Source: Mesotoga prima MesG1.Ag.4.2 | GTDB taxonomy: Bacteria > Thermotogota > Thermotogae > Petrotogales > Kosmotogaceae | Reading direction: 5' to 3' | NCBI RefSeq assembly: GCF_000147715.2 | Contig: NC_017934.1 | Coordinates: forward strand, 2,604,001 to 2,668,000 | Length of the DNA: 64,000 nucleotides | In this document: in pieces, positions 1 to 64,000 of the stretch | How positions within the stretch are numbered: position 1 is the stretch's first letter | How the letters are laid out: every line of letters begins with the position of its first letter | The notes under the pieces: generated by a model | What the model was told of the DNA's origin: nothing | Database searches by the model: none | What the model saw: the letters and a program-made list of their open reading frames with translations, nothing else | Translations under genes and position numbers: made by a program

Positions 1-786
1 TCTACATCCGTATCAAACAAGCCGCCTGATGCGCAGCACCCGTACGGTCACGAAAGGGCAGACGCCGTTGCCTCAAAAATCGTATCCATGGTTATTTTCT
101 TTGCCGGAGCACAACTGGCCGTTAGTTCCATTCAGAAGCTCTTCAGCGGTGGATCCTCTGTTGAGAATATCGCTCTGGTAATTGTGGTGGCAGCCATCTC
201 CTCTGCTGCGAAGTATTTTCTATATCGTTATAAGCTGGGAATAGGAAAGAAGATTGATTCATCGGTCTTCATAGCCGATGCAACGAACATGAAACTGGAC
301 ATCGTCATCTCGCTATCTGTACTGGGAGGCTCGATCTTCGTGGGAATTACTGGCCTGCAGATAGTGGATTCGATCGTAGGGTTGGCAGTATCTGCTCTGG
401 TAATCAAGACCTCCATAGAGGTCTTTTGGGAGACCAATTACGAGCTGATGGACGGGCTCAAACCTGGAGACGACATTTACAAGGTAGTTTTCGATTCGAT
501 AGAAAGGGTTCAGGGTGTTCAAAATCCTCATAAAGTCAGAGTGAGAAAAATGGGTTATAAGTACCTCGTAGATCTAGATATTGAAGTAGACCCGGATATG
601 TCGGTAAAGAAGGCACATTCTCTTGCAAAAAAAGTCGAGGCCTCTATAAAAGAAGATCACAAAAATGTCTACGATGTCCATGTCCATGTAGAACCCTCTG
701 GCAATGTCGAAGACGAGAACTTCGGGATCGACTCCTCTAAGGAATTTAATGAAAGCCTGAATAACAAAGACGAGAAATCGGAATAG
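1..786 (+). CDS. Cation diffusion facilitator (CDF) metal transporter, 5' end cut
   Basis: The reading frame is open from base 1, so the start lies outside the window. The family exports divalent metals (Zn, Fe, Mn, Co) from the cytoplasm by proton antiport as a membrane dimer. The visible part holds the HPYGHERAD loop, three or four membrane segments and a C-terminal soluble domain of ZT-dimer type ending near HVHVEP, followed by a short acidic tail. In the usual HxxxD metal site of transmembrane helix 5, the motif here reads DATNMKLD, so the His position is Asn. The Asp is kept. This may change metal choice. The family call is firm; the substrate is unknown. Confidence 0.9.
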   Translation, partial: STSVSNKPPDAQHPYGHERADAVASKIVSMVIFFAGAQLAVSSIQKLFSGGSSVENIALVIVVAAISSAAKYFLYRYKLGIGKKIDSSVFIADATNMKLDIVISLSVLGGSIFVGITGLQIVDSIVGLAVSALVIKTSIEVFWETNYELMDGLKPGDDIYKVVFDSIERVQGVQNPHKVRVRKMGYKYLVDLDIEVDPDMSVKKAHSLAKKVEASIKEDHKNVYDVHVHVEPSGNVEDENFGIDSSKEFNESLNNKDEKSE

Positions 787-854
787 GCCGCTATGAACAG
801 AAACCTTTAACTCATCATTTTTAGAGAAATTCGTGATTGTAATCAAATCTGTAC

Positions 855-860
855 TATAAT
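855..860 (+). promoter_or_regulatory. -10 box TATAAT upstream of rubrerythrin
   Basis: A perfect TATAAT lies 80 bases before the chosen rubrerythrin start. No good -35 box is visible at normal spacing. The predicted transcript would begin near base 867. That rules out a possible TTG start at 865 and supports the GTG at 940. Confidence 0.5.
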
Positions 861-939
861 TGTTTTGAAAAAGCTCTTCGTCAGGTCATCAATCAACTAT
901 CAATACTCGGTACCTCATCCAATATTCGGGGGTGAAATT

Positions 940-1530
940 GTGAATCTCAAAGGCTCAGAGACTGTTGAAAACCTTATGAAGGCATTTGCCGGTGAATCAC
1001 AGGCTAGAAACAGATACACTTTCTATGCATCTGTGGCGAAGAAAGAAGGCTTTGAACAGATATCGGCAATCTTCAAGGAAACCGCCGACAACGAGAAGGA
1101 ACATGCGGAAGTCTTTTTCAAACACATTATCGACGGTATGAAAGACGAATTACCCGTTATGGTACATGTCGACGCCGACTATCCAGTGGATCTACGAGGA
1201 ACAAAAGAAAACCTAAAGGCGGCCGCCGCTGGAGAAAATGAGGAATGGACCAAACTCTACCCAACTTTCGCCGATGTCGCAGAAAAGGAAGGCTTCTTGG
1301 ATGTCGCTAATAGCTTCAGACAAATAGCAAAAGTAGAGAGCAGACACGAGGCCCGTTATCTAAAACTACTGGAAAACGTCGAAACCGGTAAGGTATTCAA
1401 GAGAGAAGAAAAGGTTCTCTGGAAGTGTGGAAACTGCGGCTACATTCTCGAAGCTAAGGAAGCTCCGGAGCAGTGCCCGGCTTGTAAACACCCAAAGGCT
1501 TACTTCGAACTTTTCGTTGAGAACTACTAG
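940..1530 (+). CDS. rbr: Rubrerythrin
   Basis: A cytoplasmic non-haem iron protein that reduces hydrogen peroxide in anaerobes, with electrons from rubredoxin. The 196-residue product has an N-terminal four-helix ferritin-like domain with diiron ligands in GES (about residue 19), EKEH (53-56), ENEE (about 98) and ESRH (132-135). A C-terminal rubredoxin domain follows, with CGNC and CPAC iron ligands (about 163 and 179). The start is GTG at 940, preceded by GGGGGTG at 929-935. An in-frame TTG at 865 would add 25 unfamiliar residues and lies at the predicted transcript start, so it is rejected. The gene is monocistronic, with its own promoter and terminator. Confidence 0.95.
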   Translation: MNLKGSETVENLMKAFAGESQARNRYTFYASVAKKEGFEQISAIFKETADNEKEHAEVFFKHIIDGMKDELPVMVHVDADYPVDLRGTKENLKAAAAGENEEWTKLYPTFADVAEKEGFLDVANSFRQIAKVESRHEARYLKLLENVETGKVFKREEKVLWKCGNCGYILEAKEAPEQCPACKHPKAYFELFVENY

Positions 1531-1552
1531 ATCTAAACCCTTAAGCTAGTGA

Positions 1553-1577
1553 GGTCCGGCAAAACCGGACCTTTTTC
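1553..1577 (+). terminator. Rho-independent terminator after rubrerythrin
   Basis: A perfect 7-bp stem GGTCCGG/CCGGACC with a CAAAA loop is followed by five Ts. It lies directly before the stop codon of the convergent lipase gene. Confidence 0.9.
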
Positions 1578-1579
1578 AT

Positions 1580-2848
1580 CTAGTCATTGAGATTGGTTAA
1601 TGACAAGAACCCTTCCCGAAACACACTGAATTCACGGTCTTCAAGACTTTCTAGATCCGAGTTTTTCACGAGAAATTCAAGGAAGTTCAGTATGCTTTCA
1701 CAGGAAATATCGTTGTAGTTTCTTCCTTCAACTCCAACGTTACGACTTGAGAGAATCTCCTTTGTAAAGCTGTAGAGGGAATAAAGATCAAGCCTCTCCA
1801 GTTCAAGATAACGCGCAAGGTCTTCTAGCAGTCGTACCCATGTTTCAACAGGATTGAAGATACCAAAGTGATCCTGAAGAACCGGCATGAGCTGGCCGTA
1901 ATAGAAATGTTGAGTAGATTCGCTCTGCCACGGTTCAACTCCGAAGATCGCCCTGGCCTCCTCTTTCTTCTTCTTAGGAAGAGAAAACAGCGCACGCGCA
2001 ATTGCGTCATGCTTGGCGAAGACGAAGTACTCCTCGCCGTTCAAATATCCCAGCTCATCTAGACAATCAAGATATCCTTCTCTCATGAAGTTTCTTGCGA
2101 TATCAGGGTCGAAATCGAGAACGTCTCCATAGAACTCGCGTGGCTTGATAACCAGATACTTTACTTCCTCCAATCTCTTAAGCGAAGTGAGGGTAAGCAC
2201 ATCCCTTATTCTCTTTGGACCAAGATCCACAATGATAATCTCTTTGAAGCCTCTGCTAAGAGCCATGTTTACAGGGATATTCCTGTATATTCCTCCGTCG
2301 ATGAATTTCTCTGAACCAATTTCTTCTCTCTTGAAGACCGGATGATTTGCGCTGGCAAGTATATAATCTTCTAACTTTCCTTCTGGAATATCGTCTAGGA
2401 ATAGCTCCTTGGGTTGCATATTGCTAAGAGAATAGGTGACGATTCCAACATCGATTTTCGCCTTTCGTACTAATTCTTCTTTAAGAAGTCGACCAAAGTT
2501 CTCTCTCAGAGGTGCAGGATCGAAACCACGGCTCTTCAAGGCAGCGAGGGCTTTTTCGATTAGGTTTCCGTCGGGGCCGTCTTTCACAACTTTGTCAAAA
2601 TCGATTTTCAGCCACAGTTGCCTTGCATCTTCGAAATTGTCCATGGCAATAGCCATGGAATTTATCGCGCCAACGGAGGTTCCGTAAACTCCCCCAATTT
2701 CGATCCCACAGTCTTTCAAGGCCTTCCATACTCCGATCTGATAAGCGCCACGCGCTCCTCCCCCCGAAAGAACGAGCCCTATCTTTTCTTCGAACTTAAC
2801 CCTTTTGCTCATCGGTATTAGCAAGTCCGACAGATTCAACTTTGCCAT
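1580..2848 (-). CDS. Patatin-like phospholipase / RssA-type esterase
   Basis: A serine lipase of the patatin family that hydrolyses acyl esters with a Ser-Asp dyad. Visible motifs in the 422-residue product are the oxyanion-hole GGGARGAY (about 29-36), the nucleophile elbow GTSVG with Ser58, and the dyad Asp in FIDGG near residue 187. The remaining ~220 C-terminal residues are not recognised. The ATG at 2848 is chosen because GAGGTG sits 6 bases before it. An upstream GTG at 2857 lies inside that ribosome site. There is no signal peptide, so it probably acts in the cytoplasm or at the inner face of the membrane. It is a single gene, convergent with rubrerythrin. Confidence 0.88.
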   Translation of the reverse strand: MAKLNLSDLLIPMSKRVKFEEKIGLVLSGGGARGAYQIGVWKALKDCGIEIGGVYGTSVGAINSMAIAMDNFEDARQLWLKIDFDKVVKDGPDGNLIEKALAALKSRGFDPAPLRENFGRLLKEELVRKAKIDVGIVTYSLSNMQPKELFLDDIPEGKLEDYILASANHPVFKREEIGSEKFIDGGIYRNIPVNMALSRGFKEIIIVDLGPKRIRDVLTLTSLKRLEEVKYLVIKPREFYGDVLDFDPDIARNFMREGYLDCLDELGYLNGEEYFVFAKHDAIARALFSLPKKKKEEARAIFGVEPWQSESTQHFYYGQLMPVLQDHFGIFNPVETWVRLLEDLARYLELERLDLYSLYSFTKEILSSRNVGVEGRNYNDISCESILNFLEFLVKNSDLESLEDREFSVFREGFLSLTNLND

Positions 2849-2948
2849 TTTAGTCACCTCACTGCAATTCTATATTAGACCAAACGGTAATTCCAGAGAT
2901 TGTCTCCCTTAAACACACTTCGGATATAATGCCTAAGGGAGGTGTTCA

Positions 2949-4307
2949 TGAATCTTTGAGAAACGGCTTTGCCAATATGGTGGCCAAACAGGAAGAGGTT
3001 GTTGCATAAGCAAGATACCGGGCCTGTCATGTAGAATTCGCTTCGGAGAAACTGTCGATCCTGCCTCTTATGGCATCACGAACCTCAGCAATCCACTGAA
3101 AGTGAATGAGGACACTTTCTTCCAGATTACCTCTATAACTAAGAGGTTCGGCGTTCTTGCAGTAATTAGATTGGTAGACTGCCGCAGACTTGATCTTGAC
3201 AGACCTTTACGCGATTATTAACCCAACTTCAAGCTCTCGGACGGAGAGGCCGAAAAGAGTTTGACAATGAGGCATCTTCTTACACAATCATCGGGGGAAG
3301 GGAGATTACTTCAAGGATTTCCGTTTTGGCAAAAATGTTATGGGAAACATGGTTAACAGCATATTGGCACTTCCACAGATCAATCCCCCCGGAAATGATT
3401 CTTTCCTACTGCAATTCCGGTTTCTATGTCGCAGGCAGGGTCATCGAAGTGGTTACCGGAAAACCCTTCGAATAAGCCATCAATGAATTGGTTTCAAAAC
3501 CTCTCGATCTCGATAAGATCCGTTTCTCTCCCGAATAGGTCATTACCGAACGGTTTGCCGTCGGCCATCATGTCAAGAAGGAGAAGATATTTGTTGCACA
3601 ACCTTGGCATATTGACAGAGCTTTGCATCCGGCAGGTGGAATCGTTACCAACGCCGAGAATTTGCTTAAGTATTCTGCATTTTACTTTGCTGAATCGTCC
3701 CCCAAAAGACTGGAATCATAAGTGAAGACTCATTTGAGGCCCTGACCACGGGAAGAATCGACGCTTCTCCGGCCTCCAGAGTTGCTCTAGGATGGTTCGT
3801 TGAGGAGATTGAAGGCGTCAAAGTCCTGCAGCATAGATGCCGGGCCAACGGTCAGATTTCCTTGCTGATAATACTTCTCGATCTAAACCTTTCGGCGGCT
3901 ATCCTTACCAATAGCAATGAAGGCAGCAAACCAACTTCTATCTTCACCAGAATGGTGATCGAAAAACTTCTGGGAATGAGCCCAATCATTTTGGCCCCAG
4001 CCAGCGATGCACTTGAGAACAGAAAGGATCGTTGGGAAGTATTTGGGAAAAGTCCGACCTGGATATCTTCAAAAAAGACTGCAAGCCGTTCATAAGAAAG
4101 ATACCTTGCGGAGGATTCCCAGAAGAAGACTTGGAACCGGCCCCACCATTTCTTCCTCAAGAGATGTCAATATCCGAGGAAGGATTCCTGATCAGCCAGA
4201 GCGAACCTGATCCGTCAAGCGCGGGAGAGTTCATGCCCGATCGTACGGGTGAAGTTGCAGAGCTTAGAATACGGCTTCGCACGTACAAAAAGGCAATGCG
4301 TCAATAA
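2949..4307 (+). pseudogene. Decayed class C beta-lactamase-family serine hydrolase
   Basis: Frame-by-frame reading recovers pieces of a serine beta-lactamase/penicillin-binding-type hydrolase interrupted by stops and frameshifts. One piece at about 3040-3360 includes VDPASYGITNLSNPLKVNED and SITKRF, which keeps the catalytic SxxK, then MRHLLTQSSG. Another at about 3390-3720 includes YCNSGFYVAGRVIEVVTGKP, which keeps a YxN-like site. A tail ends in RTGEVAELRIRLRTYKK at 4307. In-frame stops occur near 3219, 3354, 3534 and 3720. The gene once encoded roughly 430-450 residues. No intact reading frame remains. Confidence 0.8.
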
Positions 4308-4331
4308 AGTCTCTGAATTCTATGGACATTC

Positions 4332-4359
4332 TTGCAACCTCTTCCTCTGATAGAATAAT
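4332..4359 (+). promoter_or_regulatory. Possible promoter of murA
   Basis: TTGCAA (4332-4337) and AATAAT (4354-4359) are separated by 16 bases and lie about 50 bases upstream of murA. The match is moderate. Confidence 0.4.
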
Positions 4360-4406
4360 AGTGCGGTCAAGTCTTTCTCACACGATAAGATGATTGGAGG
4401 GTTATT

Positions 4407-5675
4407 ATGAGCCAGCTCGTTGTTATGGGAAACACAAGTCTCAAAGGCGAGATAAAGGCAAGCGGCTCCAAGAATTCAGTTTTGCCTATTCTGGCAGCGA
4501 CTGTCATGATCGAAGAACCGGTAGTAATAAAAAATGTCCCTGAACTGCGCGATGTTCAAACAATGATTTCCATACTTCAGCAGATTGGAAAGACAGTCTC
4601 ATTCGAAAACGAGACGGTAACGGTAATGCCAGGGGAAATACTAGTGGGAAACGTTCCGTATGAGCTTGTAAAGAAAATGAGGGCCTCATTCAATATAATT
4701 GGCCCTCTTACCATGATCTGCGGGTGGGCAAAGGTAGGAAAACCCGGTGGCTGCAACATCGGTCAGCGTCCCGTCGACTTTCATCTGAAGGGTCTCGAGG
4801 CCTTTGGTTTCAGAATAACGGAGGAACATGGAGACGTCATGGCCGTCATTCCCAACAGTTTTGAAAAAGAGATTGTCTATGCGCTTCCCTTTCCCAGTGT
4901 TGGCGCAACCGAGCAGCTCATGACTACGGCAGCTCTAATGGAGGGAAGTACGATAACTATTGAGAATGCTGCCCGAGAGCCGGAAATATCGGATCTCCAG
5001 AACTTCCTTAATGCGTGTGGCGCACAGATTGCCGGTGCCTCGACACCTACCATAAAGATTACCGGAGTTAGAAATCTCCATGGATCGGAATACTCGGTTA
5101 TTCCCGACAGAATTGAAACGGGCACTTATCTCCTTGGAACAATAGCCACCAAAGGCGACGTGAAGATTCACGGAACAAGGTCGGACCACCTGATTTCTCT
5201 CCTGAGTATTCTTGAGGAGATGGGAGCAGGTATAGAGAAAGGCCAAGACTATTTGCACGCCTTCTGGAAGGGACCGCTGAAGCCGGTAAGAATATCGTCG
5301 GAACCATACCCTGGATTTCCTACTGACCTCCAGCCGATAATAACTGCCGTGCTGGCAACGGTCGAAGGCACATCCGTTATAGAAGAGAACGTCTTTGAAA
5401 ACAGATTTGGATACGTAGATGAACTAAATCGAATGGGAGCAAGAATCAAAGTATCGAGTAGCCACGCTAACATATGCGGCGTCGATAAACTCAGTGGAGC
5501 AGAGGTCGTAGCCCCTGACATAAGAGCCGGCGCTGCACTTGTGATAGCAGGACTGGCGGCCGATGGAGAAACAATAATTAACAACGTTACCCATCTCTTC
5601 AGAGGGTATGAGAGGTTTCAGGAGAAATTGAGAACACTGGGAGCCAAGATAACCTTCTATCCCGACGAAGAATGA
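4407..5675 (+). CDS. murA: UDP-N-acetylglucosamine 1-carboxyvinyltransferase
   Basis: First committed enzyme of peptidoglycan synthesis. It transfers enolpyruvate from PEP to UDP-GlcNAc in the cytoplasm. The 422-residue length is standard for the family. The product has the two-domain EPT fold, the N-terminal SKNSVLPILAA motif and the active-site loop KPGGCNIGQRP, with catalytic Cys116 present, so fosfomycin sensitivity would be expected. The ATG at 4407 follows GGAGGG with normal spacing. It stands alone between a pseudogene and a repeat block. Confidence 0.96.
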   Translation: MSQLVVMGNTSLKGEIKASGSKNSVLPILAATVMIEEPVVIKNVPELRDVQTMISILQQIGKTVSFENETVTVMPGEILVGNVPYELVKKMRASFNIIGPLTMICGWAKVGKPGGCNIGQRPVDFHLKGLEAFGFRITEEHGDVMAVIPNSFEKEIVYALPFPSVGATEQLMTTAALMEGSTITIENAAREPEISDLQNFLNACGAQIAGASTPTIKITGVRNLHGSEYSVIPDRIETGTYLLGTIATKGDVKIHGTRSDHLISLLSILEEMGAGIEKGQDYLHAFWKGPLKPVRISSEPYPGFPTDLQPIITAVLATVEGTSVIEENVFENRFGYVDELNRMGARIKVSSSHANICGVDKLSGAEVVAPDIRAGAALVIAGLAADGETIINNVTHLFRGYERFQEKLRTLGAKITFYPDEE

Positions 5676-5676
5676 A

Positions 5677-6420
5677 GATCGGAGTTGCGGGTAGCAGGTT
5701 GGGGGTAGGAAGAGCAAAGGATCAGTTCCAAGTTGCAAGCTGTGAGTTGTAAAGGCCGGGGTTTGAGGATGGTGGTTGGAGGTCGGAAGAGAAAGAAAAC
5801 TGGTTCTCCGTTGAGCGGTTCACCGTTTTCCGAAAAGAGCCGTTAACCGCTTTCTAAGATACGCTGAACGCTTGAAAGCGCAAAGGATAAGTTGCATGAA
5901 TAAAAGCAGACGAGGTTCAAAGTTGGTGGTAGGAGGTCGGAAGATCAAGAGAACTATGCGCCATTGAGCGGTATTCGCCGGCGAAAAGGAACTGGATGTT
6001 GAAACAAGTTCAGATGACGAGAAGGGCAGGGTATCGATTACAGGGTATGGGGTTTCGTGAAGAGAACCGGTTCATCAATTCAGGGTTTTACTGTAACTGA
6101 GAAAGTTATTCCGGCACCGGCTCTTGGCAGGAAGCTCCTCACTCTGTCATCCCGAACTTGTTTCGGAATCTGGTTTTGATCTTCTCGGAGGACGGTGGAC
6201 CGTTGACGGACAACGTGTTTTTCATCAGCGTGCAGCGGTTCTTTGGGGCGCAATGCTGAAACAAGTTCAGATTAAGGGGTGTAAGACTCTCAGGACGAGT
6301 TAGATTGGTTGTGCGTTATGGGTTGATGGTTAGGCGAACTTGTTCGAAGTGTTCCTTTTCTCTTCCATAGCCCAAACGCAATCTCAGTTACCGTAGACTC
6401 GAATTTGCGTGACTAATCTC
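5677..6420. repeat. Intergenic repeat mosaic, block 1
   Basis: About 750 bases without a credible gene. The stretch is built from words that recur in four other places in the window. They include a G-rich phrase around GGTAGGAAGAGCAAAGG (5702), phrases like GGTTCTCCGTTGAGCGG, and GAAACAAGTTCAG followed by ATGACG. The palindrome ATCCCGAACTTGTTTCGG occurs at 6149-6166. A small hairpin TGACGG/CCGTCA at 6424-6439 closes the block just before the radical SAM gene. The order of words differs from block to block, so the copies are mosaics rather than one transposon. Confidence 0.7.
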
Positions 6421-6471
6421 AGCTGACGGTCTTCCGTCAACTCTCAAGAGTGAAGAAAAGGAATGGGTTGG

Positions 6472-7398
6472 ATGGATTCAAACGCAGAAAGACTTGTCAA
6501 AGTGCAAAAAGCAATAGAAAACACTCGTGAAAGGCTGCACTCGTGTGACCTGTGCCCCAAGAAGTGTCGTATAAACAGGTTCGAGGTTCCTGGTTTCTGC
6601 ATGCAAAGGATCGAACCAAGAGTCTCGGCAACTGTTCTCCACTTCGGGGAAGAACCACCTTTGGTGAAGGAAGGCGGTGCAGGTGCGATCTTTTTCAGTG
6701 GCTGTTCAATGAGCTGCCTCTACTGTCAAAACTTCGCCTTCAGTCAGAAGAATTCAGGCAAGGTCTTTTCTTTTGAAGAGCTATCACGACACTTTATGAA
6801 GATTCAGGAGGAAGGGGCCGCTTGCATCGATCTCGTCACTCCGACTCCAAATCTGTATGGCTTTCTCAAAGCTTACGAACTTGCTCTTAAGGAGGGCTTT
6901 TCTCTTCCGGTAGTGTTCAACACAAGCGGCTATGAAGAAGTGAGTACACTGCTGCTTCTCGATGGAATCGTGGACATATACCTCACAGACATAAGATACA
7001 CCGACGATGAGGTTGGAAAGAAATACTCCCTTGTTCCCGACTACTGGACTGTCACAAAGAAGGCAGTTAAGGAGATGTTCAGGCAAACAGGCTCTTTCAG
7101 AGAAGAAAACATGCGAGGAGTTATCGTCAGACATCTTGTTCTACCTGAAGGAATAGCAGGCACTGAAGAAATGGCGGAGTTTGTTGCTTTTGAATTATCT
7201 TCATCCGTTCCCATATCGCTTATGTCACAGTATCGACCTGTTTACAGGGCGAGAGAATACTATGAGCTATCGAGAAGAATTTCGGAAGAAGAGTACGATC
7301 ACGCGCTGAACGTGATAGATGCGTTTGGCCTCACCGGTTGGATGCAGCACTTCGAGTCGAATGAAGGCTACAGGGCGAAACCTCTGAGGTGGGACTAG
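6472..7398 (+). CDS. Radical SAM protein, PflA-like (COG1313 type)
   Basis: Cytoplasmic 4Fe-4S enzyme that cleaves S-adenosylmethionine to a radical. The substrate is unknown. The 308-residue product has the cluster motif CSMSCLYC (Cys78, 82, 85, CxxxCxxC) and an extra N-terminal Cys set, CDLCPKKC plus Cys43, typical of the PflX-like group. The ATG at 6472 is preferred because AAAAGGA lies 9 bases before it. An ATG at 6463 directly abuts that site. The stop codon is immediately followed by the mrpE start, so the gene heads the antiporter operon. This suggests shared expression but not a known shared job. Confidence 0.85.
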   Translation: MDSNAERLVKVQKAIENTRERLHSCDLCPKKCRINRFEVPGFCMQRIEPRVSATVLHFGEEPPLVKEGGAGAIFFSGCSMSCLYCQNFAFSQKNSGKVFSFEELSRHFMKIQEEGAACIDLVTPTPNLYGFLKAYELALKEGFSLPVVFNTSGYEEVSTLLLLDGIVDIYLTDIRYTDDEVGKKYSLVPDYWTVTKKAVKEMFRQTGSFREENMRGVIVRHLVLPEGIAGTEEMAEFVAFELSSSVPISLMSQYRPVYRAREYYELSRRISEEEYDHALNVIDAFGLTGWMQHFESNEGYRAKPLRWD

Positions 7399-7752
7399 AT
7401 GATTTTCACAATCTCTTTCTTTTTGTGGATCACTTTTTTTGGCAGATTCACTCTGGCCTCAGTAGTTTCGGGAGTGTTAGTTTCCGTTCTTCCTCAATAT
7501 ATATCATCTAGACTCATTCGTTCCGGCCCCGTTTTTGCCACGGCTTTCAAGATTATTCTTGCCTTGCCAATAGCCGTATTTCAAGCGTTCAGACTTATCT
7601 TCTCAAGACCCGTCTTCACGGTCAGGAGTGAGAAATCTCCGGAAAACAGAATTGTGGAGTTTGGCAAGATCATCTCTATAACGATGACCCCTGAGGAAAT
7701 AGTCATCTCGAAAGACAGGGAAGGATTGCTGATTCATGAGGTGAAGAAGTGA
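7399..7752 (+). CDS. mrpE: Mrp/Mnh-type cation/H+ antiporter subunit E
   Basis: Small membrane subunit of the multi-subunit Mrp antiporter, also equivalent to MbhA of membrane-bound hydrogenase. The 117 residues include two hydrophobic segments near the N-terminus, a conserved FRLIFSRPVF stretch and a short cytoplasmic tail with SITMTPEE. It starts at the base after the radical SAM stop codon. Subunits E, F and G support assembly of the antiporter complex. Confidence 0.88.
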   Translation: MIFTISFFLWITFFGRFTLASVVSGVLVSVLPQYISSRLIRSGPVFATAFKIILALPIAVFQAFRLIFSRPVFTVRSEKSPENRIVEFGKIISITMTPEEIVISKDREGLLIHEVKK

Positions 7753-7997
7753 CTTTTTACATCACCATGGCTGCAACTATCTCCTCCATTGTAATGCTTG
7801 TGTGGTTCGCCGCAGGCAGTAATCCCTGGAGGCTTCTTGTGGCTTATTCTGCTATCTCCACAAGACTTCTAATAGGTATAATTTTCATTGAGATGGTAAC
7901 AAGCGTCGATTTCGTCTCGAGTGTTGCTCTTCTATTCCTTATACTCAACACAAGCGGAACGATTATCGCAGCTTATTATATGGGAGTGCGCAGATGA
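7749..7997 (+). CDS. mrpF: Mrp/Mnh antiporter subunit F
   Basis: An 82-residue protein with three membrane helices, typical of MrpF/MbhB, including the RLLVAYSAISTR stretch. It starts with GTG overlapping the mrpE stop codon (GTGA), a sign of translational coupling. It would sit in the inner membrane as part of the Mrp complex. Confidence 0.87.
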   Translation: MTFYITMAATISSIVMLVWFAAGSNPWRLLVAYSAISTRLLIGIIFIEMVTSVDFVSSVALLFLILNTSGTIIAAYYMGVRR

Positions 7998-8275
7998 TGG
8001 AAATAATCGCCTACATAATTCTGATCCCTGGGCTTTTCTTCGTTGTTGCCGGTACTCTCAGGGCGGTTTTTGCACACACGATAATTGGTACACTTCATTT
8101 CCTAACCATAGCCGATACGGTTGGCCTGATATTCCTAGTGATCTCGGCGTTTTTCTTCGGTCTCCTGACGATAATCGAAATGCTCGCGTTCATAGTTGCT
8201 TTAATGGTTACGGGACCTCTCGTGACACACGTCATTGCAAGAGCTTTCATAAACTCAGGGGGAAGAGAGAAATGA
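7994..8275 (+). CDS. mrpG: Mrp/Mnh antiporter subunit G
   Basis: A 93-residue three-helix membrane subunit matching MrpG/MbhC, with the TLHFLTIADTVGL region and the C-terminal GPLVTHVIARA. It overlaps mrpF by ATGA, and its stop overlaps the next start in the same way. It is part of the Mrp antiporter complex. Confidence 0.87.
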   Translation: MMEIIAYIILIPGLFFVVAGTLRAVFAHTIIGTLHFLTIADTVGLIFLVISAFFFGLLTIIEMLAFIVALMVTGPLVTHVIARAFINSGGREK

Positions 8276-8961
8276 GCTTTGTCATAGTCGCAATCAGCTC
8301 TTTATATATTGTCAGTGCGATAATAGTCCTTTCATCGAAAACCAATTTCCAAAGCGTAATCTGGTTTGGGATTGTCGGTTCTCTGTCAGCCATAATAATG
8401 ATGATAATTGGAGCACCGGATGTTGCCATGACTCAATTTTCGGTCGGGGTAGCCCTTGTTCTGATCGTTTACATAATGGCGCTCAAGAAGCAGCGCCGTG
8501 TTCGTCTCGGCATTGTCGAGGTACCGTCGATGATTGAAGAGACACCCTCTGGATTCAGGGGTCTGGAGTGGGAGATAATCCAGCTTGTCGATGAGAAAGA
8601 GGGTTATCATCTCGAACCTGTGAAGTTTTCCAGCAAGGAAGAGGCATTGGTAGCGATAGAAAACCATGATATAGATTTGATTTGCGGAGCGCTTACAGAA
8701 GACGATGTTACCGGCAGGACGAAGGGCATTCCCTATTTGGAAACTTCGATCTTCCTGTGCAATGGAGAGGAAATCGATTTTGTGAGACTGAAGCACTTGA
8801 GCAGAAACTCCCTTTCTCCAACGCCTGAGTTTCTGAGAAAGAGCAGCTATGTCTTTGTCGTTTCGACGAATTCACCTGATCTCGAAAAGGATATCCTTGA
8901 AGGACTGGAGTTCATAAGATCTTCGGGAAACATTGAGGAGATTGTGGGGCGGTATCTGTGA
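8272..8961 (+). CDS. MbhD-like (DUF4040) subunit fused to a small family-3 solute-binding-like domain
   Basis: The 229-residue product has two parts. Residues 1-72 form three membrane helices with IIGAPDVAMTQFSVGVAL, the hallmark of MbhD and of the C-terminal part of MrpA. Residues about 80-229 resemble a shortened extracellular solute-binding protein family 3: EWEIIQLVDEKEGY, then IDLICGALTEDDVTGRTKGI, and a terminal helix like LEGLEFIRSSGNIEEIVGRYL. Most of the second lobe is missing. The start overlaps mrpG by ATGA; longer upstream extensions in this frame run antiparallel to real genes and are rejected. The fusion suggests a ligand-sensing or regulatory domain on the antiporter, which is inference. 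Confidence 0.75.
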   Translation: MSFVIVAISSLYIVSAIIVLSSKTNFQSVIWFGIVGSLSAIIMMIIGAPDVAMTQFSVGVALVLIVYIMALKKQRRVRLGIVEVPSMIEETPSGFRGLEWEIIQLVDEKEGYHLEPVKFSSKEEALVAIENHDIDLICGALTEDDVTGRTKGIPYLETSIFLCNGEEIDFVRLKHLSRNSLSPTPEFLRKSSYVFVVSTNSPDLEKDILEGLEFIRSSGNIEEIVGRYL

Positions 8962-9629
8962 AGATCGCGGGAATCATAGCTCTGATAACCATCTTCATGA
9001 TCGTTCTTTTTTCCTTTGATCCGTTCGGCAGTATTCCAGAGCCGATCGAAGAAATAGTGAATCGAGTAAACGTACCCAATATAGTCACAAGCGTTTATCT
9101 TGAAACAAGACTCTATGACACTATTTTCGAGATAATAGTCTTTACGATAACTGCACTTGGTGTTGCAAGCCTTTTTACTTCGCTGCCCGTTAATAGCGAC
9201 GAGGGTCAGCAGGTATTCGGAACGGTTACTGTTTACAGCGGTGGACTGGCTGCACTGTCCATAACGCTCTTCCTATATGTTGTGATAAACGGTCACATAA
9301 GTCCCGGTGGAGGATTTGTTGGTGGAGTAGTTCTCGCAACGGGCGTTGTCACTTATGGACTCACTTCGAGTTTCAGGAGAGCGAGTCTTCATTATGAGAT
9401 CTTCAAGGTAAATATGCTGGAGAACGTAAGCCTTATTCTTATTTTTGCGTTTTCATGTTTCATCATAATCTTTCCAGAGGCTCACGCACAAATACTATCT
9501 GAGGCTGGATTCGGTTCGGTTTTCAGTGGCGGACTAATACCCATGATGAATATATTGATAGGAATCAAAGTATATGCAGGCGCCTGGAAGATGTCCAGCG
9601 AGTTCATAAACAGACGGGGAACATTATGA
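8958..9629 (+). CDS. mrpB: MbhE plus MrpB-type fused antiporter subunit
   Basis: A 223-residue membrane protein. The N-terminal ~95 residues, with YLETRLYDTIFEIIVFTITALGV, match the last piece of MrpA (MbhE). The rest is MrpB/MbhF, with the conserved HISPGGGFVGG and a C-terminal helix. It overlaps both neighbours by ATGA. The last segment of the missing large MrpA subunit is thus supplied as a fusion. The protein sits in the inner membrane. Confidence 0.85.
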   Translation: MKIAGIIALITIFMIVLFSFDPFGSIPEPIEEIVNRVNVPNIVTSVYLETRLYDTIFEIIVFTITALGVASLFTSLPVNSDEGQQVFGTVTVYSGGLAALSITLFLYVVINGHISPGGGFVGGVVLATGVVTYGLTSSFRRASLHYEIFKVNMLENVSLILIFAFSCFIIIFPEAHAQILSEAGFGSVFSGGLIPMMNILIGIKVYAGAWKMSSEFINRRGTL

Positions 9630-9985
9630 CGGGAATTCTCGTAATCTATTTCTCGATAATTGGTATGCTGGTCGGAGCAGTGGGCATGATTCTCTCGAAA
9701 AACATAATAAAGAAAATCTTGTCCCTTGGTATAGTAGAGACTTCCGTAAATCTTATGTATACCGGAATTTCGGCCAGAGGAGGGATAATTCCCCCCATAA
9801 TCAGCGGTGACTTTTCTAATGCAGTCTATGCAGACCCCATTCCCCAGGCCGTAATAATTACCGGAATCGTAATTTCATTTGCATTGCTCTGTCTTTCGCT
9901 CGTATTTGCGATCATAATTTACAACAAGTATCACACAATGAATGTCGAGACTATCGAAATGATTTTCGAGAGGGAGGAAAAATGA
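9626..9985 (+). CDS. mrpC: Mrp antiporter subunit C (NuoK-like)
   Basis: A 119-residue three-helix membrane protein related to NuoK of complex I, with VETSVNLMYTG and the ADPIPQAVIITGIVI motif typical of MrpC/MbhG. It is coupled by ATGA overlaps to the genes on both sides. Confidence 0.9.
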   Translation: MTGILVIYFSIIGMLVGAVGMILSKNIIKKILSLGIVETSVNLMYTGISARGGIIPPIISGDFSNAVYADPIPQAVIITGIVISFALLCLSLVFAIIIYNKYHTMNVETIEMIFEREEK

Positions 9986-11424
9986 TAGCATTAGTCTTCC
10001 TGCCCGTTCTCGGAGGCGTTATCTGCCTTGTATTGAAGAAGAGAAAGAACGTCAGCCTGATCATTGCCATTGTTACGGCTTTAGTCGGTGGAAGCGTCCT
10101 TCCATTTGTTATCTTTGACAACGCTTCGATAGACATAGGGAACTGGGGTTCACTTGGAATTGGACTTGCGATAGATGAATTAGCAATCCCCTTTCTGCTA
10201 TCGACTTTTATCGTTATGCTCGCGGTGATTTTGAATTCTATCAAGAAGGGTTATGACGGTTTTTTCTATGCCTTGATCCTCATACTTTACGGAACTCTAA
10301 ATTCAATATTCCTTTCGAGAGACCTTTTCAGTATTTTCGTAACCGTTGAACTCGCATCGATAATTTCCTTTATCCTAATTTCCTACGAGAAGAAGCCCCG
10401 TCAGGCCTGGGCCAGTCTGAAGTATCTGCTCCTCTCTTCACTAGGTCTGAACTTCTATCTACTAGGAATCGGAATCGTCTATATGGAAACGGGTTCATTT
10501 GCGATGGATAGTCTCGAACAGGTTTCGACTATCGCAACAGTTCTGATCTTTGGGGGGCTGGCCGTCAAGTCCGGTCTTTTCTTTTTCTCAATGTGGCTTC
10601 CGGATGCTCATTCCAATGCGCCAATCGAAGTGTCTCCAATACTATCCGGTCTTATTGTCAAACTTGATGTCTATTTATCGATAAGGTTCATAACCTATTC
10701 CTCTTTCGGCTGGATGAGAGATACCTATATGTTCATAGGAATCGTAAGCGCAATTGTCGGCGTCGTATTCGCAGTCAATTCAAAGAACGCCAAGAGGGTG
10801 CTAGCATATCACACTATCTCTCAAGTTGGATTCATGCTTGTGAATTGTGACAAGTCCTCTGCCTGGCACGGCTTCAGCCATGCAATATTCAAAACGCTCC
10901 TTTTTCTGGTCGTCGGAAATATTTCGGAAAGACTCGGTACAAAGGAGTATACAAAGTGGTCGGGGAAGATCACGAGGGTCGAGTACGCTTTTCTGTTGAT
11001 CGGTTCGCTCGCAATCGCGGGATTTCCCATGACATCCGGATGTGTGACGAAGGAGATCATCATACACGGCGCTTGTTGTCCCTCGTTGAAGATACTGCTC
11101 CTCATTGCTTCCGCTGGAACGGCCATGAGCTTCTCGAAATTCATCTTTCTCAAACCCGGAAAATCTTCCTCGCGGCCTGCCGCGAATACCGTTGCGGCTT
11201 ACTCCATTTTGTCCGGAGTCATAATCGTACACGGGATTATCGGTTTCGAAATATATATGTTCGAATCATTATTTGCCGTTATTGCGGGAGTAGCCGCATA
11301 TCTTCTGCTTCGCAAGTTTCTCAGACCTCTGCCGGTTTATTTCGAGAGGATCGATTCGGCTCTCTCTTCCTATCTCGTTCTATTTCTAATTTCGATCGTG
11401 TTGGCAATTATCCTCTCCTCTTGA
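9982..11424 (+). CDS. mrpD: Mrp antiporter subunit D (NuoL/M/N-like ion translocator)
   Basis: The ion-moving subunit, 480 residues with about 14 membrane helices. Family signatures include the Glu in FVTVELASIISF and the Lys-containing AVKSGLFFFSMWLPDAHSN, followed by SPILSGLIVK. The homology to complex I pumping subunits is clear. It is the only antiporter-like subunit in the operon, because a full MrpA is absent. The gene ends the operon, and its stop codon lies inside the -35 box of the tRNA-Trp promoter. Confidence 0.92.
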   Translation: MIALVFLPVLGGVICLVLKKRKNVSLIIAIVTALVGGSVLPFVIFDNASIDIGNWGSLGIGLAIDELAIPFLLSTFIVMLAVILNSIKKGYDGFFYALILILYGTLNSIFLSRDLFSIFVTVELASIISFILISYEKKPRQAWASLKYLLLSSLGLNFYLLGIGIVYMETGSFAMDSLEQVSTIATVLIFGGLAVKSGLFFFSMWLPDAHSNAPIEVSPILSGLIVKLDVYLSIRFITYSSFGWMRDTYMFIGIVSAIVGVVFAVNSKNAKRVLAYHTISQVGFMLVNCDKSSAWHGFSHAIFKTLLFLVVGNISERLGTKEYTKWSGKITRVEYAFLLIGSLAIAGFPMTSGCVTKEIIIHGACCPSLKILLLIASAGTAMSFSKFIFLKPGKSSSRPAANTVAAYSILSGVIIVHGIIGFEIYMFESLFAVIAGVAAYLLLRKFLRPLPVYFERIDSALSSYLVLFLISIVLAIILSS

Positions 11425-11449
11425 AAAGGAGTATCGATTCCGCTATAAT
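11421..11449 (+). promoter_or_regulatory. Promoter of tRNA-Trp
   Basis: TTGAAA (11421-11426) and TATAAT (11444-11449) are exactly 17 bases apart, and the tRNA begins 10 bases later. This is the best sigma-70-type promoter in the window. Confidence 0.85.
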
Positions 11450-11458
11450 CGTCTTTGT

Positions 11459-11534
11459 AGGCGAGTAGCTCAATTGGCAGAGCGACGGTCTCCAAAATCG
11501 TAGGTCGGGGGTTCGAGGCCCTCCTCGCCTGCCA
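11459..11534 (+). tRNA. tRNA-Trp (anticodon CCA)
   Basis: A 76-nt cloverleaf with 7-bp acceptor stem AGGCGAG/CTCGCCT, discriminator G and an encoded CCA end. The anticodon CCA is at 11492-11494, and the T-arm holds GGTTCGAGG. It reads UGG codons. Confidence 0.95.
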
Positions 11535-11536
11535 GA

Positions 11537-11564
11537 AAAGAGAGGAAGTTTCCTCTCTTTTTTA
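11537..11564 (+). terminator. Terminator after tRNA-Trp, likely bidirectional
   Basis: The stem AAGAGAGGA/TCCTCTCTT with a short loop is followed by a T run, and an A run precedes it. It can therefore stop the tRNA transcript and also the convergent acetyltransferase transcript, whose stop codon overlaps it. Confidence 0.85.
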
Positions 11565-12038
11565 TTTCCCCCCTATATGCTTTGCCATATTCAAGCTGGT
11601 AACTTCATACCCCATCTTCCTATATAGAGCAACCGCCACGGTGTTATGTGCGAAAACATGGAGCGAAAGGTCTTCCACTCCTAGTTTTGAAGCATATTCC
11701 TCAAGCGCCTTCAAGCTCTCTTTCCCGTAGCTTTTTCCCCTGAATGCCTCATCGATTACGAAATCATAGATGAATCCCTTCTTCTCCATTCCCGGGAAGA
11801 TATGTAGCCAGACACAGCCGATCTTCTTGCCTGTATCCTTTTCCTTAAGATTCAGCAGTTCGTGGTTCTCTGTGTTCAGTCCGTCAGTCAGCAATGAATC
11901 GACCTCTCTCTTCGATTTTTCTAGTGCGCTTTTCTCTTCCCATCTTCCGGATTTCACATTCTCTACCGCGTAGTTTTCAACAAGTTTTCTCAGATATACG
12001 CTAAACTCATCTGACCTCATTTTCTCTATAACTATCAT
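11562..12038 (-). CDS. GNAT-family N-acetyltransferase
   Basis: A 158-residue cytoplasmic acetyl-CoA-dependent acetyltransferase of unknown substrate. The acetyl-CoA loop is FRGKSYGKESL, and the C-terminal half follows the usual plan, ending in a VALYRKMGYEV motif. The ATG at 12038 follows AGGAGGG at good spacing. It is a single gene, convergent with tRNA-Trp. Confidence 0.88.
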   Translation of the reverse strand: MIVIEKMRSDEFSVYLRKLVENYAVENVKSGRWEEKSALEKSKREVDSLLTDGLNTENHELLNLKEKDTGKKIGCVWLHIFPGMEKKGFIYDFVIDEAFRGKSYGKESLKALEEYASKLGVEDLSLHVFAHNTVAVALYRKMGYEVTSLNMAKHIGGK

Positions 12039-12289
12039 TCTGTCCCTCCTCTATAGATCATATCCAACAGAAATCTCTTGAAGAGTACCTTGATTGAAAA
12101 GTAATCGTCGACGTACTCTGATGACCGGAAACTTCAGGACAACAACCAGTCTTAGAAAGAGCAACAAGAAAGTACACTTCCTTGATTAATGAAAACCACT
12201 ACTGCTCTCTTAAAGTGATCAAGTACACTTTCTGCTGATAAAATTGTTTTATACATGATATTCTAAATCACAAGGGGAGAAATCACAGT

Positions 12290-12571
12290 TTGAGAACCGT
12301 CGAGATAATTATTCAGGGAAGAGTTCAGAAGGTCGGCATGAGAAACTTCATAAGGCGTCTGGCTACGAGACATGGGATTACTGGTTATGTAGAGAACCTC
12401 GACGATGGCTCGGTGAGAGTAGTAGCTCAGGGCAGCAAAGCACAGCTAAATGCATTCCTTGCGAAGATCGAGAAGGGATCGATTTCGATAAAGCTTTCCG
12501 GAGGAAACATCAAGAGGGTTACTGAACGGCCATCCATGGAACACGGGTTCATGGACTTTGAAAAAAGGTAA
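12290..12571 (+). CDS. acyP: Acylphosphatase
   Basis: A small cytoplasmic enzyme that hydrolyses carboxyl-phosphate bonds. The 93-residue product is the usual length. It has GRVQKVGMRNFI, with the catalytic Arg in the R-N-F-I-R context, and the catalytic Asn in GYVENLDDGSV. The start is TTG at 12290, with AGGGGAG upstream. The next gene follows 19 bases after the stop and may be co-transcribed. Confidence 0.92.
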   Translation: MRTVEIIIQGRVQKVGMRNFIRRLATRHGITGYVENLDDGSVRVVAQGSKAQLNAFLAKIEKGSISIKLSGGNIKRVTERPSMEHGFMDFEKR

Positions 12572-12590
12572 TTCCTACTGGAGGAGAAAA

Positions 12591-13493
12591 ATGACAGTGA
12601 TAATATTGGTGCTGATCGTTGTAGGATTTCTGGGCATCGTCGGTGCCGTTTTTGCCAACAAGGTCACGAAACCGCGGCAAATCCCGTACGAAGAGACCTA
12701 CCGCATCGAAGTCGAAAACGGCAGAATGGATCCGGAGTGGTTCGAAAAGATCGAAAAGGAGGAGGTCTGGATTGATTCTCCGTATGGATACAAACTTCAC
12801 GGGTTACTCATTCCGAACGACAATTCCGAAAGAGCTGTAATTATCTGCCACGGTATCACTTATTCGCTGTTCGGTTCCATAAAGTACGCGAAAATTTTTC
12901 ACAAGCTAGGCTTTAACATCATCGTATATGACCACAGAAATCACGGAAAGAGCGGAGGCACGAATACGACTCTGGGCTATTACGAGAAACATGATCTTGC
13001 TGCGGTGAAAAACTGGGTCCTGGATAGACTGGGCAAGAAGACCAGAATAGGTCTGCATGGGGAATCGATGGGTGCCGCAATCGCAATTCAGTATCTTTCT
13101 CTAGATGATGAGATCGACTTCTGCGTCGCCGACTGTGGTTTTTCGGACCTCGAAGAATTGCTCTCGATAAGGTTGAGAGAGGACTTTCATCTGCCAAGAG
13201 TTCCATTCATCTGGCTCGCCCGTCTCTTCGCTAGGATAATGACTGGAGCCGATCTCAAGGAAGTCAGCCCGATCAGATCAGTAAGAGAGACTTCCATTCC
13301 TATCATGTTTGCTCACGGTGGAGAAGACCACTACGTCCCTACCTTTATGAGCGAAAAGATGTACAGTGAAAGACAATCAAACAAACATCTACTTATAGTT
13401 CCCGATGCTGGCCATGCGATGGCCCTTGTTACCGATCCAGCGAAATACGAAAAAGAGATAGAATGGTTTCTTCGTAGTAATGATCTCCTTTGA
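12591..13493 (+). CDS. Membrane-anchored alpha/beta hydrolase
   Basis: A 300-residue serine hydrolase of the BAAT/S9-like alpha-beta fold with one N-terminal membrane helix (residues 2-24). The catalytic triad is visible: Ser in HGESMGAA, Asp in HGGEDHYVP and His in DAGHAMAL. The oxyanion motif ICHGIT precedes it. The ATG at 12591 is chosen because GGAGGAG lies just before it; a TTG at 12558 is less likely. The substrate is unknown. Esterase or peptidase activity is possible. Confidence 0.87.
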   Translation: MTVIILVLIVVGFLGIVGAVFANKVTKPRQIPYEETYRIEVENGRMDPEWFEKIEKEEVWIDSPYGYKLHGLLIPNDNSERAVIICHGITYSLFGSIKYAKIFHKLGFNIIVYDHRNHGKSGGTNTTLGYYEKHDLAAVKNWVLDRLGKKTRIGLHGESMGAAIAIQYLSLDDEIDFCVADCGFSDLEELLSIRLREDFHLPRVPFIWLARLFARIMTGADLKEVSPIRSVRETSIPIMFAHGGEDHYVPTFMSEKMYSERQSNKHLLIVPDAGHAMALVTDPAKYEKEIEWFLRSNDLL

Positions 13494-13909
13494 TTCAGCT
13501 CTTTATTTCCGCCCTCACTATTGAAAAATTTGCCTTAAGAATTAAAATCCATTGTTGGAATTATTCATTACCTTGCCGAACTATATCGATAATTTGGTTT
13601 TGGTTAGTTTAATTTATTGATTTGCACGCTAATTCATATTGAAATAATCAATCACTACAACTAATTAATTATTTTTCCATTAATTATTGAAGCAAAGAGC
13701 TTGACATTCTTGGAATTATTGTGTTAGACTTCGTAATGCTTTGATAATCTTTTTCTTTTTATCGAAGTAATTAAATTATCGATTACTTTTTGCACTATAG
13801 TTCTGTCCAGAATTATAATTATGCGATTATAATGAAAATTTCTTACTGATATACAACTGAATATTCTGTGCAAAGGCACAGAACTAAATGAAAAAGGGGG
13901 CGAAAGAAA
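13494..13909 (+). promoter_or_regulatory. AT-rich control region of the peptide ABC operon
   Basis: A strongly AT-rich stretch of about 415 bases with two promoter candidates. One is TTGACA (13701-13706) with extended -10 TGTTAGACT (13722-13730). The other is TTGCAC (13790-13795) with TATAAT (13814-13819) at 18-base spacing. An 8-bp inverted repeat AGTTCTGT (13799-13806)/ACAGAACT (13878-13885) flanks the second start. It could be an operator or an RNA stem in the leader. No gene is seen here. Confidence 0.55.
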
Positions 13910-16411
13910 TTGAGTAAGAGACTTACCGTGATCCTTCTCGCATCGATGATTGTTCTCTGTGGCGGTGTTTTTGCAACCGAGAAGGGACCAATCTCCGACG
14001 TCATCTACTTCAACGTTAAGATGTCTCAAGAACTCGGTCTCAGAGACGTTGCCGAAGGACTCACCGACATTTTCATGGAAGGCGTCTCCGGTCCTACGTT
14101 AATGGGGATGGATAAGGCAACACGAGACAAAATGGATATCTACTCTGTTCCAGCGCTAACCTATGCTCTTTTCGTAAACCCATATCCGAACGAAGCTCCT
14201 TACTTCGCAAATGTAGACGGAAAGGACTTCTTCAACGTAATGGCGATAAACGAATTCAGGTATGCTCTCAACGACTTGATCAACAGGCAGTACATAGTTG
14301 ACGAGATACTTGGAGGCGCTGGAGGACCGATGTTGTCTATGGCAACCCCCGGTCAACCCGGTACCTACAGATACGGTCTGGTCGCAAACAAACTTGGGTT
14401 AAGCTTTGAAGGCAACGAGACAAGAGCTCTCGAAGCTATGAAGAAAGCTCTTGAGGATGCCGCAAAGATTCCTGAGAATCAGGGTAGACTGGTAAACAGT
14501 AACGGCAAATGGTATTTCGATAATGAGCCATTGACGGTTAAATTCGTTATTAGGGCTGATGACCCCAACGTTAGAGTCAAGATGGCCGAATACGTCTCCC
14601 TTCAACTTGAAAAGGCCGGGGTAACAGTGGACAGACTGGTCTGGGAAAGATCAAAAGCTAGCAACACAGCTTATGGTAGCGATCCTGCAGACCTGATCTG
14701 GAACCTCTACACCGAAGCATGGAGCGCAGGCGCCACAAGAGCCTTCTGGGAACACATAGTACGCCAGATGTATGCTTCCGGTGGATCCTACATGCCCGGC
14801 CGTGGGACAGAAGGGTTCTGGAATTTCAGAAACGAAAAGCTGGACGATCTCATAGATAGGGCCTACACAGGAAACTTCTTAACTGAAGAGGAGTACTGGG
14901 ACCTTTCTCTTACGGCTCTGGAGATGGGACTTAAAGACGCAGTTAGAATTTATGTCTGCTATCAGGACGGCTTCTATACGGCCAATTCGGCGAGGCTTCT
15001 CGACAGATTCGCATACGGACTCGGAGACGGAGTTAATGACTGGTCACTCAAAACGGCCGTCACCGATGACAAGGTGCTTTTTGTCACACAGTACTCATCC
15101 GTTGGAGCTCTCTTCATGTCCAACTGGGATCCTGTAGGACCTGACGGAATCTCAGACACGTACAGTGCAAATGTCGTAACGATTCTCTCTGATCCCAGCT
15201 CTTTTGAGAGCCCGGCGTCTGCTATAAATACCCCTTACAGAGTTAACTGGACACATGACGACATAGTCACGAAGGTCGAGCGAAACTCGGAAGGTGACGT
15301 CGTAGGTACAATAGACGTTCCCGAAAATGCGATAAGATTCGACAGCAAGACCAAGCAGTGGAAGGAAGTCGGCCCGGGCGTCAAGTCAATGTCGATGGGA
15401 ACATATACCCTCCTCGGAGGCAACATGCACCAGGGCCAGCCCATAACAGTCAACGACTATCTCTACGCCTTCGCATTCATTGATGAATGGATATCGAGAG
15501 ACGGGGAGAATGACAAGTACTACGAAGCTTCGTACGAGAATTACATGAGAAGCGGACAAGACACGATAAAGGGATATATTGTAAACGATGACGGGACAAT
15601 CACTACCTACTTCGATTACAACTTCCCTGCAAGCGTCGACAGAACCGCACAGTGGGGAGCACCTTTCCTTGGAGTCCACAGACAGCCATTTGTAATAGTC
15701 TCCTGGGAAATATACGAGGCCCTCGCGGAAATCGTTGCCAACGGCAGCCAATCTGGAACGGTCTATGCCTTCAGGAACGATCCCGCTGTCACTCAGATCG
15801 ATGTCCTTGTACCGAACCACGTGAAAGACATAAAAGCGAAACTCGTCGAGCTAATAGAAAAGGGACATGTTCCTAACTCTCTTAAGGGCCTGATAACTGT
15901 CGAAGAGGCTCAGTCAAGATACCAGGCCGCAATCGACTTCATAGACAAGTATGGACATGCGTATATAAGCAATGGACCATACTACCTTTCAAAATACGAC
16001 CCAACTGCGAACTATGCGGAATGCAGGGCCTTTAGAGATCCTTCCTATCCATATGAACCGTACTACTGGAAGGAAATGTTGAAAACCGTAAGGCTTTCAA
16101 TCGACTCTATAGACGTACCGGCCATAATCATGAAGGGAATGGATACGACTGTCAAGGTAGTAGTCGCAGAGGTTGCCTATCCATCTGAAGAGGTATCCAA
16201 GGCATCCAGGGGAAGCGTTGTCGTGACACTTATAACTCCGGAGAAAGAGATGACTTTCGACGCCGTCTTGATCGAACCGGGACTTTTCGAAGCTGTAATA
16301 AACGCTGAAGCTATCGAAGATCTCGAACCTGGCTCATACAACGTTCTGGCAATCGCTTCACTCGAAGGTGCGGTGCCGGCATCGTCCGTCACTTCCACCA
16401 TAGTTTACTGA
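13910..16411 (+). CDS. Oligopeptide-type ABC substrate-binding protein, apparently circularly permuted
   Basis: An exported binding protein of the SBP family 5 type, 833 residues against about 530-600 normally. A signal peptide covers residues 1-22. Residues 26-385 match the C-terminal half of ordinary family members, including VKMAEYVSLQLEKAGV. Residues 386-725 match the N-terminal half, including MHQGQPITVNDYLYAFAF (the usual DG-x-P-x-TA-x-D motif) and ISNGPYYLSKYDP (the usual GTGPY motif). The halves are therefore in swapped order. The last ~105 residues look like an Ig-like beta extension. The start is TTG at 13910 after AAAGGGGGCG. It is first in the operon and is followed by an mRNA hairpin. 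Confidence 0.85.
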   Translation: MSKRLTVILLASMIVLCGGVFATEKGPISDVIYFNVKMSQELGLRDVAEGLTDIFMEGVSGPTLMGMDKATRDKMDIYSVPALTYALFVNPYPNEAPYFANVDGKDFFNVMAINEFRYALNDLINRQYIVDEILGGAGGPMLSMATPGQPGTYRYGLVANKLGLSFEGNETRALEAMKKALEDAAKIPENQGRLVNSNGKWYFDNEPLTVKFVIRADDPNVRVKMAEYVSLQLEKAGVTVDRLVWERSKASNTAYGSDPADLIWNLYTEAWSAGATRAFWEHIVRQMYASGGSYMPGRGTEGFWNFRNEKLDDLIDRAYTGNFLTEEEYWDLSLTALEMGLKDAVRIYVCYQDGFYTANSARLLDRFAYGLGDGVNDWSLKTAVTDDKVLFVTQYSSVGALFMSNWDPVGPDGISDTYSANVVTILSDPSSFESPASAINTPYRVNWTHDDIVTKVERNSEGDVVGTIDVPENAIRFDSKTKQWKEVGPGVKSMSMGTYTLLGGNMHQGQPITVNDYLYAFAFIDEWISRDGENDKYYEASYENYMRSGQDTIKGYIVNDDGTITTYFDYNFPASVDRTAQWGAPFLGVHRQPFVIVSWEIYEALAEIVANGSQSGTVYAFRNDPAVTQIDVLVPNHVKDIKAKLVELIEKGHVPNSLKGLITVEEAQSRYQAAIDFIDKYGHAYISNGPYYLSKYDPTANYAECRAFRDPSYPYEPYYWKEMLKTVRLSIDSIDVPAIIMKGMDTTVKVVVAEVAYPSEEVSKASRGSVVVTLITPEKEMTFDAVLIEPGLFEAVINAEAIEDLEPGSYNVLAIASLEGAVPASSVTSTIVY

Positions 16412-16420
16412 TGTCTGCAG

Positions 16421-16448
16421 AGCGGTACCCGAAAGGGTGCCGCTTTCA
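16421..16448 (+). terminator. Intra-operon hairpin after the binding-protein gene
   Basis: A 10-bp stem AGCGGTACCC/GGGTGCCGCT with a GAAA tetraloop is followed by TTCATTATT. The weak T tail suggests partial termination or mRNA protection. Either would keep the binding protein more abundant than the permeases. Confidence 0.6.
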
Positions 16449-16463
16449 TTATTGAGGTGGAAT

Positions 16464-17504
16464 ATGTTCTGGAAATACATGTTGAAACGTGTCTTCTACG
16501 GCATCTTTATCTACATCATACTGATTTTCGTCTTTTCTGCGCTTTTCAACACCGTCATGGAACAGACCTTGCGAGGACAGATCGATGAGGAAATTAGAGG
16601 CGAATTGATGGCCCTAGATAACCGAAGCTCCCAACAGATTCAAGACTTCATCGAAATGAGAAGGGCAGAAAAGTATGCCCTTTACAGACTGGACAAGCCC
16701 ATCTTCGAAAGGATAGTGTGGCGAACCTGGTCAACCCTGACCTTCAACCTTGGAAAATCGAGTTCCATACGCTCTGCAGCAGGCGATCGGGATGTCTGGT
16801 CGATAGTCTCCGAGAAGATACCAAGAACCCTTGTTCTTTTCAGCACAGCGATGCTCGTCGACATCTTTATTGGAATATGGCTTGGCCTGAAGAAGGCTCA
16901 AAAGGCCGGAGGGTTACTGGACAAAAGTACTTCAGTAGGAACCATGGTGGTCTTCGGTATGCCGTCGTGGTGGTTGGGCATGATACTGATCATGTTCTTC
17001 GCATACACACTAAAAGTATTTCCTTCTGGTGGACTTCACGCTACGCCTCCTCCAGAGGGAATAGCATTCTTCTTAGATGCTCTCTATCATTTGGCGCTTC
17101 CAGTGATGACTCTTGTCGTAATTGGATTTTGGGGGCGCGCCTTCCTTACTCGAAATATCGTTCTCGGAGTTCTTCAGGACGACTATATAATGGCGGCAAG
17201 AGCAAGGGGCATTCCCGAAAGGAAGGTTCTCTACGGACACACAATGAGAACATCGGCCCCACCAATCGTCACCATGTCGCTTCTTGCACTGCTTGCCTCT
17301 GTGTCAGGAAATATTGTCTTTGAAGGTATCTTCAACTGGCCCGGAATGGGGAATCTCTTCTGGTTCGCCCTTCAGCAGAACGATGTTCCGGTCCTTATGG
17401 GAAATCTCGCGATAACCACAGGATTGTATATTTGTGGTCTTGTTCTCCTCGATCTGGTGTACGGTCTTCTTGATCCCAGGATCAAGGTTGGTGGCAGAAT
17501 ATGA
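16464..17504 (+). CDS. Peptide ABC transporter permease, DppB/OppB type
   Basis: A 346-residue inner-membrane permease with six helices. The cytoplasmic EAA loop is seen in YIMAARARGIPERKVLYGH. Between the first two helices is an unusually charged segment of about 60 residues (VMEQTLRGQIDEEIRGEL and beyond) that looks helical. The ATG at 16464 follows GAGGTGG; an earlier GTG at 16437 lies in the hairpin and is rejected. It pairs with the next gene as the membrane channel. Confidence 0.88.
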   Translation: MFWKYMLKRVFYGIFIYIILIFVFSALFNTVMEQTLRGQIDEEIRGELMALDNRSSQQIQDFIEMRRAEKYALYRLDKPIFERIVWRTWSTLTFNLGKSSSIRSAAGDRDVWSIVSEKIPRTLVLFSTAMLVDIFIGIWLGLKKAQKAGGLLDKSTSVGTMVVFGMPSWWLGMILIMFFAYTLKVFPSGGLHATPPPEGIAFFLDALYHLALPVMTLVVIGFWGRAFLTRNIVLGVLQDDYIMAARARGIPERKVLYGHTMRTSAPPIVTMSLLALLASVSGNIVFEGIFNWPGMGNLFWFALQQNDVPVLMGNLAITTGLYICGLVLLDLVYGLLDPRIKVGGRI

Positions 17505-18895
17505 GAATTGGAGATATGAAATCATCGTTCAACGAGTTCTGGCAAGAATTTAGAAGGGTCAAATCGGGGATGATAGGCCTCGTCTTTCTTGGATTGTTTC
17601 TAATGGTTTTGTTTTTTGAACCTCTGCTTCTCCCTTTTGAAGGAGCAAACCAACGGTGGAAGGACATAACCTACTGGGAGGATAATCCGGCCAGTGCCGC
17701 ACCTCAGTGGACAAACCTATTCTCCTCAAAGAAGAGCGCAGTATCCATAGCTCTTGAGTCAGCAAAAAAGGAAGAGAAAAACGCCGGCCCGATAAGAATT
17801 ATAGAGGAGACCTTCGTATATGACTTCCAGTATGATGTCGCTCCCTCCGACATAATATTCAGAGCCTCTGGTAAGGCGAATCCGACAGCAATCATATCCA
17901 TCGAAAGACCTGATGGAAGAAAGATCGACTTGCTGAGAAAGCCTTTGGAAGTTACTGAAGGAAACGACTTGAGAATCGCGATTGACAAGACCTCATTGAA
18001 TGAAGCGTACAATTTCCTCAAGGGGCTTGACGCTGCAACAGGCCTTTCGAAGCAGACCATGAAAACTACAGACATCATATTCTCCAAAGTAGAGGATTCG
18101 GTTCCATTCAAACCAGAGGCCCTGAAAGGCGAGTATAGAATAATGGTCTCGCTGATTCTCCAGAAGGAAACAGACCTGATCGATTCCACAGAAATGAAAA
18201 TTGCGGGCAGGGTGCATGGAATTCTGGGAACGGACAACTCGAAGAGAGATATCTGGAGTGGAGTAATAGCCGGAGTGAAGTGGGCTATGCTTATCGGGCT
18301 CCTTACGGCTCTTATTTCAGTATCCATTGGTGTTATCTACGGCGTAATGAGCGCTTATCTAGGAGGCTGGAAGGATTCTTTAATGCAACGTATATTCGAG
18401 ATATTCATAAGCGTTCCCATGCTTCCCGTACTCATTGTAATGAGCGCTGTCTTTAAGCCAAATATTTGGATGATTATCGCGATCATGTGCATCTTCTACT
18501 GGGTAGGACCGGTGAAGACCGTCAGGAGCATGGGACTCCAGATCAAGGAAGAGACTTATATTGAGGCCTCCAGGGCTCTTGGAGCCTCCAATACGAGAAT
18601 AATCTTCAAACATATGGTTCCTCTGCTTATCCCCTACGCCTTCGCTTCAATGGCCCTCAACGTACCGGGAGCTATCGTGGTCGAGGCAACACTCAGCCTG
18701 CTCGGGTTGGGCGACCCCAATATCGTGACGTGGGGTCAGATCCTTCAAGATGCCCATAATGGAGGCGCGATGTTGAGCGGAATGTGGTGGTGGGTAGTAC
18801 CGCCGGGACTGGCGATAGCCTTCATGGGGATGACATTCGCATTTGTCGGGTTCGCAATGGACAAGATACTTAACCCGAAACTGAAGACGAGGTAA
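17501..18895 (+). CDS. Peptide ABC transporter permease, DppC/OppC type, with large extracytoplasmic insert
   Basis: A 464-residue permease, where about 280-300 is usual. The family core is at residues 240-460, with HGILGTDNSKRD and the EAA loop EASRALGASNTRIIFKH. Between the first helix and the core lies an insert of about 200 residues. It is rich in beta-type sequence, carries no extra helix and probably folds outside the membrane. The gene overlaps the previous one by ATGA. The insert may dock the enlarged binding protein of this operon. Confidence 0.87.
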   Translation: MRIGDMKSSFNEFWQEFRRVKSGMIGLVFLGLFLMVLFFEPLLLPFEGANQRWKDITYWEDNPASAAPQWTNLFSSKKSAVSIALESAKKEEKNAGPIRIIEETFVYDFQYDVAPSDIIFRASGKANPTAIISIERPDGRKIDLLRKPLEVTEGNDLRIAIDKTSLNEAYNFLKGLDAATGLSKQTMKTTDIIFSKVEDSVPFKPEALKGEYRIMVSLILQKETDLIDSTEMKIAGRVHGILGTDNSKRDIWSGVIAGVKWAMLIGLLTALISVSIGVIYGVMSAYLGGWKDSLMQRIFEIFISVPMLPVLIVMSAVFKPNIWMIIAIMCIFYWVGPVKTVRSMGLQIKEETYIEASRALGASNTRIIFKHMVPLLIPYAFASMALNVPGAIVVEATLSLLGLGDPNIVTWGQILQDAHNGGAMLSGMWWWVVPPGLAIAFMGMTFAFVGFAMDKILNPKLKTR

Positions 18896-18900
18896 TGAAT

Positions 18901-19872
18901 ATGGATAACATATTGACTGTAGAAAACCTCAAGCTTTACTACTACACGAGCAAAGGTGTCGTGAAGGCAGTTGACGACATCTCCTTCACACTGAAGAAGG
19001 GGGAAACTCTTGGCCTCGTTGGAGAGTCTGGCTGCGGAAAGACAACTACAGGCTTCGCCCTTCTCAAGATGCCCACTCCCCCGGGTAAGATTGTCGGAGG
19101 AAGAATAGAGGTAGACGGTATCGACATTACTCCCCTGCGTGAGAATGAAATGAGAAGGAATATACGCTGGGAGAAGATTTCCATGGTATTCCAGGGCGCA
19201 ATGAATACCCTCACTCCCGTTTACACAATAGGCAAACAGATGATGGAGACTTTACAGGAACACAGAGAGATGGAGAGAGACGAGGCGAGAAAGAGAATAG
19301 AGAAGTATCTCAACCTCGTTGGACTCTCAGGCGATATAGTGAAGAGATATCCCCATGAACTCTCGGGAGGAATGAAACAGAGAATCGCCATCGCTACCGC
19401 CCTCTTTCTGGAACCCAAGGTGATAATCTGTGATGAACCCACGACCGCTCTGGATGTTATTGTACAGGCCCAGATAATAAACCTTCTAAAAGACTTAAAG
19501 GAAAAACTCGACCTTTCATTCATCTTCATAACTCACGACCTTGCAACAGAGGCAGAGGTTTCAGACAGGATAGCGGTGATGTATGCAGGAAAGATAGTGG
19601 AGATAGGAACAAATCAACAGATATACGGAGAACAGGGTCCCTGTCATCCATATACGAAAAACTTGCTCGCCGCCACTCCAAGACTACATGAAAGGGTGAG
19701 TGAACTCTCGTTCATCCCGGGTGCTCCTCCGGACTTGCTAGAGCCTCCTTCTGGCTGTAGATTCCATCCCAGATGTTCCCTGGCCATGGATAAGTGCAAA
19801 GAAGAAGAACCACCCCTAATAGAGATAGAAGATGAACACATGGTGGCCTGCTGGAGGTGTGAGAAGAGATGA
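18901..19872 (+). CDS. Peptide ABC transporter ATPase, DppD/OppD type
   Basis: A cytoplasmic ATPase that powers peptide import. It shows Walker [10 protein letters not shown], signature LSGGMKQR, Walker [12 protein letters not shown] and the H-loop THD. The C-terminal oligopeptide-transporter extension has [15 protein letters not shown]. The ATG at 18901 lies 8 bases after GAGG. An ATG at 18895 overlapping the previous stop is also possible. It works as a heterodimer with the next gene. Confidence 0.92.
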
Positions 19873-20879
19873 ACGAAAACATAATTGAAGTCAAAGACCT
19901 TCAGAAATGGTTCCCCATAAGAAGAAACATATCCCAGTTCTTCAAGGGAGAACACAATTACGTCAAGGCAGTTGACGGAGTATCCTTCTCGATAAAGAGG
20001 GGCGAGATATTCGGTCTTGTAGGAGAGTCGGGATGTGGAAAGACCACGACGGGAAAACTAATCATGAAACTCCTCGAACCTACAGGCGGGACCATGTTTC
20101 TAAACGGAAAGGATGTAACTCATATAGAGAAAGATGAACTGAAGATATACAGAAGGAATGTACAGATGATCTTTCAGGATCCATACGCTTCAATGAACCC
20201 GCGATTCAAGATAAGGGATGTCATGGAGGAGCCTTTAATAATACACAAACTCGGAGAAGACAGGGATGAGAGAATGAAGATGATCGAGAAGGCTTTAAGG
20301 GAAGTCAAGCTCAATCCTCCAGATGAATTCCTTGTGAGGTATCCCCATATGTTATCCGGGGGTCAGAGACAGAGGGCAGCTACCGCGAGGACTCTTCTTC
20401 TAAACCCCGAGCTTCTCGTTGCGGATGAACCGGTATCCATGATTGACCTTTCCACCAGGGCCGAGATACTCCACATGATGAAGGAAGTGCAGAGAGACCT
20501 TGGTCTTACCTATCTCTACATAACACACGATCTTTCCACTGCGAGATACTTCACCGACAGGATAGCCGTGATGTACCTTGGAAAGATAATAGAGATAGGA
20601 GATCCAGATGATGTCATAGACAATCCCGTTCATCCATACACAAGGGCCCTCATCGCTGCCGTATGCGAACCGGTAGCGGGAAAGGTAAACAAACCAAAGA
20701 TTGTACCGATAAAGGGAGAGATTCCCTCTGCCGCCAATATTCCAAAGGGCTGCAGATTCCATCCCAGATGTCCTTATGCAAAAGAAGAATGCTGGGAGAA
20801 GGAAGAACCTCAGCTTCAGGAGATTGAAGATGGTCACTTCCACGCCTGCAGAAGATGGAAGGAAGTAGGGGTTTCTTGA
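19869..20879 (+). CDS. Peptide ABC transporter ATPase, DppF/OppF type
   Basis: A 336-residue ATPase overlapping its partner by ATGA. It has Walker [10 protein letters not shown], signature LSGGQRQR and the C-terminal [14 protein letters not shown]. The Walker B Asp-Glu is kept, in LLVADEPVSMID. It ends the five-gene operon. A repeat mosaic and then a group II intron follow. Confidence 0.92.
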   Translation: MNENIIEVKDLQKWFPIRRNISQFFKGEHNYVKAVDGVSFSIKRGEIFGLVGESGCGKTTTGKLIMKLLEPTGGTMFLNGKDVTHIEKDELKIYRRNVQMIFQDPYASMNPRFKIRDVMEEPLIIHKLGEDRDERMKMIEKALREVKLNPPDEFLVRYPHMLSGGQRQRAATARTLLLNPELLVADEPVSMIDLSTRAEILHMMKEVQRDLGLTYLYITHDLSTARYFTDRIAVMYLGKIIEIGDPDDVIDNPVHPYTRALIAAVCEPVAGKVNKPKIVPIKGEIPSAANIPKGCRFHPRCPYAKEECWEKEEPQLQEIEDGHFHACRRWKEVGVS

Positions 20880-21139
20880 AGCGTGGTCGGGGGTAGGAAA
20901 AGCAAAGGATCAGTTCCAAGTTGCAAGTTGTCAGTTGCAAGAGCAAAGGGAAATCGTGATTAGGGATTGGCGGTTGGAAGATCAAGACAAACCGGTTCTC
21001 CGTTGTACGGTTTACCGTTCGTCGAGAAGAGCTATGAAGCAATAGCATCAAGATTCCGACCAGGAGCTTTGTCGGAATGACGGAATCTGGCCCTTTCGGA
21101 AAACCATCTGCTGTCATCCCGAACTTGTTTCGGGATCTG
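20880..21139. repeat. Intergenic repeat mosaic, block 2 (left part)
   Basis: This shares with block 1 a phrase around GGATCAGTTCCAAGTTGC (20909) and a run near GGTTCTCCGTT (20995). It also contains the palindromic word TTCCGACCAGGAGCTTTGTC (21052), whose near copy is at 56093. It ends with the perfect hairpin ATCCCGAA/TTCGGGAT (21116-21136), 3 bases before the intron. Confidence 0.7.
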
Positions 21140-23075
21140 GTGCGCCCGGCATGATACACAACTATAGGGTGAAAGACCCGAATGCGGGGAGTCAAAGAAG
21201 CATTAGCCAGAGGCAAGGGTGTCACTGGTAACGGTGAATCTGAAGGAAGCCCGAGGCAAAGTCCGGAACTGAACGAAAGTGAACCAGGGATGGCCGTTAC
21301 AGTAGGGTAACCCTGCCAGATAAGGGAAAGCCCTGACTCCAGCTGTAAAGGTTTGGATGGCAGGATTCGGATGAAAGTGGTGTATCTTACCCGGGGAAGT
21401 CCTCATGAGTCCGAAAGGGGTAACCGTTAGCAAGGAGGTGATCCAAGTTAACGGAAAGCTCAGGAGGATGGCAGATGAACCCGTAGTAGTGAAGAACCTC
21501 TCCGAAAGGGGAAGGGACCTTGGCTAAAAGCCAAGGGGGTGATGGGGAAGTCGAAAGGCTCCATCACTTGCGAAGGGGGGAAGGATCGAAGAAATGTGAT
21601 CGGAAGACAGTGAAGAGATTCAGGTTAGACAGTTAAAGACAAGGTACATATTCCCGAAAGGGTAGAGAAGCCAGTCATTAGTTGTCGCAATAACATCTGA
21701 GACTACAACCGTTGGAAGAGAGCATACAGGAGAAAGAGATGAAGTATTACAGTCTAATCGACAAAGTCTATTTGGAGAAGAACCTTTTAGAAGCCTATGG
21801 CAGGGTAAAATCCAACAGAGGAGCCCCTGGGATAGACGGAGTAAGCGTAGAAACATTTGGAGAGAAACTTCTCGAAGAAATCGAGAGACTATCCGGAGAA
21901 ATCAAGAGAGGCGAATACAAACCCATGTCACTCAGGGGGGTAGAGATCCCGAAAGCCGACGGTAAAACGAGGCAATTGAGAATACCTGCCGTAAGGGACA
22001 GGGTTGTACAGCAATCTCTTAAGGAGGTACTCGAACCGATATTCGAGGAAGGATTCCATCCCTCCAGTTACGGTTACAGAAAGGGAAGAAATGCCTGGCA
22101 GGCAGTGGAGAAGGCGAAAGCCTTTGCATCCAAATACGGACTGTGTAATGTAGTGGAACTTGACCTCAGTGAATGTTTCGACACTCTGGATCATGAGAAG
22201 ATAATAGACTCCGTAGCCGAGAGAGTGAGTGATGGAAAGATACTCAAACTCATACGGGCAATACTGAAGAGCGGAGTAATGGAAGATGGAGTCTGGAAGG
22301 AAACAGAGACTGGCAGTCCACAGGGAGGAGTAATAAGCCCGCTGCTGGCTAACATCTATCTGAACGAATTCGATCAGAAGATGAAAGCCAGAGGAATAAG
22401 GATAGTCAGATACGCAGACGACATACTGATCTTCTCGAAAACCCAGGAAGAAGCCCGAGAGTTTCTGGCAATCGCGATAAACATACTGGAGATTGACATG
22501 AAGCTCAAAGTCAACAGGAACAAGACGAGAATCACAACACTTGAAGATGGATTTCACTTTCTTGGCTTTGAAATAAAAGGCGAGAGAGTGGGGATAGAGA
22601 AATCCAGATTGAAGAGATTCAAGGAAAAGGTCAGGAAACTTACAAGAAGGAATCAGAGCAGGCCGGTAAAGGAGATAGTGAAACAGCTCAATCCACTGTT
22701 GAGGGGATTCGCCAGCTATTTCAGGATAGTGGATTTCCAATCCATCTTGAGGGGACTTCTGAGCTGGATAAGGAGAAGGCTAAGAGCCATCATACTACAC
22801 CAGTGGAAGACAACTAAGAAACTGAACAGAGTTCTCAGAAGGAACGGATGGAAAGAGAAAGTCAACATGAGAATGAACAAATGGCGATCTTCTCACTCAA
22901 AAGCAGCCAATTACGCCATCCCCAACAGGTTCTTTGAAGAGATGAACCTAGTCGATATGACAAAATACCATCATCCCCTGTCGAAATTTCCGATACTTGA
23001 TCCATGAGCCGTGTACGCGGCCCGTACGCACGGTTCTGTGAGAGGACGAGGGGCTCCGCCCCTCTCCTACTCGAT
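21140..23075 (+). mobile_element. Group IIC intron
   Basis: The 5' end GTGCGCCCGGCATG and the segments AACTATAGGGTGAAAGACCC, GCAAGGGTGTC, AATCTGAAGGAAGC and TTACCCGGGGAAGTC resemble the known Oceanobacillus iheyensis group IIC intron. The domain V hairpin is at 23006-23038. Domain VI follows, and the 3' end is CTACTCGAT at 23075. The 1936-nt element carries one maturase gene without an endonuclease domain, as is normal for the class. It sits 3 bases after a palindromic hairpin, the kind of target class C introns use. Confidence 0.88.
21739..23007 (+). CDS. Group II intron reverse transcriptase/maturase
   Basis: A 422-residue protein that helps the intron splice and copies it into new sites. 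It has RT blocks with SSYGYRKGRNAWQAV, TETGSPQGGVISPLLANIYL and the catalytic YADD. A maturase X domain follows, with NPLLRGFASYFR and RLRAIILHQWK. No HNH endonuclease is present, which fits a class C element. The ATG at 21739 follows AGGAG; a TTG at 21712 is an alternative. The stop codon overlaps domain V. The frame is intact, so the intron may be active. Confidence 0.93.
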   Translation: MKYYSLIDKVYLEKNLLEAYGRVKSNRGAPGIDGVSVETFGEKLLEEIERLSGEIKRGEYKPMSLRGVEIPKADGKTRQLRIPAVRDRVVQQSLKEVLEPIFEEGFHPSSYGYRKGRNAWQAVEKAKAFASKYGLCNVVELDLSECFDTLDHEKIIDSVAERVSDGKILKLIRAILKSGVMEDGVWKETETGSPQGGVISPLLANIYLNEFDQKMKARGIRIVRYADDILIFSKTQEEAREFLAIAINILEIDMKLKVNRNKTRITTLEDGFHFLGFEIKGERVGIEKSRLKRFKEKVRKLTRRNQSRPVKEIVKQLNPLLRGFASYFRIVDFQSILRGLLSWIRRRLRAIILHQWKTTKKLNRVLRRNGWKEKVNMRMNKWRSSHSKAANYAIPNRFFEEMNLVDMTKYHHPLSKFPILDP

Positions 23076-23668
23076 GTGCTTTCCGTGGTTGGGGATAGCG
23101 GATTGGGGGTTGGATAGAGCAAAGGGACTGGTTGGCCGTTGAATGGTTCTCCGTTCACCGAATAAAAAACCTGTTCTTCGTTATCGGTCGAAGTGAAAAA
23201 ACGAGAGATTCTGAATCAAGTTCAGAATGACGAATTCTTTCGCTCAGCGACCAGCGGGTTTTTTCTCTTAAGCGCACAGCGGCTCTTCTCCCGCGAACCG
23301 GAACTGGCACGAAGTGCGACGGTCCTGATGTTCTGCATCAGTTGTGTTTTTCGGTTGTTCTTGCCACTGCTTGCATTGACTGGCCTCAGCTTGAAGCTGA
23401 AACTGGCACCACGAAGTGGTACTGGCAAAGGCGAAGCCTTCACTGGCGGCGATGATTCTCGCCTTTTGACTGGCTCCTGAATGCTTCCCGCTGAAAGCGG
23501 CCTCACTTCCCCGGATGATACTCCGGGCATCACTTCCTGCGCAGCAGCATCACTTCCGCTGATGCTTTTTGGCGCATCACTTCCCGACGGAGTTGGCATT
23601 GCGTCCGCCTATGTTTTTCGGCGCCTTGCGTCCAATCAAAAAGCATCACTTCCTGCGAAGCAGCCTTC
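23076..23668. repeat. Intergenic repeat mosaic, block 2 (right part), with a mini-hairpin array
   Basis: The first part repeats words of the other blocks, including CTGAATCAAGTTCAGAATGA at 23212 and TTCTTTCGCTCAGCGACCAG at 23233, copied exactly near 33851. Bases 23307-23663 form an array of tiny hairpins, such as GCAC-GAA-GTGC, CCAC-GAA-GTGG, AAGGC-GAA-GCCTT, CCGCT-GAA-AGCGG and CTGC-GAA-GCAG. Recurring words ACTGGC, CATCACTTCC and CATTGCGTCC separate them. An open frame across the array looks like chance. The array runs to within 6 bases of the DeoR stop codon. Confidence 0.75.
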
Positions 23669-24409
23669 TCATATAACTTCAGAGGGCAGGAAGTCTCTGT
23701 CTTCAGTGATGACCCTGTCTATTTCGTCGATTTCGGCCATTTTGAACGGAGCGATTACGTCGAATTTGCTGTTGTCAACAAGAAGAATCTTTGTGCTGGA
23801 ATTGAGCAGCATTTTTCTCTTTATACTGGCGGAAAAGGGGCTCAACTCGAATGTTCCTATTTTCTTTCTTAGCGAGGCGCATGAAAAGAAGAACTTGTTT
23901 GCATAGATTGAACCGACAAGACTCTCCGCCCTGGGGCCGATGAGCGAATCAAATCCGTACTGTAGACTGCCGCCACTAGATTCGACAGAAAACCCCTGAA
24001 CCTTTGAAAGCGCGAGCAGTATGTTGATTCCGTTGGTGATTATGTGCAGCTTCTTGAAAACCCTGGAGAGTTTTAAAGCGAAAACGTAACATGTAGTGCT
24101 TTCATCTATGAAAAGGACATCGTTCTCTTCTACAAACTCGATTGCCTTCTCAGCGATTCTCTCTTTTGCCTCTCTGGCTAACCTCAGCCTTTTCAAGAAA
24201 AAGCTGTTTGGATCTGTTTCCTGATTCACCGCTCTTACGACTCCGTATCCGTTGATAACAAGGCCGGATTTCTGCAGATCTCTCAAGTCTCTTCTCAGTG
24301 TGACGAGAGATACATCCATTAGAGACGCAAGTTCTTGAGTATTGATCGATTCTCTCTCGGAAAGAACGCTAAGTATGTTTTGTCTTCTGTCTTCCTTCTT
24401 CAAAGCCAT
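23669..24409 (-). CDS. DeoR-family transcriptional regulator
   Basis: A 246-residue sugar-phosphate-responsive repressor type. The N-terminal helix-turn-helix lies at residues 18-45 (TQELASLMDVSLVTLRRDL). The C-terminal DeoRC sensor domain has the DESTT and ITNGINI motifs. It starts 24 bases after the last permease gene and is the final gene of the CUT2 sugar operon. It probably controls this operon and the divergent kinase operon. Its effector would be a phosphorylated sugar. Confidence 0.9.
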   Translation of the reverse strand: MALKKEDRRQNILSVLSERESINTQELASLMDVSLVTLRRDLRDLQKSGLVINGYGVVRAVNQETDPNSFFLKRLRLAREAKERIAEKAIEFVEENDVLFIDESTTCYVFALKLSRVFKKLHIITNGINILLALSKVQGFSVESSGGSLQYGFDSLIGPRAESLVGSIYANKFFFSCASLRKKIGTFELSPFSASIKRKMLLNSSTKILLVDNSKFDVIAPFKMAEIDEIDRVITEDRDFLPSEVI

Positions 24410-24433
24410 GTGCTCAACTCCAGCATATCTGTC

Positions 24434-25426
24434 TTATCTGACTCTCCTCCTGGTTAATCTTAGAGCTTCTACACCTAGGAGGAGTGCACCCCAAAGCGCA
24501 AGTGTGAGAAACTGACTTATCCCAAGAAGATTCAAACCGCTTGAGATAACCTGCAGCAAAATTAACCCAAGGAAAACACCGGACACCTTCCCGAAGCCAC
24601 CATTTGGATTGATCCCACCTAGAACTGAAACCAGTACGGTAACCAGAAGATACGAAGAACCATAACCGGCCTTTGCGGAATTGAATCTCGCAATCATTAT
24701 CAAAGAGGCTATACCGGCCAGAAGGCCCGAAATCATATAAACGAGAATGGTTACCTTGTTGGTATTTATTCCAGAGAAACCGGTAGCTTTGATGTTGGAT
24801 CCGATCATGTAGGTCGACAAACCCAACCGCGTCTTGTTTAGAATTATCGCGACACCCACCGCGACGGCTACTAGAATGAACATCGGTACCGGTACTCCCA
24901 GGAAGGTTCCATTGCCAATCACAAGTAATTCCCTCGGTAGGCCTGAAATGACATACCCTCTGGTTATAACCAGGCTTATTCCTTCGAGAAAGGTCATAGT
25001 ACCGAGCGTCGCGAGTATCGGAGATACGCCGATGTATGCGATTATCATTCCATTTACGAGTCCCACTAGGAGTGAAATCGACAACCCCGCGAGTACGGCC
25101 AGAAAGATCGTCCAGCCCAGTCCGGCCCCTCCCGGACCAGATGCTAAATCACCGGTCAAAATCATCGCCATGATTATCCCAGAGAGATTTGCCGAGCTTA
25201 TTATTGAAAGGTTAATCCCACCCGTAAGCATTGTTATCATCATCGCGAAAGCAAGGACTCCGAGCTCGGGAAGCTGGAAGGCCATCGATTGGAGATTGCT
25301 GGGCCTTAGAAATTTCCCAGGAAGAGCGAGCGAGAACAATAGTACCAGGATGACCAAGATCGCTCCAAGCGAGAGAATCTCGGAGTGCTTTGATACTCTT
25401 CCCCTGCCTGTGTCAGTCTTCAACAT
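24434..25426 (-). CDS. CUT2 sugar ABC transporter permease (RbsC-like), first copy
   Basis: A 330-residue inner-membrane permease of the ribose/branched-chain type with about ten helices. It has MLTGGINLSI near the N-terminus and the cytoplasmic loop around GSNIKATGFSGIN, the CUT2 version of the EAA loop. It overlaps the neighbouring permease gene by 14 bases. Two different permeases in one operon suggest a heterodimeric channel, as in rhamnose and autoinducer-2 systems. Confidence 0.9.
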   Translation of the reverse strand: MLKTDTGRGRVSKHSEILSLGAILVILVLLFSLALPGKFLRPSNLQSMAFQLPELGVLAFAMMITMLTGGINLSIISSANLSGIIMAMILTGDLASGPGGAGLGWTIFLAVLAGLSISLLVGLVNGMIIAYIGVSPILATLGTMTFLEGISLVITRGYVISGLPRELLVIGNGTFLGVPVPMFILVAVAVGVAIILNKTRLGLSTYMIGSNIKATGFSGINTNKVTILVYMISGLLAGIASLIMIARFNSAKAGYGSSYLLVTVLVSVLGGINPNGGFGKVSGVFLGLILLQVISSGLNLLGISQFLTLALWGALLLGVEALRLTRRRVR

Positions 25427-26420
25427 TGATTATCGCTCCTTTTCTCTCGCGGACTTTTCTCTGATAGGCCGTTATACTCACGCTGATGACTATGATCGCT
25501 CCCACAAAAACCTTATGCCAGTAAGAGGAAATCCCAAGCAAAGTAAGGCCATTTTGTACGATGACAATCAAACCAAAGCCAAGAACAGTCCCTAGAATGC
25601 TGCCCGTACCTCCGGCAAGGCTGGCCCCTCCAAGAACAACAGCCGCCAGAACTTCCAGTTCCCTGCCCATCAAGGCATTGGGGGCGACAGTCAACATCAT
25701 GTTCGCCTGAACGGTTGAGGCTATGCCTGCCAGAAAGCCCATGTAGCAATAGACAAATAGCTGCGTCTTGAGAACGCTTATTCCCACACGTCTTGCGGCT
25801 TCCTGATTTCCGCCCACTGCGTAGATATTTCTGCCCAGAGCAGTGTACTTTAGTATCAGCCAAGTAAGAATGAAGGAAAGAACAAGAACTAGAATCGGTA
25901 TAGTAATTCCCGGGCTGTCTCCAAATCTAACGAGATTCCTCTCCATAAACCACAGTGGAAAGCCGTAAATCCATGTACCACCACTGATGAATATGAGAAG
26001 ACCATAGAACAAGTTCATGGTTGCGATCGTCACGATTATTGGCGGAGTTTTGAGGAAATAAATCAGTAAAGCGTTGACCAAACCCAGAGCAATTCCGACA
26101 ACCCCTCCTATAGCAAAGGCAAGGAACATATTCCCGCCCCAATTGATAACGATAGTAGCCATGATATACTGAGCAACGGTAGCAATTGCCGTAAATGATA
26201 TATCTATTCCTCCTGAAATCAAAACAACCAGCACGCCTGCGGCCATTATCGCAAGAAAGGAGTTGCTCTCAACCATCCCGTAGAGATTGGTGGAAGTAAG
26301 AAAACTTGGCTTCAAAATGGTGAAGAAGAGTGAGACGACTATTATTACAAGCAAGAGATAGAACTCACTCTTGCCGAATAATTTTCTCAATACTGAATTA
26401 CTGTCCGTTAATCTTCTCAT
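25413..26420 (-). CDS. CUT2 sugar ABC transporter permease (RbsC-like), second copy
   Basis: A 335-residue permease, paralogous to the neighbour. It shows LISGGIDISFTA and the coupling loop around GGNQEAARRVGIS. The ATG at 26420 is preferred. It lies inside the end of the ATPase gene, 10 bases after GGAG. A GTG-type start 42 bases further upstream adds a non-conserved basic tail. Together with the other permease it would form the membrane channel. Confidence 0.88.
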   Translation of the reverse strand: MRRLTDSNSVLRKLFGKSEFYLLLVIIVVSLFFTILKPSFLTSTNLYGMVESNSFLAIMAAGVLVVLISGGIDISFTAIATVAQYIMATIVINWGGNMFLAFAIGGVVGIALGLVNALLIYFLKTPPIIVTIATMNLFYGLLIFISGGTWIYGFPLWFMERNLVRFGDSPGITIPILVLVLSFILTWLILKYTALGRNIYAVGGNQEAARRVGISVLKTQLFVYCYMGFLAGIASTVQANMMLTVAPNALMGRELEVLAAVVLGGASLAGGTGSILGTVLGFGLIVIVQNGLTLLGISSYWHKVFVGAIIVISVSITAYQRKVRERKGAIINVED

Positions 26421-27888
26421 ACAGCTCTTTCTCCGTGAGCTCGCTGGAGTTGTACTTTCCAATTATCCTTCCCGAGCTCATAATATAAGTCGTGTTTGAA
26501 TGATAGATCGCTTCTTCGGCTTCATCCGTGATCATGATTATCGAAATACCTTCTGAGGCTAACTCTCTTATTATCTTGTATATACTGTCCTTTGCGGCAA
26601 CGTCTATTCCCACTGTCGGGGAATCGAGAATCAATACCTTCGGATTTATTGCCAACCACTTTGCAATTACAACCCTCTGTTGATTGCCGCCGGAAAGCGT
26701 ATTAACCGGAGAGTCGACCGAAGGAATCTTGATCGAGAGTTCGTCGACCCACCGCCTGACTTCAGTTCTTTCCTTGACTTTACTCAAGAGCCTGATTCTC
26801 GACAGTATTCTCTTTAGAACCGTTAACACAATGTTCTTGCTTACTGGCTGTTCCATAACGAGTCCGTGTTGCAATCGATCCTCAGGCACATACGCAATTC
26901 CAGCTCTCATAGCGTCCAAGGCGCTCCCAGGGTTCACTCTCTTCCCTTCTACGAAGATCTCTCCATCGTCGGGACGATTCATTCCGAAGAGTGAAAGGAC
27001 GAACTCGGTTCTGCCTGAACCCATCAGTCCTGTGATACTTACTATTTCACCCTTGTGGACCTTCAAATCAATTTCCTTGTAATTATTTCTCCTTGAGAGC
27101 TTTCTGACTTCCAGAATAACTTCGTGACCAGAATACGGAGTCAGTTTGGAGTACTCGAACTCCTTGCCTGTCATGAGAAATGAGAGCCTCTGTCGTGTCA
27201 ATTCGGAAGCATCGAAGGCACCAACTTTTTTCCCGTCTCGAAGAACGGTAACTCGTTGGGCTACCTCCATTATTTCATCGAGCTTATGGCTGACGAAGAT
27301 CGTGGAGATTTCTCTGTTCTGCAGTTCATTTATGACCCTAATTAGCGACTGAACCTCTTTCTTGCTGAGAGAAGCAGTAGGTTCGTCCATTATTACAAGT
27401 CTCGCCTTGGCATTTATAGCCCTGCATATCGCTACAACTTGCCTTTCCGCTATAGATAGCTCGCTGACTTCGCGTCTGGGATCTAGTGAAACCCCAATTT
27501 TGTCCATCGTCTTCATTGACTCTTCTTCGGTCTCTTTCCATTTCATCAGACGACTTCCGGTTTCCACCCTCGAAGAAATAGCTATGTTCTCTGCAACGGT
27601 CAGATTTGGAAAGAGCGAAAGATCCTGATAGATAACCTGGATTCCCTCCCTCACACTGTTAGAAGACTTCTGGTGGCTTATCCTTCTTCCGTCGACATAG
27701 ATCTCACCACCGGGATCGGGTGAGTGAATACCCGAGATTATCTTGATTAGGGTACTCTTTCCAGACCCGTTTTCGCCAACGAGACAGTGGATTTCCCCCT
27801 TTTCTATTTCAAAATCGACTGAATCGAGGGCCAATACTCCCCCGAACCTCTTCGAAATATTTCTCATCTCCAACAGTTTTTCGGCCAT
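26398..27888 (-). CDS. CUT2 sugar ABC transporter ATPase (RbsA/MglA-like)
   Basis: A 496-residue ATPase with two fused nucleotide-binding domains. The first has Walker A GENGSGKST, signature LSIAERQ and Walker B IMDEPTASLS. The second has the degenerate A loop GLMGSGRTE, signature LSGGNQQ and LDSPTVGID in place of a canonical Walker B. This asymmetry is normal for the CUT2 family, where only one site is fully active. It starts 43 bases after the binding-protein gene, with a hairpin between them. Confidence 0.93.
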   Translation of the reverse strand: MAEKLLEMRNISKRFGGVLALDSVDFEIEKGEIHCLVGENGSGKSTLIKIISGIHSPDPGGEIYVDGRRISHQKSSNSVREGIQVIYQDLSLFPNLTVAENIAISSRVETGSRLMKWKETEEESMKTMDKIGVSLDPRREVSELSIAERQVVAICRAINAKARLVIMDEPTASLSKKEVQSLIRVINELQNREISTIFVSHKLDEIMEVAQRVTVLRDGKKVGAFDASELTRQRLSFLMTGKEFEYSKLTPYSGHEVILEVRKLSRRNNYKEIDLKVHKGEIVSITGLMGSGRTEFVLSLFGMNRPDDGEIFVEGKRVNPGSALDAMRAGIAYVPEDRLQHGLVMEQPVSKNIVLTVLKRILSRIRLLSKVKERTEVRRWVDELSIKIPSVDSPVNTLSGGNQQRVVIAKWLAINPKVLILDSPTVGIDVAAKDSIYKIIRELASEGISIIMITDEAEEAIYHSNTTYIMSSGRIIGKYNSSELTEKELYEKINGQ

Positions 27889-27905
27889 AATCAGATCACC
27901 AGAAA

Positions 27906-27927
27906 GAGAGGGGGCGTACCCCCTCTC
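27906..27927 (-). terminator. Hairpin between binding-protein and ATPase genes
   Basis: A perfect 9-bp stem GAGAGGGGG/CCCCCTCTC has a 4-base loop. It is followed on the minus strand by TTTCTGG. It has a strong stem but a weak T tail, so it probably acts as an attenuator or mRNA stabiliser of the upstream binding-protein message. Confidence 0.65.
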
Positions 27928-27931
27928 GAAA

Positions 27932-28936
27932 TCAGAACCCGTAAGAAAGGGCGTTTTCAGCAGTTATATCGACTTGCGCGTCGAATTTCACAATGTTTCC
28001 TTCCAGCGTGGCCTTCCCAAGATCGGGAATCTCGAATCCATCGACAACAGCCGGCACTATGCCTTCGGGGATTCCCGCCTCAGCAAGAGCGGCCTTGGCA
28101 TCGAGCAATGTCTTTGCCAAATAGACCTGCGCGAATCCAGCGTCTCTTGGATCCCACAGGTAACCCCATTGCATCAGTCCTTGCTTGAGATACGGGTCAG
28201 CATGGCTTGGGATAACCGTTCCGACTATCTGTACCTTTCCCTTCATGTTTCTCGCGTTGAGCGCCTGGGACGCTCCGATCGGTCCCAGTGAACCAAATCC
28301 GACTATACCTTTCAGATTAGGATACGCATTTAGCAGCTCGAGTGTCTTTTGATAGGAAAGCTCAACACTCTCACCACATGGGATTCTCTCGGTTACCAGT
28401 TTCATATTTGGATACTTCTCCGCAACATAGGCAAGCCCAACGTCCGCCCAGAAGTTGTGGAGAGGAACTGTGAGTCCTCCGACGAAAACGGCAAACTCAC
28501 CTTCTCCGCCCATTAGTTGAGCAAGTTTCTCGAAGTTAGCTTCTCCAAACTTGACGTTGTCTATCGTTTCTACGTCCCAGTCGCCACCCTTCTGCTCTGG
28601 TGACTCGTGTGTGATGATAATGATACCGTTCGCTCTTGCCTTTTCGAATACAGGTTCAAGAGCTTTCGCATCATTAGGTACTACACAGATGGCATCTACT
28701 CCCTTGGCAATAAGGTCTTCAACAATCTTCACCTGTTGAGCAGGATCCGCATCGGAAGGCCCTATCTGGTAGGCATTCACGCCGAGTTCATCTGCTGCAT
28801 CTTTTACACCGACTTCCATTCTGTTGAACCAGGGGATTCCGCCGATCTTGACAACGACGGCAATCTCATAGTTCGCTGCTAAGACGGCAACTGTAAACAA
28901 GACACAGAACAGGAGCATCAGAAGCTTCTTGTTCAT
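27932..28936 (-). CDS. CUT2 sugar-binding protein (Peripla_BP_4, RhaS/LsrB-like)
   Basis: A 334-residue exported binding protein. The signal peptide is KKLLMLLFCVLFTVAVLAA. The type I periplasmic fold follows, with VDAICVVPNDAKALEP and GIIIITHESP typical of the rhamnose and autoinducer-2 binding group. The ATG at 28936 lies 7 bases after AAGGAGG; ATGs closer to or upstream of that site are rejected. It is first in the minus-strand operon and captures an unknown sugar outside the cell. Confidence 0.9.
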   Translation of the reverse strand: MNKKLLMLLFCVLFTVAVLAANYEIAVVVKIGGIPWFNRMEVGVKDAADELGVNAYQIGPSDADPAQQVKIVEDLIAKGVDAICVVPNDAKALEPVFEKARANGIIIITHESPEQKGGDWDVETIDNVKFGEANFEKLAQLMGGEGEFAVFVGGLTVPLHNFWADVGLAYVAEKYPNMKLVTERIPCGESVELSYQKTLELLNAYPNLKGIVGFGSLGPIGASQALNARNMKGKVQIVGTVIPSHADPYLKQGLMQWGYLWDPRDAGFAQVYLAKTLLDAKAALAEAGIPEGIVPAVVDGFEIPDLGKATLEGNIVKFDAQVDITAENALSYGF

Positions 28937-29431
28937 TCGCATCCCTCCTTCTATGTGACCGGTAGGCCGGCCCAAAGATCATAAGACAAAGCATCGTAAT
29001 TCACATGATTACTTGTGATCAACATTTCAATTATATCGATTCACTCTGACAGATCCATACCCGAAGATTACTGGTTATTCGAACTTACGGCTGATGAAGA
29101 CCCTGTAGCGATAAATACTCTCGTTTTCCGGATTATCTCATCCATTGTTTCGGGACAATTGTGGATGATCAACTTGATCTATCGCCTTCCCGCAGCTATA
29201 TTGCCAGTCAAAAGTCTGTTTTTATTGACACTGTCTAAGCTAACATTACATAGTATTATTCGTCGGAAATCACTCCTAATCGTTTGAACTATGGGATATT
29301 TGTTCCTAATCGGATTTCTTCAAATGCAGATTATCTGGTAAGCTCTAGGTAATAGACTATGATATGAAGTTATCACTTTAGTGATCCGTTTTGCTCAATA
29401 GCGGTTTTAGAATGTACCTGTGGAGGAGACG
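28937..29431. promoter_or_regulatory. Divergent control region of the sugar operons
   Basis: About 495 bases lie between two divergent start codons. On the minus side, TATGAT (28978-28983) is a possible -10 box. Two inverted repeats stand out: TCACA-N8-TGTGA at 29001-29018, near the minus promoter, and the perfect 14-bp palindrome ATCACTTTAGTGAT at 29372-29385, 47 bases before the kinase start. Either could bind the DeoR regulator. An open frame at 29015-29287 has no ribosome site and an unlikely composition, so I do not call it a gene. Confidence 0.55.
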
Positions 29432-30943
29432 ATGAGGCAAGGAGTTCTTTCAATCGATCTGGGAACCATGGGAGTAAAACTTTCATTGGTCTCTCTTGAA
29501 GGTGAGATTCAGAAATCGGCATACACGGAGTACCCCATCATCTCAGAAAGCCCGGGACAGGCAGAACAAGATTCGGCGCTATGGTGGGAGGGGATCATAG
29601 ATTGTGTAAAGAAGTTGACCGATAGTGACAACAATCTCCCTCATCTAATCAAAGCGATTTCTATTTGCGGCCAGATGCATACCCATGTCTATCTAGACTC
29701 CGAAGACAAGCCAATAGGCCCTTCAATCACCTGGCTAGATCAGAGAAGCAGCGAAATAATAGAAGAATGGCAAAGCGATGGCAGGGCCGCAAGGCTCTTC
29801 GATCTGACCTGGAACTTCCCCACAACAACTTACGCCGCTCCACAAATATGCTGGGTGAAAAAGCATAGGCCAGGTGTTTTTTCCCGTACGAAGTCGATAT
29901 TGATTGCAAAGGATTACATAAAGTTTCTGCTCACAGGGAACAAGGTTACAGATCCCTCGGATGCCTCGGGAACGGCTGTATTCGACATAAGAACGAATCA
30001 ATGGAGCAGGGAGGCTCTTGAACTAATTGATCTGGATGGAGATCTTCTTCCGGAGGTTATTCCTTCAGCGAGAATAATCGGTCATGTCACCGAGAAAGCG
30101 GCAAGAGAGACAGGCCTGATTCAAGGGACACCGGTGGTGAACGGAGGTTCGGACCACTCAGTTGCTGAATTGGGTTCGGGCCTTCTCGGTGAAGGAGAGG
30201 TTTCATGCATAGTCGGCACGGCCGGTGTCGTTGCCGCTTGCACATCCAAGCCGGTAATAGACCCAAAGAAAAGGATCATGTGTTGGAGCTATCCACTTGA
30301 AGGTTACTGGGATATTCTGGGGATAACTCAGACGGCCGCTTCCAGCTTAACCTGGTTTAGAAATACCTTCGACAAAGAGAGAAACAGCGAAGTCTTTGAC
30401 GAATACTCCTCCCTGGCAAAAGGTGTTTCTCTGGGGTCGGAAGGCCTGGTTTTTCTACCTTATCTCATGGGTGAAAGAACCCCTCTGTGGGATTACAAAG
30501 CAAGGGGCGTCTTTTTTGGACTGACCATGAAACACTCTAAGGCACACATGGTCCGGGCAATTATGGAAGGGGTCTCATTCTCGATAAAGGACTGTATGAA
30601 AGTCGTTGAAGAGTTGGGAGTCAAGTTCGACAGCGTGAACGTTATGGGAGGGGGCAGCAAGAGTCCCATTTGGCGGAAGATACAATCAGATGTCTACGGA
30701 AAGAAAGTGAGAACGCTGGAGACTCAGGACACCGGTGCTATAGGCAACTTGATACTCGCCCTTCTTGCCACAAATGAAATTGGAGATCCCAGAGAAGCTG
30801 CCAAGCTGATCAGACATGTTGAGACTGTCATTCCCGACCCAATCAGAGCCAAGAAATATGAGAATCTATTTGGAATTTATAAAGAGATCTATGAAAATAC
30901 ACGTTCAATCATGGAGAAGTTGGAGGCGTATACATATGAATAG
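29432..30943 (+). CDS. FGGY-family carbohydrate kinase (xylulokinase-like)
   Basis: A 503-residue cytoplasmic kinase that phosphorylates a sugar or polyol with ATP. The N-terminal phosphate-binding DLGTMGVKLS is present. The middle region has ISICGQMHTHVYLD and ITWLDQR, and the C-terminal domain has NVMGGGSKSPIW. This pattern is closest to xylulokinases, but the exact substrate cannot be read. The ATG at 29432 follows GGAGGAG. The next gene overlaps it by 8 bases, so kinase and aldolase are made together. Confidence 0.88.
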   Translation: MRQGVLSIDLGTMGVKLSLVSLEGEIQKSAYTEYPIISESPGQAEQDSALWWEGIIDCVKKLTDSDNNLPHLIKAISICGQMHTHVYLDSEDKPIGPSITWLDQRSSEIIEEWQSDGRAARLFDLTWNFPTTTYAAPQICWVKKHRPGVFSRTKSILIAKDYIKFLLTGNKVTDPSDASGTAVFDIRTNQWSREALELIDLDGDLLPEVIPSARIIGHVTEKAARETGLIQGTPVVNGGSDHSVAELGSGLLGEGEVSCIVGTAGVVAACTSKPVIDPKKRIMCWSYPLEGYWDILGITQTAASSLTWFRNTFDKERNSEVFDEYSSLAKGVSLGSEGLVFLPYLMGERTPLWDYKARGVFFGLTMKHSKAHMVRAIMEGVSFSIKDCMKVVEELGVKFDSVNVMGGGSKSPIWRKIQSDVYGKKVRTLETQDTGAIGNLILALLATNEIGDPREAAKLIRHVETVIPDPIRAKKYENLFGIYKEIYENTRSIMEKLEAYTYE

Positions 30944-31580
30944 AGATGAGTTCGCAAGCCTGGTGCTGGATGCCTGTAAGAGAATGGAAGACAGGGACAT
31001 GACGGTGGGAACATGGGGAAACATAAGCGTAAGAGTGGATGACGAAACCTTCCTCATAACCCCAAGTGGGATGAGCTACGGGAGTTTGAAGATCGATGAT
31101 ATTGTGATGGCAGACATGAAGGGCAATACTATTGACAACAAACGAAAGCCAAGCATAGAACACGCGCTGCACAGGATGATCTACAGTCACAGACCGGATG
31201 TTGGAGCGGTTATCCACACCCATCCCCAGTACTCAACGGCTTTCGCTATAGCAAGAAAGGATATACCTGCCGTGTCCGAAGAACTGGTACAGATAATTGG
31301 AGAGGGCGTGAAATGCGCGGAGTACGCATTACCCGGAACAGAAGAACTTGCGGCTAACGTAGTCTCTGCACTAGGATACAACAACGCCGCTTTGCTAGCC
31401 AATCATGGAGCAGTCTGTGTCGGAAGCAATTTGAGCGACGCCTTCAAAGTGGCAGAAGTACTCGAGAAATCTGCAAAGACAATAATCATGGCAACGATTA
31501 TAGGAACTCCGAAAGTTATCTCTCATGACGAGTGCCTCAAGATGCAGGATTTTGTTAAGAATCACTATGGCCAGAAATAG
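30936..31580 (+). CDS. Class II aldolase / sugar-phosphate epimerase (FucA/AraD family)
   Basis: A 214-residue zinc enzyme that cleaves or epimerises a ketose phosphate. Typical sites are GTWGNISVR, TPSGMSY, the zinc ligands in HTHPQYST and a third His in ANHGAV, with a catalytic Glu-like residue in SEELVQ. Together with the kinase it would turn a sugar into dihydroxyacetone phosphate and an aldehyde, as in fucose or rhamnose breakdown. The start overlaps the kinase end and has GGAGG upstream. Confidence 0.88.
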   Translation: MNRDEFASLVLDACKRMEDRDMTVGTWGNISVRVDDETFLITPSGMSYGSLKIDDIVMADMKGNTIDNKRKPSIEHALHRMIYSHRPDVGAVIHTHPQYSTAFAIARKDIPAVSEELVQIIGEGVKCAEYALPGTEELAANVVSALGYNNAALLANHGAVCVGSNLSDAFKVAEVLEKSAKTIIMATIIGTPKVISHDECLKMQDFVKNHYGQK

Positions 31581-31620
31581 TGGATCTCTTTCTTATACTG
31601 TAAATTCTTACACAAACACT

Positions 31621-31648
31621 GAGCCGGCGAAGTGCCGGCTCTTTTTCT
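31621..31648 (+). terminator. Terminator after the kinase-aldolase pair
   Basis: A perfect 8-bp stem GAGCCGGC/GCCGGCTC has a five-base loop and TTTTTCTT. It separates this operon from the muramidase operon. Confidence 0.92.
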
Positions 31649-31711
31649 TATCTGCCCGAATGACTTGATTAAGCTCTTCGCCGAAACCTCCGCAAGGATT
31701 CGGAAAATGAT

Positions 31712-31735
31712 ATGACAATATGGCATGATTGTCAT
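31712..31735 (+). promoter_or_regulatory. Palindromic operator candidate upstream of the muramidase-GntR operon
   Basis: A perfect inverted repeat ATGACAAT-N8-ATTGTCAT lies 34 bases before the muramidase start. A GntR-family regulator is encoded in the same operon, so autorepression at this site is the simple reading. No clear -35/-10 pair was found beside it. Confidence 0.6.
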
Positions 31736-31768
31736 TGAGAATAAACATATTTGCAGGGGGTGATGCTC

Positions 31769-32890
31769 ATGATTCTACTCGGGATAGACCAGCTTCAGAA
31801 AAATGGTCTCATCGGGTTGAAGAAGAAAGCTATAGGACTGGTAACTAACTTCTCTTTTGTTGACTCAGACTTGAAATGGGGAATTGACATACTGTTCGAA
31901 AACGGTCTGAATGTAAAGAAGATCTTCACACCAGAACACGGTCTGGGAGGAGTTGCAGACGGAGCGCATGTCAGTGATACCCTCCACCCGAAGTACGGGG
32001 TACCCATCGTCAGTCTATACGGAGACAAACGCAAACCCGTGAAGGAGGATCTTGACGGCTTGGACATGCTGGTATACGACATACAGGATGTGGGATTGAG
32101 ATTCTATACCTACATATACACTCTTGCCTATACGATGGAAGCTGCCGCCGAGTACGGTCTTCAATACATGGTCCTTGACAGGCCAAACCCTCTGGGCAGA
32201 GGAGTCTTTGGAAGTAGAATCGAAAACGATCTCCAAACCTTTGTTGGTGGTTACGAGCTTCCTTTACAGTACGGTCTAACCACTGGCGAACTGGCTCAGT
32301 ACTTCAAGAAACTCAAGAGACTCGACCTCGATCTGAAAATTTCCATGCTTGAAGGGTGGCGAGGAGAGATGCACGACAACACTTCTCTTTTCTGGAATGT
32401 ACCTTCACCAAACGTGCCAACATTCGAGTCCCTTCTCGGCTATGCAGGGACCTGCTTCTTTGAAAGTACAAGCGTATCTGAAGGCCGGGGTACTTTTAAA
32501 CCCTTCCTTGTGATAGGTGCTCCGTGGATAGACGGCTCCGACCTGACCAAATACCTCAGGGAGGAGTTCCCTGGTCTTAGAGTTAGGAGCCGTGATTATA
32601 TGCCCTTTTACAGAAAGTATGCCAATGCCAACTGCAGTGGAGTCGAATTCTTCCCCAGGATTGAAGACAACTATTTCGTGATAACTTTGAAGATGATGGA
32701 ATATTTGCTAAAATATGAACAATTTGATATCATGGATCGTTCGGACGATCTAATAGGTATTAAAGAAAGCGCACTGAAGATCAGAACACATAACCTTGAT
32801 TACAGAGAGTGGAATGAATCCGGAATGGAGTTCATAGACTTTGTAGATGATTGTCTTCTTTATCCCGGTGAGTTGAAGTACAGAGAGTGA
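31769..32890 (+). CDS. namZ: DUF1343 protein, NamZ-type exo-beta-N-acetylmuramidase (GH171)
   Basis: A 373-residue protein matching the DUF1343 family. Known members such as Bacillus NamZ release N-acetylmuramic acid from the non-reducing ends of peptidoglycan fragments. Family blocks seen are TPEHGLGGVADGAHV, DIQDVGLRFYTYIYTL, VLDRPNPLGR and NVPSPNVPTFES. No clear signal peptide is seen, so it may act on imported fragments in the cytoplasm or leave by another route. The ATG at 31769 follows AGGGGGTG at six bases. A GntR regulator follows 11 bases downstream. Confidence 0.85.
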   Translation: MILLGIDQLQKNGLIGLKKKAIGLVTNFSFVDSDLKWGIDILFENGLNVKKIFTPEHGLGGVADGAHVSDTLHPKYGVPIVSLYGDKRKPVKEDLDGLDMLVYDIQDVGLRFYTYIYTLAYTMEAAAEYGLQYMVLDRPNPLGRGVFGSRIENDLQTFVGGYELPLQYGLTTGELAQYFKKLKRLDLDLKISMLEGWRGEMHDNTSLFWNVPSPNVPTFESLLGYAGTCFFESTSVSEGRGTFKPFLVIGAPWIDGSDLTKYLREEFPGLRVRSRDYMPFYRKYANANCSGVEFFPRIEDNYFVITLKMMEYLLKYEQFDIMDRSDDLIGIKESALKIRTHNLDYREWNESGMEFIDFVDDCLLYPGELKYRE

Positions 32891-32901
32891 AGGGGGTCGT
32901 C

Positions 32902-33630
32902 ATGGCCGAAACACCGATTCCGCTATATTACAAGCTATATATGGACTTAAAGGAATCCCTGAATTCTGGAAAATACCAGAAAGGGGACAAGCTTCCAACA
33001 GAGAAGGACCTCTGTCAAAAATACAGTATAAGCAGACTTACAGTTAGAAGGGCGATGGATGAGCTCAGAAGAGAGGGGGTCATTGAAAGACTGAAGGGGA
33101 AGGGAACCTTTGTAACGGGCTCCAAGAGAGAAGAACAACTGGCCATACTTACAGGGTTCACAGACGAAGCAAGAAAGCGAGGCGTCGAAACTCGTTCTGT
33201 GGTTCTCGAAAACAGACTCGTTAGGGTTCCTGCCGATGCCGTCGAGCTCTTCGACATTCCTGCCGATGCAATGGTTGTGCTATTGAAAAGAGTAAGGATT
33301 CTCGAGGGCGAACCCTACGCAATTGAAGAGGCATATCTGAACGTGGGAGCTGACATTAGGCTTCTAAACATAACCCAGAGAGACATGGAAAGGGAATCAC
33401 TGTATGGAATCCTTAGAAAGGAGTTTGAAATCAACATCTCCTACGCCGAAGAAGAAATGGAGCTTACCAGACTCAAGAAGGAAGAGGCGCGTTTTCTTAG
33501 ACAGGAGCAGGACGATTGCGCAATAATGAGGAAGCGATTCACCTACACAAAGAGCGACATCTGCATTGAGTACGTAATTTCACTATATAGGGCAGACAAG
33601 AGCAAGTTCAAGATTGTCAGAAGAATATGA
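32902..33630 (+). CDS. GntR-family regulator, HutC subfamily (UTRA domain)
   Basis: A 242-residue repressor. Residues 4-72 are the winged helix, with GDKLPTEKDLCQKYSISRLT and ERLKGKGTFV. Residues 90-240 are the UTRA ligand domain, with VVLLKRVRILEGEPYAIEEA. Members usually sense sugars or amino-sugar phosphates. The ATG at 32902 follows AGGGGGT. It probably binds the palindrome upstream of the muramidase gene and responds to a cell-wall sugar, which is inference from position. Confidence 0.9.
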   Translation: MAETPIPLYYKLYMDLKESLNSGKYQKGDKLPTEKDLCQKYSISRLTVRRAMDELRREGVIERLKGKGTFVTGSKREEQLAILTGFTDEARKRGVETRSVVLENRLVRVPADAVELFDIPADAMVVLLKRVRILEGEPYAIEEAYLNVGADIRLLNITQRDMERESLYGILRKEFEINISYAEEEMELTRLKKEEARFLRQEQDDCAIMRKRFTYTKSDICIEYVISLYRADKSKFKIVRRI

Positions 33631-33916
33631 ACCGTGGTTGGGGGTAGGAGGTTAGGGGTAGGAAAGAGCAAAGTGAAACCGGTTCGCCGTTGGACGGTTC
33701 TCCGTTCTCCGAGAAGAACGGTTGTGAGTTCCTAGATGCAAGTTGCAAGAAAAAGAAAGGAGACCTGTTCTAATGGCAATGAAGTAAGCTCGTTACTGAC
33801 ATTCAACAAGAGAACATCATCGAGATTCTGAATCAAGTTCAGATGACGAATTCTTTCGCTCAGCGACCAGCGGGTTTTTTCTCTTAAGCGCACACCGGTT
33901 CTTATGCTCGCAACTG
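33631..33916. repeat. Intergenic repeat mosaic, block 3 (left part)
   Basis: Words shared with other blocks include GAAACCGGTTCGCCGTTGGA (33674) and CTGAATCAAGTTCAGATGAC (33827). The stretch TTCTTTCGCTCAGCGACCAG through TTAAGCGCACA (33851-33893) copies 23233-23275. The block is broken by a group II intron at 33917 and later by an IS110 element, and continues at 37343. Confidence 0.7.
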
Positions 33917-35815
33917 GTGAGTAGCCCAGGGGGATTTCACCCCCAGGCTCTCTCAGAACCGGACTTGAATCTCTCGATTCATCCGGCTCCCATTATCCAG
34001 CCGTATAGAATATCCCCATTGTCCAGTGTACAAATAGACGAGGCTCTCTGCGAGCAAGAGTTTCTAGCCATTTACCCGCTTTTGTACGACCTCTCCTTTT
34101 CTTGTACTTGTTTCTTACCCACTGAACTAAGGCTTTGTTTAGCTGACTCAGTACTGTATACATCTCAAATCTGCGAAAGTGTCCATAGTAGTTTATCCAA
34201 CCTCTTATTACCGGGTTGATTCTTTCTGAGAGTTCTTCAATACTCAGGTATGACTTGGTTTGAAGTCTCATTCTCCGGATCTTCTGTCTCATCGCCTTCT
34301 TTGCCTGTTCACTCACTGCAGGGGTGAAGCTGTAGAAGATCCTCCCGTTTCTGGCTTTGCAGCTACGGACTCTGAAGGTGTATCCTAGAAAGTCAAAGCT
34401 TGTATTTGGATACTCGCCCTTCCTTTTATCGTCTTTGCAGTAGACAATACGGGTCTTCTCTGGATGAAGCTTTAGTTTGCATTCTTCCATTCTTTCTTTG
34501 AGACTTTCAAGAAGAAGCCGGGCTTCCTCCAGAGTTCTACAGTGTATCACTCCATCATCTGCGTATCTGGCAAAGGGCTTATCCGGATGAGTTCTCTCCA
34601 TCCACTTGTCGAAGGCGTAATGCATGAAGAGGTTAGCCAGTACAGGGCTTATTACTCCTCCCTGTGGCGTTCCCTTGCTCCTCTCTTCGACTCTTCCATT
34701 AGGTTTCTGAAAAGGGTGCTTTCAGCAATCTCTCTATGTAGAGTATTAGCCATGGAATCTTCACATGTTTCTTGACTGCCCTCATTAGTAGTTCATGGTC
34801 TATGTTGTCGAACAGTCCTTTAATGTCGAATTCCAGTACCCAGTCATACCGCCAGCATCTCTGCCTCGTTACTTCAAGGGCATCTATCGCTGACTTTCCC
34901 TCCCTGTATCCGTAGGAGTCCTTATGGAAGTGTGGATCTACTAGGGGATTTAGATAGATTTTGGCTACCATCTGGGCTACTCTGTCCCCCACTGTGGGGA
35001 TTCCCAGTACTCTCTTGCCTCCACTCTTCTTTTCTATCTCTATCGCTTTTACTGGAGGTGGAAAGTAACTGCCCGAGGACATTCGATTCCAAATCTTGTA
35101 GAGATTGTTGTCCAGATCGGCTTCGAACTCTTTCAGGCTTACCTCGTCTATTCCTTCTGCCCCTCTGTTCTCTTTCACTTTCTTGAATGCTACCAGTACT
35201 ACTTTCTTGGGGATTTCATATGACCTCATCTTGTCTGTTGGCTCCTTCCTTGTCTCTGTTCACAGTTCCTCCCTTTCGGTTGTCTGCACAGAGTTGGTTG
35301 ACTAACCTACAAAACTGGATAACACAGTCCCTTCGCTCCACTCCCATTACAGGAGCTTCATCACTACTACGGACTGTTCCGCCCCTGAAATCTGGCATCG
35401 GTACTTTCACCCTCGTGGGTCTTCCACTTGCGGCTTTTCCCTTAACATCCAGATCCAGGTTCCCAAGTTCCTAATCGAAGCCTGTACCAGGGTCACGCCA
35501 CCTATATGCCGGTCACCATCTGGACAGTAAGCAGGTTTCCTCCAGACTTATCCCGGGATAGTTCCACCCCCCGGTTTAGATGACACTAGTAGTTGTTACG
35601 ACACGTTCACGGTGGTTCACTTGTATTCGTCTCCTCTGGTACTCACCTGACGGGATCACTGTCCCGCCTTTTCCCGTAACGTTCACTACCATGGCTCTTT
35701 ACCACAGCAGCTTACGGTGGTTTGAAGCCTCCACCTGCATGGCGGCTTCGAGGGGCCCTCCCTCATCTTCGATTAAGCATGGCTTGAAGTTTCCTTCTTC
35801 GCCTTCTTGGCACAC
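33917..35815 (-). mobile_element. Second group II intron, minus strand
   Basis: On the minus strand the 5' end GTGTGCC lies at 35815. The 3' part has a domain V hairpin of the form GAGCCGGAT...GTCCGGTTCTG, then a domain VI stem of GGGGGT...CCCCC type, ending in CTACTCAC at 33917. About 590 bases of ribozyme 5' structure lie between 35230 and 35815. The element is 1899 nt. Its reverse transcriptase carries a one-base frameshift. Flanking sequences are dispersed-repeat words on both sides. Confidence 0.8.
33993..35229 (-). pseudogene. Frameshifted group II intron reverse transcriptase/maturase
   Basis: Two abutting frames together give a normal maturase of about 412 residues. The first part (35229-34699) has KENRGAEGID, KDSYGYREGKSAIDAL and FDIKGLFDNIDHELL. 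It runs out of frame just before the conserved sequence that would read KPNGRVEERSKGTPQGGVIS. The second part has FARYADDG and the maturase domain with NPVIRGWINYYGHF. The frames join by removing one base from the AAAA run at 34708-34711. This could be real decay, a sequencing slip in a homopolymer, or slippage. It differs clearly from the class C maturase at 21739. Confidence 0.85.
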
Positions 35816-35911
35816 TGGAACAGTCAACTTGCAACTGCTCTTCCGAAGGACGGGTTCATGGTTTGGGGCTTCTACTATGTCAACAGTTATAAAAAAGGCA
35901 GACTGAAAGGA

Positions 35912-37138
35912 TCAAGCAGTAGACCGGCAGGTAGCTACTGAAGATACTTTCAGCGAGTATTCAGGCTTCTGTTTTCCCTCCTTTTTAGAAGGAGTATAAT
36001 CAGAAAGAGGATTCCTCTTGAAGAATTTCTCTTCTGAGTAGGGAGTCAAATCCCTAAGCATGGCGAAGGCGATTTTGAGGATGGTGTTCGCCAATGCACG
36101 GAGGGCATGAGCAGAGCTCTTGCCCTCGCTCTTTTTGTTGTCGTAGAATCTTTTCATCCATTTAGAGCTATTTGTTGCAGCAAGACTGGCTATATGAAGA
36201 GTCCCTCTGAGATAGTGATTGCAGTTACTTCTCATCTTGGTGGTGTTCTTGTTACCGCTTCCATAGTAAGTCGGAGTAGTTCCCGCGTACCTTTGAAGGT
36301 CTCTGTAGGAACTGAACTTGTGTGTTAGGTAGGCAACTATGAGCTGGCTGGCGATTATTACTCCCACTCCAGGTAAGGTGAGAAGCACACTGAATTCGCT
36401 TTTCTCAATGATTTCTTTCATCTGCTTGCCTATCTCTTCCTTCATCACTTTCTTCTCCATAGCGTACCTTGAGAAAGCGACTATCAATGTCCTTATGGAA
36501 GCTGGCACATATCTTTCAAGCGCGATTTTTCTGAGCTCCTTCAGCTTGCTTTTGAGATTGCTATTTATCAGGAAACCCATCTCTTTAAGCTTCAGGAGTA
36601 TCTCTTTATCAGACATTGAGAGAAAGTCTTTTGCAGTAGGACAGATGGATATAAACGCCAGTTTTCTGGCGGAAGTGCCACTGAAAACTTCTTTCACCTC
36701 CGGCCAGTACCTTTCAAGGTATGCATCCAGCCTTCCTATATCCTGCATCATAGATACATTTATCACAGCGTTCTCTTCAACCAGTACATCCAGCTCAAAA
36801 GCTATCCCTTCCCTCTTCACTTGCAAACACCATTCGGGGTTATGCTCATAGGTCATCGCTATTACCTTCGAATCAATGAAATCGCTCTTGCCTTCTATCA
36901 CGAAGAATGACCTGGCTTCGCTCGATCTCCTGCTTGGAAGTATGTACACCTGCCTGTTGTTCCTTAGAAGATAATCGACGATCCTGTTATTGCCATCCTC
37001 AATAACATAGACCGCCTCCTTTATCTTCAGAAGCTTCGCGAAATCTTCTTCCTTGTTCCTTAAAACTAACTTCTTACCCTGGTGCAAAAGATAACAGTAA
37101 TGCTTCTTTCTTCCCCAATCAATTCCAACTATCTCCAT
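35912..37138 (-). CDS. IS110-family transposase (bridge-RNA-type recombinase)
   Basis: A 408-residue DEDD recombinase. The N-terminal RuvC-like domain starts with IVGIDWGRKKH and has GKSDFIDSKVIA. The C-terminal transposase_20 domain has LTLPGVGVIIASQL and LQRYAGTTPTYYGSG. The ATG at 37138 follows GGAGGTG. Known IS110 enzymes use a structured RNA made from the element's non-coding end to pair target and donor DNA. The reading frame is intact, so the element may be active. Confidence 0.93.
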   Translation of the reverse strand: MEIVGIDWGRKKHYCYLLHQGKKLVLRNKEEDFAKLLKIKEAVYVIEDGNNRIVDYLLRNNRQVYILPSRRSSEARSFFVIEGKSDFIDSKVIAMTYEHNPEWCLQVKREGIAFELDVLVEENAVINVSMMQDIGRLDAYLERYWPEVKEVFSGTSARKLAFISICPTAKDFLSMSDKEILLKLKEMGFLINSNLKSKLKELRKIALERYVPASIRTLIVAFSRYAMEKKVMKEEIGKQMKEIIEKSEFSVLLTLPGVGVIIASQLIVAYLTHKFSSYRDLQRYAGTTPTYYGSGNKNTTKMRSNCNHYLRGTLHIASLAATNSSKWMKRFYDNKKSEGKSSAHALRALANTILKIAFAMLRDLTPYSEEKFFKRNPLSDYTPSKKEGKQKPEYSLKVSSVATCRSTA

Positions 37139-37342
37139 AACTGCACCTCCGTTGCTTGTTTGGCAGTTTGTTGAGTGTTTCGTTTACCGCTGTTTTGGTC
37201 CTGAAGCATTCCTGCTCCGGATATTCTACTATCGTTCCTGAACACTCCTGGATGCAAGATGTTCTTGCCCCACTGGGCCTCGCAGGCTATAACGAAGGAC
37301 TGGACTTATCTTGCATCCCCTGCCTCTCTTATTCTAACAAAC
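37139..37342 (-). ncRNA. Candidate bridge RNA region of the IS110 element
   Basis: The ~200-base non-coding end upstream of the transposase contains a perfect 11-bp inverted repeat, GGATGCAAGAT (37250-37260) and ATCTTGCATCC (37308-37318). It encloses a 47-base loop. A long stem with a large internal loop in this place matches the plan of IS110 bridge RNAs, which are transcribed in the same direction as the recombinase. Loop guide bases could not be assigned. Confidence 0.45.
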
Positions 37343-37800
37343 AACGAAGGACCAAGGACGGCTCTTTGCAGCGTGCAGCGGCTCTTCTCCCGCGAAGCGG
37401 AACTGACCGCACGAAGTGCAATGGCCCTGATGTTCTGCATCAATTTTGTCTTTCGGTTATTCTTGCCACTGCTTGCAGTGACTGGCCTTTGCGAAGCAAA
37501 TACTGACTGCACGAAGTGCGACTGGACTACGTTAGCAGAATGGCTTTGAAGATCTTCCCCGCAAAGCGGGCATTGCGTCCTGGCATGTTCTTCGCCAGCC
37601 TTGCGTCCACTGATGCTCCTCAGTGCATTGCGTCCAATGTTCTATAAGGGCATCACTTCCCGACGAAGTCGGCCTCGCCTCCTGCCAAAGGCAGCCTTGC
37701 ATCAATATTCTATTCTTCCTCGCGTTGGCGACCCTTACTTCCCGCGACGCTCTTAACAATACCAATGCCGCGCCTTTCTGAACTAATCTTACCAGCCAGT
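37343..37800. repeat. Intergenic repeat mosaic, block 3 (right part), with a mini-hairpin array
   Basis: The block resumes after the IS110 with AACGAAGGACCAAGGACGGC. From 37390 it becomes an array of small hairpins. Examples are CCGC-GAA-GCGG, GCAC-GAA-GTGC (twice), CACTG-CTTG-CAGTG, TTTGC-GAA-GCAAA, CCCGC-AAA-GCGGG, CGAC-GAA-GTCG and CTGCC-AAA-GGCAG. Words such as ACTGGC, GCATTGCGTCC, GCCTTGCGTCC and GCATCACTTCC separate them. The order and number of hairpins differ from the arrays at 23307 and 46527. No gene is seen. Confidence 0.75.
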
Positions 37801-38027
37801 GCGTCAAAGAAAATGATTACGACGGAAAAATTAGCTCCAATTCAATCTAATGAATGGCAACAGCTTTAATATGATGATGTTTAGGTGTTACATAATTTAT
37901 GTTATAACTAAGTATCGTAAAACCGAGTAGGTTACTCTATTTTGGAGAGAGTAACCATTTAAGGTATTATTGTATAGATGTTTTTTCACTATTGAAAGTG
38001 GGTTATGCTTTCTTATAAGGGGAGGAA
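37801..38027 (+). promoter_or_regulatory. Control region of the epimerase-peptide transporter operon
   Basis: An AT-rich leader with two palindromes: ACATAATTTATGT (37890-37902), and a 9-bp stem GGTTACTCT/AGAGTAACC (37930-37938, 37948-37956). The second has a 9-base loop and no T run, so it may be an operator or a leader stem. I could not fix a promoter with confidence. Confidence 0.45.
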
Positions 38028-39065
38028 ATGATGAAGATCAAGGATCTGCGTTTCACTGAAAAGAAATGGGACTTCGTAAAGCCTTTTCACATTGCGAACA
38101 ATGTTTCCACTTCCAAAGTAAATATCGAGGTGGAACTGGTTCTTTCAGACGGAACAGTCGGTCTGGGCGAGTCCTCTTCATCGTTCAGGGTCAACGGTGA
38201 GAGCGAAGCAGCAATTTTCCAGCTCCAGAAGGAGATCCTCGAGATGATCAAGGACCTAGACGTCCGTGACTACAGGAAGGTCTTTGCAAAGCTGGATGCG
38301 TACTCCAGAACAGCTCCCAGTTTGAAGGCCGCCATTCAGTTCGCGACGCTACATGCTTTCTCGAGATCGATCTCCACCCCTGTATATCAGATTCTTGGAG
38401 GGATGAAGGACTTTGTGGAAACAGACAAGACCGTTAGCATCGGTAGTCTGGAAGAGACTGTTCATGATGCAAAGGAGATCTTTGATGCCGGCCACAAAGT
38501 TATCAAGATGAAGGTAGGCGAAGATGTAAAGAGCGACGTGGCTAGGGTGCTGGCAGTCAATGACGAAATCAAAGGAGTCAGGTATGTCATTGATGCCAAT
38601 ACCGGTTACACGACCAAAGAAGCATTGAGATTCATAGATGCAATGTACAGAAACGATGTGCCTGTGGGGATATTTGAACAACCAGTTCCTGCCGAAGACT
38701 TCGAGGGATTGAAGATAATCAGGCAGGGCTCGATGTATCCAGTTGGCGCAGATGAAAGCGCGAAGACGAAGTACGATGTTATGAGGCTTATAAAGGAAGG
38801 CGCCGTCGACTACGTCAATATCAAACTCATGAAGTCGGGTCTCTCTGACGCTCTTGCGATAGTGGAGATGTGCAACAGCGCGGGCATTGGTCTTATGATA
38901 GGCTGCATGAGCGAGTCTGGAATCGGAGTCTCACAGAGCGTGCATTTTGCTGCGGGGACTGGCGCTTTTACTTATCACGATCTAGATTCTCATTTATTGC
39001 TCAAGGATGTCGATCCTGTCGGGTTCAGGCAGGAGAAAGATAGACAGTATCCTATTCTGTTCTAA
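38028..39065 (+). CDS. Dipeptide epimerase (L-Ala-D/L-Glu epimerase type, enolase superfamily)
   Basis: A 345-residue cytoplasmic enzyme that inverts the second residue of dipeptides such as L-Ala-D-Glu from peptidoglycan. Catalytic lysines are in KMK (160-162) and NIKLMKSG. Magnesium ligands are Asp189 (DANTGYT), Glu217 (FEQPV) and Asp242 (GADES). The HDLDSH motif near the end fits dipeptide epimerases. The start ATG at 38028 follows GGGGAGG; a second ATG follows at once. The gene heads a dipeptide ABC operon, which supports a peptide substrate. Confidence 0.9.
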   Translation: MMKIKDLRFTEKKWDFVKPFHIANNVSTSKVNIEVELVLSDGTVGLGESSSSFRVNGESEAAIFQLQKEILEMIKDLDVRDYRKVFAKLDAYSRTAPSLKAAIQFATLHAFSRSISTPVYQILGGMKDFVETDKTVSIGSLEETVHDAKEIFDAGHKVIKMKVGEDVKSDVARVLAVNDEIKGVRYVIDANTGYTTKEALRFIDAMYRNDVPVGIFEQPVPAEDFEGLKIIRQGSMYPVGADESAKTKYDVMRLIKEGAVDYVNIKLMKSGLSDALAIVEMCNSAGIGLMIGCMSESGIGVSQSVHFAAGTGAFTYHDLDSHLLLKDVDPVGFRQEKDRQYPILF

Positions 39066-39103
39066 TTTTGTCATCAACCTTTAGTGGAAAAGGAGGTGCA
39101 AGA

Positions 39104-40675
39104 ATGAAGCGAAGCTTCATGCTAGTTTTCTTAATGGTACTTATCGTTGCGGCAACCGGATTTGCTGCAACCCCGAAAGACACTCTTGTTATAGGTGCGA
39201 ACACGGGAATCTTCATAACAATGGATCCGGCCGTTGCCTATGAGGTCTTCCCGAACAAGATCGTAGCAGCTCTATATGCACAGTTGGTCAAGCTGGAGGC
39301 AATCGAAGGCGTTATCGTTCCAGTACCCGACATTGCTGAGAGCTGGGAAATCTCCGAGGACGGGCTCACCTATACCTTCAATATCAGGAAGGGAGTCAAG
39401 TTCTCCAACGGTGATCCTTTGACAGCTGAGGATGTTCTCTTCTCTCTGAAGAGGCCCATAGTTCTCGAGTCGGTTTCTGCATGGTTCCTGGTCGATATTT
39501 TCGGCATAAACAAGGACAATGTAGATGAGAAGATTAAGATGATCGACGATTACACCGTCTCGATAACGCTTAACGCTCCCTACGCAGAGAACATCACTCT
39601 TGGTATTCTTTCCAACATGTTCACAGGTATCGTCAACAAAGACGTAGTGCTTGAACATGAAGTCGATGGAGATCTTGGTGGGGCATGGCTTACAGACCAC
39701 TCTGCCGGCGCCGGTCCATACGTTCTCGTTCAATGGGAAAGAAACAACGTCATTCTTCTCGAAGCAAATCCGAATTACTACGGCAATCAGCCCCCTCTGA
39801 AGAGAATCATGGTAAGAGACATTCCTGAGGCATCGAACCAGAGGCTTCTACTTGAAAGAGGAGACATAGACGTTGCCTGGGATCTCACACCTCAGCTACT
39901 CGAAGAGGCCAAGAGAAATCCAGACATCGTTGAAGTGAAAGTTCCTGGACACTCTAACGAGTATCTCGCGATGAACGCTACTTGGGGACCCCTTGCAAAT
40001 CCAAAGGTTAGAGAAGCCGTAAGGTACTCAATCAACTACGAAGAGATAGTTGAAGATATTATGCTAAACAACGCTCTCCTCGTGCAGGGTTTCATAAACA
40101 AGGGCTACTTCGGATATGTTGAAGAGAATCCATTCTATCAGGATATAGAGAAGGCCAAGGCTCTCCTAGCAGAGGCCGGTTATCCTGACGGATTCGAAGT
40201 TGAACTGCTGACCAGCAACACGGATACAAGAAAGGCCGAAGCCGAAAAGATCCAGGCCGACCTGGCTCTTGCAGGGATAAAGGCAAATATCGTGATAATG
40301 CAGTCTTCTCAGATGTATGCAAAGTACAGGGCACAGGGTCATCAGATGATAATTGCCGGCTGGGGTAACGACTACCCAGACCCGGACAACCTTGCGATGG
40401 CTCACGCAAGCTACAGGGCAAAGCAGCTCGCATGGAGAAATGCATGGTTCGACGATTACGCGGCGACGCTTTGTGAATGGGGTCAGGTTGAGCCCAATCC
40501 TGACAAGCGTGAACAGATTTACAAGGATCTGACTGAATACTGGTTCCACAATGGACCCTTTGCAATGCTTTACCAGACTGTAGAGTTCTGGGGAATTCGC
40601 AAAGAAGTCAAGAACTTTGAAGAAGCCGCTTTCGGTTACGGAATGCTGTTCGACTTCACCAAGGTATCTAAGTAA
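39104..40675 (+). CDS. Dipeptide/oligopeptide ABC substrate-binding protein (SBP family 5)
   Basis: A 523-residue exported binding protein with signal peptide SFMLVFLMVLIVAATGFAA. The family order is canonical: ESWEISEDGLTYTFNIRKGV and TAEDVLFSL early, AGAGPYVLVQWE in the middle, and VREAVRYSINYEEI later. It therefore serves as an internal reference for the permuted protein at 13910. The ATG at 39104 follows AAGGAGGT. It is placed directly after the epimerase gene, so muropeptide-derived dipeptides are a plausible ligand. Confidence 0.92.
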   Translation: MKRSFMLVFLMVLIVAATGFAATPKDTLVIGANTGIFITMDPAVAYEVFPNKIVAALYAQLVKLEAIEGVIVPVPDIAESWEISEDGLTYTFNIRKGVKFSNGDPLTAEDVLFSLKRPIVLESVSAWFLVDIFGINKDNVDEKIKMIDDYTVSITLNAPYAENITLGILSNMFTGIVNKDVVLEHEVDGDLGGAWLTDHSAGAGPYVLVQWERNNVILLEANPNYYGNQPPLKRIMVRDIPEASNQRLLLERGDIDVAWDLTPQLLEEAKRNPDIVEVKVPGHSNEYLAMNATWGPLANPKVREAVRYSINYEEIVEDIMLNNALLVQGFINKGYFGYVEENPFYQDIEKAKALLAEAGYPDGFEVELLTSNTDTRKAEAEKIQADLALAGIKANIVIMQSSQMYAKYRAQGHQMIIAGWGNDYPDPDNLAMAHASYRAKQLAWRNAWFDDYAATLCEWGQVEPNPDKREQIYKDLTEYWFHNGPFAMLYQTVEFWGIRKEVKNFEEAAFGYGMLFDFTKVSK

Positions 40676-40684
40676 AGTATCCCC

Positions 40685-40716
40685 CGCCCCGTTCTCTTGA
40701 GCGGGGCGTATTCTTT
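40685..40716 (+). terminator. Hairpin after the dipeptide-binding protein gene
   Basis: A 7-bp stem CGCCCCG/CGGGGCG with a ten-base loop is followed by TATTCTTTCCC. It is probably a partial terminator or mRNA stabiliser inside the operon, like those at 16421 and 27906. Confidence 0.65.
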
Positions 40717-40751
40717 CCCAAAAAATCAGATATTGATACGGGGGTAATTCT

Positions 40752-41762
40752 ATGAACTTCGGACAATTCTTGCTCAGAAGACTATTCTTAATGATCATAG
40801 TTCTCTTTGGAGTCGCCTGTATTGTCTTCTTCATAGCAAATGTAATACCTGCCGATCCGGTCGGCGCCATTCTTGGAGGAAATGCTCCACCGGAAGCGGT
40901 TGATAGATTGAAGGCAAAACTGGGCTACGATCAGCCTCTAATAATAAGGTTCGGCAATTTTATCACCGGAGCAGTCAGAGGAGATTTCGGCATTTCTTTG
41001 AAGACGTCCAATCCGGTTATGGAAGATATCAGGAACTATTTCCCTGCTACGATGGAACTGGCTCTTGTCGCGATAACGATCTCGATCATACTGGGGATAA
41101 CTCTGGGGATCTTGTCGGCCGTTCACCGTAACAAAGCCATAGACCAGTTTTCTAGAATCTTCTCTATACTAGGGGTCTCGATGCCGGTCTTCTGGATTGG
41201 GCTTCTTCTGTTGCTTGTGTTTTATTTCAAGCTGGGCTGGCTCCCCGGGAGCGGGAGACTTGGCTTTTTCACCTATCCGCCTCCAAGAGTGACGGGCATG
41301 TATCTTATAGACTCAATCATTGCAGGGCAGTGGGACACATTCAAAGAAGCCCTTATGCATATTCTTCTTCCAGCGTTCGTCCTCGGTTACAATGCGACGG
41401 CCTCCATAGCTAGAATTACCAGAGCCAGTATGCTCGACGTGTTGAGGCAGGATTTTATAAGAACTGCAAAATCGAAGGGTTTGAGAAAAAACGTAGTTAT
41501 TTACCGACATGCACTGCGTAATTCTTTGATACCGACCGTTACGATAATCGGACTCGTATTTGGAAGTCTACTGGAAGGAGCCGTTCTTACGGAAACGGTC
41601 TTCTCCTGGCCAGGTCTGGGTAGATATATAACCACCGGAATGCTCTTCCTTGATTATCCGGCTGTAATGGGCGGTACATTGTATATAGCCTTGATATATT
41701 CAATTGCGAATCTTATCGTGGACATTCTTTACGCTCTTCTCGATCCAAGGATGAGGATGTGA
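40752..41762 (+). CDS. Dipeptide ABC transporter permease, DppB type
   Basis: A 336-residue inner-membrane permease. The N-terminal region has IPADPVGAILG and the typical RGDFGISLKTSNPV. Six helices follow, with the EAA loop FIRTAKSKGLRKNVVIYRH and the terminal LLDPRMRM. It starts at an ATG after GGGGGTAA. Unlike the permease at 16464, it is of normal layout. Confidence 0.93.
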   Translation: MNFGQFLLRRLFLMIIVLFGVACIVFFIANVIPADPVGAILGGNAPPEAVDRLKAKLGYDQPLIIRFGNFITGAVRGDFGISLKTSNPVMEDIRNYFPATMELALVAITISIILGITLGILSAVHRNKAIDQFSRIFSILGVSMPVFWIGLLLLLVFYFKLGWLPGSGRLGFFTYPPPRVTGMYLIDSIIAGQWDTFKEALMHILLPAFVLGYNATASIARITRASMLDVLRQDFIRTAKSKGLRKNVVIYRHALRNSLIPTVTIIGLVFGSLLEGAVLTETVFSWPGLGRYITTGMLFLDYPAVMGGTLYIALIYSIANLIVDILYALLDPRMRM

Positions 41763-41767
41763 TCTAG

Positions 41768-42640
41768 ATGGAAAAAACCGTAAAAGTATCTAAGCCATTC
41801 ATGGATGATTTGAAGCATACAGCCTTTCTCTGGAGAAAGAGCCGCCTCACGATGATCGGATCGGCTATAATCCTTGTTTTCCTTCTTATGGCAGCCTTTG
41901 CGCCACTTATAGCTCCTTACGACCCGGTTCATCAGGATCTCCAGATAAAATTGCAGGCTCCGAGCTGGCAGCATCTCTTCGGAACGGACCAGTTCGGGAG
42001 GGACATATTCAGCAGGGTTATCATGGGATCCAGGATCGCGCTCTGGATAATCTTCCTGGTATCGGTCATCAGCGGGTCCATAGGAATTATTGTTGGTGTT
42101 ACGGCAGGTTATTTCGGTGGCATTGTCGATGAAGTGCTCATGAGGATAACGGACATGTTCCTGGCCTTTCCCAGTCTGGTCCTGGCAATGGCCTTTGCTG
42201 CAATGCTGGGTCCGAATCTGACAAACACGATTATTGCCATATCCATTGTCACGTGGACAACCTACGCCAGGCTCTCCCGGGCCGAGGCAATAAAAGTAAA
42301 ATCGCAGCCATACATTGAAGCTATACGTGCGGCCGGCGGTGGTAATCTTAGAATAATGTTCCTTCACGTTTTGCCGATGTGTATTTCTCCCGTTCTTGTT
42401 CAGTTGACTCTTAGAATGGGCACGATAATCCTCACCGCAGCAAGTCTTGGCTTCCTCGGGTTAGGTGTCCAGCCTCCCACGCCCGAATGGGGAGCCATGG
42501 TTTCCGACGGCAGAAACTACCTGATCGACCAGTGGTGGATATCTACCTTTCCGGGCATATTCATCGCCTTTGTCGTTCTTGGATTCAACCTCCTCGGTGA
42601 CGGAATAAGAGACATGCTTGATCCAAGGTTGAGGAGGTAA
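41768..42640 (+). CDS. Dipeptide ABC transporter permease, DppC type
   Basis: A 290-residue permease of standard length. It has the N-terminal OppC_N region, HLFGTDQFGRDIFSRV and the EAA loop YIEAIRAAGGGNLRIMFLH. It begins 6 bases after the DppB stop codon. It forms the channel with DppB in the inner membrane. Confidence 0.93.
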   Translation: MEKTVKVSKPFMDDLKHTAFLWRKSRLTMIGSAIILVFLLMAAFAPLIAPYDPVHQDLQIKLQAPSWQHLFGTDQFGRDIFSRVIMGSRIALWIIFLVSVISGSIGIIVGVTAGYFGGIVDEVLMRITDMFLAFPSLVLAMAFAAMLGPNLTNTIIAISIVTWTTYARLSRAEAIKVKSQPYIEAIRAAGGGNLRIMFLHVLPMCISPVLVQLTLRMGTIILTAASLGFLGLGVQPPTPEWGAMVSDGRNYLIDQWWISTFPGIFIAFVVLGFNLLGDGIRDMLDPRLRR

Positions 42641-42644
42641 TTAT

Positions 42645-43637
42645 ATGGAGCTTAGAGGAAAACTATTAGATGTATCTAACCTCAAAGTATCTTTCTATAC
42701 ATACAGGGGAGTAGTAAAAGCGCTCAACGGTGTCGAGCTCTGGATGGACTCCGGCGAAAGACTTGGGGTCGTTGGGGAGACGGGCTGTGGAAAGTCGGTC
42801 ACTTCGTTGGCGGTAATGCGCTTGATAGAACAACCCGGAGAGATCCAAGAGGGGAAGATAATCTTCAACGGTAGGAACCTTGTAGAGTTGTCTGAAGAGA
42901 AAATGAACAACATACGAGGCGTAGAAATGTCGATGATCTTCCAGGAACCAAGATCCTCCCTAAATCCCGTAATGAAAGTAGGTTACCAGATAGGGGAGGC
43001 AATCGCCAAGTCAAAGAAGATCAGGATCAAGAATACCTACCCGGAGGTTAAGGAAATGCTTCGCCTTGTGGGTCTTGACGCGGAAAGAGTTATGAACAGC
43101 TATCCCCACGAGCTAAGCGGCGGAATGTCGCAGCGAGTCATGATAGGGATGGCACTGGCAACCCATCCAAAGCTGCTTATTGCAGACGAACCCACATCGG
43201 CTCTCGACGTTACCATCCAGGCTCAGATCCTTGAATTGCTGGACGAACTCGCAAGGAAGATGGGAAACGCCGTGATGTTGATCACCCATGACATGGGCGT
43301 TGTGGCAGAGTTTTGCGACAAAGTCCTTGTCATGTATGCCGGGAACTCTGTAGAGTACGCTTCGACGGTAAGGCTGTTCGAAAAGCCACTCCATCCATAC
43401 ACGGGGGGGCTTCTTCAGGCGGTGCCTAGGGTAGGTAGAACTGACGAACTGAAGGCCATAAAGGGCACGGTTCCCGATCTCGTAAACCCCCCATCCGGCT
43501 GTCGTTTCCATCCAAGGTGTCCTTATGCAATGGACATTTGCAAGGCGGAGAGACCACCATTCGTAGAAATAGAACCCGATCATTATGTTGCCTGCTATTT
43601 ATTTAAGGGCAAGAACGAGGTGAGAGAAGATGGCTGA
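42645..43637 (+). CDS. Dipeptide ABC transporter ATPase, DppD type
   Basis: A 330-residue ATPase with Walker [10 protein letters not shown], signature LSGGMSQR, Walker [12 protein letters not shown] and a C-terminal [14 protein letters not shown] extension. The ATG at 42645 follows GGAGG. The Walker A has Ser-Val after the Lys instead of Ser/Thr-Thr, which is acceptable in this group. The next gene overlaps by 8 bases. Confidence 0.93.
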
Positions 43638-44595
43638 GACCTTGATCAAAATAAGAGATCTTAAGACCTACTTTCCAGTGAAGAAGTCCATCTTCTCGAA
43701 GAAGTTATTTGTCAGAGCTGTCGACAACGTGAATATGGACGTCCCGAAAGGCTCTACGTTCGCCGTTGTAGGAGAATCTGGTTCGGGTAAGACAACTCTT
43801 GCGAGAACCGTTCTTAGGCTTATAGAACCAACTTCAGGAGAGATAGAGTTCGATGGAAAGAATATCCTGGGACTCAAGGGCAAAGATCTGTTGGAAGTTC
43901 GAAGGAATATGCAGATCGTTTTCCAGGACCCCTACAATTCTCTCCACCCGAGGAAGCTGATAAAGAACATTATCGGCGAGGGAATGAAGATCCATTTCAA
44001 GATCTCGGAAATTGAAATAAGAGACAGAATAGCTTCTGTCTTGAAGGAAGTCGGGCTGATTGACGATCATATGTACAGATACGCGCACGAGTTTTCCGGC
44101 GGGCAGAGGCAGAGAATAGCCTTCGCCAGAGCGATCGTTCTCAAGCCGAAGTTTATTGTCCTGGATGAACCTACTTCGGCGCTGGACGTGTCGGTCCAGG
44201 CCATGGTTCTCAAGATGCTGAAGGAGATAAAGGTCCAGGAAAACCTTACCTATATGTTCATAACTCACAACCTTTCTCTCGTGGACTACATAGCCGATAA
44301 GGTCGCCGTCATGTACGTGGGGGAAGTAGTCGAAATGGGAGACAAGGCCACGATCTTCAATCACCCTGCACATCCCTATACTGACCTGCTTATGGCTTCC
44401 AATCCAATCCCCGATCCAAAGTTCGTAAGGGAAAAGCGGCTGCTGAAGGGTGAGATACCCAGTTCGATAAACCCCCCTTCTGGATGCAGATTCCATAACA
44501 GGTGCCCGTTCGCAGATGAGAGATGTGCGAGGGAAGAACCAGAGTTGAGGGAGATAAAACCCGGTCATTTCGTAAGATGCCATTATCCTCTCTGA
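43630..44595 (+). CDS. Dipeptide ABC transporter ATPase, DppF type
   Basis: A 321-residue ATPase, partner of the preceding gene. It has Walker A GESGSGKTT, signature FSGGQRQR, Walker [11 protein letters not shown] and the C-terminal CRFHNRCPFADERC. It ends the operon and is followed by a clear terminator. Confidence 0.93.
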   Translation: MAETLIKIRDLKTYFPVKKSIFSKKLFVRAVDNVNMDVPKGSTFAVVGESGSGKTTLARTVLRLIEPTSGEIEFDGKNILGLKGKDLLEVRRNMQIVFQDPYNSLHPRKLIKNIIGEGMKIHFKISEIEIRDRIASVLKEVGLIDDHMYRYAHEFSGGQRQRIAFARAIVLKPKFIVLDEPTSALDVSVQAMVLKMLKEIKVQENLTYMFITHNLSLVDYIADKVAVMYVGEVVEMGDKATIFNHPAHPYTDLLMASNPIPDPKFVREKRLLKGEIPSSINPPSGCRFHNRCPFADERCAREEPELREIKPGHFVRCHYPL

Positions 44596-44613
44596 GTTGT
44601 TAAGAATACTGTG

Positions 44614-44642
44614 AGGCATGTCCCTGGCGGCATGCCTTTTTT
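44614..44642 (+). terminator. Terminator of the dipeptide transporter operon
   Basis: The stem AGGCATG/CATGCCT with a ten-base loop is followed by six Ts. It lies between two convergent genes. Confidence 0.88.
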
Positions 44643-44650
44643 AATACCAA

Positions 44651-45544
44651 CTATTCTGATACTTTGATCTTTGATTTCTGGACTATAAGAACTCCGAGAA
44701 GAATCGCCGCCATAGAGAGGATCATGAGAAAATTGATCTTCTCGCCTAGAAAAATTGCTCCGAGCGAGACGGCGACAAGGGGATTGATATAGGCATAAGT
44801 ACCCGCTTTTGTTGCAGGCCACTTCTGAAGAAGATAAATGTAGCTGCTGTAGGCAACTAAGGACCCGAAGACAATGAGATAAGCTATTGCCAAAACAGAG
44901 TTCATAGAGAAACTCACTCTGGAGAATTCACCGGTTATTGCTGAAACGAACATCAGCCCGACTCCCCCTGCAAACATCTGTATCCCGATGTTCGAGACAA
45001 TAGAGCTTTTACCCTTGAACGTTTTTGAGAGTACAGTTCCCGTAGACCAGAGGAAGCTTGCAGAGAGAAGTATTAGTATTCCTGGGATGTCGATAGAAAT
45101 TCCGTGTTCGGCCGGAATTAGAAGAAAGTAGACACCGAAGAACCCCAGAAGAAGTCCCAAAAGAGCCTTCAATGTCAGGCGCGTCGTTCTTATGAAAAAA
45201 TGCTCCAGCACGCCTGCAAAGATAGGGATAGTAGCCATCATTAGAGAGGCAACACCCGAATCTACCCACTGTTCCGCGAAGACTACGAGTCCGTTTCCAC
45301 CGAGTAGCATGAAAAGACCGATGAGCGACAACCTCGAAAACTCTCTCATACTTGCCGGGAAGGCGTAGCCCCTGATAGCCGAGAAGACGATCATGATCAA
45401 ACCAGCTATGAGGAATCTAACGCCAGCAAAAAACATCGGCGGCATTCCCTCAACACCGATCTTTATGGCCAGATAAGTCGATCCCCAAAAGAAACTGACG
45501 AGAACATATGCTAAGATCGCCATTCCATCTTCACTTTTCTTCAT
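44651..45544 (-). CDS. EamA/DMT-family transporter
   Basis: A 297-residue inner-membrane protein with ten helices in two EamA repeats, for example SFFWGSTYLAIKIG in the first and ASFLWSTGTVLSKTF in the second. Members export amino acids or other metabolites. The substrate is unknown. The ATG at 45544 follows GAGG at seven bases. A terminator-like hairpin lies about 95 bases upstream, which may regulate it. Confidence 0.9.
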   Translation of the reverse strand: MKKSEDGMAILAYVLVSFFWGSTYLAIKIGVEGMPPMFFAGVRFLIAGLIMIVFSAIRGYAFPASMREFSRLSLIGLFMLLGGNGLVVFAEQWVDSGVASLMMATIPIFAGVLEHFFIRTTRLTLKALLGLLLGFFGVYFLLIPAEHGISIDIPGILILLSASFLWSTGTVLSKTFKGKSSIVSNIGIQMFAGGVGLMFVSAITGEFSRVSFSMNSVLAIAYLIVFGSLVAYSSYIYLLQKWPATKAGTYAYINPLVAVSLGAIFLGEKINFLMILSMAAILLGVLIVQKSKIKVSE

Positions 45545-45638
45545 TACACAACCTCAATCTTCCAGATGGAAATTGGAGTAATGATCGAATTATCCAACAA
45601 TAATCATTCGAGAACAATACGGTTTCGAAACTTTTCTG

Positions 45639-45680
45639 AAAAAAAGACTGTAATGGGAAGCCCATCACGGAATGACAGTC
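45639..45680 (-). terminator. Terminator-like hairpin in the leader region of the EamA gene
   Basis: On the minus strand GACTGT...ACAGTC encloses an inner perfect stem ATGGG-CTT-CCCAT and is followed by seven Ts. Either it ends an unseen minus-strand transcript, or it is the terminator stem of a leader controlling the transporter. No aptamer was recognised upstream. Confidence 0.5.
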
Positions 45681-45754
45681 CTTTGTTGCTTTGATTAACT
45701 CGAGTGATTCTGGCAAGCATCTCCATCTATGGCGTGAAGAAGGCTAATAAAGGC

Positions 45755-46870
45755 CATCTGATAAGAACCAACTCATTTCGTCATCCTGAAGCGCTCCTGT
45801 TCAGGATCCGTAAGTGGTCGGAGGTAGCAGGTTGGGTGTTGGTCAGGAGCAAAAAAGAGATTGACCCAGTCCTCAAGAAGCAATTCAAAACCATCTGATA
45901 AGAACCAACTCATTTCGTCATCCTGAAGCGCTCCTGTTCAGGATCTGGTTTTTTCAGGAACCGTGGTTGGTGGTAAGAGGTTATGGTCGGAAAGAACGAA
46001 GTGAAACCGGTTCGCCGTTCGCCGAAAAGAACAGTTGCAAGTTGTGAGTTGCATGTGAGAATAGATTCGATCCAAACGGATGTAGGGGCGTGCGGCTGCA
46101 CGCCCGCTGTCAACAATGATCAGTCTTCCCAAGGATGAGATCGTCCTCTTCAATAGTTTAACGAACCGAATTCTGGGCAGAATCATGTCTGAATAACGCA
46201 AAGAATGTCATCCCGAACTTGTTTCGGGATCTGGTTTTGATCCTCTCGGCGGGGGACGGAGGACCTTTGATGGACAATGTTGTCTTCACAGCGATCAGCG
46301 GGTTCTTTCTCTTAAGCGTACAGCGGTTCTTATCCTTGCAACTGCTCTTTCGAAGGACGGGTTCACGGTTTTTGACGAAGGACCAAGGACGGCTCTTTGC
46401 AGCACTCAGCGGGTTTTTGCTCTTAAGCGTACAGCGGTACTTACTAAGGACGGTTTTTCCAGCGCTTAGCGGGTTCTCCGCTTTTAAGCGTGCAGCGGCT
46501 TTTCTGCCCACGAATTGGAACTGGCCGCACGAAGTGCAATGGCCCTGATGTTCTGCATCACTTGTGTTTTTTGGTTGTTCTTGCCATTGCTTGCAGTGAC
46601 TGGCCTCAGCTTGAAGCTGAAACTGGCACCACGAAGTGGTACTGGCGAAGGCGAAGCCTTCACTGGCGGCGATGATTCTCGCCTTTTGACTGGCCTGTGC
46701 CAGCAGACTGGCTTCGATATGGCCTCCTGCCAGAGGCAGCCTTGCGTCAATATTCTATTCCTCCTCGCGCCAGCGAACCTCACTTCCTGCTGTAGGCAGC
46801 ATCACTTCTGCTCTTGGACGGAATCCTTTACGAAGAAGAACCTGGACTCGTAGAATCAGAAGGAATAATG
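45755..46870. repeat. Intergenic repeat mosaic, block 4, with a direct repeat and a mini-hairpin array
   Basis: A direct repeat of about 55 bases begins CCATCTGATAAGAACCAACT at 45753 and again at 45890. It includes the palindromic CATCCTGAAGCGCTCCTGTT. The hairpin word GTCATCCCGAACTTGTTTCG recurs at 46207. The phrase CAGCGGGTT...CTTAAGCG...ACAGCGG occurs two or three times in a row (46297-46500). Bases 46527-46802 form the third mini-hairpin array, largely matching 23307-23480 (GCAC-GAA-GTGC, CCAC-GAA-GTGG, AAGGC-GAA-GCCTT) and then diverging. No gene is seen between 45545 and 46968. Confidence 0.75.
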
Positions 46871-46968
46871 ATCTCATCTAAGTGCGCTTCTTCACAGCGC
46901 TAACTAGCGACAAGAATCAATACAGGGTCAATCCTTCTGTTTTGGGTTTCACACTAAAGAGAAATCAA

Positions 46969-47391
46969 CTAATATTCATTGGATCTCGAGATGAACCAGT
47001 TGCCGGACATCTTTTTCACTGTCCAGGAATAAGTGCGATGATCATCGGGACCAGATGTCCAGTCTATTACGGCGCTGAATTCTACTGTCGCTTCCGTTGC
47101 TCCAACATTGAAATGCACGTCGACGTCTCCTCTATTGAAGGAGACTACATCTCTTCCTTCGAATCTGCTTGAATAAGCGTCTATGATCTGTAAATAAGAT
47201 TTCATTGCCGTGTTTATTAGCGCAGGATCTGTATACAATCCTGCAAGACCGACTGCATTTTCATCTTCCCAATACTCCTCGAAATCGCTAACAAGCTTTG
47301 TAACTTTTACCATAGGATCAATGAAGAAACATCCCGAAAGAAGCATCAGTAGAATCGCCATAAAGGACGTAATCAGTATGATCCGCTTCAT
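46969..47391 (-). CDS. Small lipoprotein, NTF2-like in pattern
   Basis: A 140-residue predicted lipoprotein. The signal segment ends in the lipobox LLSGC, so it would be anchored by lipid outside the inner membrane. The mature part has an N-terminal helix followed by EDENAVGLAGLYTDP and a beta-rich end (VTVKK-like strands), a layout seen in NTF2/SnoaL-like domains. The function is unknown. The ATG at 47391 follows GGCGAG. A farther upstream start would bury the signal peptide. Confidence 0.7.
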   Translation of the reverse strand: MKRIILITSFMAILLMLLSGCFFIDPMVKVTKLVSDFEEYWEDENAVGLAGLYTDPALINTAMKSYLQIIDAYSSRFEGRDVVSFNRGDVDVHFNVGATEATVEFSAVIDWTSGPDDHRTYSWTVKKMSGNWFISRSNEY

Positions 47392-47656
47392 TTTCTCGCC
47401 TCCAGTTTTCACTTTGGCCTCTGAGAAGTCATGAAAAACCACAACGGACCACGAATTTTCCTTACAACAAGTGATTTTAGCACCATTCCAAATAGAACAG
47501 TCACGAAATGTAAACTAGACAATTTAAGAAAGCGAGTCAGATCATTGGCAAAACCTCGGCTATATGGTTATCTGTAATACCTTGATAGTTAAAACCATCG
47601 AATACTTGAACCAAATTAAGATAAACTAATGGTAGGAAAGGAATGGGGGTGCGTTT

Positions 47657-48610
47657 ATGAAAATGCTTTTCTTTATGCTTTTATCCATACTTGTATTTGT
47701 GTCGACAGTCCCGGCACGAGACAGCGCCAAGGTTCTAATTGTCGGGGACCCAGACGGCCAGTATAAAAACATTCAGGCAGCCATCGATGCAGCGAATCCC
47801 GGCGATACAATACGAATACTTTCGGGAACATACAAGGAGAGCCTTTCAATCAGCAAAGAGATAAAGCTAGAGGGCTCCTCAAGAGACGAAGTAACAATAA
47901 TGCCCGAAGAAGGAAAGGATCTCGGGATCTTCGTAAGAGGTGCCAAGAACTTCTCGATAAGAAGCGTGACTGTCATCGCCAGCGGCGCAGCCATAAACGT
48001 CTCCAGGTCCTCCGGCCAGATCATAGACGTCCTCATAGCGGGCGGCCGCTTTGGAATCTCTTTCAGCGGCACAGGAATGACTCTAGAGGTTCTCGATTCA
48101 TACATCACCTGCTATGACGGCATGGATAACGAGGAGTATATCGAAGCCAGGCTGGCCGGAATCTACGCGTACGGTAACGCCACCCTGATTGCCAAAAACT
48201 GCGTCTTCGAAAGGAACGGAGTTGGAATAAGCCTGACAAACGATCTGAAGTACAACATCACAGGATGCACATTCAAGAGAAATACAGTAGGGGTTTCACT
48301 TGGTGGTAATGCTACGGGATCTCTATCTGAAAACGTAGTCACGGAGAACATCGAAAACGGTATCTTGATCAACTCATCTTCCGAAACCAGGTTGGAGAAC
48401 AACATCTTCTTCGGGAATATTTGGCATGGTCTCGACCTCTATTTGAATCGATGCACGGAGTGTGAATGCGGCGGCGATGAATTCAACGGGACCGTTGTCG
48501 GTTCAGGAAACAGATTTGAGTCCGAAGATGAGATCTGCCCGATAGATTTCTGGGATGAAAGCTTCTACAGTTTCGATGAGAATCTGGGCAAGTTGGCTGA
48601 CAAAGAATAA
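47657..48610 (+). CDS. Secreted right-handed parallel beta-helix protein
   Basis: A 317-residue exported protein. The signal peptide is MLFFMLLSILVFVSTVPA. The start of the mature part is the classic NosD/pectate-lyase-like opening YKNIQAAIDAANPGDTI. Repeated turns follow, such as NCVFERNGVGISL, GCTFKRNTVGVSLG and ENVVTENIENGILI. The C-terminal ~50 residues hold CTECECGG, a small Cys cluster that could bind metal or form disulfides. It may bind or modify a polysaccharide. The catalytic role is unknown. The ATG at 47657 follows GGGGGTG. Confidence 0.82.
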   Translation: MKMLFFMLLSILVFVSTVPARDSAKVLIVGDPDGQYKNIQAAIDAANPGDTIRILSGTYKESLSISKEIKLEGSSRDEVTIMPEEGKDLGIFVRGAKNFSIRSVTVIASGAAINVSRSSGQIIDVLIAGGRFGISFSGTGMTLEVLDSYITCYDGMDNEEYIEARLAGIYAYGNATLIAKNCVFERNGVGISLTNDLKYNITGCTFKRNTVGVSLGGNATGSLSENVVTENIENGILINSSSETRLENNIFFGNIWHGLDLYLNRCTECECGGDEFNGTVVGSGNRFESEDEICPIDFWDESFYSFDENLGKLADKE

Positions 48611-48850
48611 TCAAGAGTATCACCTTTCGATTTGCTCCAATGTACCGGCAACTATGTTCTCCATATCACTGCGAGGAGCATTCGCAACATTCTTCTTCCC
48701 AAGACTTTCCAAAAAACGGTTCGATTTCATATAATTCCTTTGTATATCTATTATTTAAGTTCACATAGTAATTCAACACTAAACTTCCTTTCAGGAATAG
48801 ATTTACACACTAACTGATAGTTAATTACAGATGCATCTCTCAATTAAGCA

Positions 48851-48859
48851 TGGTATACT
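48851..48859 (+). promoter_or_regulatory. Extended -10 promoter of a small membrane protein gene
   Basis: TGGTATACT matches the TGnTATAnT extended -10 pattern. The message would begin near 48866, just before AAGGAG and the start codon. Confidence 0.6.
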
Positions 48860-48877
48860 AATGTTCGAAGGAGCGAG

Positions 48878-49057
48878 ATGCGTAAGATGAGACGGGACAG
48901 GTTTTATAAAACAGTCTTGATAGTCTTTACGATTGGTTTGGCGATAGCGGTGATGACAATGGTAATCGCCCTGATCAACCTTACTGACGCAAACACCTCT
49001 TCAAAAGCTTTCAGAGAATATCTCGACGAGTCAAACGTTATCGAGTCGAACCCCTAA
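48878..49057 (+). CDS. Small single-pass membrane protein, 59 residues
   Basis: The frame encodes MRKMRRDRFYKTVL, then one hydrophobic helix VFTIGLAIAVMTMVIALINL, then a polar tail ending in SNP. The basic N-terminus suggests that the N-end stays inside. A ribosome site AAGGAG and an extended -10 box lie directly upstream, which argues for a real gene despite its size. No function can be assigned. Confidence 0.55.
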   Translation: MRKMRRDRFYKTVLIVFTIGLAIAVMTMVIALINLTDANTSSKAFREYLDESNVIESNP

Positions 49058-49150
49058 GAATCTCTACGATTCTGCTATTTCTAGGCCTACGGATTGGCAC
49101 GTATCTAGCTAATTCATCCCATACTGTATATCTCAAACCAAAGAATAATC

Positions 49151-49290
49151 TCATGCAAAGTCATTAGCCAGTTTCTCTTGCTCTCTTGCGTAAGAATTCT
49201 GCAAGTAGAAAGATTCAGAGAACATTAGCTTTCTATGATCCTCCTCATAGATCTTCAAGCCGAAATTTGTGTAACCAATTCTCGAAAAAG
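49151..49290 (-). pseudogene. C-terminal remnant of a GNAT-like acetyltransferase
   Basis: An open piece of about 46 codons begins RIGYTNFGLKIYEEDHRKLM and ends at a TGA at 49151. The RIGY...G pattern resembles the end of GNAT enzymes. No start or catalytic region precedes it. It is a weak call. Confidence 0.35.
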
Positions 49291-49352
49291 GCAATCCTTA
49301 ACTAGCAATGGGTTGAGCTCCTACTGGAGCAAAATCAGTTGACAAGAACAAG

Positions 49353-49380
49353 AACAGAGGCCCTGAAAGAGGCCTCTGTT
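49353..49380 (-). terminator. Hairpin, likely old terminator of the decayed GyrI-like gene
   Basis: A perfect 10-bp stem AACAGAGGCC/GGCCTCTGTT has an 8-base loop. On the minus strand it is followed by CTTGTTCTTG, a weak T-rich tail. Confidence 0.5.
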
Positions 49381-49522
49381 AACTAACTATCCGATTCTCA
49401 TTTAAGTATTTCCATAGGCAATCTGCAGAACTATACTGAATCTAGGTCTGCTTCATTCTCATCCAGGAAGTCTTCTAAGACCGATGCTCACTCAGGTCTT
49501 CTTACATGCATCGAAATCTTCG

Positions 49523-49990
49523 TCAATACTTACTCTCCGGGAACTCGGGCCCGTTGTAATAATTCTCATAGACACTACCTGTTGGTGCAAATCCGTTCGT
49601 GCCTATCCACTCGGCCATTTCACCGTATTTACCCTGCATTTGCAAGGTCCCGTGTAAGCTGAGCAAACGTATAGACCTCCCGGAATCGATCCCCTAATGG
49701 TATCTCCTCTTCCCGGAAGATCAGCGGAGATGGGAAATCCAATCTCCACTTCAAGGTTCTCCATATCCATGTTGTGATAAGCTACAGGAGGAATCCCTGC
49801 CGGAAATCCCTTCGTTTTACCCAGAATAGGCCGCTATCTCTCCGTAGTACCTTCCTATTATAGTGGGAAGATCCTGAACATTCGTCCAGGCTCGTATAAA
49901 CAGCGCTGGTTGCTCTTCCTGCTTCAATACTGCAATCGACGATGATCTGGTATTCCTTCCTCCTTGCATCCCTTAGTAATTGTCTTCTCA
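49523..49990 (-). pseudogene. Decayed GyrI-like/AraC effector-binding domain protein
   Basis: Reading all three minus frames recovers the fold in order: ALFIRAWTNVQDLPTIIGRY, then GFPAGIPPVAYHNMDMENLE, VEIGFPISADLPGRGDTI, GSIPGGLY and finally EWIGTNGFAPTGSVYENYYN, ending at a TGA at 49523. At least two frameshifts separate the pieces. These domains bind small hydrophobic molecules. The intact ancestor had about 155 residues. Confidence 0.7.
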
Positions 49991-50376
49991 GAACGGACCC
50001 TCTCGATAACTGCCTAACAAAAAATTAGATACTGATTACATCAGCTAGAATACTCTTTTTCAACGAATTCCCTATGACTTCGACAGCATCGCACGTTGCC
50101 ATCCATCCACGGACAAGTCACCTTAAGCAAGACTAGATCTGCTCCTGTGCAACACGGATATCTTTCGCCGAAAAGTCAAAATCATCTACTTTGCGAATTC
50201 TGCATCCAGCAAATAGCATTGCAATTTGTGCTTCTTGGATCTAAGGAGCTTGAAGCACAACGTTAAACAATATCTCTGGGAATCGGTCAATTCTTACAGT
50301 ATCTCTACAGCAGGCGATTCATAAGAAATCCCAATCTTGACAAAGAGCCCTGTTAATATTTGACGGTCATATTGCT

Positions 50377-51993
50377 CTAGAAAGTGAGTGTCGAGTTAGC
50401 GATTGTCCAGCTCTTGTTCCAGAAAGTATAGCTTACACTCGGGACACCGTCACAAAGGTCCTTGAGCCAGCCCGCCATGTGTACTCCGCCATTGACGTCG
50501 AAGCCGGCCGTTACTTTGTATCCAACCTGGGTAGAGCTACCGGCAGAGGCGTTAGTCTCGCCCTTCAGCCATGGGACGAACTGCACGAATGGGCCCGCAA
50601 CATAGTAAACGTATGCCGAAAGGGTAAGAGGAAGAGATCCCTTTGCCCAGGCATTGACCTTTGCATCTGCATCAAATTGCAGACCGGAGTAATTTGCCGA
50701 GTAGTTTACATTTTTACTCCATCCATTTTCATATTTGACAGTTAGCGTCGTGTTTGCAGAAAGCGTCGTAGAAGCCGTGAAACCTATAACACCGGAAATT
50801 CCAGCCTCGGCTTTCGCATCGAATTTGACCTCCATAACGAGGGTAACCGGCACGCATGAAACCCAGAACGTAATCCATTTCGTCTTCGTTGTGATGTTCT
50901 TTTCCCATGTCTTGCTCAGCGCTGCGCCGGAACTCACTTCGATATAAGGCGTCAGAGAAGGGCTGAGGCTCACGGTCGTCTGGAACTTCTTCAGAACGTA
51001 TTTGTATTTCCACCAGCTTACCTTCTTCCACTGGTGCTCCCAGAGCAGAGAAGTGCCAAATGTGAAGCTCACGTTAAGCCCTGGTTCAACGCTCAAAGTC
51101 TGATACGCGAACTGTGTCGAGAAGTTATGTGAAATACCAAAGTTCCAGGAACCTGAATAGTCTTCCTTGAAGAAATACGGCTCCGGCTGCGACAGTTTAC
51201 CGCCGGTCTTTTCGTTATTGAAGACCGCTATATATGCGGCATAGTCTCTGAGCTTCGCCATGAGTTCCTCATTGTCTTCATTCATGAGGTTTTTTGGAGC
51301 GCCACCCCCGGTAATTATCTCTTCCTTCAGAGTGATAGTATTCTTTTCAAGGTCTAAGCTCGCTTTGAACTTAGTCCCCCCGCCAAGATCGATCGACCAA
51401 TCTTTGGAAGGCTTTTCACCATGTGGAGAGAGAAGATCGATGATCTCTGACCCTTCGGGTAAGACGATAGTCGTCGTCTTTGTCGTAAGAAGCGAGTTTT
51501 TCGACGATCCCAGAAAGGCCGTCTCGAAGGCCTTGCCATCGATGAGATCCTCCAGGTATTTGAGCATGATCTTCTCTTCTGAGAAATTCTTGCTAGAGAA
51601 CTGGTAGCTTCCTGGATGATCTTTCGATTCCGAAATCAGGCCCGTGACCTTCATCGAAACTGTACTTGTGAAGTCTCCATTTCCTTCAATCTTGAACCTA
51701 AGATCCCCGTCTCCGAAGCCGGGTACCGATCTGTAGAGAAAGAAATATCCCTTGCTAATCTCGTCATAGAAGTTGGCGAAGGCTTCATTGGCCGTCTCTC
51801 TTTCTCTGAGGGCATCCCTGTGTTGGATGTATATCTTAGAAAGGTCGGACGCTGGAACATATTCAGTACGGGTGATGATCGCCGATCCGTCTTGCTGAAC
51901 AACGATTTTATCTTCGATTGTTCGCTTGAATTGTGTTGAAAAGGCAAATACTGAGGCTACGAGAACAATCGCTATTAGCGCCTTTCTGAACAT
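50377..51993 (-). CDS. Large exported protein of unknown function, beta-rich
   Basis: A 538-residue protein with a signal peptide (FRKALIAIVLVASVFAF). The first ~120 residues look like a mixed domain, with EDKIVVQQDGSAIITRTEYV typical of exported DUF-type modules. From about residue 270 on the sequence alternates polar and aromatic or small residues, with many Thr, Ser, Trp and Tyr. It ends in Phe. This is compatible with a beta-sandwich or outer-sheath barrel. Two Cys occur late (WVSCVPV and LCDG). The ATG at 51993 follows GGGGGTG. It is not recognised as a named family. Confidence 0.65.
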   Translation of the reverse strand: MFRKALIAIVLVASVFAFSTQFKRTIEDKIVVQQDGSAIITRTEYVPASDLSKIYIQHRDALRERETANEAFANFYDEISKGYFFLYRSVPGFGDGDLRFKIEGNGDFTSTVSMKVTGLISESKDHPGSYQFSSKNFSEEKIMLKYLEDLIDGKAFETAFLGSSKNSLLTTKTTTIVLPEGSEIIDLLSPHGEKPSKDWSIDLGGGTKFKASLDLEKNTITLKEEIITGGGAPKNLMNEDNEELMAKLRDYAAYIAVFNNEKTGGKLSQPEPYFFKEDYSGSWNFGISHNFSTQFAYQTLSVEPGLNVSFTFGTSLLWEHQWKKVSWWKYKYVLKKFQTTVSLSPSLTPYIEVSSGAALSKTWEKNITTKTKWITFWVSCVPVTLVMEVKFDAKAEAGISGVIGFTASTTLSANTTLTVKYENGWSKNVNYSANYSGLQFDADAKVNAWAKGSLPLTLSAYVYYVAGPFVQFVPWLKGETNASAGSSTQVGYKVTAGFDVNGGVHMAGWLKDLCDGVPSVSYTFWNKSWTIANSTLTF

Positions 51994-52024
51994 ACTTTCA
52001 CCCCCTTTAGAAGTCGTCCGAACG

Positions 52025-52033
52025 AGTATAGCA
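52025..52033 (-). promoter_or_regulatory. Extended -10 promoter of the exported protein gene
   Basis: On the minus strand TGCTATACT matches the extended -10 pattern. It places the transcript start about 25 bases before the start codon. Confidence 0.5.
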
Positions 52034-52056
52034 CCGGCCACTTCCACAATATACAA

Positions 52057-52691
52057 ATAGAAAGACAGTCGACTATTTGGATTGTCTTATTCAAATTTTG
52101 ACGGTATTCTAAGATCTATGCTTCTCACAAACGCTTCTAAGGTTCTAGTAGAACCTGCTCTCACTGGAAAATCAACGTCCTCTATCGTTTATCCAAAAAT
52201 TCCCTTTCCGGGTTCCCGTGAATTGTTTAGAAAGTATTGACTGCAAAAAAGCAGGCTTTAGTTGAACTAATTCCGACAGAATGAACTGTAGAATTATCTC
52301 TCAAGAAATAGCATATGACCGAGCTGTTCTTCGTGAAGTCAAACGGATTTTGAAAGATGGATCGTTGGATCGTTTTTCATCTTTGCTGATCTTCATCCAT
52401 CTTGATTCGATTCATGAAGATTCTCTGACCGATTCCCGGTTAATATAATTCAAAAGCGCAAAGGAAGGCCCTGCTGACTCACTACAGTAGCCTTCCCACA
52501 AAAAACGAAGTCCTTACAGCAAATTGAGAGATTGAAGTCGCTTTCTGACATGGTAGGGAGATAATGAAGAAGTCGATCGGAGAGACAAACAAGATAGGTA
52601 TGTCGCAAGTATAGCTTTGATTAGTATCAATGAGGCTCTCCTTGTTGTTCTTTCGTTCAGATGGATCAACAGGCCGTTGACATTTCAATCA
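52057..52691. other. Non-coding stretch
   Basis: No gene is seen. The only structure noticed is a hairpin GGAAGGC/GCCTTCC (52463-52469, 52490-52496) without a good T run. It may be an old terminator of the minus-strand gene ending at 52692. Confidence 0.5.
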
Positions 52692-53108
52692 TCAGCTTGC
52701 TACCTGTTCGACCTCTCCCGTCACGAGGGGGTTATCGCTCTTTTTCATATTCCTCTTGAGATAAGATAGGAAATCCTCCGGTGGACGATAATCCCTAAAA
52801 CCCTGCGAGATTTCCTCCGTCTCTTTGTCTTCAAGGGTAACTGACAATGTAATATCATCCGCCGTGAAACGAAGCTCTCTAATCTCGCCCGGAGGGGCGA
52901 AGTCTTCAAAATCGAGAATCACCATATTGTTTTCATCTCTCTTCACAATTACTGACGCAGTAGTCATGTAATCCTCAAAAGAAACTCCAGGCGTTTCACC
53001 TCCTAGTACAACTTTTGCGTAAAAAGCTTCCATTCTGTCGATCTTCACCTCTAAACAACCATCGAAGAAACTAACCTCTCTGTCCTTCAGAAAGATCCCC
53101 AGAATCAC
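52692..53108 (-). CDS. Hypothetical protein, 138 residues
   Basis: A soluble, acidic, beta-rich protein that begins VILGIFLKDREVSFFDGCLE and ends in a short charged helix region. No signal peptide or membrane segment is seen, and no family is recognised. The GTG at 53108 is chosen because GGAGG lies six bases before it. A TTG at 53114 touches that site. It overlaps slightly with the end of the doubtful frame upstream and may be co-transcribed with it. Confidence 0.6.
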   Translation of the reverse strand: MILGIFLKDREVSFFDGCLEVKIDRMEAFYAKVVLGGETPGVSFEDYMTTASVIVKRDENNMVILDFEDFAPPGEIRELRFTADDITLSVTLEDKETEEISQGFRDYRPPEDFLSYLKRNMKKSDNPLVTGEVEQVAS

Positions 53109-53110
53109 TT

Positions 53111-53440
53111 TCAACCTCCTTCAGTTAACCGGTCAGCAGATAGAGACGACCCTCTTTTTTTGCCGCAACCGCCATCGGTTTTCATTTCATTGGATAGAGG
53201 ACTATTCAATCTCTTCTGTTTCAGCTTTCGATAGCTTTTCTGACCTTTCTCCTTCCTGCCTCCTTGGTCATCTTCAATCAAGACTTGATTCTGAATCCCC
53301 ATTGTTGACTCAACATCGAACGCCAGTTCTGCAAACTTCGGAATTACGGCAGCAAGAAAGGCCGGAAACGGTCTTACCAAATCCGAGTAATCTGGCGGAA
53401 TACTACTGGTCGTTTGCAGAACTAATCGGGGACAATACAC
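53111..53440 (-). CDS. Doubtful small hypothetical protein
   Basis: An open frame of 109 codons with a possible GTG start at 53440. It contains DYSDLVRPFPAFLAAVIPKF, which looks protein-like, and a very basic C-terminal half (KEKGQKSYRKLKQKR). There is no ribosome site before the start. It ends at the ribosome site of the next gene, a layout that slightly favours reality. No function can be suggested. Confidence 0.3.
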   Translation of the reverse strand: MYCPRLVLQTTSSIPPDYSDLVRPFPAFLAAVIPKFAELAFDVESTMGIQNQVLIEDDQGGRKEKGQKSYRKLKQKRLNSPLSNEMKTDGGCGKKRGSSLSADRLTEGG

Positions 53441-53789
53441 AACTACGATATATATGCTACGATTCGCTTTCTCAAAATTTACCGTTATGTTTACTAAGAT
53501 TTATTCTGGCGAAAATACTGCAACTGTCAAAAACAAAATGCTTATCGCTAAGAGTTTTGTTGCATTGCGCTTTTTAAGCTCAGAAAACGCAGCTTTCGGA
53601 CGAATGTACCTTTCTTTATCTGCTCCTGAATTGCGAGCTTCGTAATCGGGGTTGTTGTTTGCCCATATTGAAAGATCGACAGAAACATATAGAAAACTCG
53701 AGAATTGAGAAGTCTACTAATCAAGTCTATAAAGAGCCTGAGAGAGCCGATCTGGTATCATTGGTAGAGATGATTGTTTGAGGTGCACT

Positions 53790-54998
53790 ATGGAGATAAG
53801 AAGAATCGACAGTTCGTACAAAGACAAGATTGTTGAGATCTTCCTGATGTCATTTGAATACTTCGAACCGGAAGAGAGCGAGTTCTTCTTTTCCGATCCG
53901 TCTCTCTGGAAATACGTCTGGGGAGCATTCGATGATGAGAAACTGGTTGCAGCATACATAAGCTACAAGTATCTCGCGAAGATCCGCACCAAGCCTTTTG
54001 AATGCAGGTACGTCGAGGCTGTGGCGACGCTGCCCGAGTATCGCAACAAAGGAATAACTAAGGCAATTCTCCTTAAAGACATACAGGAGGCGCTGCAGAG
54101 CGGCGTCAATTTCTTGATGCTCGACCCCTTCAAGCATGATTTCTATGTGAGGTTTGGATTCGGCCTTGGGTTTGAAAGCCTGGACTTCAAGTTCGACTTT
54201 TCTCTCCTTTCGGATGAAATTGAAGAGGACAATCTAAATATCGTTTCCGGCAAGCTCCTGAATAGCGCCGAGATGCAGGAGCTCATCGAAAAGGCTAGAA
54301 AGGTCCTCTGGGAAACCTCTCGCTACACCGAAGCCATTGAAATCAACGCCTGCAGTCAGGAGATCTTCCACATGAAAGACCTCTTCGGGGCCGTGGCCGT
54401 AGACAAGGCAGGTATGCCTCATGCGATGATGGTTTACAGAAAGAAAGAGAGAAAGATGAAAGTCAGTAACTTCTCTTTCATAGACCTTGCGGGTCTCTTC
54501 GCACTGAAGAGATTCATGCTCAATCACAGAGACCAGATCGCGACCTTCGAAATGAACAGGATGCCTCCCGATTTCCCCGTGGAACTCTTCTTCCATTCCA
54601 GATGGCAGGCCGGAAAGGACCTGAAAATCGAGGACGCCTCTTCGCGAATGGTGAGAATCCTTGATCCATTGCCCGTGATCAAGGAACTTATGAACAGGTC
54701 AATTTCCGAAACAGTTGTCATCAAGATAAAAGACAAGCTGCTGCCCCAGAACAATCTCACTATCGAAATCGGAAAGGGTACTGCAAGGTTGAGTGAAGCT
54801 CCTAATGATCTGGAGATTACGATTTCCGACCTTACACCCCTCCTGACAGGAAGGCTTTCACCCACAAGACTCTGGAGACATGGAAGGCTTCGTACGGACT
54901 CATGGAAGAACGTTCCTTGGGGGATCTCCGAAGTTCCTGAAAAGGTGAAGGTCTTGGAATCGATCTTTCCCCCGTTCATTACCCACAACGCCAACTAA
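53790..54998 (+). CDS. Eis-like N-acetyltransferase (GNAT plus SCP2-type C-terminal domain)
   Basis: A 402-residue enzyme of the Eis family, which acetylates amines such as aminoglycosides or protein lysines. The N-terminal GNAT domain has EAVATLPEYRNKGITKAIL, the acetyl-CoA loop, at residues 75-95. A second GNAT-like unit and an SCP2-like C-terminal domain follow. The length fits the family (about 400). The ATG at 53790 lies 4 bases after GAGGTG. The native substrate cannot be inferred. Confidence 0.85.
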   Translation: MEIRRIDSSYKDKIVEIFLMSFEYFEPEESEFFFSDPSLWKYVWGAFDDEKLVAAYISYKYLAKIRTKPFECRYVEAVATLPEYRNKGITKAILLKDIQEALQSGVNFLMLDPFKHDFYVRFGFGLGFESLDFKFDFSLLSDEIEEDNLNIVSGKLLNSAEMQELIEKARKVLWETSRYTEAIEINACSQEIFHMKDLFGAVAVDKAGMPHAMMVYRKKERKMKVSNFSFIDLAGLFALKRFMLNHRDQIATFEMNRMPPDFPVELFFHSRWQAGKDLKIEDASSRMVRILDPLPVIKELMNRSISETVVIKIKDKLLPQNNLTIEIGKGTARLSEAPNDLEITISDLTPLLTGRLSPTRLWRHGRLRTDSWKNVPWGISEVPEKVKVLESIFPPFITHNAN

Positions 54999-55031
54999 CG
55001 TTCAATTGAAGGACAGTTGAGGAGGGATCCC

Positions 55032-55550
55032 TTGAGAGGAAAGCCAGTGATAGTCGCTGAGTATGATTCATCGTGGCCAGAGCTTTTCAGAAGGGAAGCG
55101 GAACTGATCTATGCCGCGCTCGAAGGTGTTGAGATGAGTATCGAGCACATAGGAAGCACAGCAGTTCCTGGACTGCAGGCCAAACCCGTGATCGACATAA
55201 TGATTGGCGTATCATCACTTGAACAAGCCGATTCCTGCGTGCCATTCATTGAAAGAACGGGCTATCTTTACAGACCCGAGCACGAGGATTCAATGCCAGA
55301 AAGAAGGTACTTTGAAAGATCCGGCAGTGAGATTGACTGCCACGTACACTTGGTCGTTTTTGGAAGCAAGTTCTGGAGAGGCCACATCTTTTTCAGGAAC
55401 TGTTTGCGTGAAAACCCAGAGATAGTACAACAATACGCTGCGCTCAAGAAAGAGCTCGCCGAAAAATACAGAGATAACAGAGAAGCTTATACAAATGGCA
55501 AGGCTGAGTTCATCCAGGGGATACTGAGACGGCAGAAGGATCCACTTTAG
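55032..55550 (+). CDS. GrpB family (UPF0157) nucleotidyltransferase-fold protein
   Basis: A 172-residue protein with the GrpB signature: IVAEYDSSWPELF, then IEHIGSTAVPGLQAKPVIDI, which carries the GS and DxD-like nucleotidyltransferase residues, and late CHVHLVVFGSKFW. The biochemical role of the family is not settled. TTG at 55032 is chosen because GAGGAGGG lies five bases before it. The gene follows the Eis-like gene closely and may share its message. Confidence 0.87.
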   Translation: MRGKPVIVAEYDSSWPELFRREAELIYAALEGVEMSIEHIGSTAVPGLQAKPVIDIMIGVSSLEQADSCVPFIERTGYLYRPEHEDSMPERRYFERSGSEIDCHVHLVVFGSKFWRGHIFFRNCLRENPEIVQQYAALKKELAEKYRDNREAYTNGKAEFIQGILRRQKDPL

Positions 55551-55559
55551 GAAACTAAC

Positions 55560-56160
55560 GTTTTGACCACAGCGCCCGTAGTGGAAATGGAAACGCGCGT
55601 AGAGGTTAGAGGTCAGTGGTCAGAGGTTGGAAGAGCAAGAGAGTGGTCACCGTTCGTCGAGGAGAAGTTGTTCGTTCCAGAGAGAGGATCTGTTCTTCAT
55701 ACTCTTTCGAAGGACGGGTTCTTGCTGTTTAACGAAGGACCAAGGACGGCTCTTCACAGCGACCAGTGGGTTTTTTCTCTTAAGCGCAAAGCGGATCTTA
55801 GGACCATCGAGATGCTGAAACAAGTTCATGACGGGATGCGACGTTTTCGGAATAACCAAAGCTGTCAAGCCGTCATGATTTTTCAGAACTCCCGCATATT
55901 GTCATCCCGAACTTGTTTCGGGATCTGCTCTTGAGAAGACCGTGGTTGCGCGTTGCAATCTAGTATTAGGAAGAGCGAATTGAAACCGGTTCGCCGTTGA
56001 ACAGTTGTCCTTTCTCCGAGGAGAGTTTTTCATTCGTTCAATAGCGAAAATCTGCTCTTCTTGGTTGAAGTCATGAAGCAGTAGCACCAAGATTCCGACG
56101 AGGAGCTTTGTCGGAATGACGGAATCTAGACTTTTCGGAATAACCGTTCTTGGTCAAACC
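55560..56160. repeat. Intergenic repeat mosaic, block 5
   Basis: It shares AACGAAGGACCAAGGACGGC (55733), CAGTGGGTTTTTTCTCTTAA (55766), ATGCTGAAACAAGTTCATGA (55812), the hairpin word GTCATCCCGAACTTGTTTCG (55901) and TTCCGACGAGGAGCTTTGTC (56093) with other blocks. It has no mini-hairpin array. From 56161 to 56480 I see nothing that I can name. Confidence 0.7.
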
Positions 56161-56477
56161 ATTCTTCAGAGAGTAGAAGGGAAAAGCAAAGAGGGTAGGT
56201 AAGGTTCTGCAATCTTGAAAAGCTCTTAATCTACTCCCGAGAGCTCATCATTACCCAATCATCTTCTCTGGAGCTCAATTCTCTTGTTCGTAATTTCAAA
56301 ATCACTTAGCATTATCAAATAATGACTACTCCTTTATGTAGAGACAGACAGACTGCCTGCCGTTGTCGATTGCTCGAAACTCTGGTCAATTAACAGCGAA
56401 GCTCTTGTCGACCGTCTTTCCGGAAAGACTTCTTAGCCGGGGCTTTCTTGAGAAGACCATGTTAAGTATAACCCGTT

Positions 56478-56527
56478 CTAATATAAAAAAACCCCCGAAC
56501 GAATCGAGGGTTCTTGGTCGGGGCAAC
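56478..56527 (-). other. tRNA-Pro 3'-end relic with its own terminator
   Basis: On the minus strand GTTGCCCCGACCA (56527-56515) equals the last 13 bases of the tRNA-Pro at 62107-62182, including the discriminator base and CCA. Next comes a hairpin built from AACCC...GGGGGTT, followed by seven Ts. The body of the tRNA is missing. This looks like a duplicated attachment site or a truncated tRNA. Confidence 0.5.
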
Positions 56528-56569
56528 AAGATCGGTAAATAGTGAGTTAGCAAAGATACCTCAGAAAGA

Positions 56570-56884
56570 ATGATACCTCCTTCTCATCAAAATCAATCGT
56601 ACCTCCCGAGATCAGAACTCTCAAGCAATGTTTCAACGGACAAGATAATGAGATACGCGGTCATTGCCGTCTCTTCATTAGAGCGACAGTATAAGGGAAT
56701 CAAAACGAAGATGAAGAACGAAGGCAAGGACGTTACGGAAATGAATGCGGAGATGAAAGAGGCAGCGATAAGACTGCTGGAGAACCTAGCGGCTATCGAC
56801 GAATACTCACTCACAGATCAGGACAAGGCCTCCCTGGGTGACATAGTAGAGGCGGCACTGGAGATGTTTATAAACAAAAGATGA
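56570..56884 (+). CDS. Hypothetical small soluble protein
   Basis: A frame of 104 codons. The conserved-looking part is helical, from MRYAVIAVSSLERQYKGIKT to the end, with EMKEAAIRLLENLAAIDEYS. An ATG at 56648 may be the true start, giving 78 residues. No good ribosome site marks either. The stop overlaps the next start by ATGA, which suggests a real two-gene unit. The function is unknown. Confidence 0.45.
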   Translation: MIPPSHQNQSYLPRSELSSNVSTDKIMRYAVIAVSSLERQYKGIKTKMKNEGKDVTEMNAEMKEAAIRLLENLAAIDEYSLTDQDKASLGDIVEAALEMFINKR

Positions 56885-57138
56885 AGAACGTTTCAGGGAT
56901 TCGCCTAACGCTTCCCGACTTTCAAGGGAAAGACTTCACCTACGAGATGTACCCTGTGTATGAGAAAGACTGGTTCTCCCTCAACATTGCACTAGACGTC
57001 TCAGACTTCATAGCGACGGCAGGAATCGAAGTGGAGCCGCCTGTGCGTTTTCATATAGGAATCGCTAAGAAGTGGCAATATCTGTTCGATTTCAAGCGCT
57101 ATTTCGACCTGCTGATAGGATTTGAGTTTCGCTTTTGA
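56881..57138 (+). CDS. Hypothetical protein, 85 residues, beta-strand rich
   Basis: It begins MKNVSGIRLTLPDFQGKDFT and ends in the aromatic pattern LLIGFEFRF. Alternating hydrophobic residues suggest beta strands. No signal peptide is seen. It overlaps the previous gene by ATGA and is followed by a strong terminator. No family is recognised. Confidence 0.5.
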   Translation: MKNVSGIRLTLPDFQGKDFTYEMYPVYEKDWFSLNIALDVSDFIATAGIEVEPPVRFHIGIAKKWQYLFDFKRYFDLLIGFEFRF

Positions 57139-57158
57139 CACCTCCTTTTCCCGAAGAT

Positions 57159-57187
57159 GACCCTTCCGTGTTGGGAGGGTCGTTTTT
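57159..57187 (+). terminator. Terminator of the small two-gene unit
   Basis: A 9-bp stem GACCCTTCC/GGGAGGGTC with loop GTGTT is followed by GTTTTT. Confidence 0.9.
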
Positions 57188-57209
57188 CTGCAGGTGTTGG
57201 AAACCAATC

Positions 57210-58001
57210 CTATTCAGTCAACTCTACGTAGATTTTCACAGCAGTATCAATATCTGTGTAGTCAGGAATAATGAAGCAAATGATAGTGTCAGTATGTTTC
57301 TTCGACAAGTAGGCAAATACTGGTGATTGCACAAATAACAGCAGTGGCTTAAAGAGGTAATTTCTATAAAGCTCTGTATCTGCAGCCAAAGTAGTTGTGG
57401 CTTTGTAAACATTGTCGATGTCCCAGAGGTCCGATTCTCTTCCGTCAAGGAAAATCTTAGCTAACGCCAAATACTGAAGGAGAATATCCTCAATGATTTG
57501 TGGATGCTTCTTGAATACGTCAAACGCTTCTTTGTTACTTAGCCCTTCCAGAAATCTCATGAAGTTTTCTAGCCATAGCATTTGTTCCTGTTCGCTTGAC
57601 ACAATTCTTAGATAGTAATTGTACATGTCTTCAAGAAACAGCGAGGGTTCTTCTACTCCAGGCATTCTTTCGCTGTCTTTGGGATATAGTTTCAGCATCT
57701 CGGCTCTCAAGGACGAAGCATTATAGTAGTAGTAATCATGACGGAAGGTCTTATCACCAATTTCGTCCAATATTGTACTGAAAGTGTAGAACCTCTCACC
57801 GTAACTTGTTTTCTCGAGAGCCACTTTCCAGTCGAAAATTTTCTCCTTATCTGCGGATTCGAACACCGGGGGCTCTTTGGAATCAAGCCATTCGCTGATC
57901 GCTTGAATCATGATCTCGTACTTATTTACTTCAGTTGCACCTGACGAGAAAAGAAGAACAGTTGTAAGTAAACACAGAAGAAGCGTAAACCTTCTCTTTA
58001 T
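57210..58001 (-). CDS. Hypothetical exported protein, with no ordinary start codon
   Basis: From the first ATG (57911) the protein would lack a signal. In the same frame, codons back to 58001 encode KRRFTLLLCLLTTVLLFSSG, a clear signal peptide. The only start candidate there is ATA at 57999-58001, preceded by AAGGGGGAG; a stop codon lies just upstream. So either AUA is used, or an ATG has mutated. The mature part is mostly helical and acidic, with several Tyr runs. No family is recognised. Confidence 0.5.
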   Translation of the reverse strand: MKRRFTLLLCLLTTVLLFSSGATEVNKYEIMIQAISEWLDSKEPPVFESADKEKIFDWKVALEKTSYGERFYTFSTILDEIGDKTFRHDYYYYNASSLRAEMLKLYPKDSERMPGVEEPSLFLEDMYNYYLRIVSSEQEQMLWLENFMRFLEGLSNKEAFDVFKKHPQIIEDILLQYLALAKIFLDGRESDLWDIDNVYKATTTLAADTELYRNYLFKPLLLFVQSPVFAYLSKKHTDTIICFIIPDYTDIDTAVKIYVELTE

Positions 58002-58345
58002 TTCTCCCCCTTATTCTCGTTTCTTTTCCCCCGAAATATCAATATGATACCGCATGTTACACTTCAGACAAAACTCAGATAACTGTTTGCGCTTTGTGTG
58101 TAAGATTTACCGCAGAACGATGTGACGTTGATGAATTTGCATTTTCTATCGAAATACGTGCAATCATATTGCTGAAAACCGCTTATCACAAAACGCGATT
58201 CTTTCTGAGCAATCCCTTTCTTGTTTTGGTATCAATGTAACAAGTGGTATATTGATCTTGTGAGGTCATTGTACAGCTTGCCGTGTGTTGCCTGAGTCTT
58301 AACGTCTTTACTTCGAGTGCGAGCCCTTGCCTATGGAGGTGGGTA
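58002..58345. promoter_or_regulatory. Divergent upstream region of the first SUMF1 gene
   Basis: About 340 bases. TGGTATATT at 58247-58255 matches an extended -10 box for the plus-strand SUMF1 gene. Nothing else is seen. Confidence 0.4.
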
Positions 58346-59167
58346 ATGAAGAAAGCAGTATTGTTGACAGCCTTCATTTTATTGCTGGCGATTCTTATGC
58401 TGGCAAGAAGCGGACAACTGGTACTGGTCGAAAAGGGAAGGTTCACGATGGGCGACACGTGGGGAGATGGATACGATAATGAAAAACCGACCCACCAGGT
58501 GACGTTCACCTACGACTTCTACGTTGGCAAGTATGAGGTCACATTCGACGAGTATGACGCTTTCTGTGAGGCTAGAGGCATAGTCAAGCCAGACGACGAA
58601 GGCTGGGGAAGGGGAAGCAGACCAGTTATTAACGTGAGCTGGTGGGATGCAATAGCCTATTGCAACTGGTTGAACGCGAAATATAAACTCCCCAAAGCGT
58701 ATGACGATGATGGTAATCTGTTGGACAAAGACGGAAGAGTAACTGCAGACATAACGAAGGTAGTTGGGTACAGGTTGCCTACCGAAGCCGAGTGGGAATA
58801 CGCGGCCAGAGGAGGAAATAAGAGCGAGAACTACAAGTACTCCGGGAGCGATAATGTTGGCTACGTTGCGTGGTACGATTCGAACTCGGAGAGTAAGACG
58901 CACGAAGTAGGGAAAAAGTTGCCTAACGAGCTCGGCATATACGATATGTCTGGAAACGTATGGGAGTGGTGCAGCGACGGTCATATAAACTACTCCGGCT
59001 GGGCGGATACGAATCCAATCATGTCTTTACTTGCTCGCGGCCGGGTGCGTCGTGGCGGTAGTTGGGTTAACTTTGCGACGTACGCGCGTGTAGCGTTTCG
59101 CAGCTTCTACAAACCTGATTCCATGTACTACTACCTGGGGTTTCGTGTTGCAAGGAAGGCACCCTGA
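58346..59167 (+). CDS. Exported SUMF1-domain (formylglycine-enzyme-like) protein A
   Basis: A 273-residue protein with a signal peptide (KKAVLLTAFILLLAILML). The SUMF1/C-lectin-fold domain covers the rest: FTMGDTWGDGYDNEKPTHQV, VTFDEYDAFCEA, YRLPTEAEWEYAARGG, MSGNVWEWCSD and the terminal RRGGSW...GFRVAR. The two catalytic Cys that follow GGS in true formylglycine enzymes are absent, so it is probably a binding protein. The last third differs from its paralogue at 60333 at scattered codons. The ATG at 58346 follows GGAGGTG. Confidence 0.88.
   Translation: MKKAVLLTAFILLLAILMLARSGQLVLVEKGRFTMGDTWGDGYDNEKPTHQVTFTYDFYVGKYEVTFDEYDAFCEARGIVKPDDEGWGRGSRPVINVSWWDAIAYCNWLNAKYKLPKAYDDDGNLLDKDGRVTADITKVVGYRLPTEAEWEYAARGGNKSENYKYSGSDNVGYVAWYDSNSESKTHEVGKKLPNELGIYDMSGNVWEWCSDGHINYSGWADTNPIMSLLARGRVRRGGSWVNFATYARVAFRSFYKPDSMYYYLGFRVARKAP
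59066..59134 (+). other. Candidate hypervariable segment of SUMF1 protein A
   Basis: The 23 codons between TGG and CTGGGGTTTCG align without gaps to 61752-61820 of protein B. Most differing codons end in C or T, as expected if they came from AAC/AAT codons in a template. A conserved tail, TTGCAAGGA...CCCTGATTA, follows in both copies, past the stop codon. It resembles diversity-generating retroelement variable regions, but no template or matching reverse transcriptase is in the window. Confidence 0.3.
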
Positions 59168-59469
59168 TTACTAGTATTTTTACGTTCTTATCCTTTGCTG
59201 TGCCTCCAATCACCCAGGTATGGATGAATGAATGAGCCCAAAAGCTAGAAGAGTCACAGGAGAATTGGAATGTCTATGGCGTTCGAATAATTACGGTTCA
59301 CTTTGGGACAGTTTGGGATTAAGATCATCTTCCGATGATTCTTGGGCATACTTATAAATCATTAGAGAAAAGAGCTGTTGGGTTGAAGTTAGCTTAGATA
59401 GTATCTTTTGGAGAAGTTTCTAAATGGCCAAAACACGAACAATGGGGCTAATTTGACAAGGAGGTTATC
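59168..59469. other. Non-coding stretch
   Basis: About 300 AT-rich bases with no gene, terminator or clear promoter that I can see. Confidence 0.5.
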
Positions 59470-60276
59470 TTGAACTTCAACAAAAGTGTTTTTGCTAAAA
59501 TTGGGTTTATACTGATTTTCATAGGAATTATTCTTCTCCTTATTGGATTTGCCATACCCGTTTTCATATTGTTATCAATAATGTTATTTCTACTCGCAAT
59601 AGCACTCTTGTTATCTTCTCAAGACTTTCCAACTGCAGAACAATGCCTTACTTTTGCAGAGAGCAAGCTTCATCCTGGGGAAGTTGTAATTTCCTCTGTT
59701 TTTGTTAATCGTTTTATGGAGGGAGTTACTTGGGACGGTAAAGAGGTGAGAGGGTATGTGAGATATTTTTTTGTCTTCACGAACTATTTCCTGCGAATGT
59801 ATTTACCGAAGCAGAGATGGCCATGGCAAAACGAAGAAGTTCGGTTTTCTAGAGAGGATACTATGGGTTGTGATACACTTGTCAATTACACATTTACCAA
59901 CCCTGGTTCAAGAAGACAAAACTTTTCTATCAACTTCTGGACAGGTTCTGTTGTCGGGTATACTGAAAAAGAGGAAGATGCTTACCAGCTTCAGCAAGCA
60001 GTAGATCAAATTCTTCAAAGACAACGAATAGGTGTTAATCGAGGATCAACTAACCTATCTCAGGAAATTGTGGAGTTGAATCGATTGATGGAGGAGGGAT
60101 TGATTACTGAAGATGAATTTGGGAGGGCAAAAGAACTTTTCCTGGGAAAACCCAAAGACGATCGTGATTATGTAGTAAAGCTTCTGAGAAATCTGTACGT
60201 GCTTTATAAAACTGATGTGCTTTCTGAATCGGAGTTCAATATGAAGAAATGGGATATTCTATCCAGAAACAAGTGA
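59470..60276 (+). CDS. Membrane protein with C-terminal SHOCT-like domain
   Basis: A 268-residue protein. Two hydrophobic helices occupy residues 8-50. A PH-like or beta-rich middle follows, with YVRYFFVFTNYFLRMYLP. Near residue 200 is a short SHOCT-type helix pair, ELNRLMEEGLITEDEFGRAK, and a second similar half-motif, YVLYKTDVLSESEFN, ends the protein. The start is TTG at 59470 after AGGAGGT. The gene looks more AT-rich than its neighbours, which suggests transfer. The role is unknown. Confidence 0.65.
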   Translation: MNFNKSVFAKIGFILIFIGIILLLIGFAIPVFILLSIMLFLLAIALLLSSQDFPTAEQCLTFAESKLHPGEVVISSVFVNRFMEGVTWDGKEVRGYVRYFFVFTNYFLRMYLPKQRWPWQNEEVRFSREDTMGCDTLVNYTFTNPGSRRQNFSINFWTGSVVGYTEKEEDAYQLQQAVDQILQRQRIGVNRGSTNLSQEIVELNRLMEEGLITEDEFGRAKELFLGKPKDDRDYVVKLLRNLYVLYKTDVLSESEFNMKKWDILSRNK

Positions 60277-60332
60277 TTTGTATCTTACCTTGTAGTTTTA
60301 GATAGAACAATCTCTTATTGGGAGGAAGAGAA

Positions 60333-61853
60333 TTGAAAATTGCGAAGTTTCTAGTAATAAGTATATTGATGTTCGCAACTTCAACGTTGGCAATCACAGA
60401 AACTGTAATGCCTACTATTCAGAGAGTTTTGGATACTGAAAGACTTATAAACGCGGACATACTGTTACTGCGAAACGGGGATAAACTGACGGGCACTGTC
60501 CTTAACGAGAGCTTCTCCATAAGAACCTCCTATGCCCAAATAGCATTAGAGAGCAGATACATTGCCGGGATAAACCTCGAAGGAGGGGCTACCAACACAG
60601 AATTTATATTAACTATCAACAACAACCGCTTTTCAGGGTTAATAGAAGATGCATTCATAAGCTTTAAGCTTACGAGTGGGCAACTGCTAGAGATAGGGCA
60701 TGAGCATGTGCTGAAGATAATCTTTCGGCAGAGACCACAGGAAACGGCTGGCATGAAGTGGAGGCAGTTCATGAAGCTCAAAGACGGAGACTACTTTCAC
60801 GGACAAATAATCACAAAGGACATAACGATCTCCACAGCTTACGCGAAGATACTGCTCGACTTCGCTACAACCGAGTCGATAACTCTCATTGGGGACGCTA
60901 ATCTACTCACCACAGTGAAGATGACGAATGGGGACACCGTGCAGGGGATACTCGAGACGGAGGACATAGAAATCGCGCTTGACGTGGGATCGGTGATAGA
61001 GGTTCATCAGGATAGGATAGACAGGATATTTTTCAAGGAGGGCTACTACGTGCCAGATAGCATCATACCCTCGATCGTCACAAGCACTTTTGCACCGAAG
61101 GGGAATTTCATACTTGTCGAGAAGAACAGTTTCACTATGGGAGACACCTGGGGTGGAGGAGATAGCGATGAAAGACCTATACACATGGTGACGTTCACTT
61201 ACAACTTTTACATAGGCAAGTATGAAGTCACATTCGACGAGTACGACACCTTCTGCGAGGCTACTGGCAGGAGTAAACCCAGCGATAACGGGTGGGGAAG
61301 AGAAAATAGGCCAGTTGTCAACGTGAGCTGGAACGATGCTATAGCTTACTGCAACTGGCTGAGTGAGAAAGAGGACCTTCCAAAGGCGTATGACAGTAGC
61401 GGGAATTTGCTGGACAAAGACGGAAAAGTGACGGCAGACATAACGAAGGTACTCGGATACAGACTGCCTACTGAGGCCGAGTGGGAATACGCGGCCAGGG
61501 GTGGAAACAAGAGCAAGGGATACAAGTATTCCGGGAGTAACAGTGTGGATGATGTGGCCTGGTACGATCCGAATTCCGGAGAAATGACTCAAGAAGTTGG
61601 AAAGAAAACGCCGAACGAACTTGGACTTCACGATATGTCTGGAAACGTTTGGGAATGGTGCAGTGACTGGTATGAAGCTTACTCCAATTCGGCGCAGACG
61701 AACCCTTACAATACCAGTGGTTCCAGCCGGGTGGTTCGTGGCGGTAGCTGGTTCCACTTTGCTTCGAACGCACGGGTGGCGAGTCGCACAGGCTCCTCCG
61801 CTACTGGCACGGACCGCAGCCTTGGGTTCCGTATTGCAAGGACGGAGCCCTGA
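60333..61853 (+). CDS. Exported SUMF1-domain protein B with N-terminal beta-repeat region
   Basis: A 506-residue exported protein. After the signal peptide, residues about 35-240 hold repeated units: LLRNGDKLTGTVLNESFSI, LKDGDYFHGQIITKDITI and MTNGDTVQGILETEDIEI. Each has the plan NGDxxxGxI and is followed by a second strand pair, suggesting SH3-like beta barrels. Residues 265-506 are a SUMF1 domain nearly identical in its first part to protein A, with VTFDEYDTFCEA and MSGNVWEWCSDWY. The catalytic Cys pair is missing. TTG at 60333 is chosen, with GGGAGG upstream. Confidence 0.85.
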   Translation: MKIAKFLVISILMFATSTLAITETVMPTIQRVLDTERLINADILLLRNGDKLTGTVLNESFSIRTSYAQIALESRYIAGINLEGGATNTEFILTINNNRFSGLIEDAFISFKLTSGQLLEIGHEHVLKIIFRQRPQETAGMKWRQFMKLKDGDYFHGQIITKDITISTAYAKILLDFATTESITLIGDANLLTTVKMTNGDTVQGILETEDIEIALDVGSVIEVHQDRIDRIFFKEGYYVPDSIIPSIVTSTFAPKGNFILVEKNSFTMGDTWGGGDSDERPIHMVTFTYNFYIGKYEVTFDEYDTFCEATGRSKPSDNGWGRENRPVVNVSWNDAIAYCNWLSEKEDLPKAYDSSGNLLDKDGKVTADITKVLGYRLPTEAEWEYAARGGNKSKGYKYSGSNSVDDVAWYDPNSGEMTQEVGKKTPNELGLHDMSGNVWEWCSDWYEAYSNSAQTNPYNTSGSSRVVRGGSWFHFASNARVASRTGSSATGTDRSLGFRIARTEP

Positions 61854-61859
61854 TTAAAC

Positions 61860-61979
61860 TAAATCGATGATAGTTGCCATGAAGTGGGACTATCCGACGC
61901 GTTTCGTGGAGACTACACCCTTTGTTCTGTTTGCAATCCTTACTATGTTGACTGGCAGCCTTACTTCTGGAAGGAATAG
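61860..61979 (+). pseudogene. Short gene remnant
   Basis: In one frame a protein-like tail reads RGDYTLCSVCNPYYVDWQPY and ends FWKE before a TAG at 61977. It has no start codon or upstream domain. It could be the end of a lost secreted protein. It is a weak call. Confidence 0.3.
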
Positions 61980-62035
61980 CTAGATAATATATTCAAGAAA
62001 AGAAACCTCATTTTCGAAGGTGCTTTCTAACAAAA

Positions 62036-62063
62036 GAAAAGGCGCGACCTCAGTCGCGTCTTT
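62036..62063. terminator. Bidirectional terminator between SUMF1 gene B and tRNA-Pro
   Basis: The stem GGCGCGAC/GTCGCGTC with loop CTCA is flanked by an A run on the left and TTTCCTTT on the right. It can stop both the plus-strand transcript and the minus-strand tRNA-Pro transcript. Confidence 0.8.
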
Positions 62064-62106
62064 CCTTTATAATGGTGCTTTTCGCTAGCATCGCGGTGCT
62101 AACAGG

Positions 62107-62182
62107 TGGTCGGGGCAACTGGACTTGAACCAGCGACCTTCTGCGCCCCATGCAGACACGCTTCCAACTGCGCTATGCCCCG
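62107..62182 (-). tRNA. tRNA-Pro (anticodon GGG)
   Basis: A 76-nt cloverleaf on the minus strand. The acceptor stem is CGGGGCA/TGCCCCG, the discriminator is A and the CCA is encoded. The anticodon stem TCTGC/GCAGA encloses the loop ATGGGGC, so the anticodon is GGG. C1-G72 and A73 fit proline tRNAs. Its 3' end faces the possible island to the left. Confidence 0.92.
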
Positions 62183-62273
62183 TACTCGAAGATTTTATCA
62201 CAGTTGGGATAACCTTTCAAGAGCAGAACGACGCCCAGGGCAACTTTAGGATAATTAAAATTGGCTCTGCAGG

Positions 62274-62737
62274 CTACTCTCGGACCTCGAAGGTCAGGAA
62301 GTCGATCTCGATGCCGCCGCTCTCGGAATCATTCAACCTGAAGTCGTAGAATCCGGCATCCCATGGAGCGGTGAATACTATCAAACCGTCTGCCATGCCA
62401 CCGACGTAAGCATACTGAATGTCGTGCAGGTCGTTTTCCGACTCGCTTCCATGCGTAATATCCGAAGGAACGATTCCGATCCAGGCGTAAGCCCCAGTCC
62501 CGAAGTTCCAAAGAAGTAGAGATTGATCTCTTCACCGGGAACGAAAACAAGTTTTTCGAAACTCATGTACTTAGGTTCAAGGGGCAATTCGTCTTCCGCA
62601 ACGTATACTAGACTCTCGATTTCATCGAGGTAGAATTCGTAGACTGAACCGTCCTTCAAAGTTACGACCAGCAAACCATTCGCAAGCGCAGTAACACACA
62701 ATGCCGCAATTATCAAAAAAGCAAGCGTCTTCTTCAT
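62274..62737 (-). pseudogene. Frameshifted small exported protein
   Basis: The first part starts at ATG 62737 with signal peptide KKTLAFLIIAALCVTALA and runs through LKDGSVYEFYLDEIESLVYV to about 62512. The matching second part is in another frame: AYAWIGIVPSDITHG, then IVFTAPWDAGFYDFRLNDSE, ending EIDFLTFEVRE at 62274. Restoring one A in the GGAAC near 62511 would join them (FFGNFGTGAYAW). This is a recent frameshift or a sequence error. The fold looks like a secreted beta-sandwich. Confidence 0.7.
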
Positions 62738-62860
62738 GCCGGACCTCATCCATGAAGATTCTCTCACAATTGCTTAAGCGGAGGGCTGCTGTTTTGTGCC
62801 TTCCTAAAATGACAGTTGAACCTAGATCGTCGATGATGTCAGAATCCAGTCCAATTCAGA

Positions 62861-62869
62861 TGCTATAAT
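62861..62869 (+). promoter_or_regulatory. Extended -10 promoter of the NifX/NafY-like gene
   Basis: TGCTATAAT is a full extended -10 box. It lies 36 bases before the start codon. Confidence 0.65.
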
Positions 62870-62904
62870 ATATGGTAGTTGAATATATGCAAGGAGGTTG
62901 GTTT

Positions 62905-63276
62905 GTGAAGATAGCTATTCCAACAATTGATAACAAAGGACTCCAGTCACATATATCGGAGCATTTCGGTCACTCTCCGTTCTTTGCATTCGTGACTGTT
63001 GAGAACAACGAAATTGTCTCTCACGAAATCGAGGTAAATCCCTTTGAACAGCACGAGCCTGGTGAAATTCCGGGTTATGTGAAGAGTAAAGGCGCCGATG
63101 TGATCATAACGAGAGGCATGGGCGGCCGGGCGAGGCAGTTCTTCGAGACTCTTGGCGTACATGCCATTACAGGAGCCAGCGGGACTGTAGAAGAGCTCGT
63201 AAAAACTTACATCGAAGGTGAACTTTCCAGTCTTGAATACGAGCCCGAAGACCACGGAAAGTTCCACAATCACTAA
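62905..63276 (+). CDS. Dinitrogenase iron-molybdenum cofactor-like (NifX/NafY/MTH1175) protein
   Basis: A 123-residue cytoplasmic protein with the family plan: KIAIPTIDNKGLQSHISEHF at the start, FFAFVTVENNEI, then ADVIITRGMGGRARQFFE and a His-rich end (EDHGKFHNH). Members bind metal clusters or metals. No nitrogenase is present here, so a redox or metal-storage role is likelier. The start is GTG at 62905 after AAGGAGG. It is followed closely by a PadR regulator. Confidence 0.9.
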   Translation: MKIAIPTIDNKGLQSHISEHFGHSPFFAFVTVENNEIVSHEIEVNPFEQHEPGEIPGYVKSKGADVIITRGMGGRARQFFETLGVHAITGASGTVEELVKTYIEGELSSLEYEPEDHGKFHNH

Positions 63277-63296
63277 TTAATGACATGGAGTACGGC

Positions 63297-63659
63297 ATGA
63301 GAAACATGAGGGGAAGAAGAATGGGGATGGGCAGATCCTGGATTGAACTGTATCTGCTTCTTCTCATCGCCGAAAAGCCTGCGCACGGTTATGAGCTTTC
63401 TTCTAGAATCAACGATTTCGAGATACCGATCTTTGGTGTCGGTCAAATGGGAAGCCTCTATCGTGTGTTGGGCAGCCTGGAAGAAATGGGACTCATAACT
63501 TCCGAATGGGATACTGAAGACGCAGGCCCGGCAAAGAAGAACTACAAGATCACAAGGGCCGGCCTCGAATACCTGAAAACAGCGGAGGTCAAAATAAAGA
63601 GATTCAGGGAGAACGTCGACAAGTTTCTTGACAGACTGAACAACCTGAATAAAATATAA
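63297..63659 (+). CDS. PadR-family transcriptional regulator
   Basis: A 120-residue winged-helix regulator. Signature parts are IELYLLLLIAEKPAHGYEL, MGSLYRVLGSLEEMGLI and KKNYKITRAGLEYL, followed by a C-terminal dimer helix. The ATG at 63297 lies six bases after GGAG. An ATG at 63285 would add four residues. It probably controls the metal-binding gene upstream in the same unit, which is inference from position. Confidence 0.88.
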   Translation: MRNMRGRRMGMGRSWIELYLLLLIAEKPAHGYELSSRINDFEIPIFGVGQMGSLYRVLGSLEEMGLITSEWDTEDAGPAKKNYKITRAGLEYLKTAEVKIKRFRENVDKFLDRLNNLNKI

Positions 63660-63660
63660 A

Positions 63661-63683
63661 GCCCTGCGATGCAGGGCTTTACT
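63661..63683. terminator. Terminator, probably bidirectional
   Basis: A perfect 7-bp stem GCCCTGC/GCAGGGC with loop GAT has AAA before it and TTT after it. It lies between convergent genes. Confidence 0.85.
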
Positions 63684-64000
63684 TTACATAAGTGGCCGGA
63701 TTGTCGAACAGCTTGAACAATCCACCAGTATGGATGAAAACAACTCTCTTCCCGGCAAACCTTTCCCTTGAGATCTGAAGCATTCCCCTGAAGGCTTTCG
63801 CCGTATAGACGGGGTCAAGGAAGAAGGCTCTCTCCCTGGCAAGGCTCTTTATAAGCTCTATATCCTCTTCCGAAGGCACGGCATAAGCAGGGCCCGAGAA
63901 GTCGTCGACTATCTCGATCTCGCCGTCATCTATCGATACGTCTATTTCGTACTCCCTCATCTCGCCTATTAGTCTCTTTGTCTTTTCCACGAAAATTGAA
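63679..64000 (-). CDS. D-cysteine desulfhydrase / ACC deaminase family, C-terminal part
   Basis: A PLP enzyme of fold type II. The visible ~107 residues are the end of the protein: DFSGPAYAVPSEEDIELIKS, LDPVYTAKAFRGMLQ and FIHTGGLFKLFD. The conserved THTGG-like glycine loop binds PLP phosphate. The frame runs past the right edge of the window, so the active-site Lys is not seen. Relatives degrade D-cysteine to pyruvate, sulfide and ammonia. Confidence 0.85.
   Translation of the reverse strand, partial: SIFVEKTKRLIGEMREYEIDVSIDDGEIEIVDDFSGPAYAVPSEEDIELIKSLARERAFFLDPVYTAKAFRGMLQISRERFAGKRVVFIHTGGLFKLFDNPATYVK

Follow-up and report, generated by a model that had tools for sequence, protein, structure and literature searches.

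The window, the whole stretch of 64,000 nucleotides of Mesotoga prima MesG1.Ag.4.2 that was analysed, encodes a family-5 binding protein at 13910..16411 (+ strand). The gene starts with TTG and has no internal stop, so the intact open reading frame of 833 amino acids lies where the preliminary description had placed it. A signal peptide is predicted for residues 1-22 (13910..13975, +), with cleavage after VFA and a model helix at residues 2-19; inspection of the signal peptide sequence revealed no good lipobox. Segment H1 (residues 27-385; 13988..15064, +) corresponds to the C-terminal half of canonical family-5 proteins, based on the match to 7fi3, the model and the canonical profile. It is followed by segment H2 (residues 386-725; 15065..16084, +), which corresponds to the canonical N-terminal half (7fi3 match and separate model), and by a predicted Ig-like beta-sandwich extension (residues 726-833; 16085..16408, +), recognised from the model strands and Ig-like structure matches. 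The boundaries drawn previously (26-385 and 386-725, with about 105 residues behind) are correct within a few residues. The 2.98 Mb Mesotoga genome has 16 Pfam SBP_bac_5 matches, 14 of them in canonical order. The only permuted ones are this protein and one paralogue that is 55% identical to it, and both start in the C-terminal half of the profile.

The binding-protein gene heads a run of five + strand genes, nearly all touching or overlapping. Genes for an OppB-type permease (16437..17504, +; Pfam BPD_transp_1) and an OppC-type permease (17501..18895, +; Pfam BPD_transp_1 and OppC_N) are followed by overlapping ORFs whose translations indicate ATPases of the OppD type (18895..19872, +) and OppF type (19869..20879, +). 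In the OppC, TM1 and TM2 are separated by a large extracytoplasmic insert (~17714-18208, ~165-180 aa), and ~280 aa lie ahead of its transmembrane core, compared to ~100 in the canonical operon of the window. OppB- and OppC-type genes adjoin most permuted genes that have enough flanking sequence, and in most of the full-length OppC neighbours the transmembrane core is preceded by ~265-330 residues. The long insert is absent from the other opp operon of the window and is present in the canonical-order Thermococcus operon at locus L103; thus, it is not specific to the permutation. Directly downstream of the operon, the translation of an ORF at 21712-23007 resembles a group II intron reverse transcriptase. 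Elsewhere in the window, the translation of an ORF at 35912-37138 resembles an IS110-type transposase.

SBP_bac_5 is the sole Pfam family matched by the protein at E up to 1 (50.8 bits; gathering cut-off 32.4), and the family HMM aligns in reversed order, with residues 77-275 corresponding to profile positions 194-350, so that the C-terminal half of the model comes first. A phmmer search of the PDB gave one strong relative, 7fi3 (whole-sequence E 3.9e-61; per-piece E 1e-28 and 1e-32). Query residues 386-719 match 7fi3 residues 3-322, residues 39-298 match 332-592, and residues 325-383 match 664-721. The halves are swapped, but each is colinear to 7fi3, as expected from the internal order described previously. 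The DYPDP-type ligand-contacting motif of the canonical binding protein encoded at 39104 is not evident in the permuted protein, and is also missing from 7fi3.

Pairwise BLASTP between the permuted protein and the 39104 protein gave no significant match, and the earlier comparison of the two therefore needed profiles as proof. We made a permuted-family profile from the window protein and 54 relatives (55 sequences) and compared it with a canonical profile built from the genome's own canonical family-5 proteins, including that encoded at 39104. Against the single canonical profile, positions 25-362 align with 240-514 (the H1 part with 242-514, E 2.4e-20). Against a doubled canonical profile there is one continuous alignment (25-522 with 240-663) that crosses the junction and scores 193, compared to 157 with the single profile. 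After rotation back to canonical order, the family aligns in one piece (12-725 with 34-509; 466 columns, E 1.2e-31). The canonical profile detects H2 weakly on its own, so the case for this segment rests on 7fi3 and on the model.

The full AlphaFold2 model, made with the 55-sequence alignment (pLDDT 91.9, pTM 0.86), has the two-lobed family-5 fold with both halves present. A sequential structure search yielded matches to halves only (TM ~0.4 to 7fi3), the expected outcome for a permuted chain. With a DALI-like aligner, model residues 22-388 superpose on 7fi3 residues 333-755 (Z 30.2, rmsd 3.0, 360 residues) and also on DppA, NikA and OppA, in each case over the C-terminal half. Residues 386-833 were modelled separately (pLDDT 91.6), and residues 388-726 of this model superpose on 7fi3 from residue 34 (Z 33.5, rmsd 2.6, 310 aligned residues). 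The prediction shows neither a standard lobe order nor two complete tandem family-5 domains; each half covers its part of the profile. Domain I of OppA includes approximately residues 169-270, which would place the cut in the lobe that holds the old termini, and not in a different lobe as the preliminary description had expected. The circular permutation relative to canonical order that had been proposed is thus borne out by the 7fi3 alignment, the doubled profile, the rotated-family profile and the predicted structure. Because the order of the halves is not the canonical N-to-C order of family 5, we file the protein as a circularly permuted variant and not as a canonical member. A whole-domain tandem duplication was rejected, given that profile coverage sums to about one copy. 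True tandems exist and look unlike this protein, for example a very long Thermococci protein of 2085 aa with the permuted module in tandem (L174:4379-10633). The module also occurs inside a 2891-aa Thermococci protein (L175:4444-13116).

The last 108 residues of the model match Ig-like and macroglobulin-type sandwiches (Z ~9-11, DALI-like aligner). The preliminary description treated this beta extension as a part of the canonical protein now found at the new C-terminus. The position is right, but an Ig-like extension was not detected in the canonical-order relatives at L103 and L105, and the modelled domain is an added Ig-like domain, not a relocated canonical piece. In the L105 relative (L105:5651-10012, 1454 aa), a family-5 binding protein in canonical order is joined to PEGA domains and, past a probable membrane segment, to a protein kinase domain of the Ser/Thr type. 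Similar proteins are encoded at L145 and by a 1454-aa ORF in genome G153. It is possible that the L105 protein is a one-protein nutrient-sensing receptor kinase in Thermococcus.

The permuted order was found in strong matches of 29 of the 103 Thermotogota genomes searched. Among 80 named loci, 76 have the H1-H2 order; of the remaining four, two are canonical, one shows yet another, third order and one is truncated at a contig end. The H1-H2 order occurs in bacteria of the Thermotogota, Atribacterota, Bacillota (Halanaerobiales), Spirochaetota (including Brachyspira), Fusobacteria and Chloroflexota, and in archaea of the Nitrososphaerota, Thermoproteota and Brockarchaeota, as well as a Baldrarchaeum and Thermococcus. 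No relatives of the permuted protein were found in the IMG/VR viral contigs searched. Three loci (L025, L026, L034) represent a second permuted Thermotogota lineage, ~25% identical, that groups with Chloroflexota and archaeal sequences. Decaying copies were also observed, one with an internal TAA (L016:1471-3987) and others as fragments, 81-86% identical, in a genome of the same genus (G003:C1:96808-97391).

Thermococci relatives of the same subfamily have the canonical order and at least four rotations, each of which goes round nearly one full circle. The rotations begin at ~334 (A, the order of the window protein), 268 (B), 623-628 (C) and 666 (D) of a canonical profile with 735 columns. Assembly error is unlikely because several rotated loci lie on long contigs (hundreds of kilobases, up to 2 Mb). 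Further rotated family-5 proteins, both halves of which are detected by the canonical profile, are encoded by archaea and Chloroflexota. Their cut points on a 510-column profile are at ~137 (L219), 221 (L259-L265, L269, L270), 264-283 (L216, L266, L267), 350-370 (L205, L209, L274) and 440 (L210, L256). This brings the family to approximately seven cut points, when B and D are counted separately and C is pooled with the 440 group. Some differently ordered proteins are close relatives once rotated: identity is 62% between L260 and L256 (454 columns), 64% between L178 (A) and L167 (C) (695 columns), and up to 66% between B and C proteins (~696 columns).

At one pair of loci from two Thermococci genomes, L101:4522-12540 (order B) and L170:31-8001 (order C), the comparison can be made at the DNA level. 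Outside of the core the loci are colinear, with 73% identity over 1.9 kb upstream and 93.7% over the promoter and signal peptide. The 5' alignment is near-identical over most signal-peptide codons and divergent thereafter, and the ribosome binding site is also nearly identical. Colinearity resumes at the stalk-anchor region and extends across the permease genes (3.4 kb, 77.6%). Between these regions the core blocks are exchanged, with 6840-7819 of L101 corresponding to 3418-4396 of L170, and 8087-8958 to 2468-3336. The core has been rotated in place, with its ends fixed. Together, this block exchange and the 62-66% identical rotated pairs show that rotation really happens in the family. A search of the termini of permuted proteins for remnants of a duplication gave no convincing case. 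Duplication followed by trimming is still the most likely route, as inferred from the existence of tandem module arrays (L174). A candidate H1-H2-H1 intermediate (L128:1409-5311) was rejected; it is an H1-H2/H1-H2 tandem, comparable to L174, that is cut by a contig end.

The direction of change in Thermococcus was considered using trees, all of which are quick searches with SH-aLRT support only and have long outgroup branches as their weak point. The window type and the Thermococcus OppA-type proteins form one clade (SH-aLRT 100 versus canonical outgroups). The Thermococcus canonical-order proteins are nested among permuted ones in the within-family tree and in all trees with a canonical outgroup, and in profile comparisons the permuted proteins of Chloroflexota lie closer to canonical family 5 than do the canonical-order proteins of Thermococcus. 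Constraining the permuted sequences to one clade lowers the log-likelihood by 18.7 and 29.7 units (AU p 0.081 and 0.035, the latter from the better alignment and the former from the other data set). We favour the view, without considering it settled, that Thermococcus OppA (7FI3 type) may have rotated back to canonical order. In its broader form, this reading holds that family-5 proteins evolve as closed circles with about seven cut points, via in-place block exchange between a fixed promoter and signal peptide and a fixed membrane anchor, and that the canonical order of Thermococcus OppA is a return from a permuted state; we consider this combination about equally likely to be right or wrong. 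The competing explanation is that Thermococcus OppA kept the canonical order, and that order A arose from it once, with no return. We place its chances somewhat short of even. A single origin survives the AU test in one data set (p 0.081), and the return step is not needed if the root is on the Thermococcus canonical branch, but the nesting recovered in every tree, the p value of 0.035 against a single permuted clade and the position of the Chloroflexota proteins are all unfavourable to it.

For the window protein itself, we are highly confident in the interpretation that it serves an Opp/Dpp-type ABC importer as the extracytoplasmic binding protein and that its polypeptide is circularly permuted. 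The chain is opened in the loop just behind the GPY strand region of a canonical family-5 protein, at approximately position 221 of the canonical profile with 510 columns. The original C- and N-termini are linked almost directly (residues 383-388), with a new signal peptide in front and the Ig-like domain added behind. We infer normal docking and delivery mainly because proteins of both orders have the same kind of transport partners. With the same fold and partners as its canonical relatives, the protein probably binds its ligand between the two lobes and docks on OppBC in the usual way. Rotation would leave function intact, and its main effect may be on where the tether (signal, stalk, anchor, extra domain) meets the core. 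Given that it heads an intact oppBCDF-like operon, the permuted protein most likely acts as an ordinary Venus-flytrap receptor.

As ligands we would guess oligopeptides first, because 7FI3, the closest relative with a solved structure, contains a pentapeptide. This specificity is uncertain since some Thermotogota family-5 proteins bind oligosaccharides, and the structure matches include such sugar-binding proteins (e.g., TM1223 with mannobiose). The protein may thus be permuted as described but take up oligosaccharides or another non-peptide solute, an appreciable if somewhat doubtful alternative. Several Thermotoga family-5 proteins are sugar-binding (structure entries TM1223 and TM1226), which speaks for it; the pentapeptide named in the title of the 7FI3 entry speaks against it, and no sugar-catabolism gene was recognised by eye within the operon.

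The permuted arrangement could in principle have arisen by domain shuffling, in which two separate binding-protein genes each contributed one half. H2 scores far below H1 against canonical profiles, as if it had another source. However, H1 and H2 share their best solved relative and match it at similar identity, the family once rotated gives an unbroken alignment to canonical family 5, and near-identical pairs differ by rotation alone, making such a fusion very improbable. Weak local profile matches can come out misordered, but an alignment artefact in which the mutually similar lobes are matched out of register is scarcely credible given the 7fi3 pieces at E 1e-28 and 1e-32, the linear results for canonical proteins with the same profiles, the high-confidence predicted structure and the block exchange between two loci at the DNA level.

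Natural circular permutations are usually single, old events, known from few protein families. We found no report of circular permutation in family 5 in open-access full texts, nor did a literature search find a detailed paper on 7FI3, and repeated rotation in this family appears to be undescribed so far. Family models detect only one half of the permuted proteins well, thus the proteins are poorly named and their order is overlooked. Here, one large and much-studied receptor family shows repeated rotation, with pairs that are 62-66% identical and two loci that are colinear except for a rotated core. This makes the mechanism of permutation, and the possible independence of the receptor from where its chain starts, directly testable in a genetically tractable archaeon.

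Among known systems, the nearest solved relative is the archaeal OppA of Thermococcus kodakarensis (7FI3), which is of similarly large size and matches both halves at 26-30% identity. Unlike the window protein, it has the halves in canonical order and no detected C-terminal Ig-like domain. Archaeal proteins related to 7FI3 end in a stalk and membrane anchor, and the canonical Thermococcus relative at L103 shares the long OppC TM1-TM2 insert with the window operon. Canonical members of family 5 / cluster C (DppA, OppA, NikA and the 39104 protein) resemble the window protein in the fold of the halves, the Pfam family SBP_bac_5 and the type of operon. The window protein differs from them in the swapped order of halves, in being ~300 aa longer and in the OppC insert. 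A natural circularly permuted ABC binding protein with a crystal structure is TpMglB-2 (Tp0684) of Treponema pallidum, which binds its sugar and changes shape, and for which tethering was suggested by the authors as a possible reason for the permutation (PMC4990184). We found no sequence relation between it and the window protein, for which SBP_bac_5 is the sole Pfam family and OppA the best solved relative. TpMglB-2 has the type I / cluster B sugar-binding fold and belongs to another family; it was permuted independently and shares with the window protein only the fact of being permuted.

What the first reader, a model, noticed from the sequence alone, without database searches (positions are those of the whole stretch)
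23307..23663. Arrays of tiny GAA-loop hairpins separated by recurring spacer words (three loci)
In three intergenic blocks (23307-23663, 37390-37752, 46527-46802) the sequence is a chain of 4-7 bp perfect hairpins. Most have three-base GAA, AAA or AGA loops, for example GCAC-GAA-GTGC, AAGGC-GAA-GCCTT, CCGCT-GAA-AGCGG and CTGCC-AAA-GGCAG. They are separated by a few fixed words: ACTGGC, GCATCACTTCC, GCATTGCGTCC and GCCTTGCGTCC. Stem sequences change from unit to unit while spacers are kept, and unit number differs between loci. Compensating changes in the stems imply selection or a copying mechanism that preserves pairing. It is not CRISPR-like (units too short and irregular) and not an ordinary REP or ERIC element. 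It may encode a structured RNA, a protein-binding array or a replicating palindrome system.
Basis: partly seen in the sequence, partly recalled or inferred. Interest (0 to 1): 0.72.

Follow-up and report, generated by a model that had tools for sequence, protein, structure and literature searches.

The report
Modular arrays of tiny DNA hairpins
Gaps between genes in this bacterium and its relatives hold chains of very small hairpin modules joined by fixed linker words; the hairpin stems change freely but mostly stay paired, and the loops follow a rule known for unusually stable single-stranded DNA hairpins, so the fold rather than the letters seems to be what is kept.

Summary
The three blocks belong to a family spread over the 2.98-Mb host genome and much of its genus: 89 copies of linker GCATCACTTCC (0 read backwards) and 66 close ACTGGC pairs (3 backwards). 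A second genus of the family carries the ACTGGC form with mostly other stems.

Modules are mostly 9-17-nt hairpins between fixed linkers. Three stem column pairs are the top three of 153 covarying pairs (18-mers) and of 78 (13-mers). Three-base loops are mostly GNA and four-base loops mostly GNNA, in one polarity and usually closed by C-G. That is the published rule for extraordinarily stable DNA mini-hairpins (PMC4686876), not the RNA GNRA rule. Arrays differ between copies and species by whole modules. There is no consistent orientation to genes, no Rfam match, and no Y1/RAYT gene was found in the host.

Best reading: a new REP/BIME-like family of modular DNA mini-hairpin repeats, shuffled at linkers and kept because the fold on one DNA strand matters for copying. 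Anatomy, covariation, loop rule and module turnover are shown; ssDNA recognition and the enzyme are inferred. An RNA role is not excluded.

The parts
23303..23663 (+). Mini-hairpin array 1: ACTGGC-linked half (about 23303-23474) then GCMTCACTTCC/GCMTTGCGTCC-linked half (about 23484-23663); 11 hairpins in the greedy parse
23408..23420 (+). Example GNA hairpin accac-GAA-gtggt between two ACTGGC words
23510..23527 (+). Example hexaloop hairpin cccgga-TGATAC-tccggg (includes the C-G pair supplied by the two linkers)
23527..23537 (+). Linker GCATCACTTCC (further copies start at 23547, 23574, 23643)
23596..23606 (+). Linker GCATTGCGTCC; variant GCCTTGCGTCC at 23623-23633
37390..37752 (+). Mini-hairpin array 2; 14 hairpins in the greedy parse (37390-37731)
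46527..46802 (+). Mini-hairpin array 3; 46507-46694 is 93% identical to 23290-23474 of array 1; includes the GNNA hairpin tcgc-GCCA-gcga at 46765-46776; 11 hairpins in the greedy parse

Best explanation
The blocks are members of a lineage-specific family of interspersed DNA repeats built like a kit. Cassettes are mini-hairpins of three main shapes: stem + GNA triloop, stem + GNNA tetraloop, stem + A-T-closed [T/C]GNTYY hexaloop. They are joined head to tail by short fixed linkers (GCMTCACTTCC, GCMTTGCGTCC, ACTGGC); in the two 11-nt linkers the last C and first G add one base pair to the stem between them. Shown: copies across the genome and most of the genus, paired stems with compensated changes, loop rule and polarity, module-by-module turnover, orthologous sites with and without arrays. 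Inferred: (a) linkers act as homology joints at which slippage or recombination adds, removes and swaps whole cassettes; (b) blocks spread between intergenic sites as DNA; (c) stems stay paired because the strand carrying the GNA loops folds into mini-hairpins when single-stranded, and that fold, not its letters, is what the copying or processing machinery tolerates or recognises. The enzyme is unknown; no Y1/RAYT gene was found in this genome. In this view the arrays work like REP/BIME elements and have no fixed duty towards particular genes.
For: 89 GCATCACTTCC in the genome vs 0 backwards; in the genus G009 133, G003 116, G004 44, G001 39, G008 14, G005 12. ACTGGC pairs: G009 137, G006 133, G004 80, G003 70, G000 66, G001 39, with 0-4 backwards in these six. 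Covariation: three stem pairs rank 1-3 of 153 column pairs (114 distinct 18-mers) and three rank 1-3 of 78 (26 distinct 13-mers), segments taken without regard to structure. Loops: G at position 1 in 24 of 26 and A at position 3 in 26 of 26 distinct 13-mers, middle base free; G first in 13 of 13 and A last in 11 of 13 distinct 14-mers. ACTGGC form: of 78 distinct segments listed for G000, G001 and G006, 58 have a central stem; G..A loops in 49 of 58 (23 of 28, 17 of 20, 9 of 10), T..C in 0 of 58. Background three-base-loop hairpins away from arrays: G..A or T..C in 124 of 874. Second genus: 16 of 26 distinct segments are hairpins; 12 of 14 three/four-base loops are G..A, 11 of 15 stems are new, two hexaloops are TGTCCT and TGTCTT. 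Own vs chance segments 53 of 60 vs 2 of 79. A clean indel of exactly two modules, 55 nt; differing arrays at orthologous sites. Flanking frames in all orientations.
Against: No transposition event or enzyme was seen. Strand-specific pairing was not proven: single mismatches are G.T 25 vs A.C 13, P 0.07, and the linkers also show more C>T (15) than G>A (6). Replication-strand preference could not be tested: GC skew gave no clear replichores and the strand-run test gave P 0.10. The other stem pairs covary less: ranks 8, 33 and 43 of 153 in 18-mers, 27 and 48 of 78 in 13-mers; the 14-mer class none (ranks 9-49 of 91, stem nearly invariant); 19-mers ranks 2, 4, 30, 53, 93 of 171. Tetraloop counts rest on few independent stems (mainly TCGC and CTGC); both tetraloops of G006 also fit GNRA. 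44 of 114 18-mers hold one non-Watson-Crick pair. AAA, AGA and TGA loops break the rule in the window. Folding of block 1 is not remarkable.
Confidence: 0.5

Rival explanations
1. Structured RNA: the arrays are transcribed and the hairpins act in RNA, for instance to protect or stop transcripts or bind a protein, as proposed for some REPs.
For: Conserved pairing with free stem letters is what RNA selection gives. A G.T over A.C leaning on the linker strand (25:13, P 0.07) is in the direction expected for RNA of that strand, though also for ssDNA.
Against: Tetraloops fit GNNA better than GNRA: third loop base is C or T in 9 of 13 distinct 14-mers. Flanking open frames in every orientation: ++ 9, +- 6, -+ 6, -- 5 among the 26 of 42 arrays with a call on both sides; frames are mechanical and four loci are copies in a recent duplication. 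No Rfam match on the arrays. Orthologous sites lack arrays or hold other modules.
Confidence: 0.2
2. Mutational self-repair without selection: DNA polymerase template switching between the arms of short imperfect palindromes keeps making the stems perfect, so compensated changes need no function.
For: Arm homogenization by template switching is documented for short inverted repeats (PMC8604942 passages; PMC7202029 and PMC3820800, search listing only). It explains paired stems with free letters and no link to genes.
Against: The same process also inverts spacers, including GAA to TTC in yeast (PMC8604942, there only on arms over 9 bp), yet T..C loops are 0 of 58 here and loop positions 1 and 3 of the triloops are nearly fixed. 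It does not explain fixed linkers, dispersal or the shared loop rule in a second genus.
Confidence: 0.15
3. Ordinary REP-type elements mobilised by a RAYT (Y1 transposase), present in relatives and lost in this strain.
For: Y1 genes, several RAYT-like (about 250-340 aa), occur in G003, G004, G006, G007, G009. In one of 13 Y1 loci (L228, G004) an ACTGGC-hairpin-ACTGGC unit begins about 40 bases past the gene's stop; L227 (G003) has two ACTGGC units about 500 bases from its gene and L229 (G009) two 11-nt linkers about 600 bases away. The GCMTTGCGTCC linker places CGTC just before the hairpin, recalling CGTC-tagged REPs, reported also from Thermotogae (PMC3733652).
Against: No Y1 domain found in G000, which has 89 linkers (its plasmid contig is masked), nor in G001 or G005, which also have arrays. 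G007 has a RAYT-like gene but only background word counts. 10 of 13 Y1 loci show neither an ACTGGC pair nor an 11-nt linker. Most linkers lack GTAG/CGTC.
Confidence: 0.15

Closest known systems
REP / BIME (repetitive extragenic palindromes and their mosaic clusters), including GTAG- and CGTC-tagged families
   Same: Intergenic, high copy, palindromic, clustered as mosaics, restricted to a lineage.
   Different: Palindromes mostly of 9-17 nt instead of 20-40 bp; many exchangeable stems; GNA/GNNA loop rule; the tag is not constant; no RAYT found in the host.
Mitochondrial double-hairpin elements / repetitive hairpin-forming elements of fungi and sponges (PMC2800124, PMC7218506, PMC10234125: search listing only)
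   Same: Small hairpin-forming repeats in intergenic DNA (from titles, abstract starts and recall).
   Different: Organelle genomes; the present kit of fixed linkers with free stems and GNA/GNNA loops was not compared in detail.
Extraordinarily stable DNA mini-hairpins d(GCGAAGC), GNA/GNNA loops (Hirao, Yoshizawa; via PMC4686876 passages)
   Same: Same loop rule and short stems with G-C pairs.
   Different: Known from chemistry and aptamer work; the passages read do not describe a natural genomic array of them.
IS200/IS605-type subterminal hairpins (Borrelia stem loops PMC2775950, listing only)
   Same: Small hairpins active as single-stranded DNA (recalled).
   Different: No Y1 transposase found in this genome; many different hairpins in one array.

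Membership tests
REP / BIME | High-copy intergenic palindromes clustered with joining words | tested here: met
REP / BIME | Palindromic unit of 20-40 bp | tested here: not met
   Units between linkers are mostly 9-17 nt; size definition from PMC3733652
REP / BIME | Unit tagged at one end by GTAG or CGTC | tested here: inconclusive
   CGTC precedes the hairpin in GCMTTGCGTCC linkers only; the GCMTCACTTCC linker has CTTC there and ACTGGC has neither
REP / BIME | RAYT (Y1 transposase) in the genome, associated with the repeats | tested here: not met
   PF01797: 0 matches in G000; present in 5 of 10 genus genomes. Of 13 Y1 loci one has an ACTGGC unit about 40 bases from the gene and two have array words further off, so a link in relatives is not excluded
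CRISPR | Identical repeats separated by unique spacers of even length | tested here: not met
   Linkers fixed, hairpins drawn from a small set, mostly 9-17 nt; a real CRISPR of this genome is elsewhere
Structured RNA family | Match to a described RNA family | tested here: not met
   No Rfam match on the arrays at gathering score
Structured RNA family | Compensated base changes | tested here: met
   does not separate RNA from ssDNA
Structured RNA family | Transcription of the array | not testable with these tools
   no RNA data
Stable DNA mini-hairpin (GNA/GNNA) | Loop GNA or GNNA on a stem with at least two G-C pairs | tested here: met
   Met by most three- and four-base-loop modules; rule from PMC4686876; the hexaloop class is outside the rule
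Stable DNA mini-hairpin (GNA/GNNA) | Measured thermal stability as ssDNA | not testable with these tools
   needs melting curves

The most novel reading that the evidence does not exclude
A mobile or self-amplifying DNA element class selected for fold instead of sequence: interchangeable DNA mini-hairpin cassettes, kept extraordinarily stable by GNA/GNNA loops, that are recognised as single-stranded DNA by an undescribed enzyme in this bacterial family and assembled into arrays through fixed linkers.
Probability: 0.25. Interest if true: 0.85.

Novelty: new variant of a known kind. Interest (0 to 1): 0.6.

Why it matters
It would be a natural, genome-wide case in which the loop rule of extraordinarily stable DNA mini-hairpins is seen as an evolutionary signature. 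Since the DNA rule (GNNA) and the RNA rule (GNRA, recalled) differ, the family suggests a way to ask from sequence alone whether a covarying structure acts as DNA or as RNA. It also gives a test bed for how compensatory changes arise in DNA repeats and for what single-stranded-DNA enzyme could read a fold instead of a sequence. If it proves passive, it warns that covariation in intergenic DNA is not proof of RNA function.

Tried and rejected
CRISPR or CRISPR-like: rejected, linkers are fixed and units are palindromic.

RAYT/Y1-driven REP: looked for with PF01797 in 10 genus genomes; none found in G000. In relatives the flanks of the Y1 genes mostly show other repeats, but 3 of 13 loci hold array words, one of them an ACTGGC unit about 40 bases from the gene.

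Replication-strand bias: GC skew, also at third codon positions, gave no clean replichores; strand-run test P 0.10 on 36 collapsed loci. Left open.

Strand test by mismatch type: G.T 25 vs A.C 13, P 0.07; inconclusive because linkers also lean to C>T.

Block folding: weak z-scores for block 1, not used as support.

Plasmid or phage vector: no match of array 1 in plasmids or phages. Viral-contig word pairs (58 + 42 stretches) look like chance: 2 of 79 distinct segments hold a hairpin of 4 bp. My first count, 0 of 106, required the outer pair and was not a fair control.

Exact insertion sites: a first gap-parsing attempt printed nothing, a second failed on parameters, the third worked and gave seven clean indels, one of them module-exact in an array and between copies that may be paralogous. 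The 16-base CRISPR duplication may be an insertion mark or only degenerate end repeats; not used as proof of transposition.

Literature: Mesotoga with palindromic, intergenic/repeat or transposase, REP+RAYT+Thermotog, GNA triloop and mini-hairpin terms, mosaic and double-hairpin terms. PMC12306157 lists Mesotoga prima in a table of palindrome counts and says Thermotogota motifs show no similarity to others; none of the passages seen describes this family. Most subscription papers are not in the library.

Full report
What is there. The three blocks read as claimed. Written in the linker orientation, array 1 is ACTGGC-hairpin-ACTGGC-hairpin..., passing over into hairpin-GCMTCACTTCC-hairpin-GCMTTGCGTCC-hairpin. 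In the two 11-nt linkers the last C of one and the first G of the next add a base pair to the hairpin between them. In the window alone the hairpin count exceeds dinucleotide shuffles only modestly: 11 vs 7.4, 14 vs 7.0, 11 vs 6.1, with shuffle maxima 13, 12, 11. Fold z-scores of block 1 are weak. Taken alone, the window would not have settled the matter.

Copies. The host genome has 2,975,953 bases in 2 contigs. The word GCATCACTTCC occurs 89 times, 0 times read backwards; array 1 has 51 BLAST matches, itself included. Of 61 genomes searched, the word is abundant in the same genus only: besides the host, G009 133, G003 116, G004 44, G001 39, G008 14, G005 12, and 0-2 in G002, G006, G007; all other genera have 0-4. 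The ACTGGC pair pattern is distributed differently: G009 137, G006 133, G004 80, G003 70, G000 66, G001 39, G005 18, background in G002 and G007, and 22 and 11 in two genomes of a second genus of the family against 3 and 1 backwards. Among named GTDB contigs an exact composite pattern hit three: a Mesotoga MAG, a Kosmotogaceae MAG and an 'Acidobacteriota' contig (records near the host may be left out there). The last shares 571 bases at 93% with the host, so it is probably misbinned.

Chance control. The same linker pairs found by chance in viral contigs enclose a hairpin of at least 4 bp in 2 of 79 distinct segments; in the own genome 53 of 60. Of 20 distinct ACTGGC-pair segments listed from other genera (the second genus not among them), 0 have a central stem; of 7 from G007, 1.

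Pairing is conserved, letters are not. All distinct segments of a given length between linkers were taken, paired or not. Among 114 distinct 18-mers the stem column pairs 2-17, 3-16 and 4-15 rank 1, 2 and 3 of all 153 column pairs (APC-corrected G statistic); the other three stem pairs, which vary less, rank 8, 33 and 43. Watson-Crick cells are 610 of 684 against a shuffle mean of 445 and maximum of 467. Among 26 distinct 13-mers three pairs rank 1, 2, 3 of 78 and the other two 27 and 48. The 13 distinct 14-mers (stem TCGC) are almost invariant and say nothing (ranks 9-49 of 91); among 54 distinct 19-mers two of five pairs stand out (ranks 2 and 4 of 171; the others 30, 53, 93). All other column pairs serve as the control for relatedness.

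The loops follow a rule with polarity. In the 13-mers loop position 1 is G in 24 of 26, position 3 is A in 26 of 26, and the middle is A 14, G 6, C 4, T 2. In the 14-mers position 1 is G in 13 of 13, position 4 is A in 11 of 13, and the third base is C or T in 9 of 13. The closing pair is C-G in 22 of 26 13-mers. In the ACTGGC form, G..A loops are 23 of 28 (G000), 17 of 20 (G001) and 9 of 10 (G006) distinct hairpins, T..C loops 0 of 58; none of the 6 tetraloops of G000 and G001 fits GNRA, both of G006 do. Perfect three-base-loop hairpins elsewhere in 800 kb of the genome have G..A or T..C loops in 124 of 874 cases, near the chance level. GNA and GNNA loops with at least two G-C pairs are the published rule for extraordinarily stable DNA mini-hairpins (PMC4686876, passages read). 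RNA tetraloop selection would favour GNRA (recalled), which is not the general pattern here. For the hexaloop class (A-T closed, mostly [T/C]GNTYY) I could name no known rule.

A second genus repeats the format with other stems. There 16 of 26 distinct segments are hairpins of at least 4 bp (3.7% expected from shuffles). Of 14 with three- or four-base loops 12 are G..A; 11 of 15 stems are not in the list of Mesotoga stems compared; its two hexaloops are TGTCCT and TGTCTT, close to the hexaloop class of the window. So linker word and loop shapes are kept while stems turn over.

Turnover is by modules. At the site of array 1, G009 (neighbouring gene 93% identical) has an array that shares only a few modules in order with the window (two hairpins with three linkers, and a degraded third); G004 and G007 show no 11-nt linker in the 900 bases held, G001 none in the roughly 160 bases before its contig ends, and G003 has a different block. 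At the site of array 2, G009, G004, G001 and G003 each carry different blocks; G007 shows none. About 980 bases with array modules in G000 correspond to about 135 bases with a smaller, different array in G009. One clean indel between near-identical copies is exactly two modules, 55 bases. These are what recombination or slippage at the linkers would give; dispersal to new sites must be by some DNA route not identified here.

No tie to genes, and no transposase in the host. Of 42 arrays with three or more linkers and enough flank, orientation to the nearest long open frames is ++ 9, +- 6, -+ 6, -- 5, the remaining 16 undetermined on one or both sides. Rfam gives only group II introns and tRNAs in the window. 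PF01797 (Y1) gives no match in G000, whose plasmid contig is masked. Y1 genes exist in G003, G004, G006, G007 and G009, several RAYT-like, mostly with other repeats at their ends. Against a clean separation: in L228 (G004) an ACTGGC unit lies about 40 bases from the gene, and L227 and L229 hold array words 500-600 bases away; the other 10 of 13 loci have none. No plasmid or phage record matches array 1.

How it most likely works. Shown: cassettes, linkers, covariation, loop rule, polarity, module turnover, lineage restriction. Inferred: the linker strand folds when single-stranded (replication, repair, or an unknown transposition intermediate) into a string of mini-hairpins; that fold is what copying or processing acts on; linkers supply short homology. 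Rivals are an RNA role, passive arm repair by template switching (documented, with spacer inversion, in PMC8604942, passages read; here no inverted loops are seen among 58), and a RAYT lost from this strain. Strand-specific tests done here (mismatch type and strand runs; replichores) were inconclusive, so the DNA-over-RNA preference rests mainly on the loop rule and on the lack of consistent orientation to genes.

Relation to the known. It works like a REP/BIME mosaic, but fails REP membership on unit size and, in the host, on the RAYT, and is inconclusive on the GTAG/CGTC tag: CGTC does stand before the hairpin in the GCMTTGCGTCC linkers. RepRanger counted palindromes in Mesotoga prima and reports that Thermotogota motifs show no similarity to others (PMC12306157, abstract, passages and one methods section read) without, in what I read, describing this family. 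I call it a new variant of a known kind.

Noticed in passing
L080, L299 (G000:C1:1736200-1740500, 1712000-1715500) and L287 (G009:C14:46000-49100): A CRISPR array (repeat GTTTCCATACCACTATGGTTCTTACGCAAC) is interrupted in these stretches by 12 blocks of 226-862 bases (8 of them 285-287), most holding a REP-like palindrome and a mini-hairpin array. In all but one, both edges keep the same 16-base hairpin part of the CRISPR repeat, one copy with a base change. Either insertion with a 16-base duplication next to a hairpin, or degenerate array ends.
   Followed up: partly
window 23207-23232: GATTCTGAATCAAGTTCAGAATGACG looks like a CGTC-tagged REP just upstream of array 1; similar elements recur in the intergenic mosaics shown.
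   Followed up: no
L179 about 9624-10608 and L238: Another word array upstream of the hairpin arrays: repeats of AACCCG plus about eight variable bases, usually with a CT or TCT.
   Followed up: no
window 21222-23075 and 33916-35764: Two group II intron signatures near arrays 1 and 2; window 22000-23084 (part of ORF 21712-23007 and the intron end) has at least a dozen copies in G007.
   Followed up: no
L227-L234: RAYT-like Y1 genes in G003, G004, G006, G007 and G009, several near inverted repeats of the type AAATGGGTACAGAC...GTCAGTCCC; no match in the host.
   Followed up: partly
G000:C1 1.82-1.85 Mb and 1.90-1.92 Mb: Five linker positions recur with a constant offset of 76,303 bases, pointing to a large recent duplication; two further pairs are about 86.5 kb apart.
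   Followed up: no
L136: A contig filed under Acidobacteriota carries this family and 571 bases 93% identical to the host; probably misbinned.
   Followed up: partly
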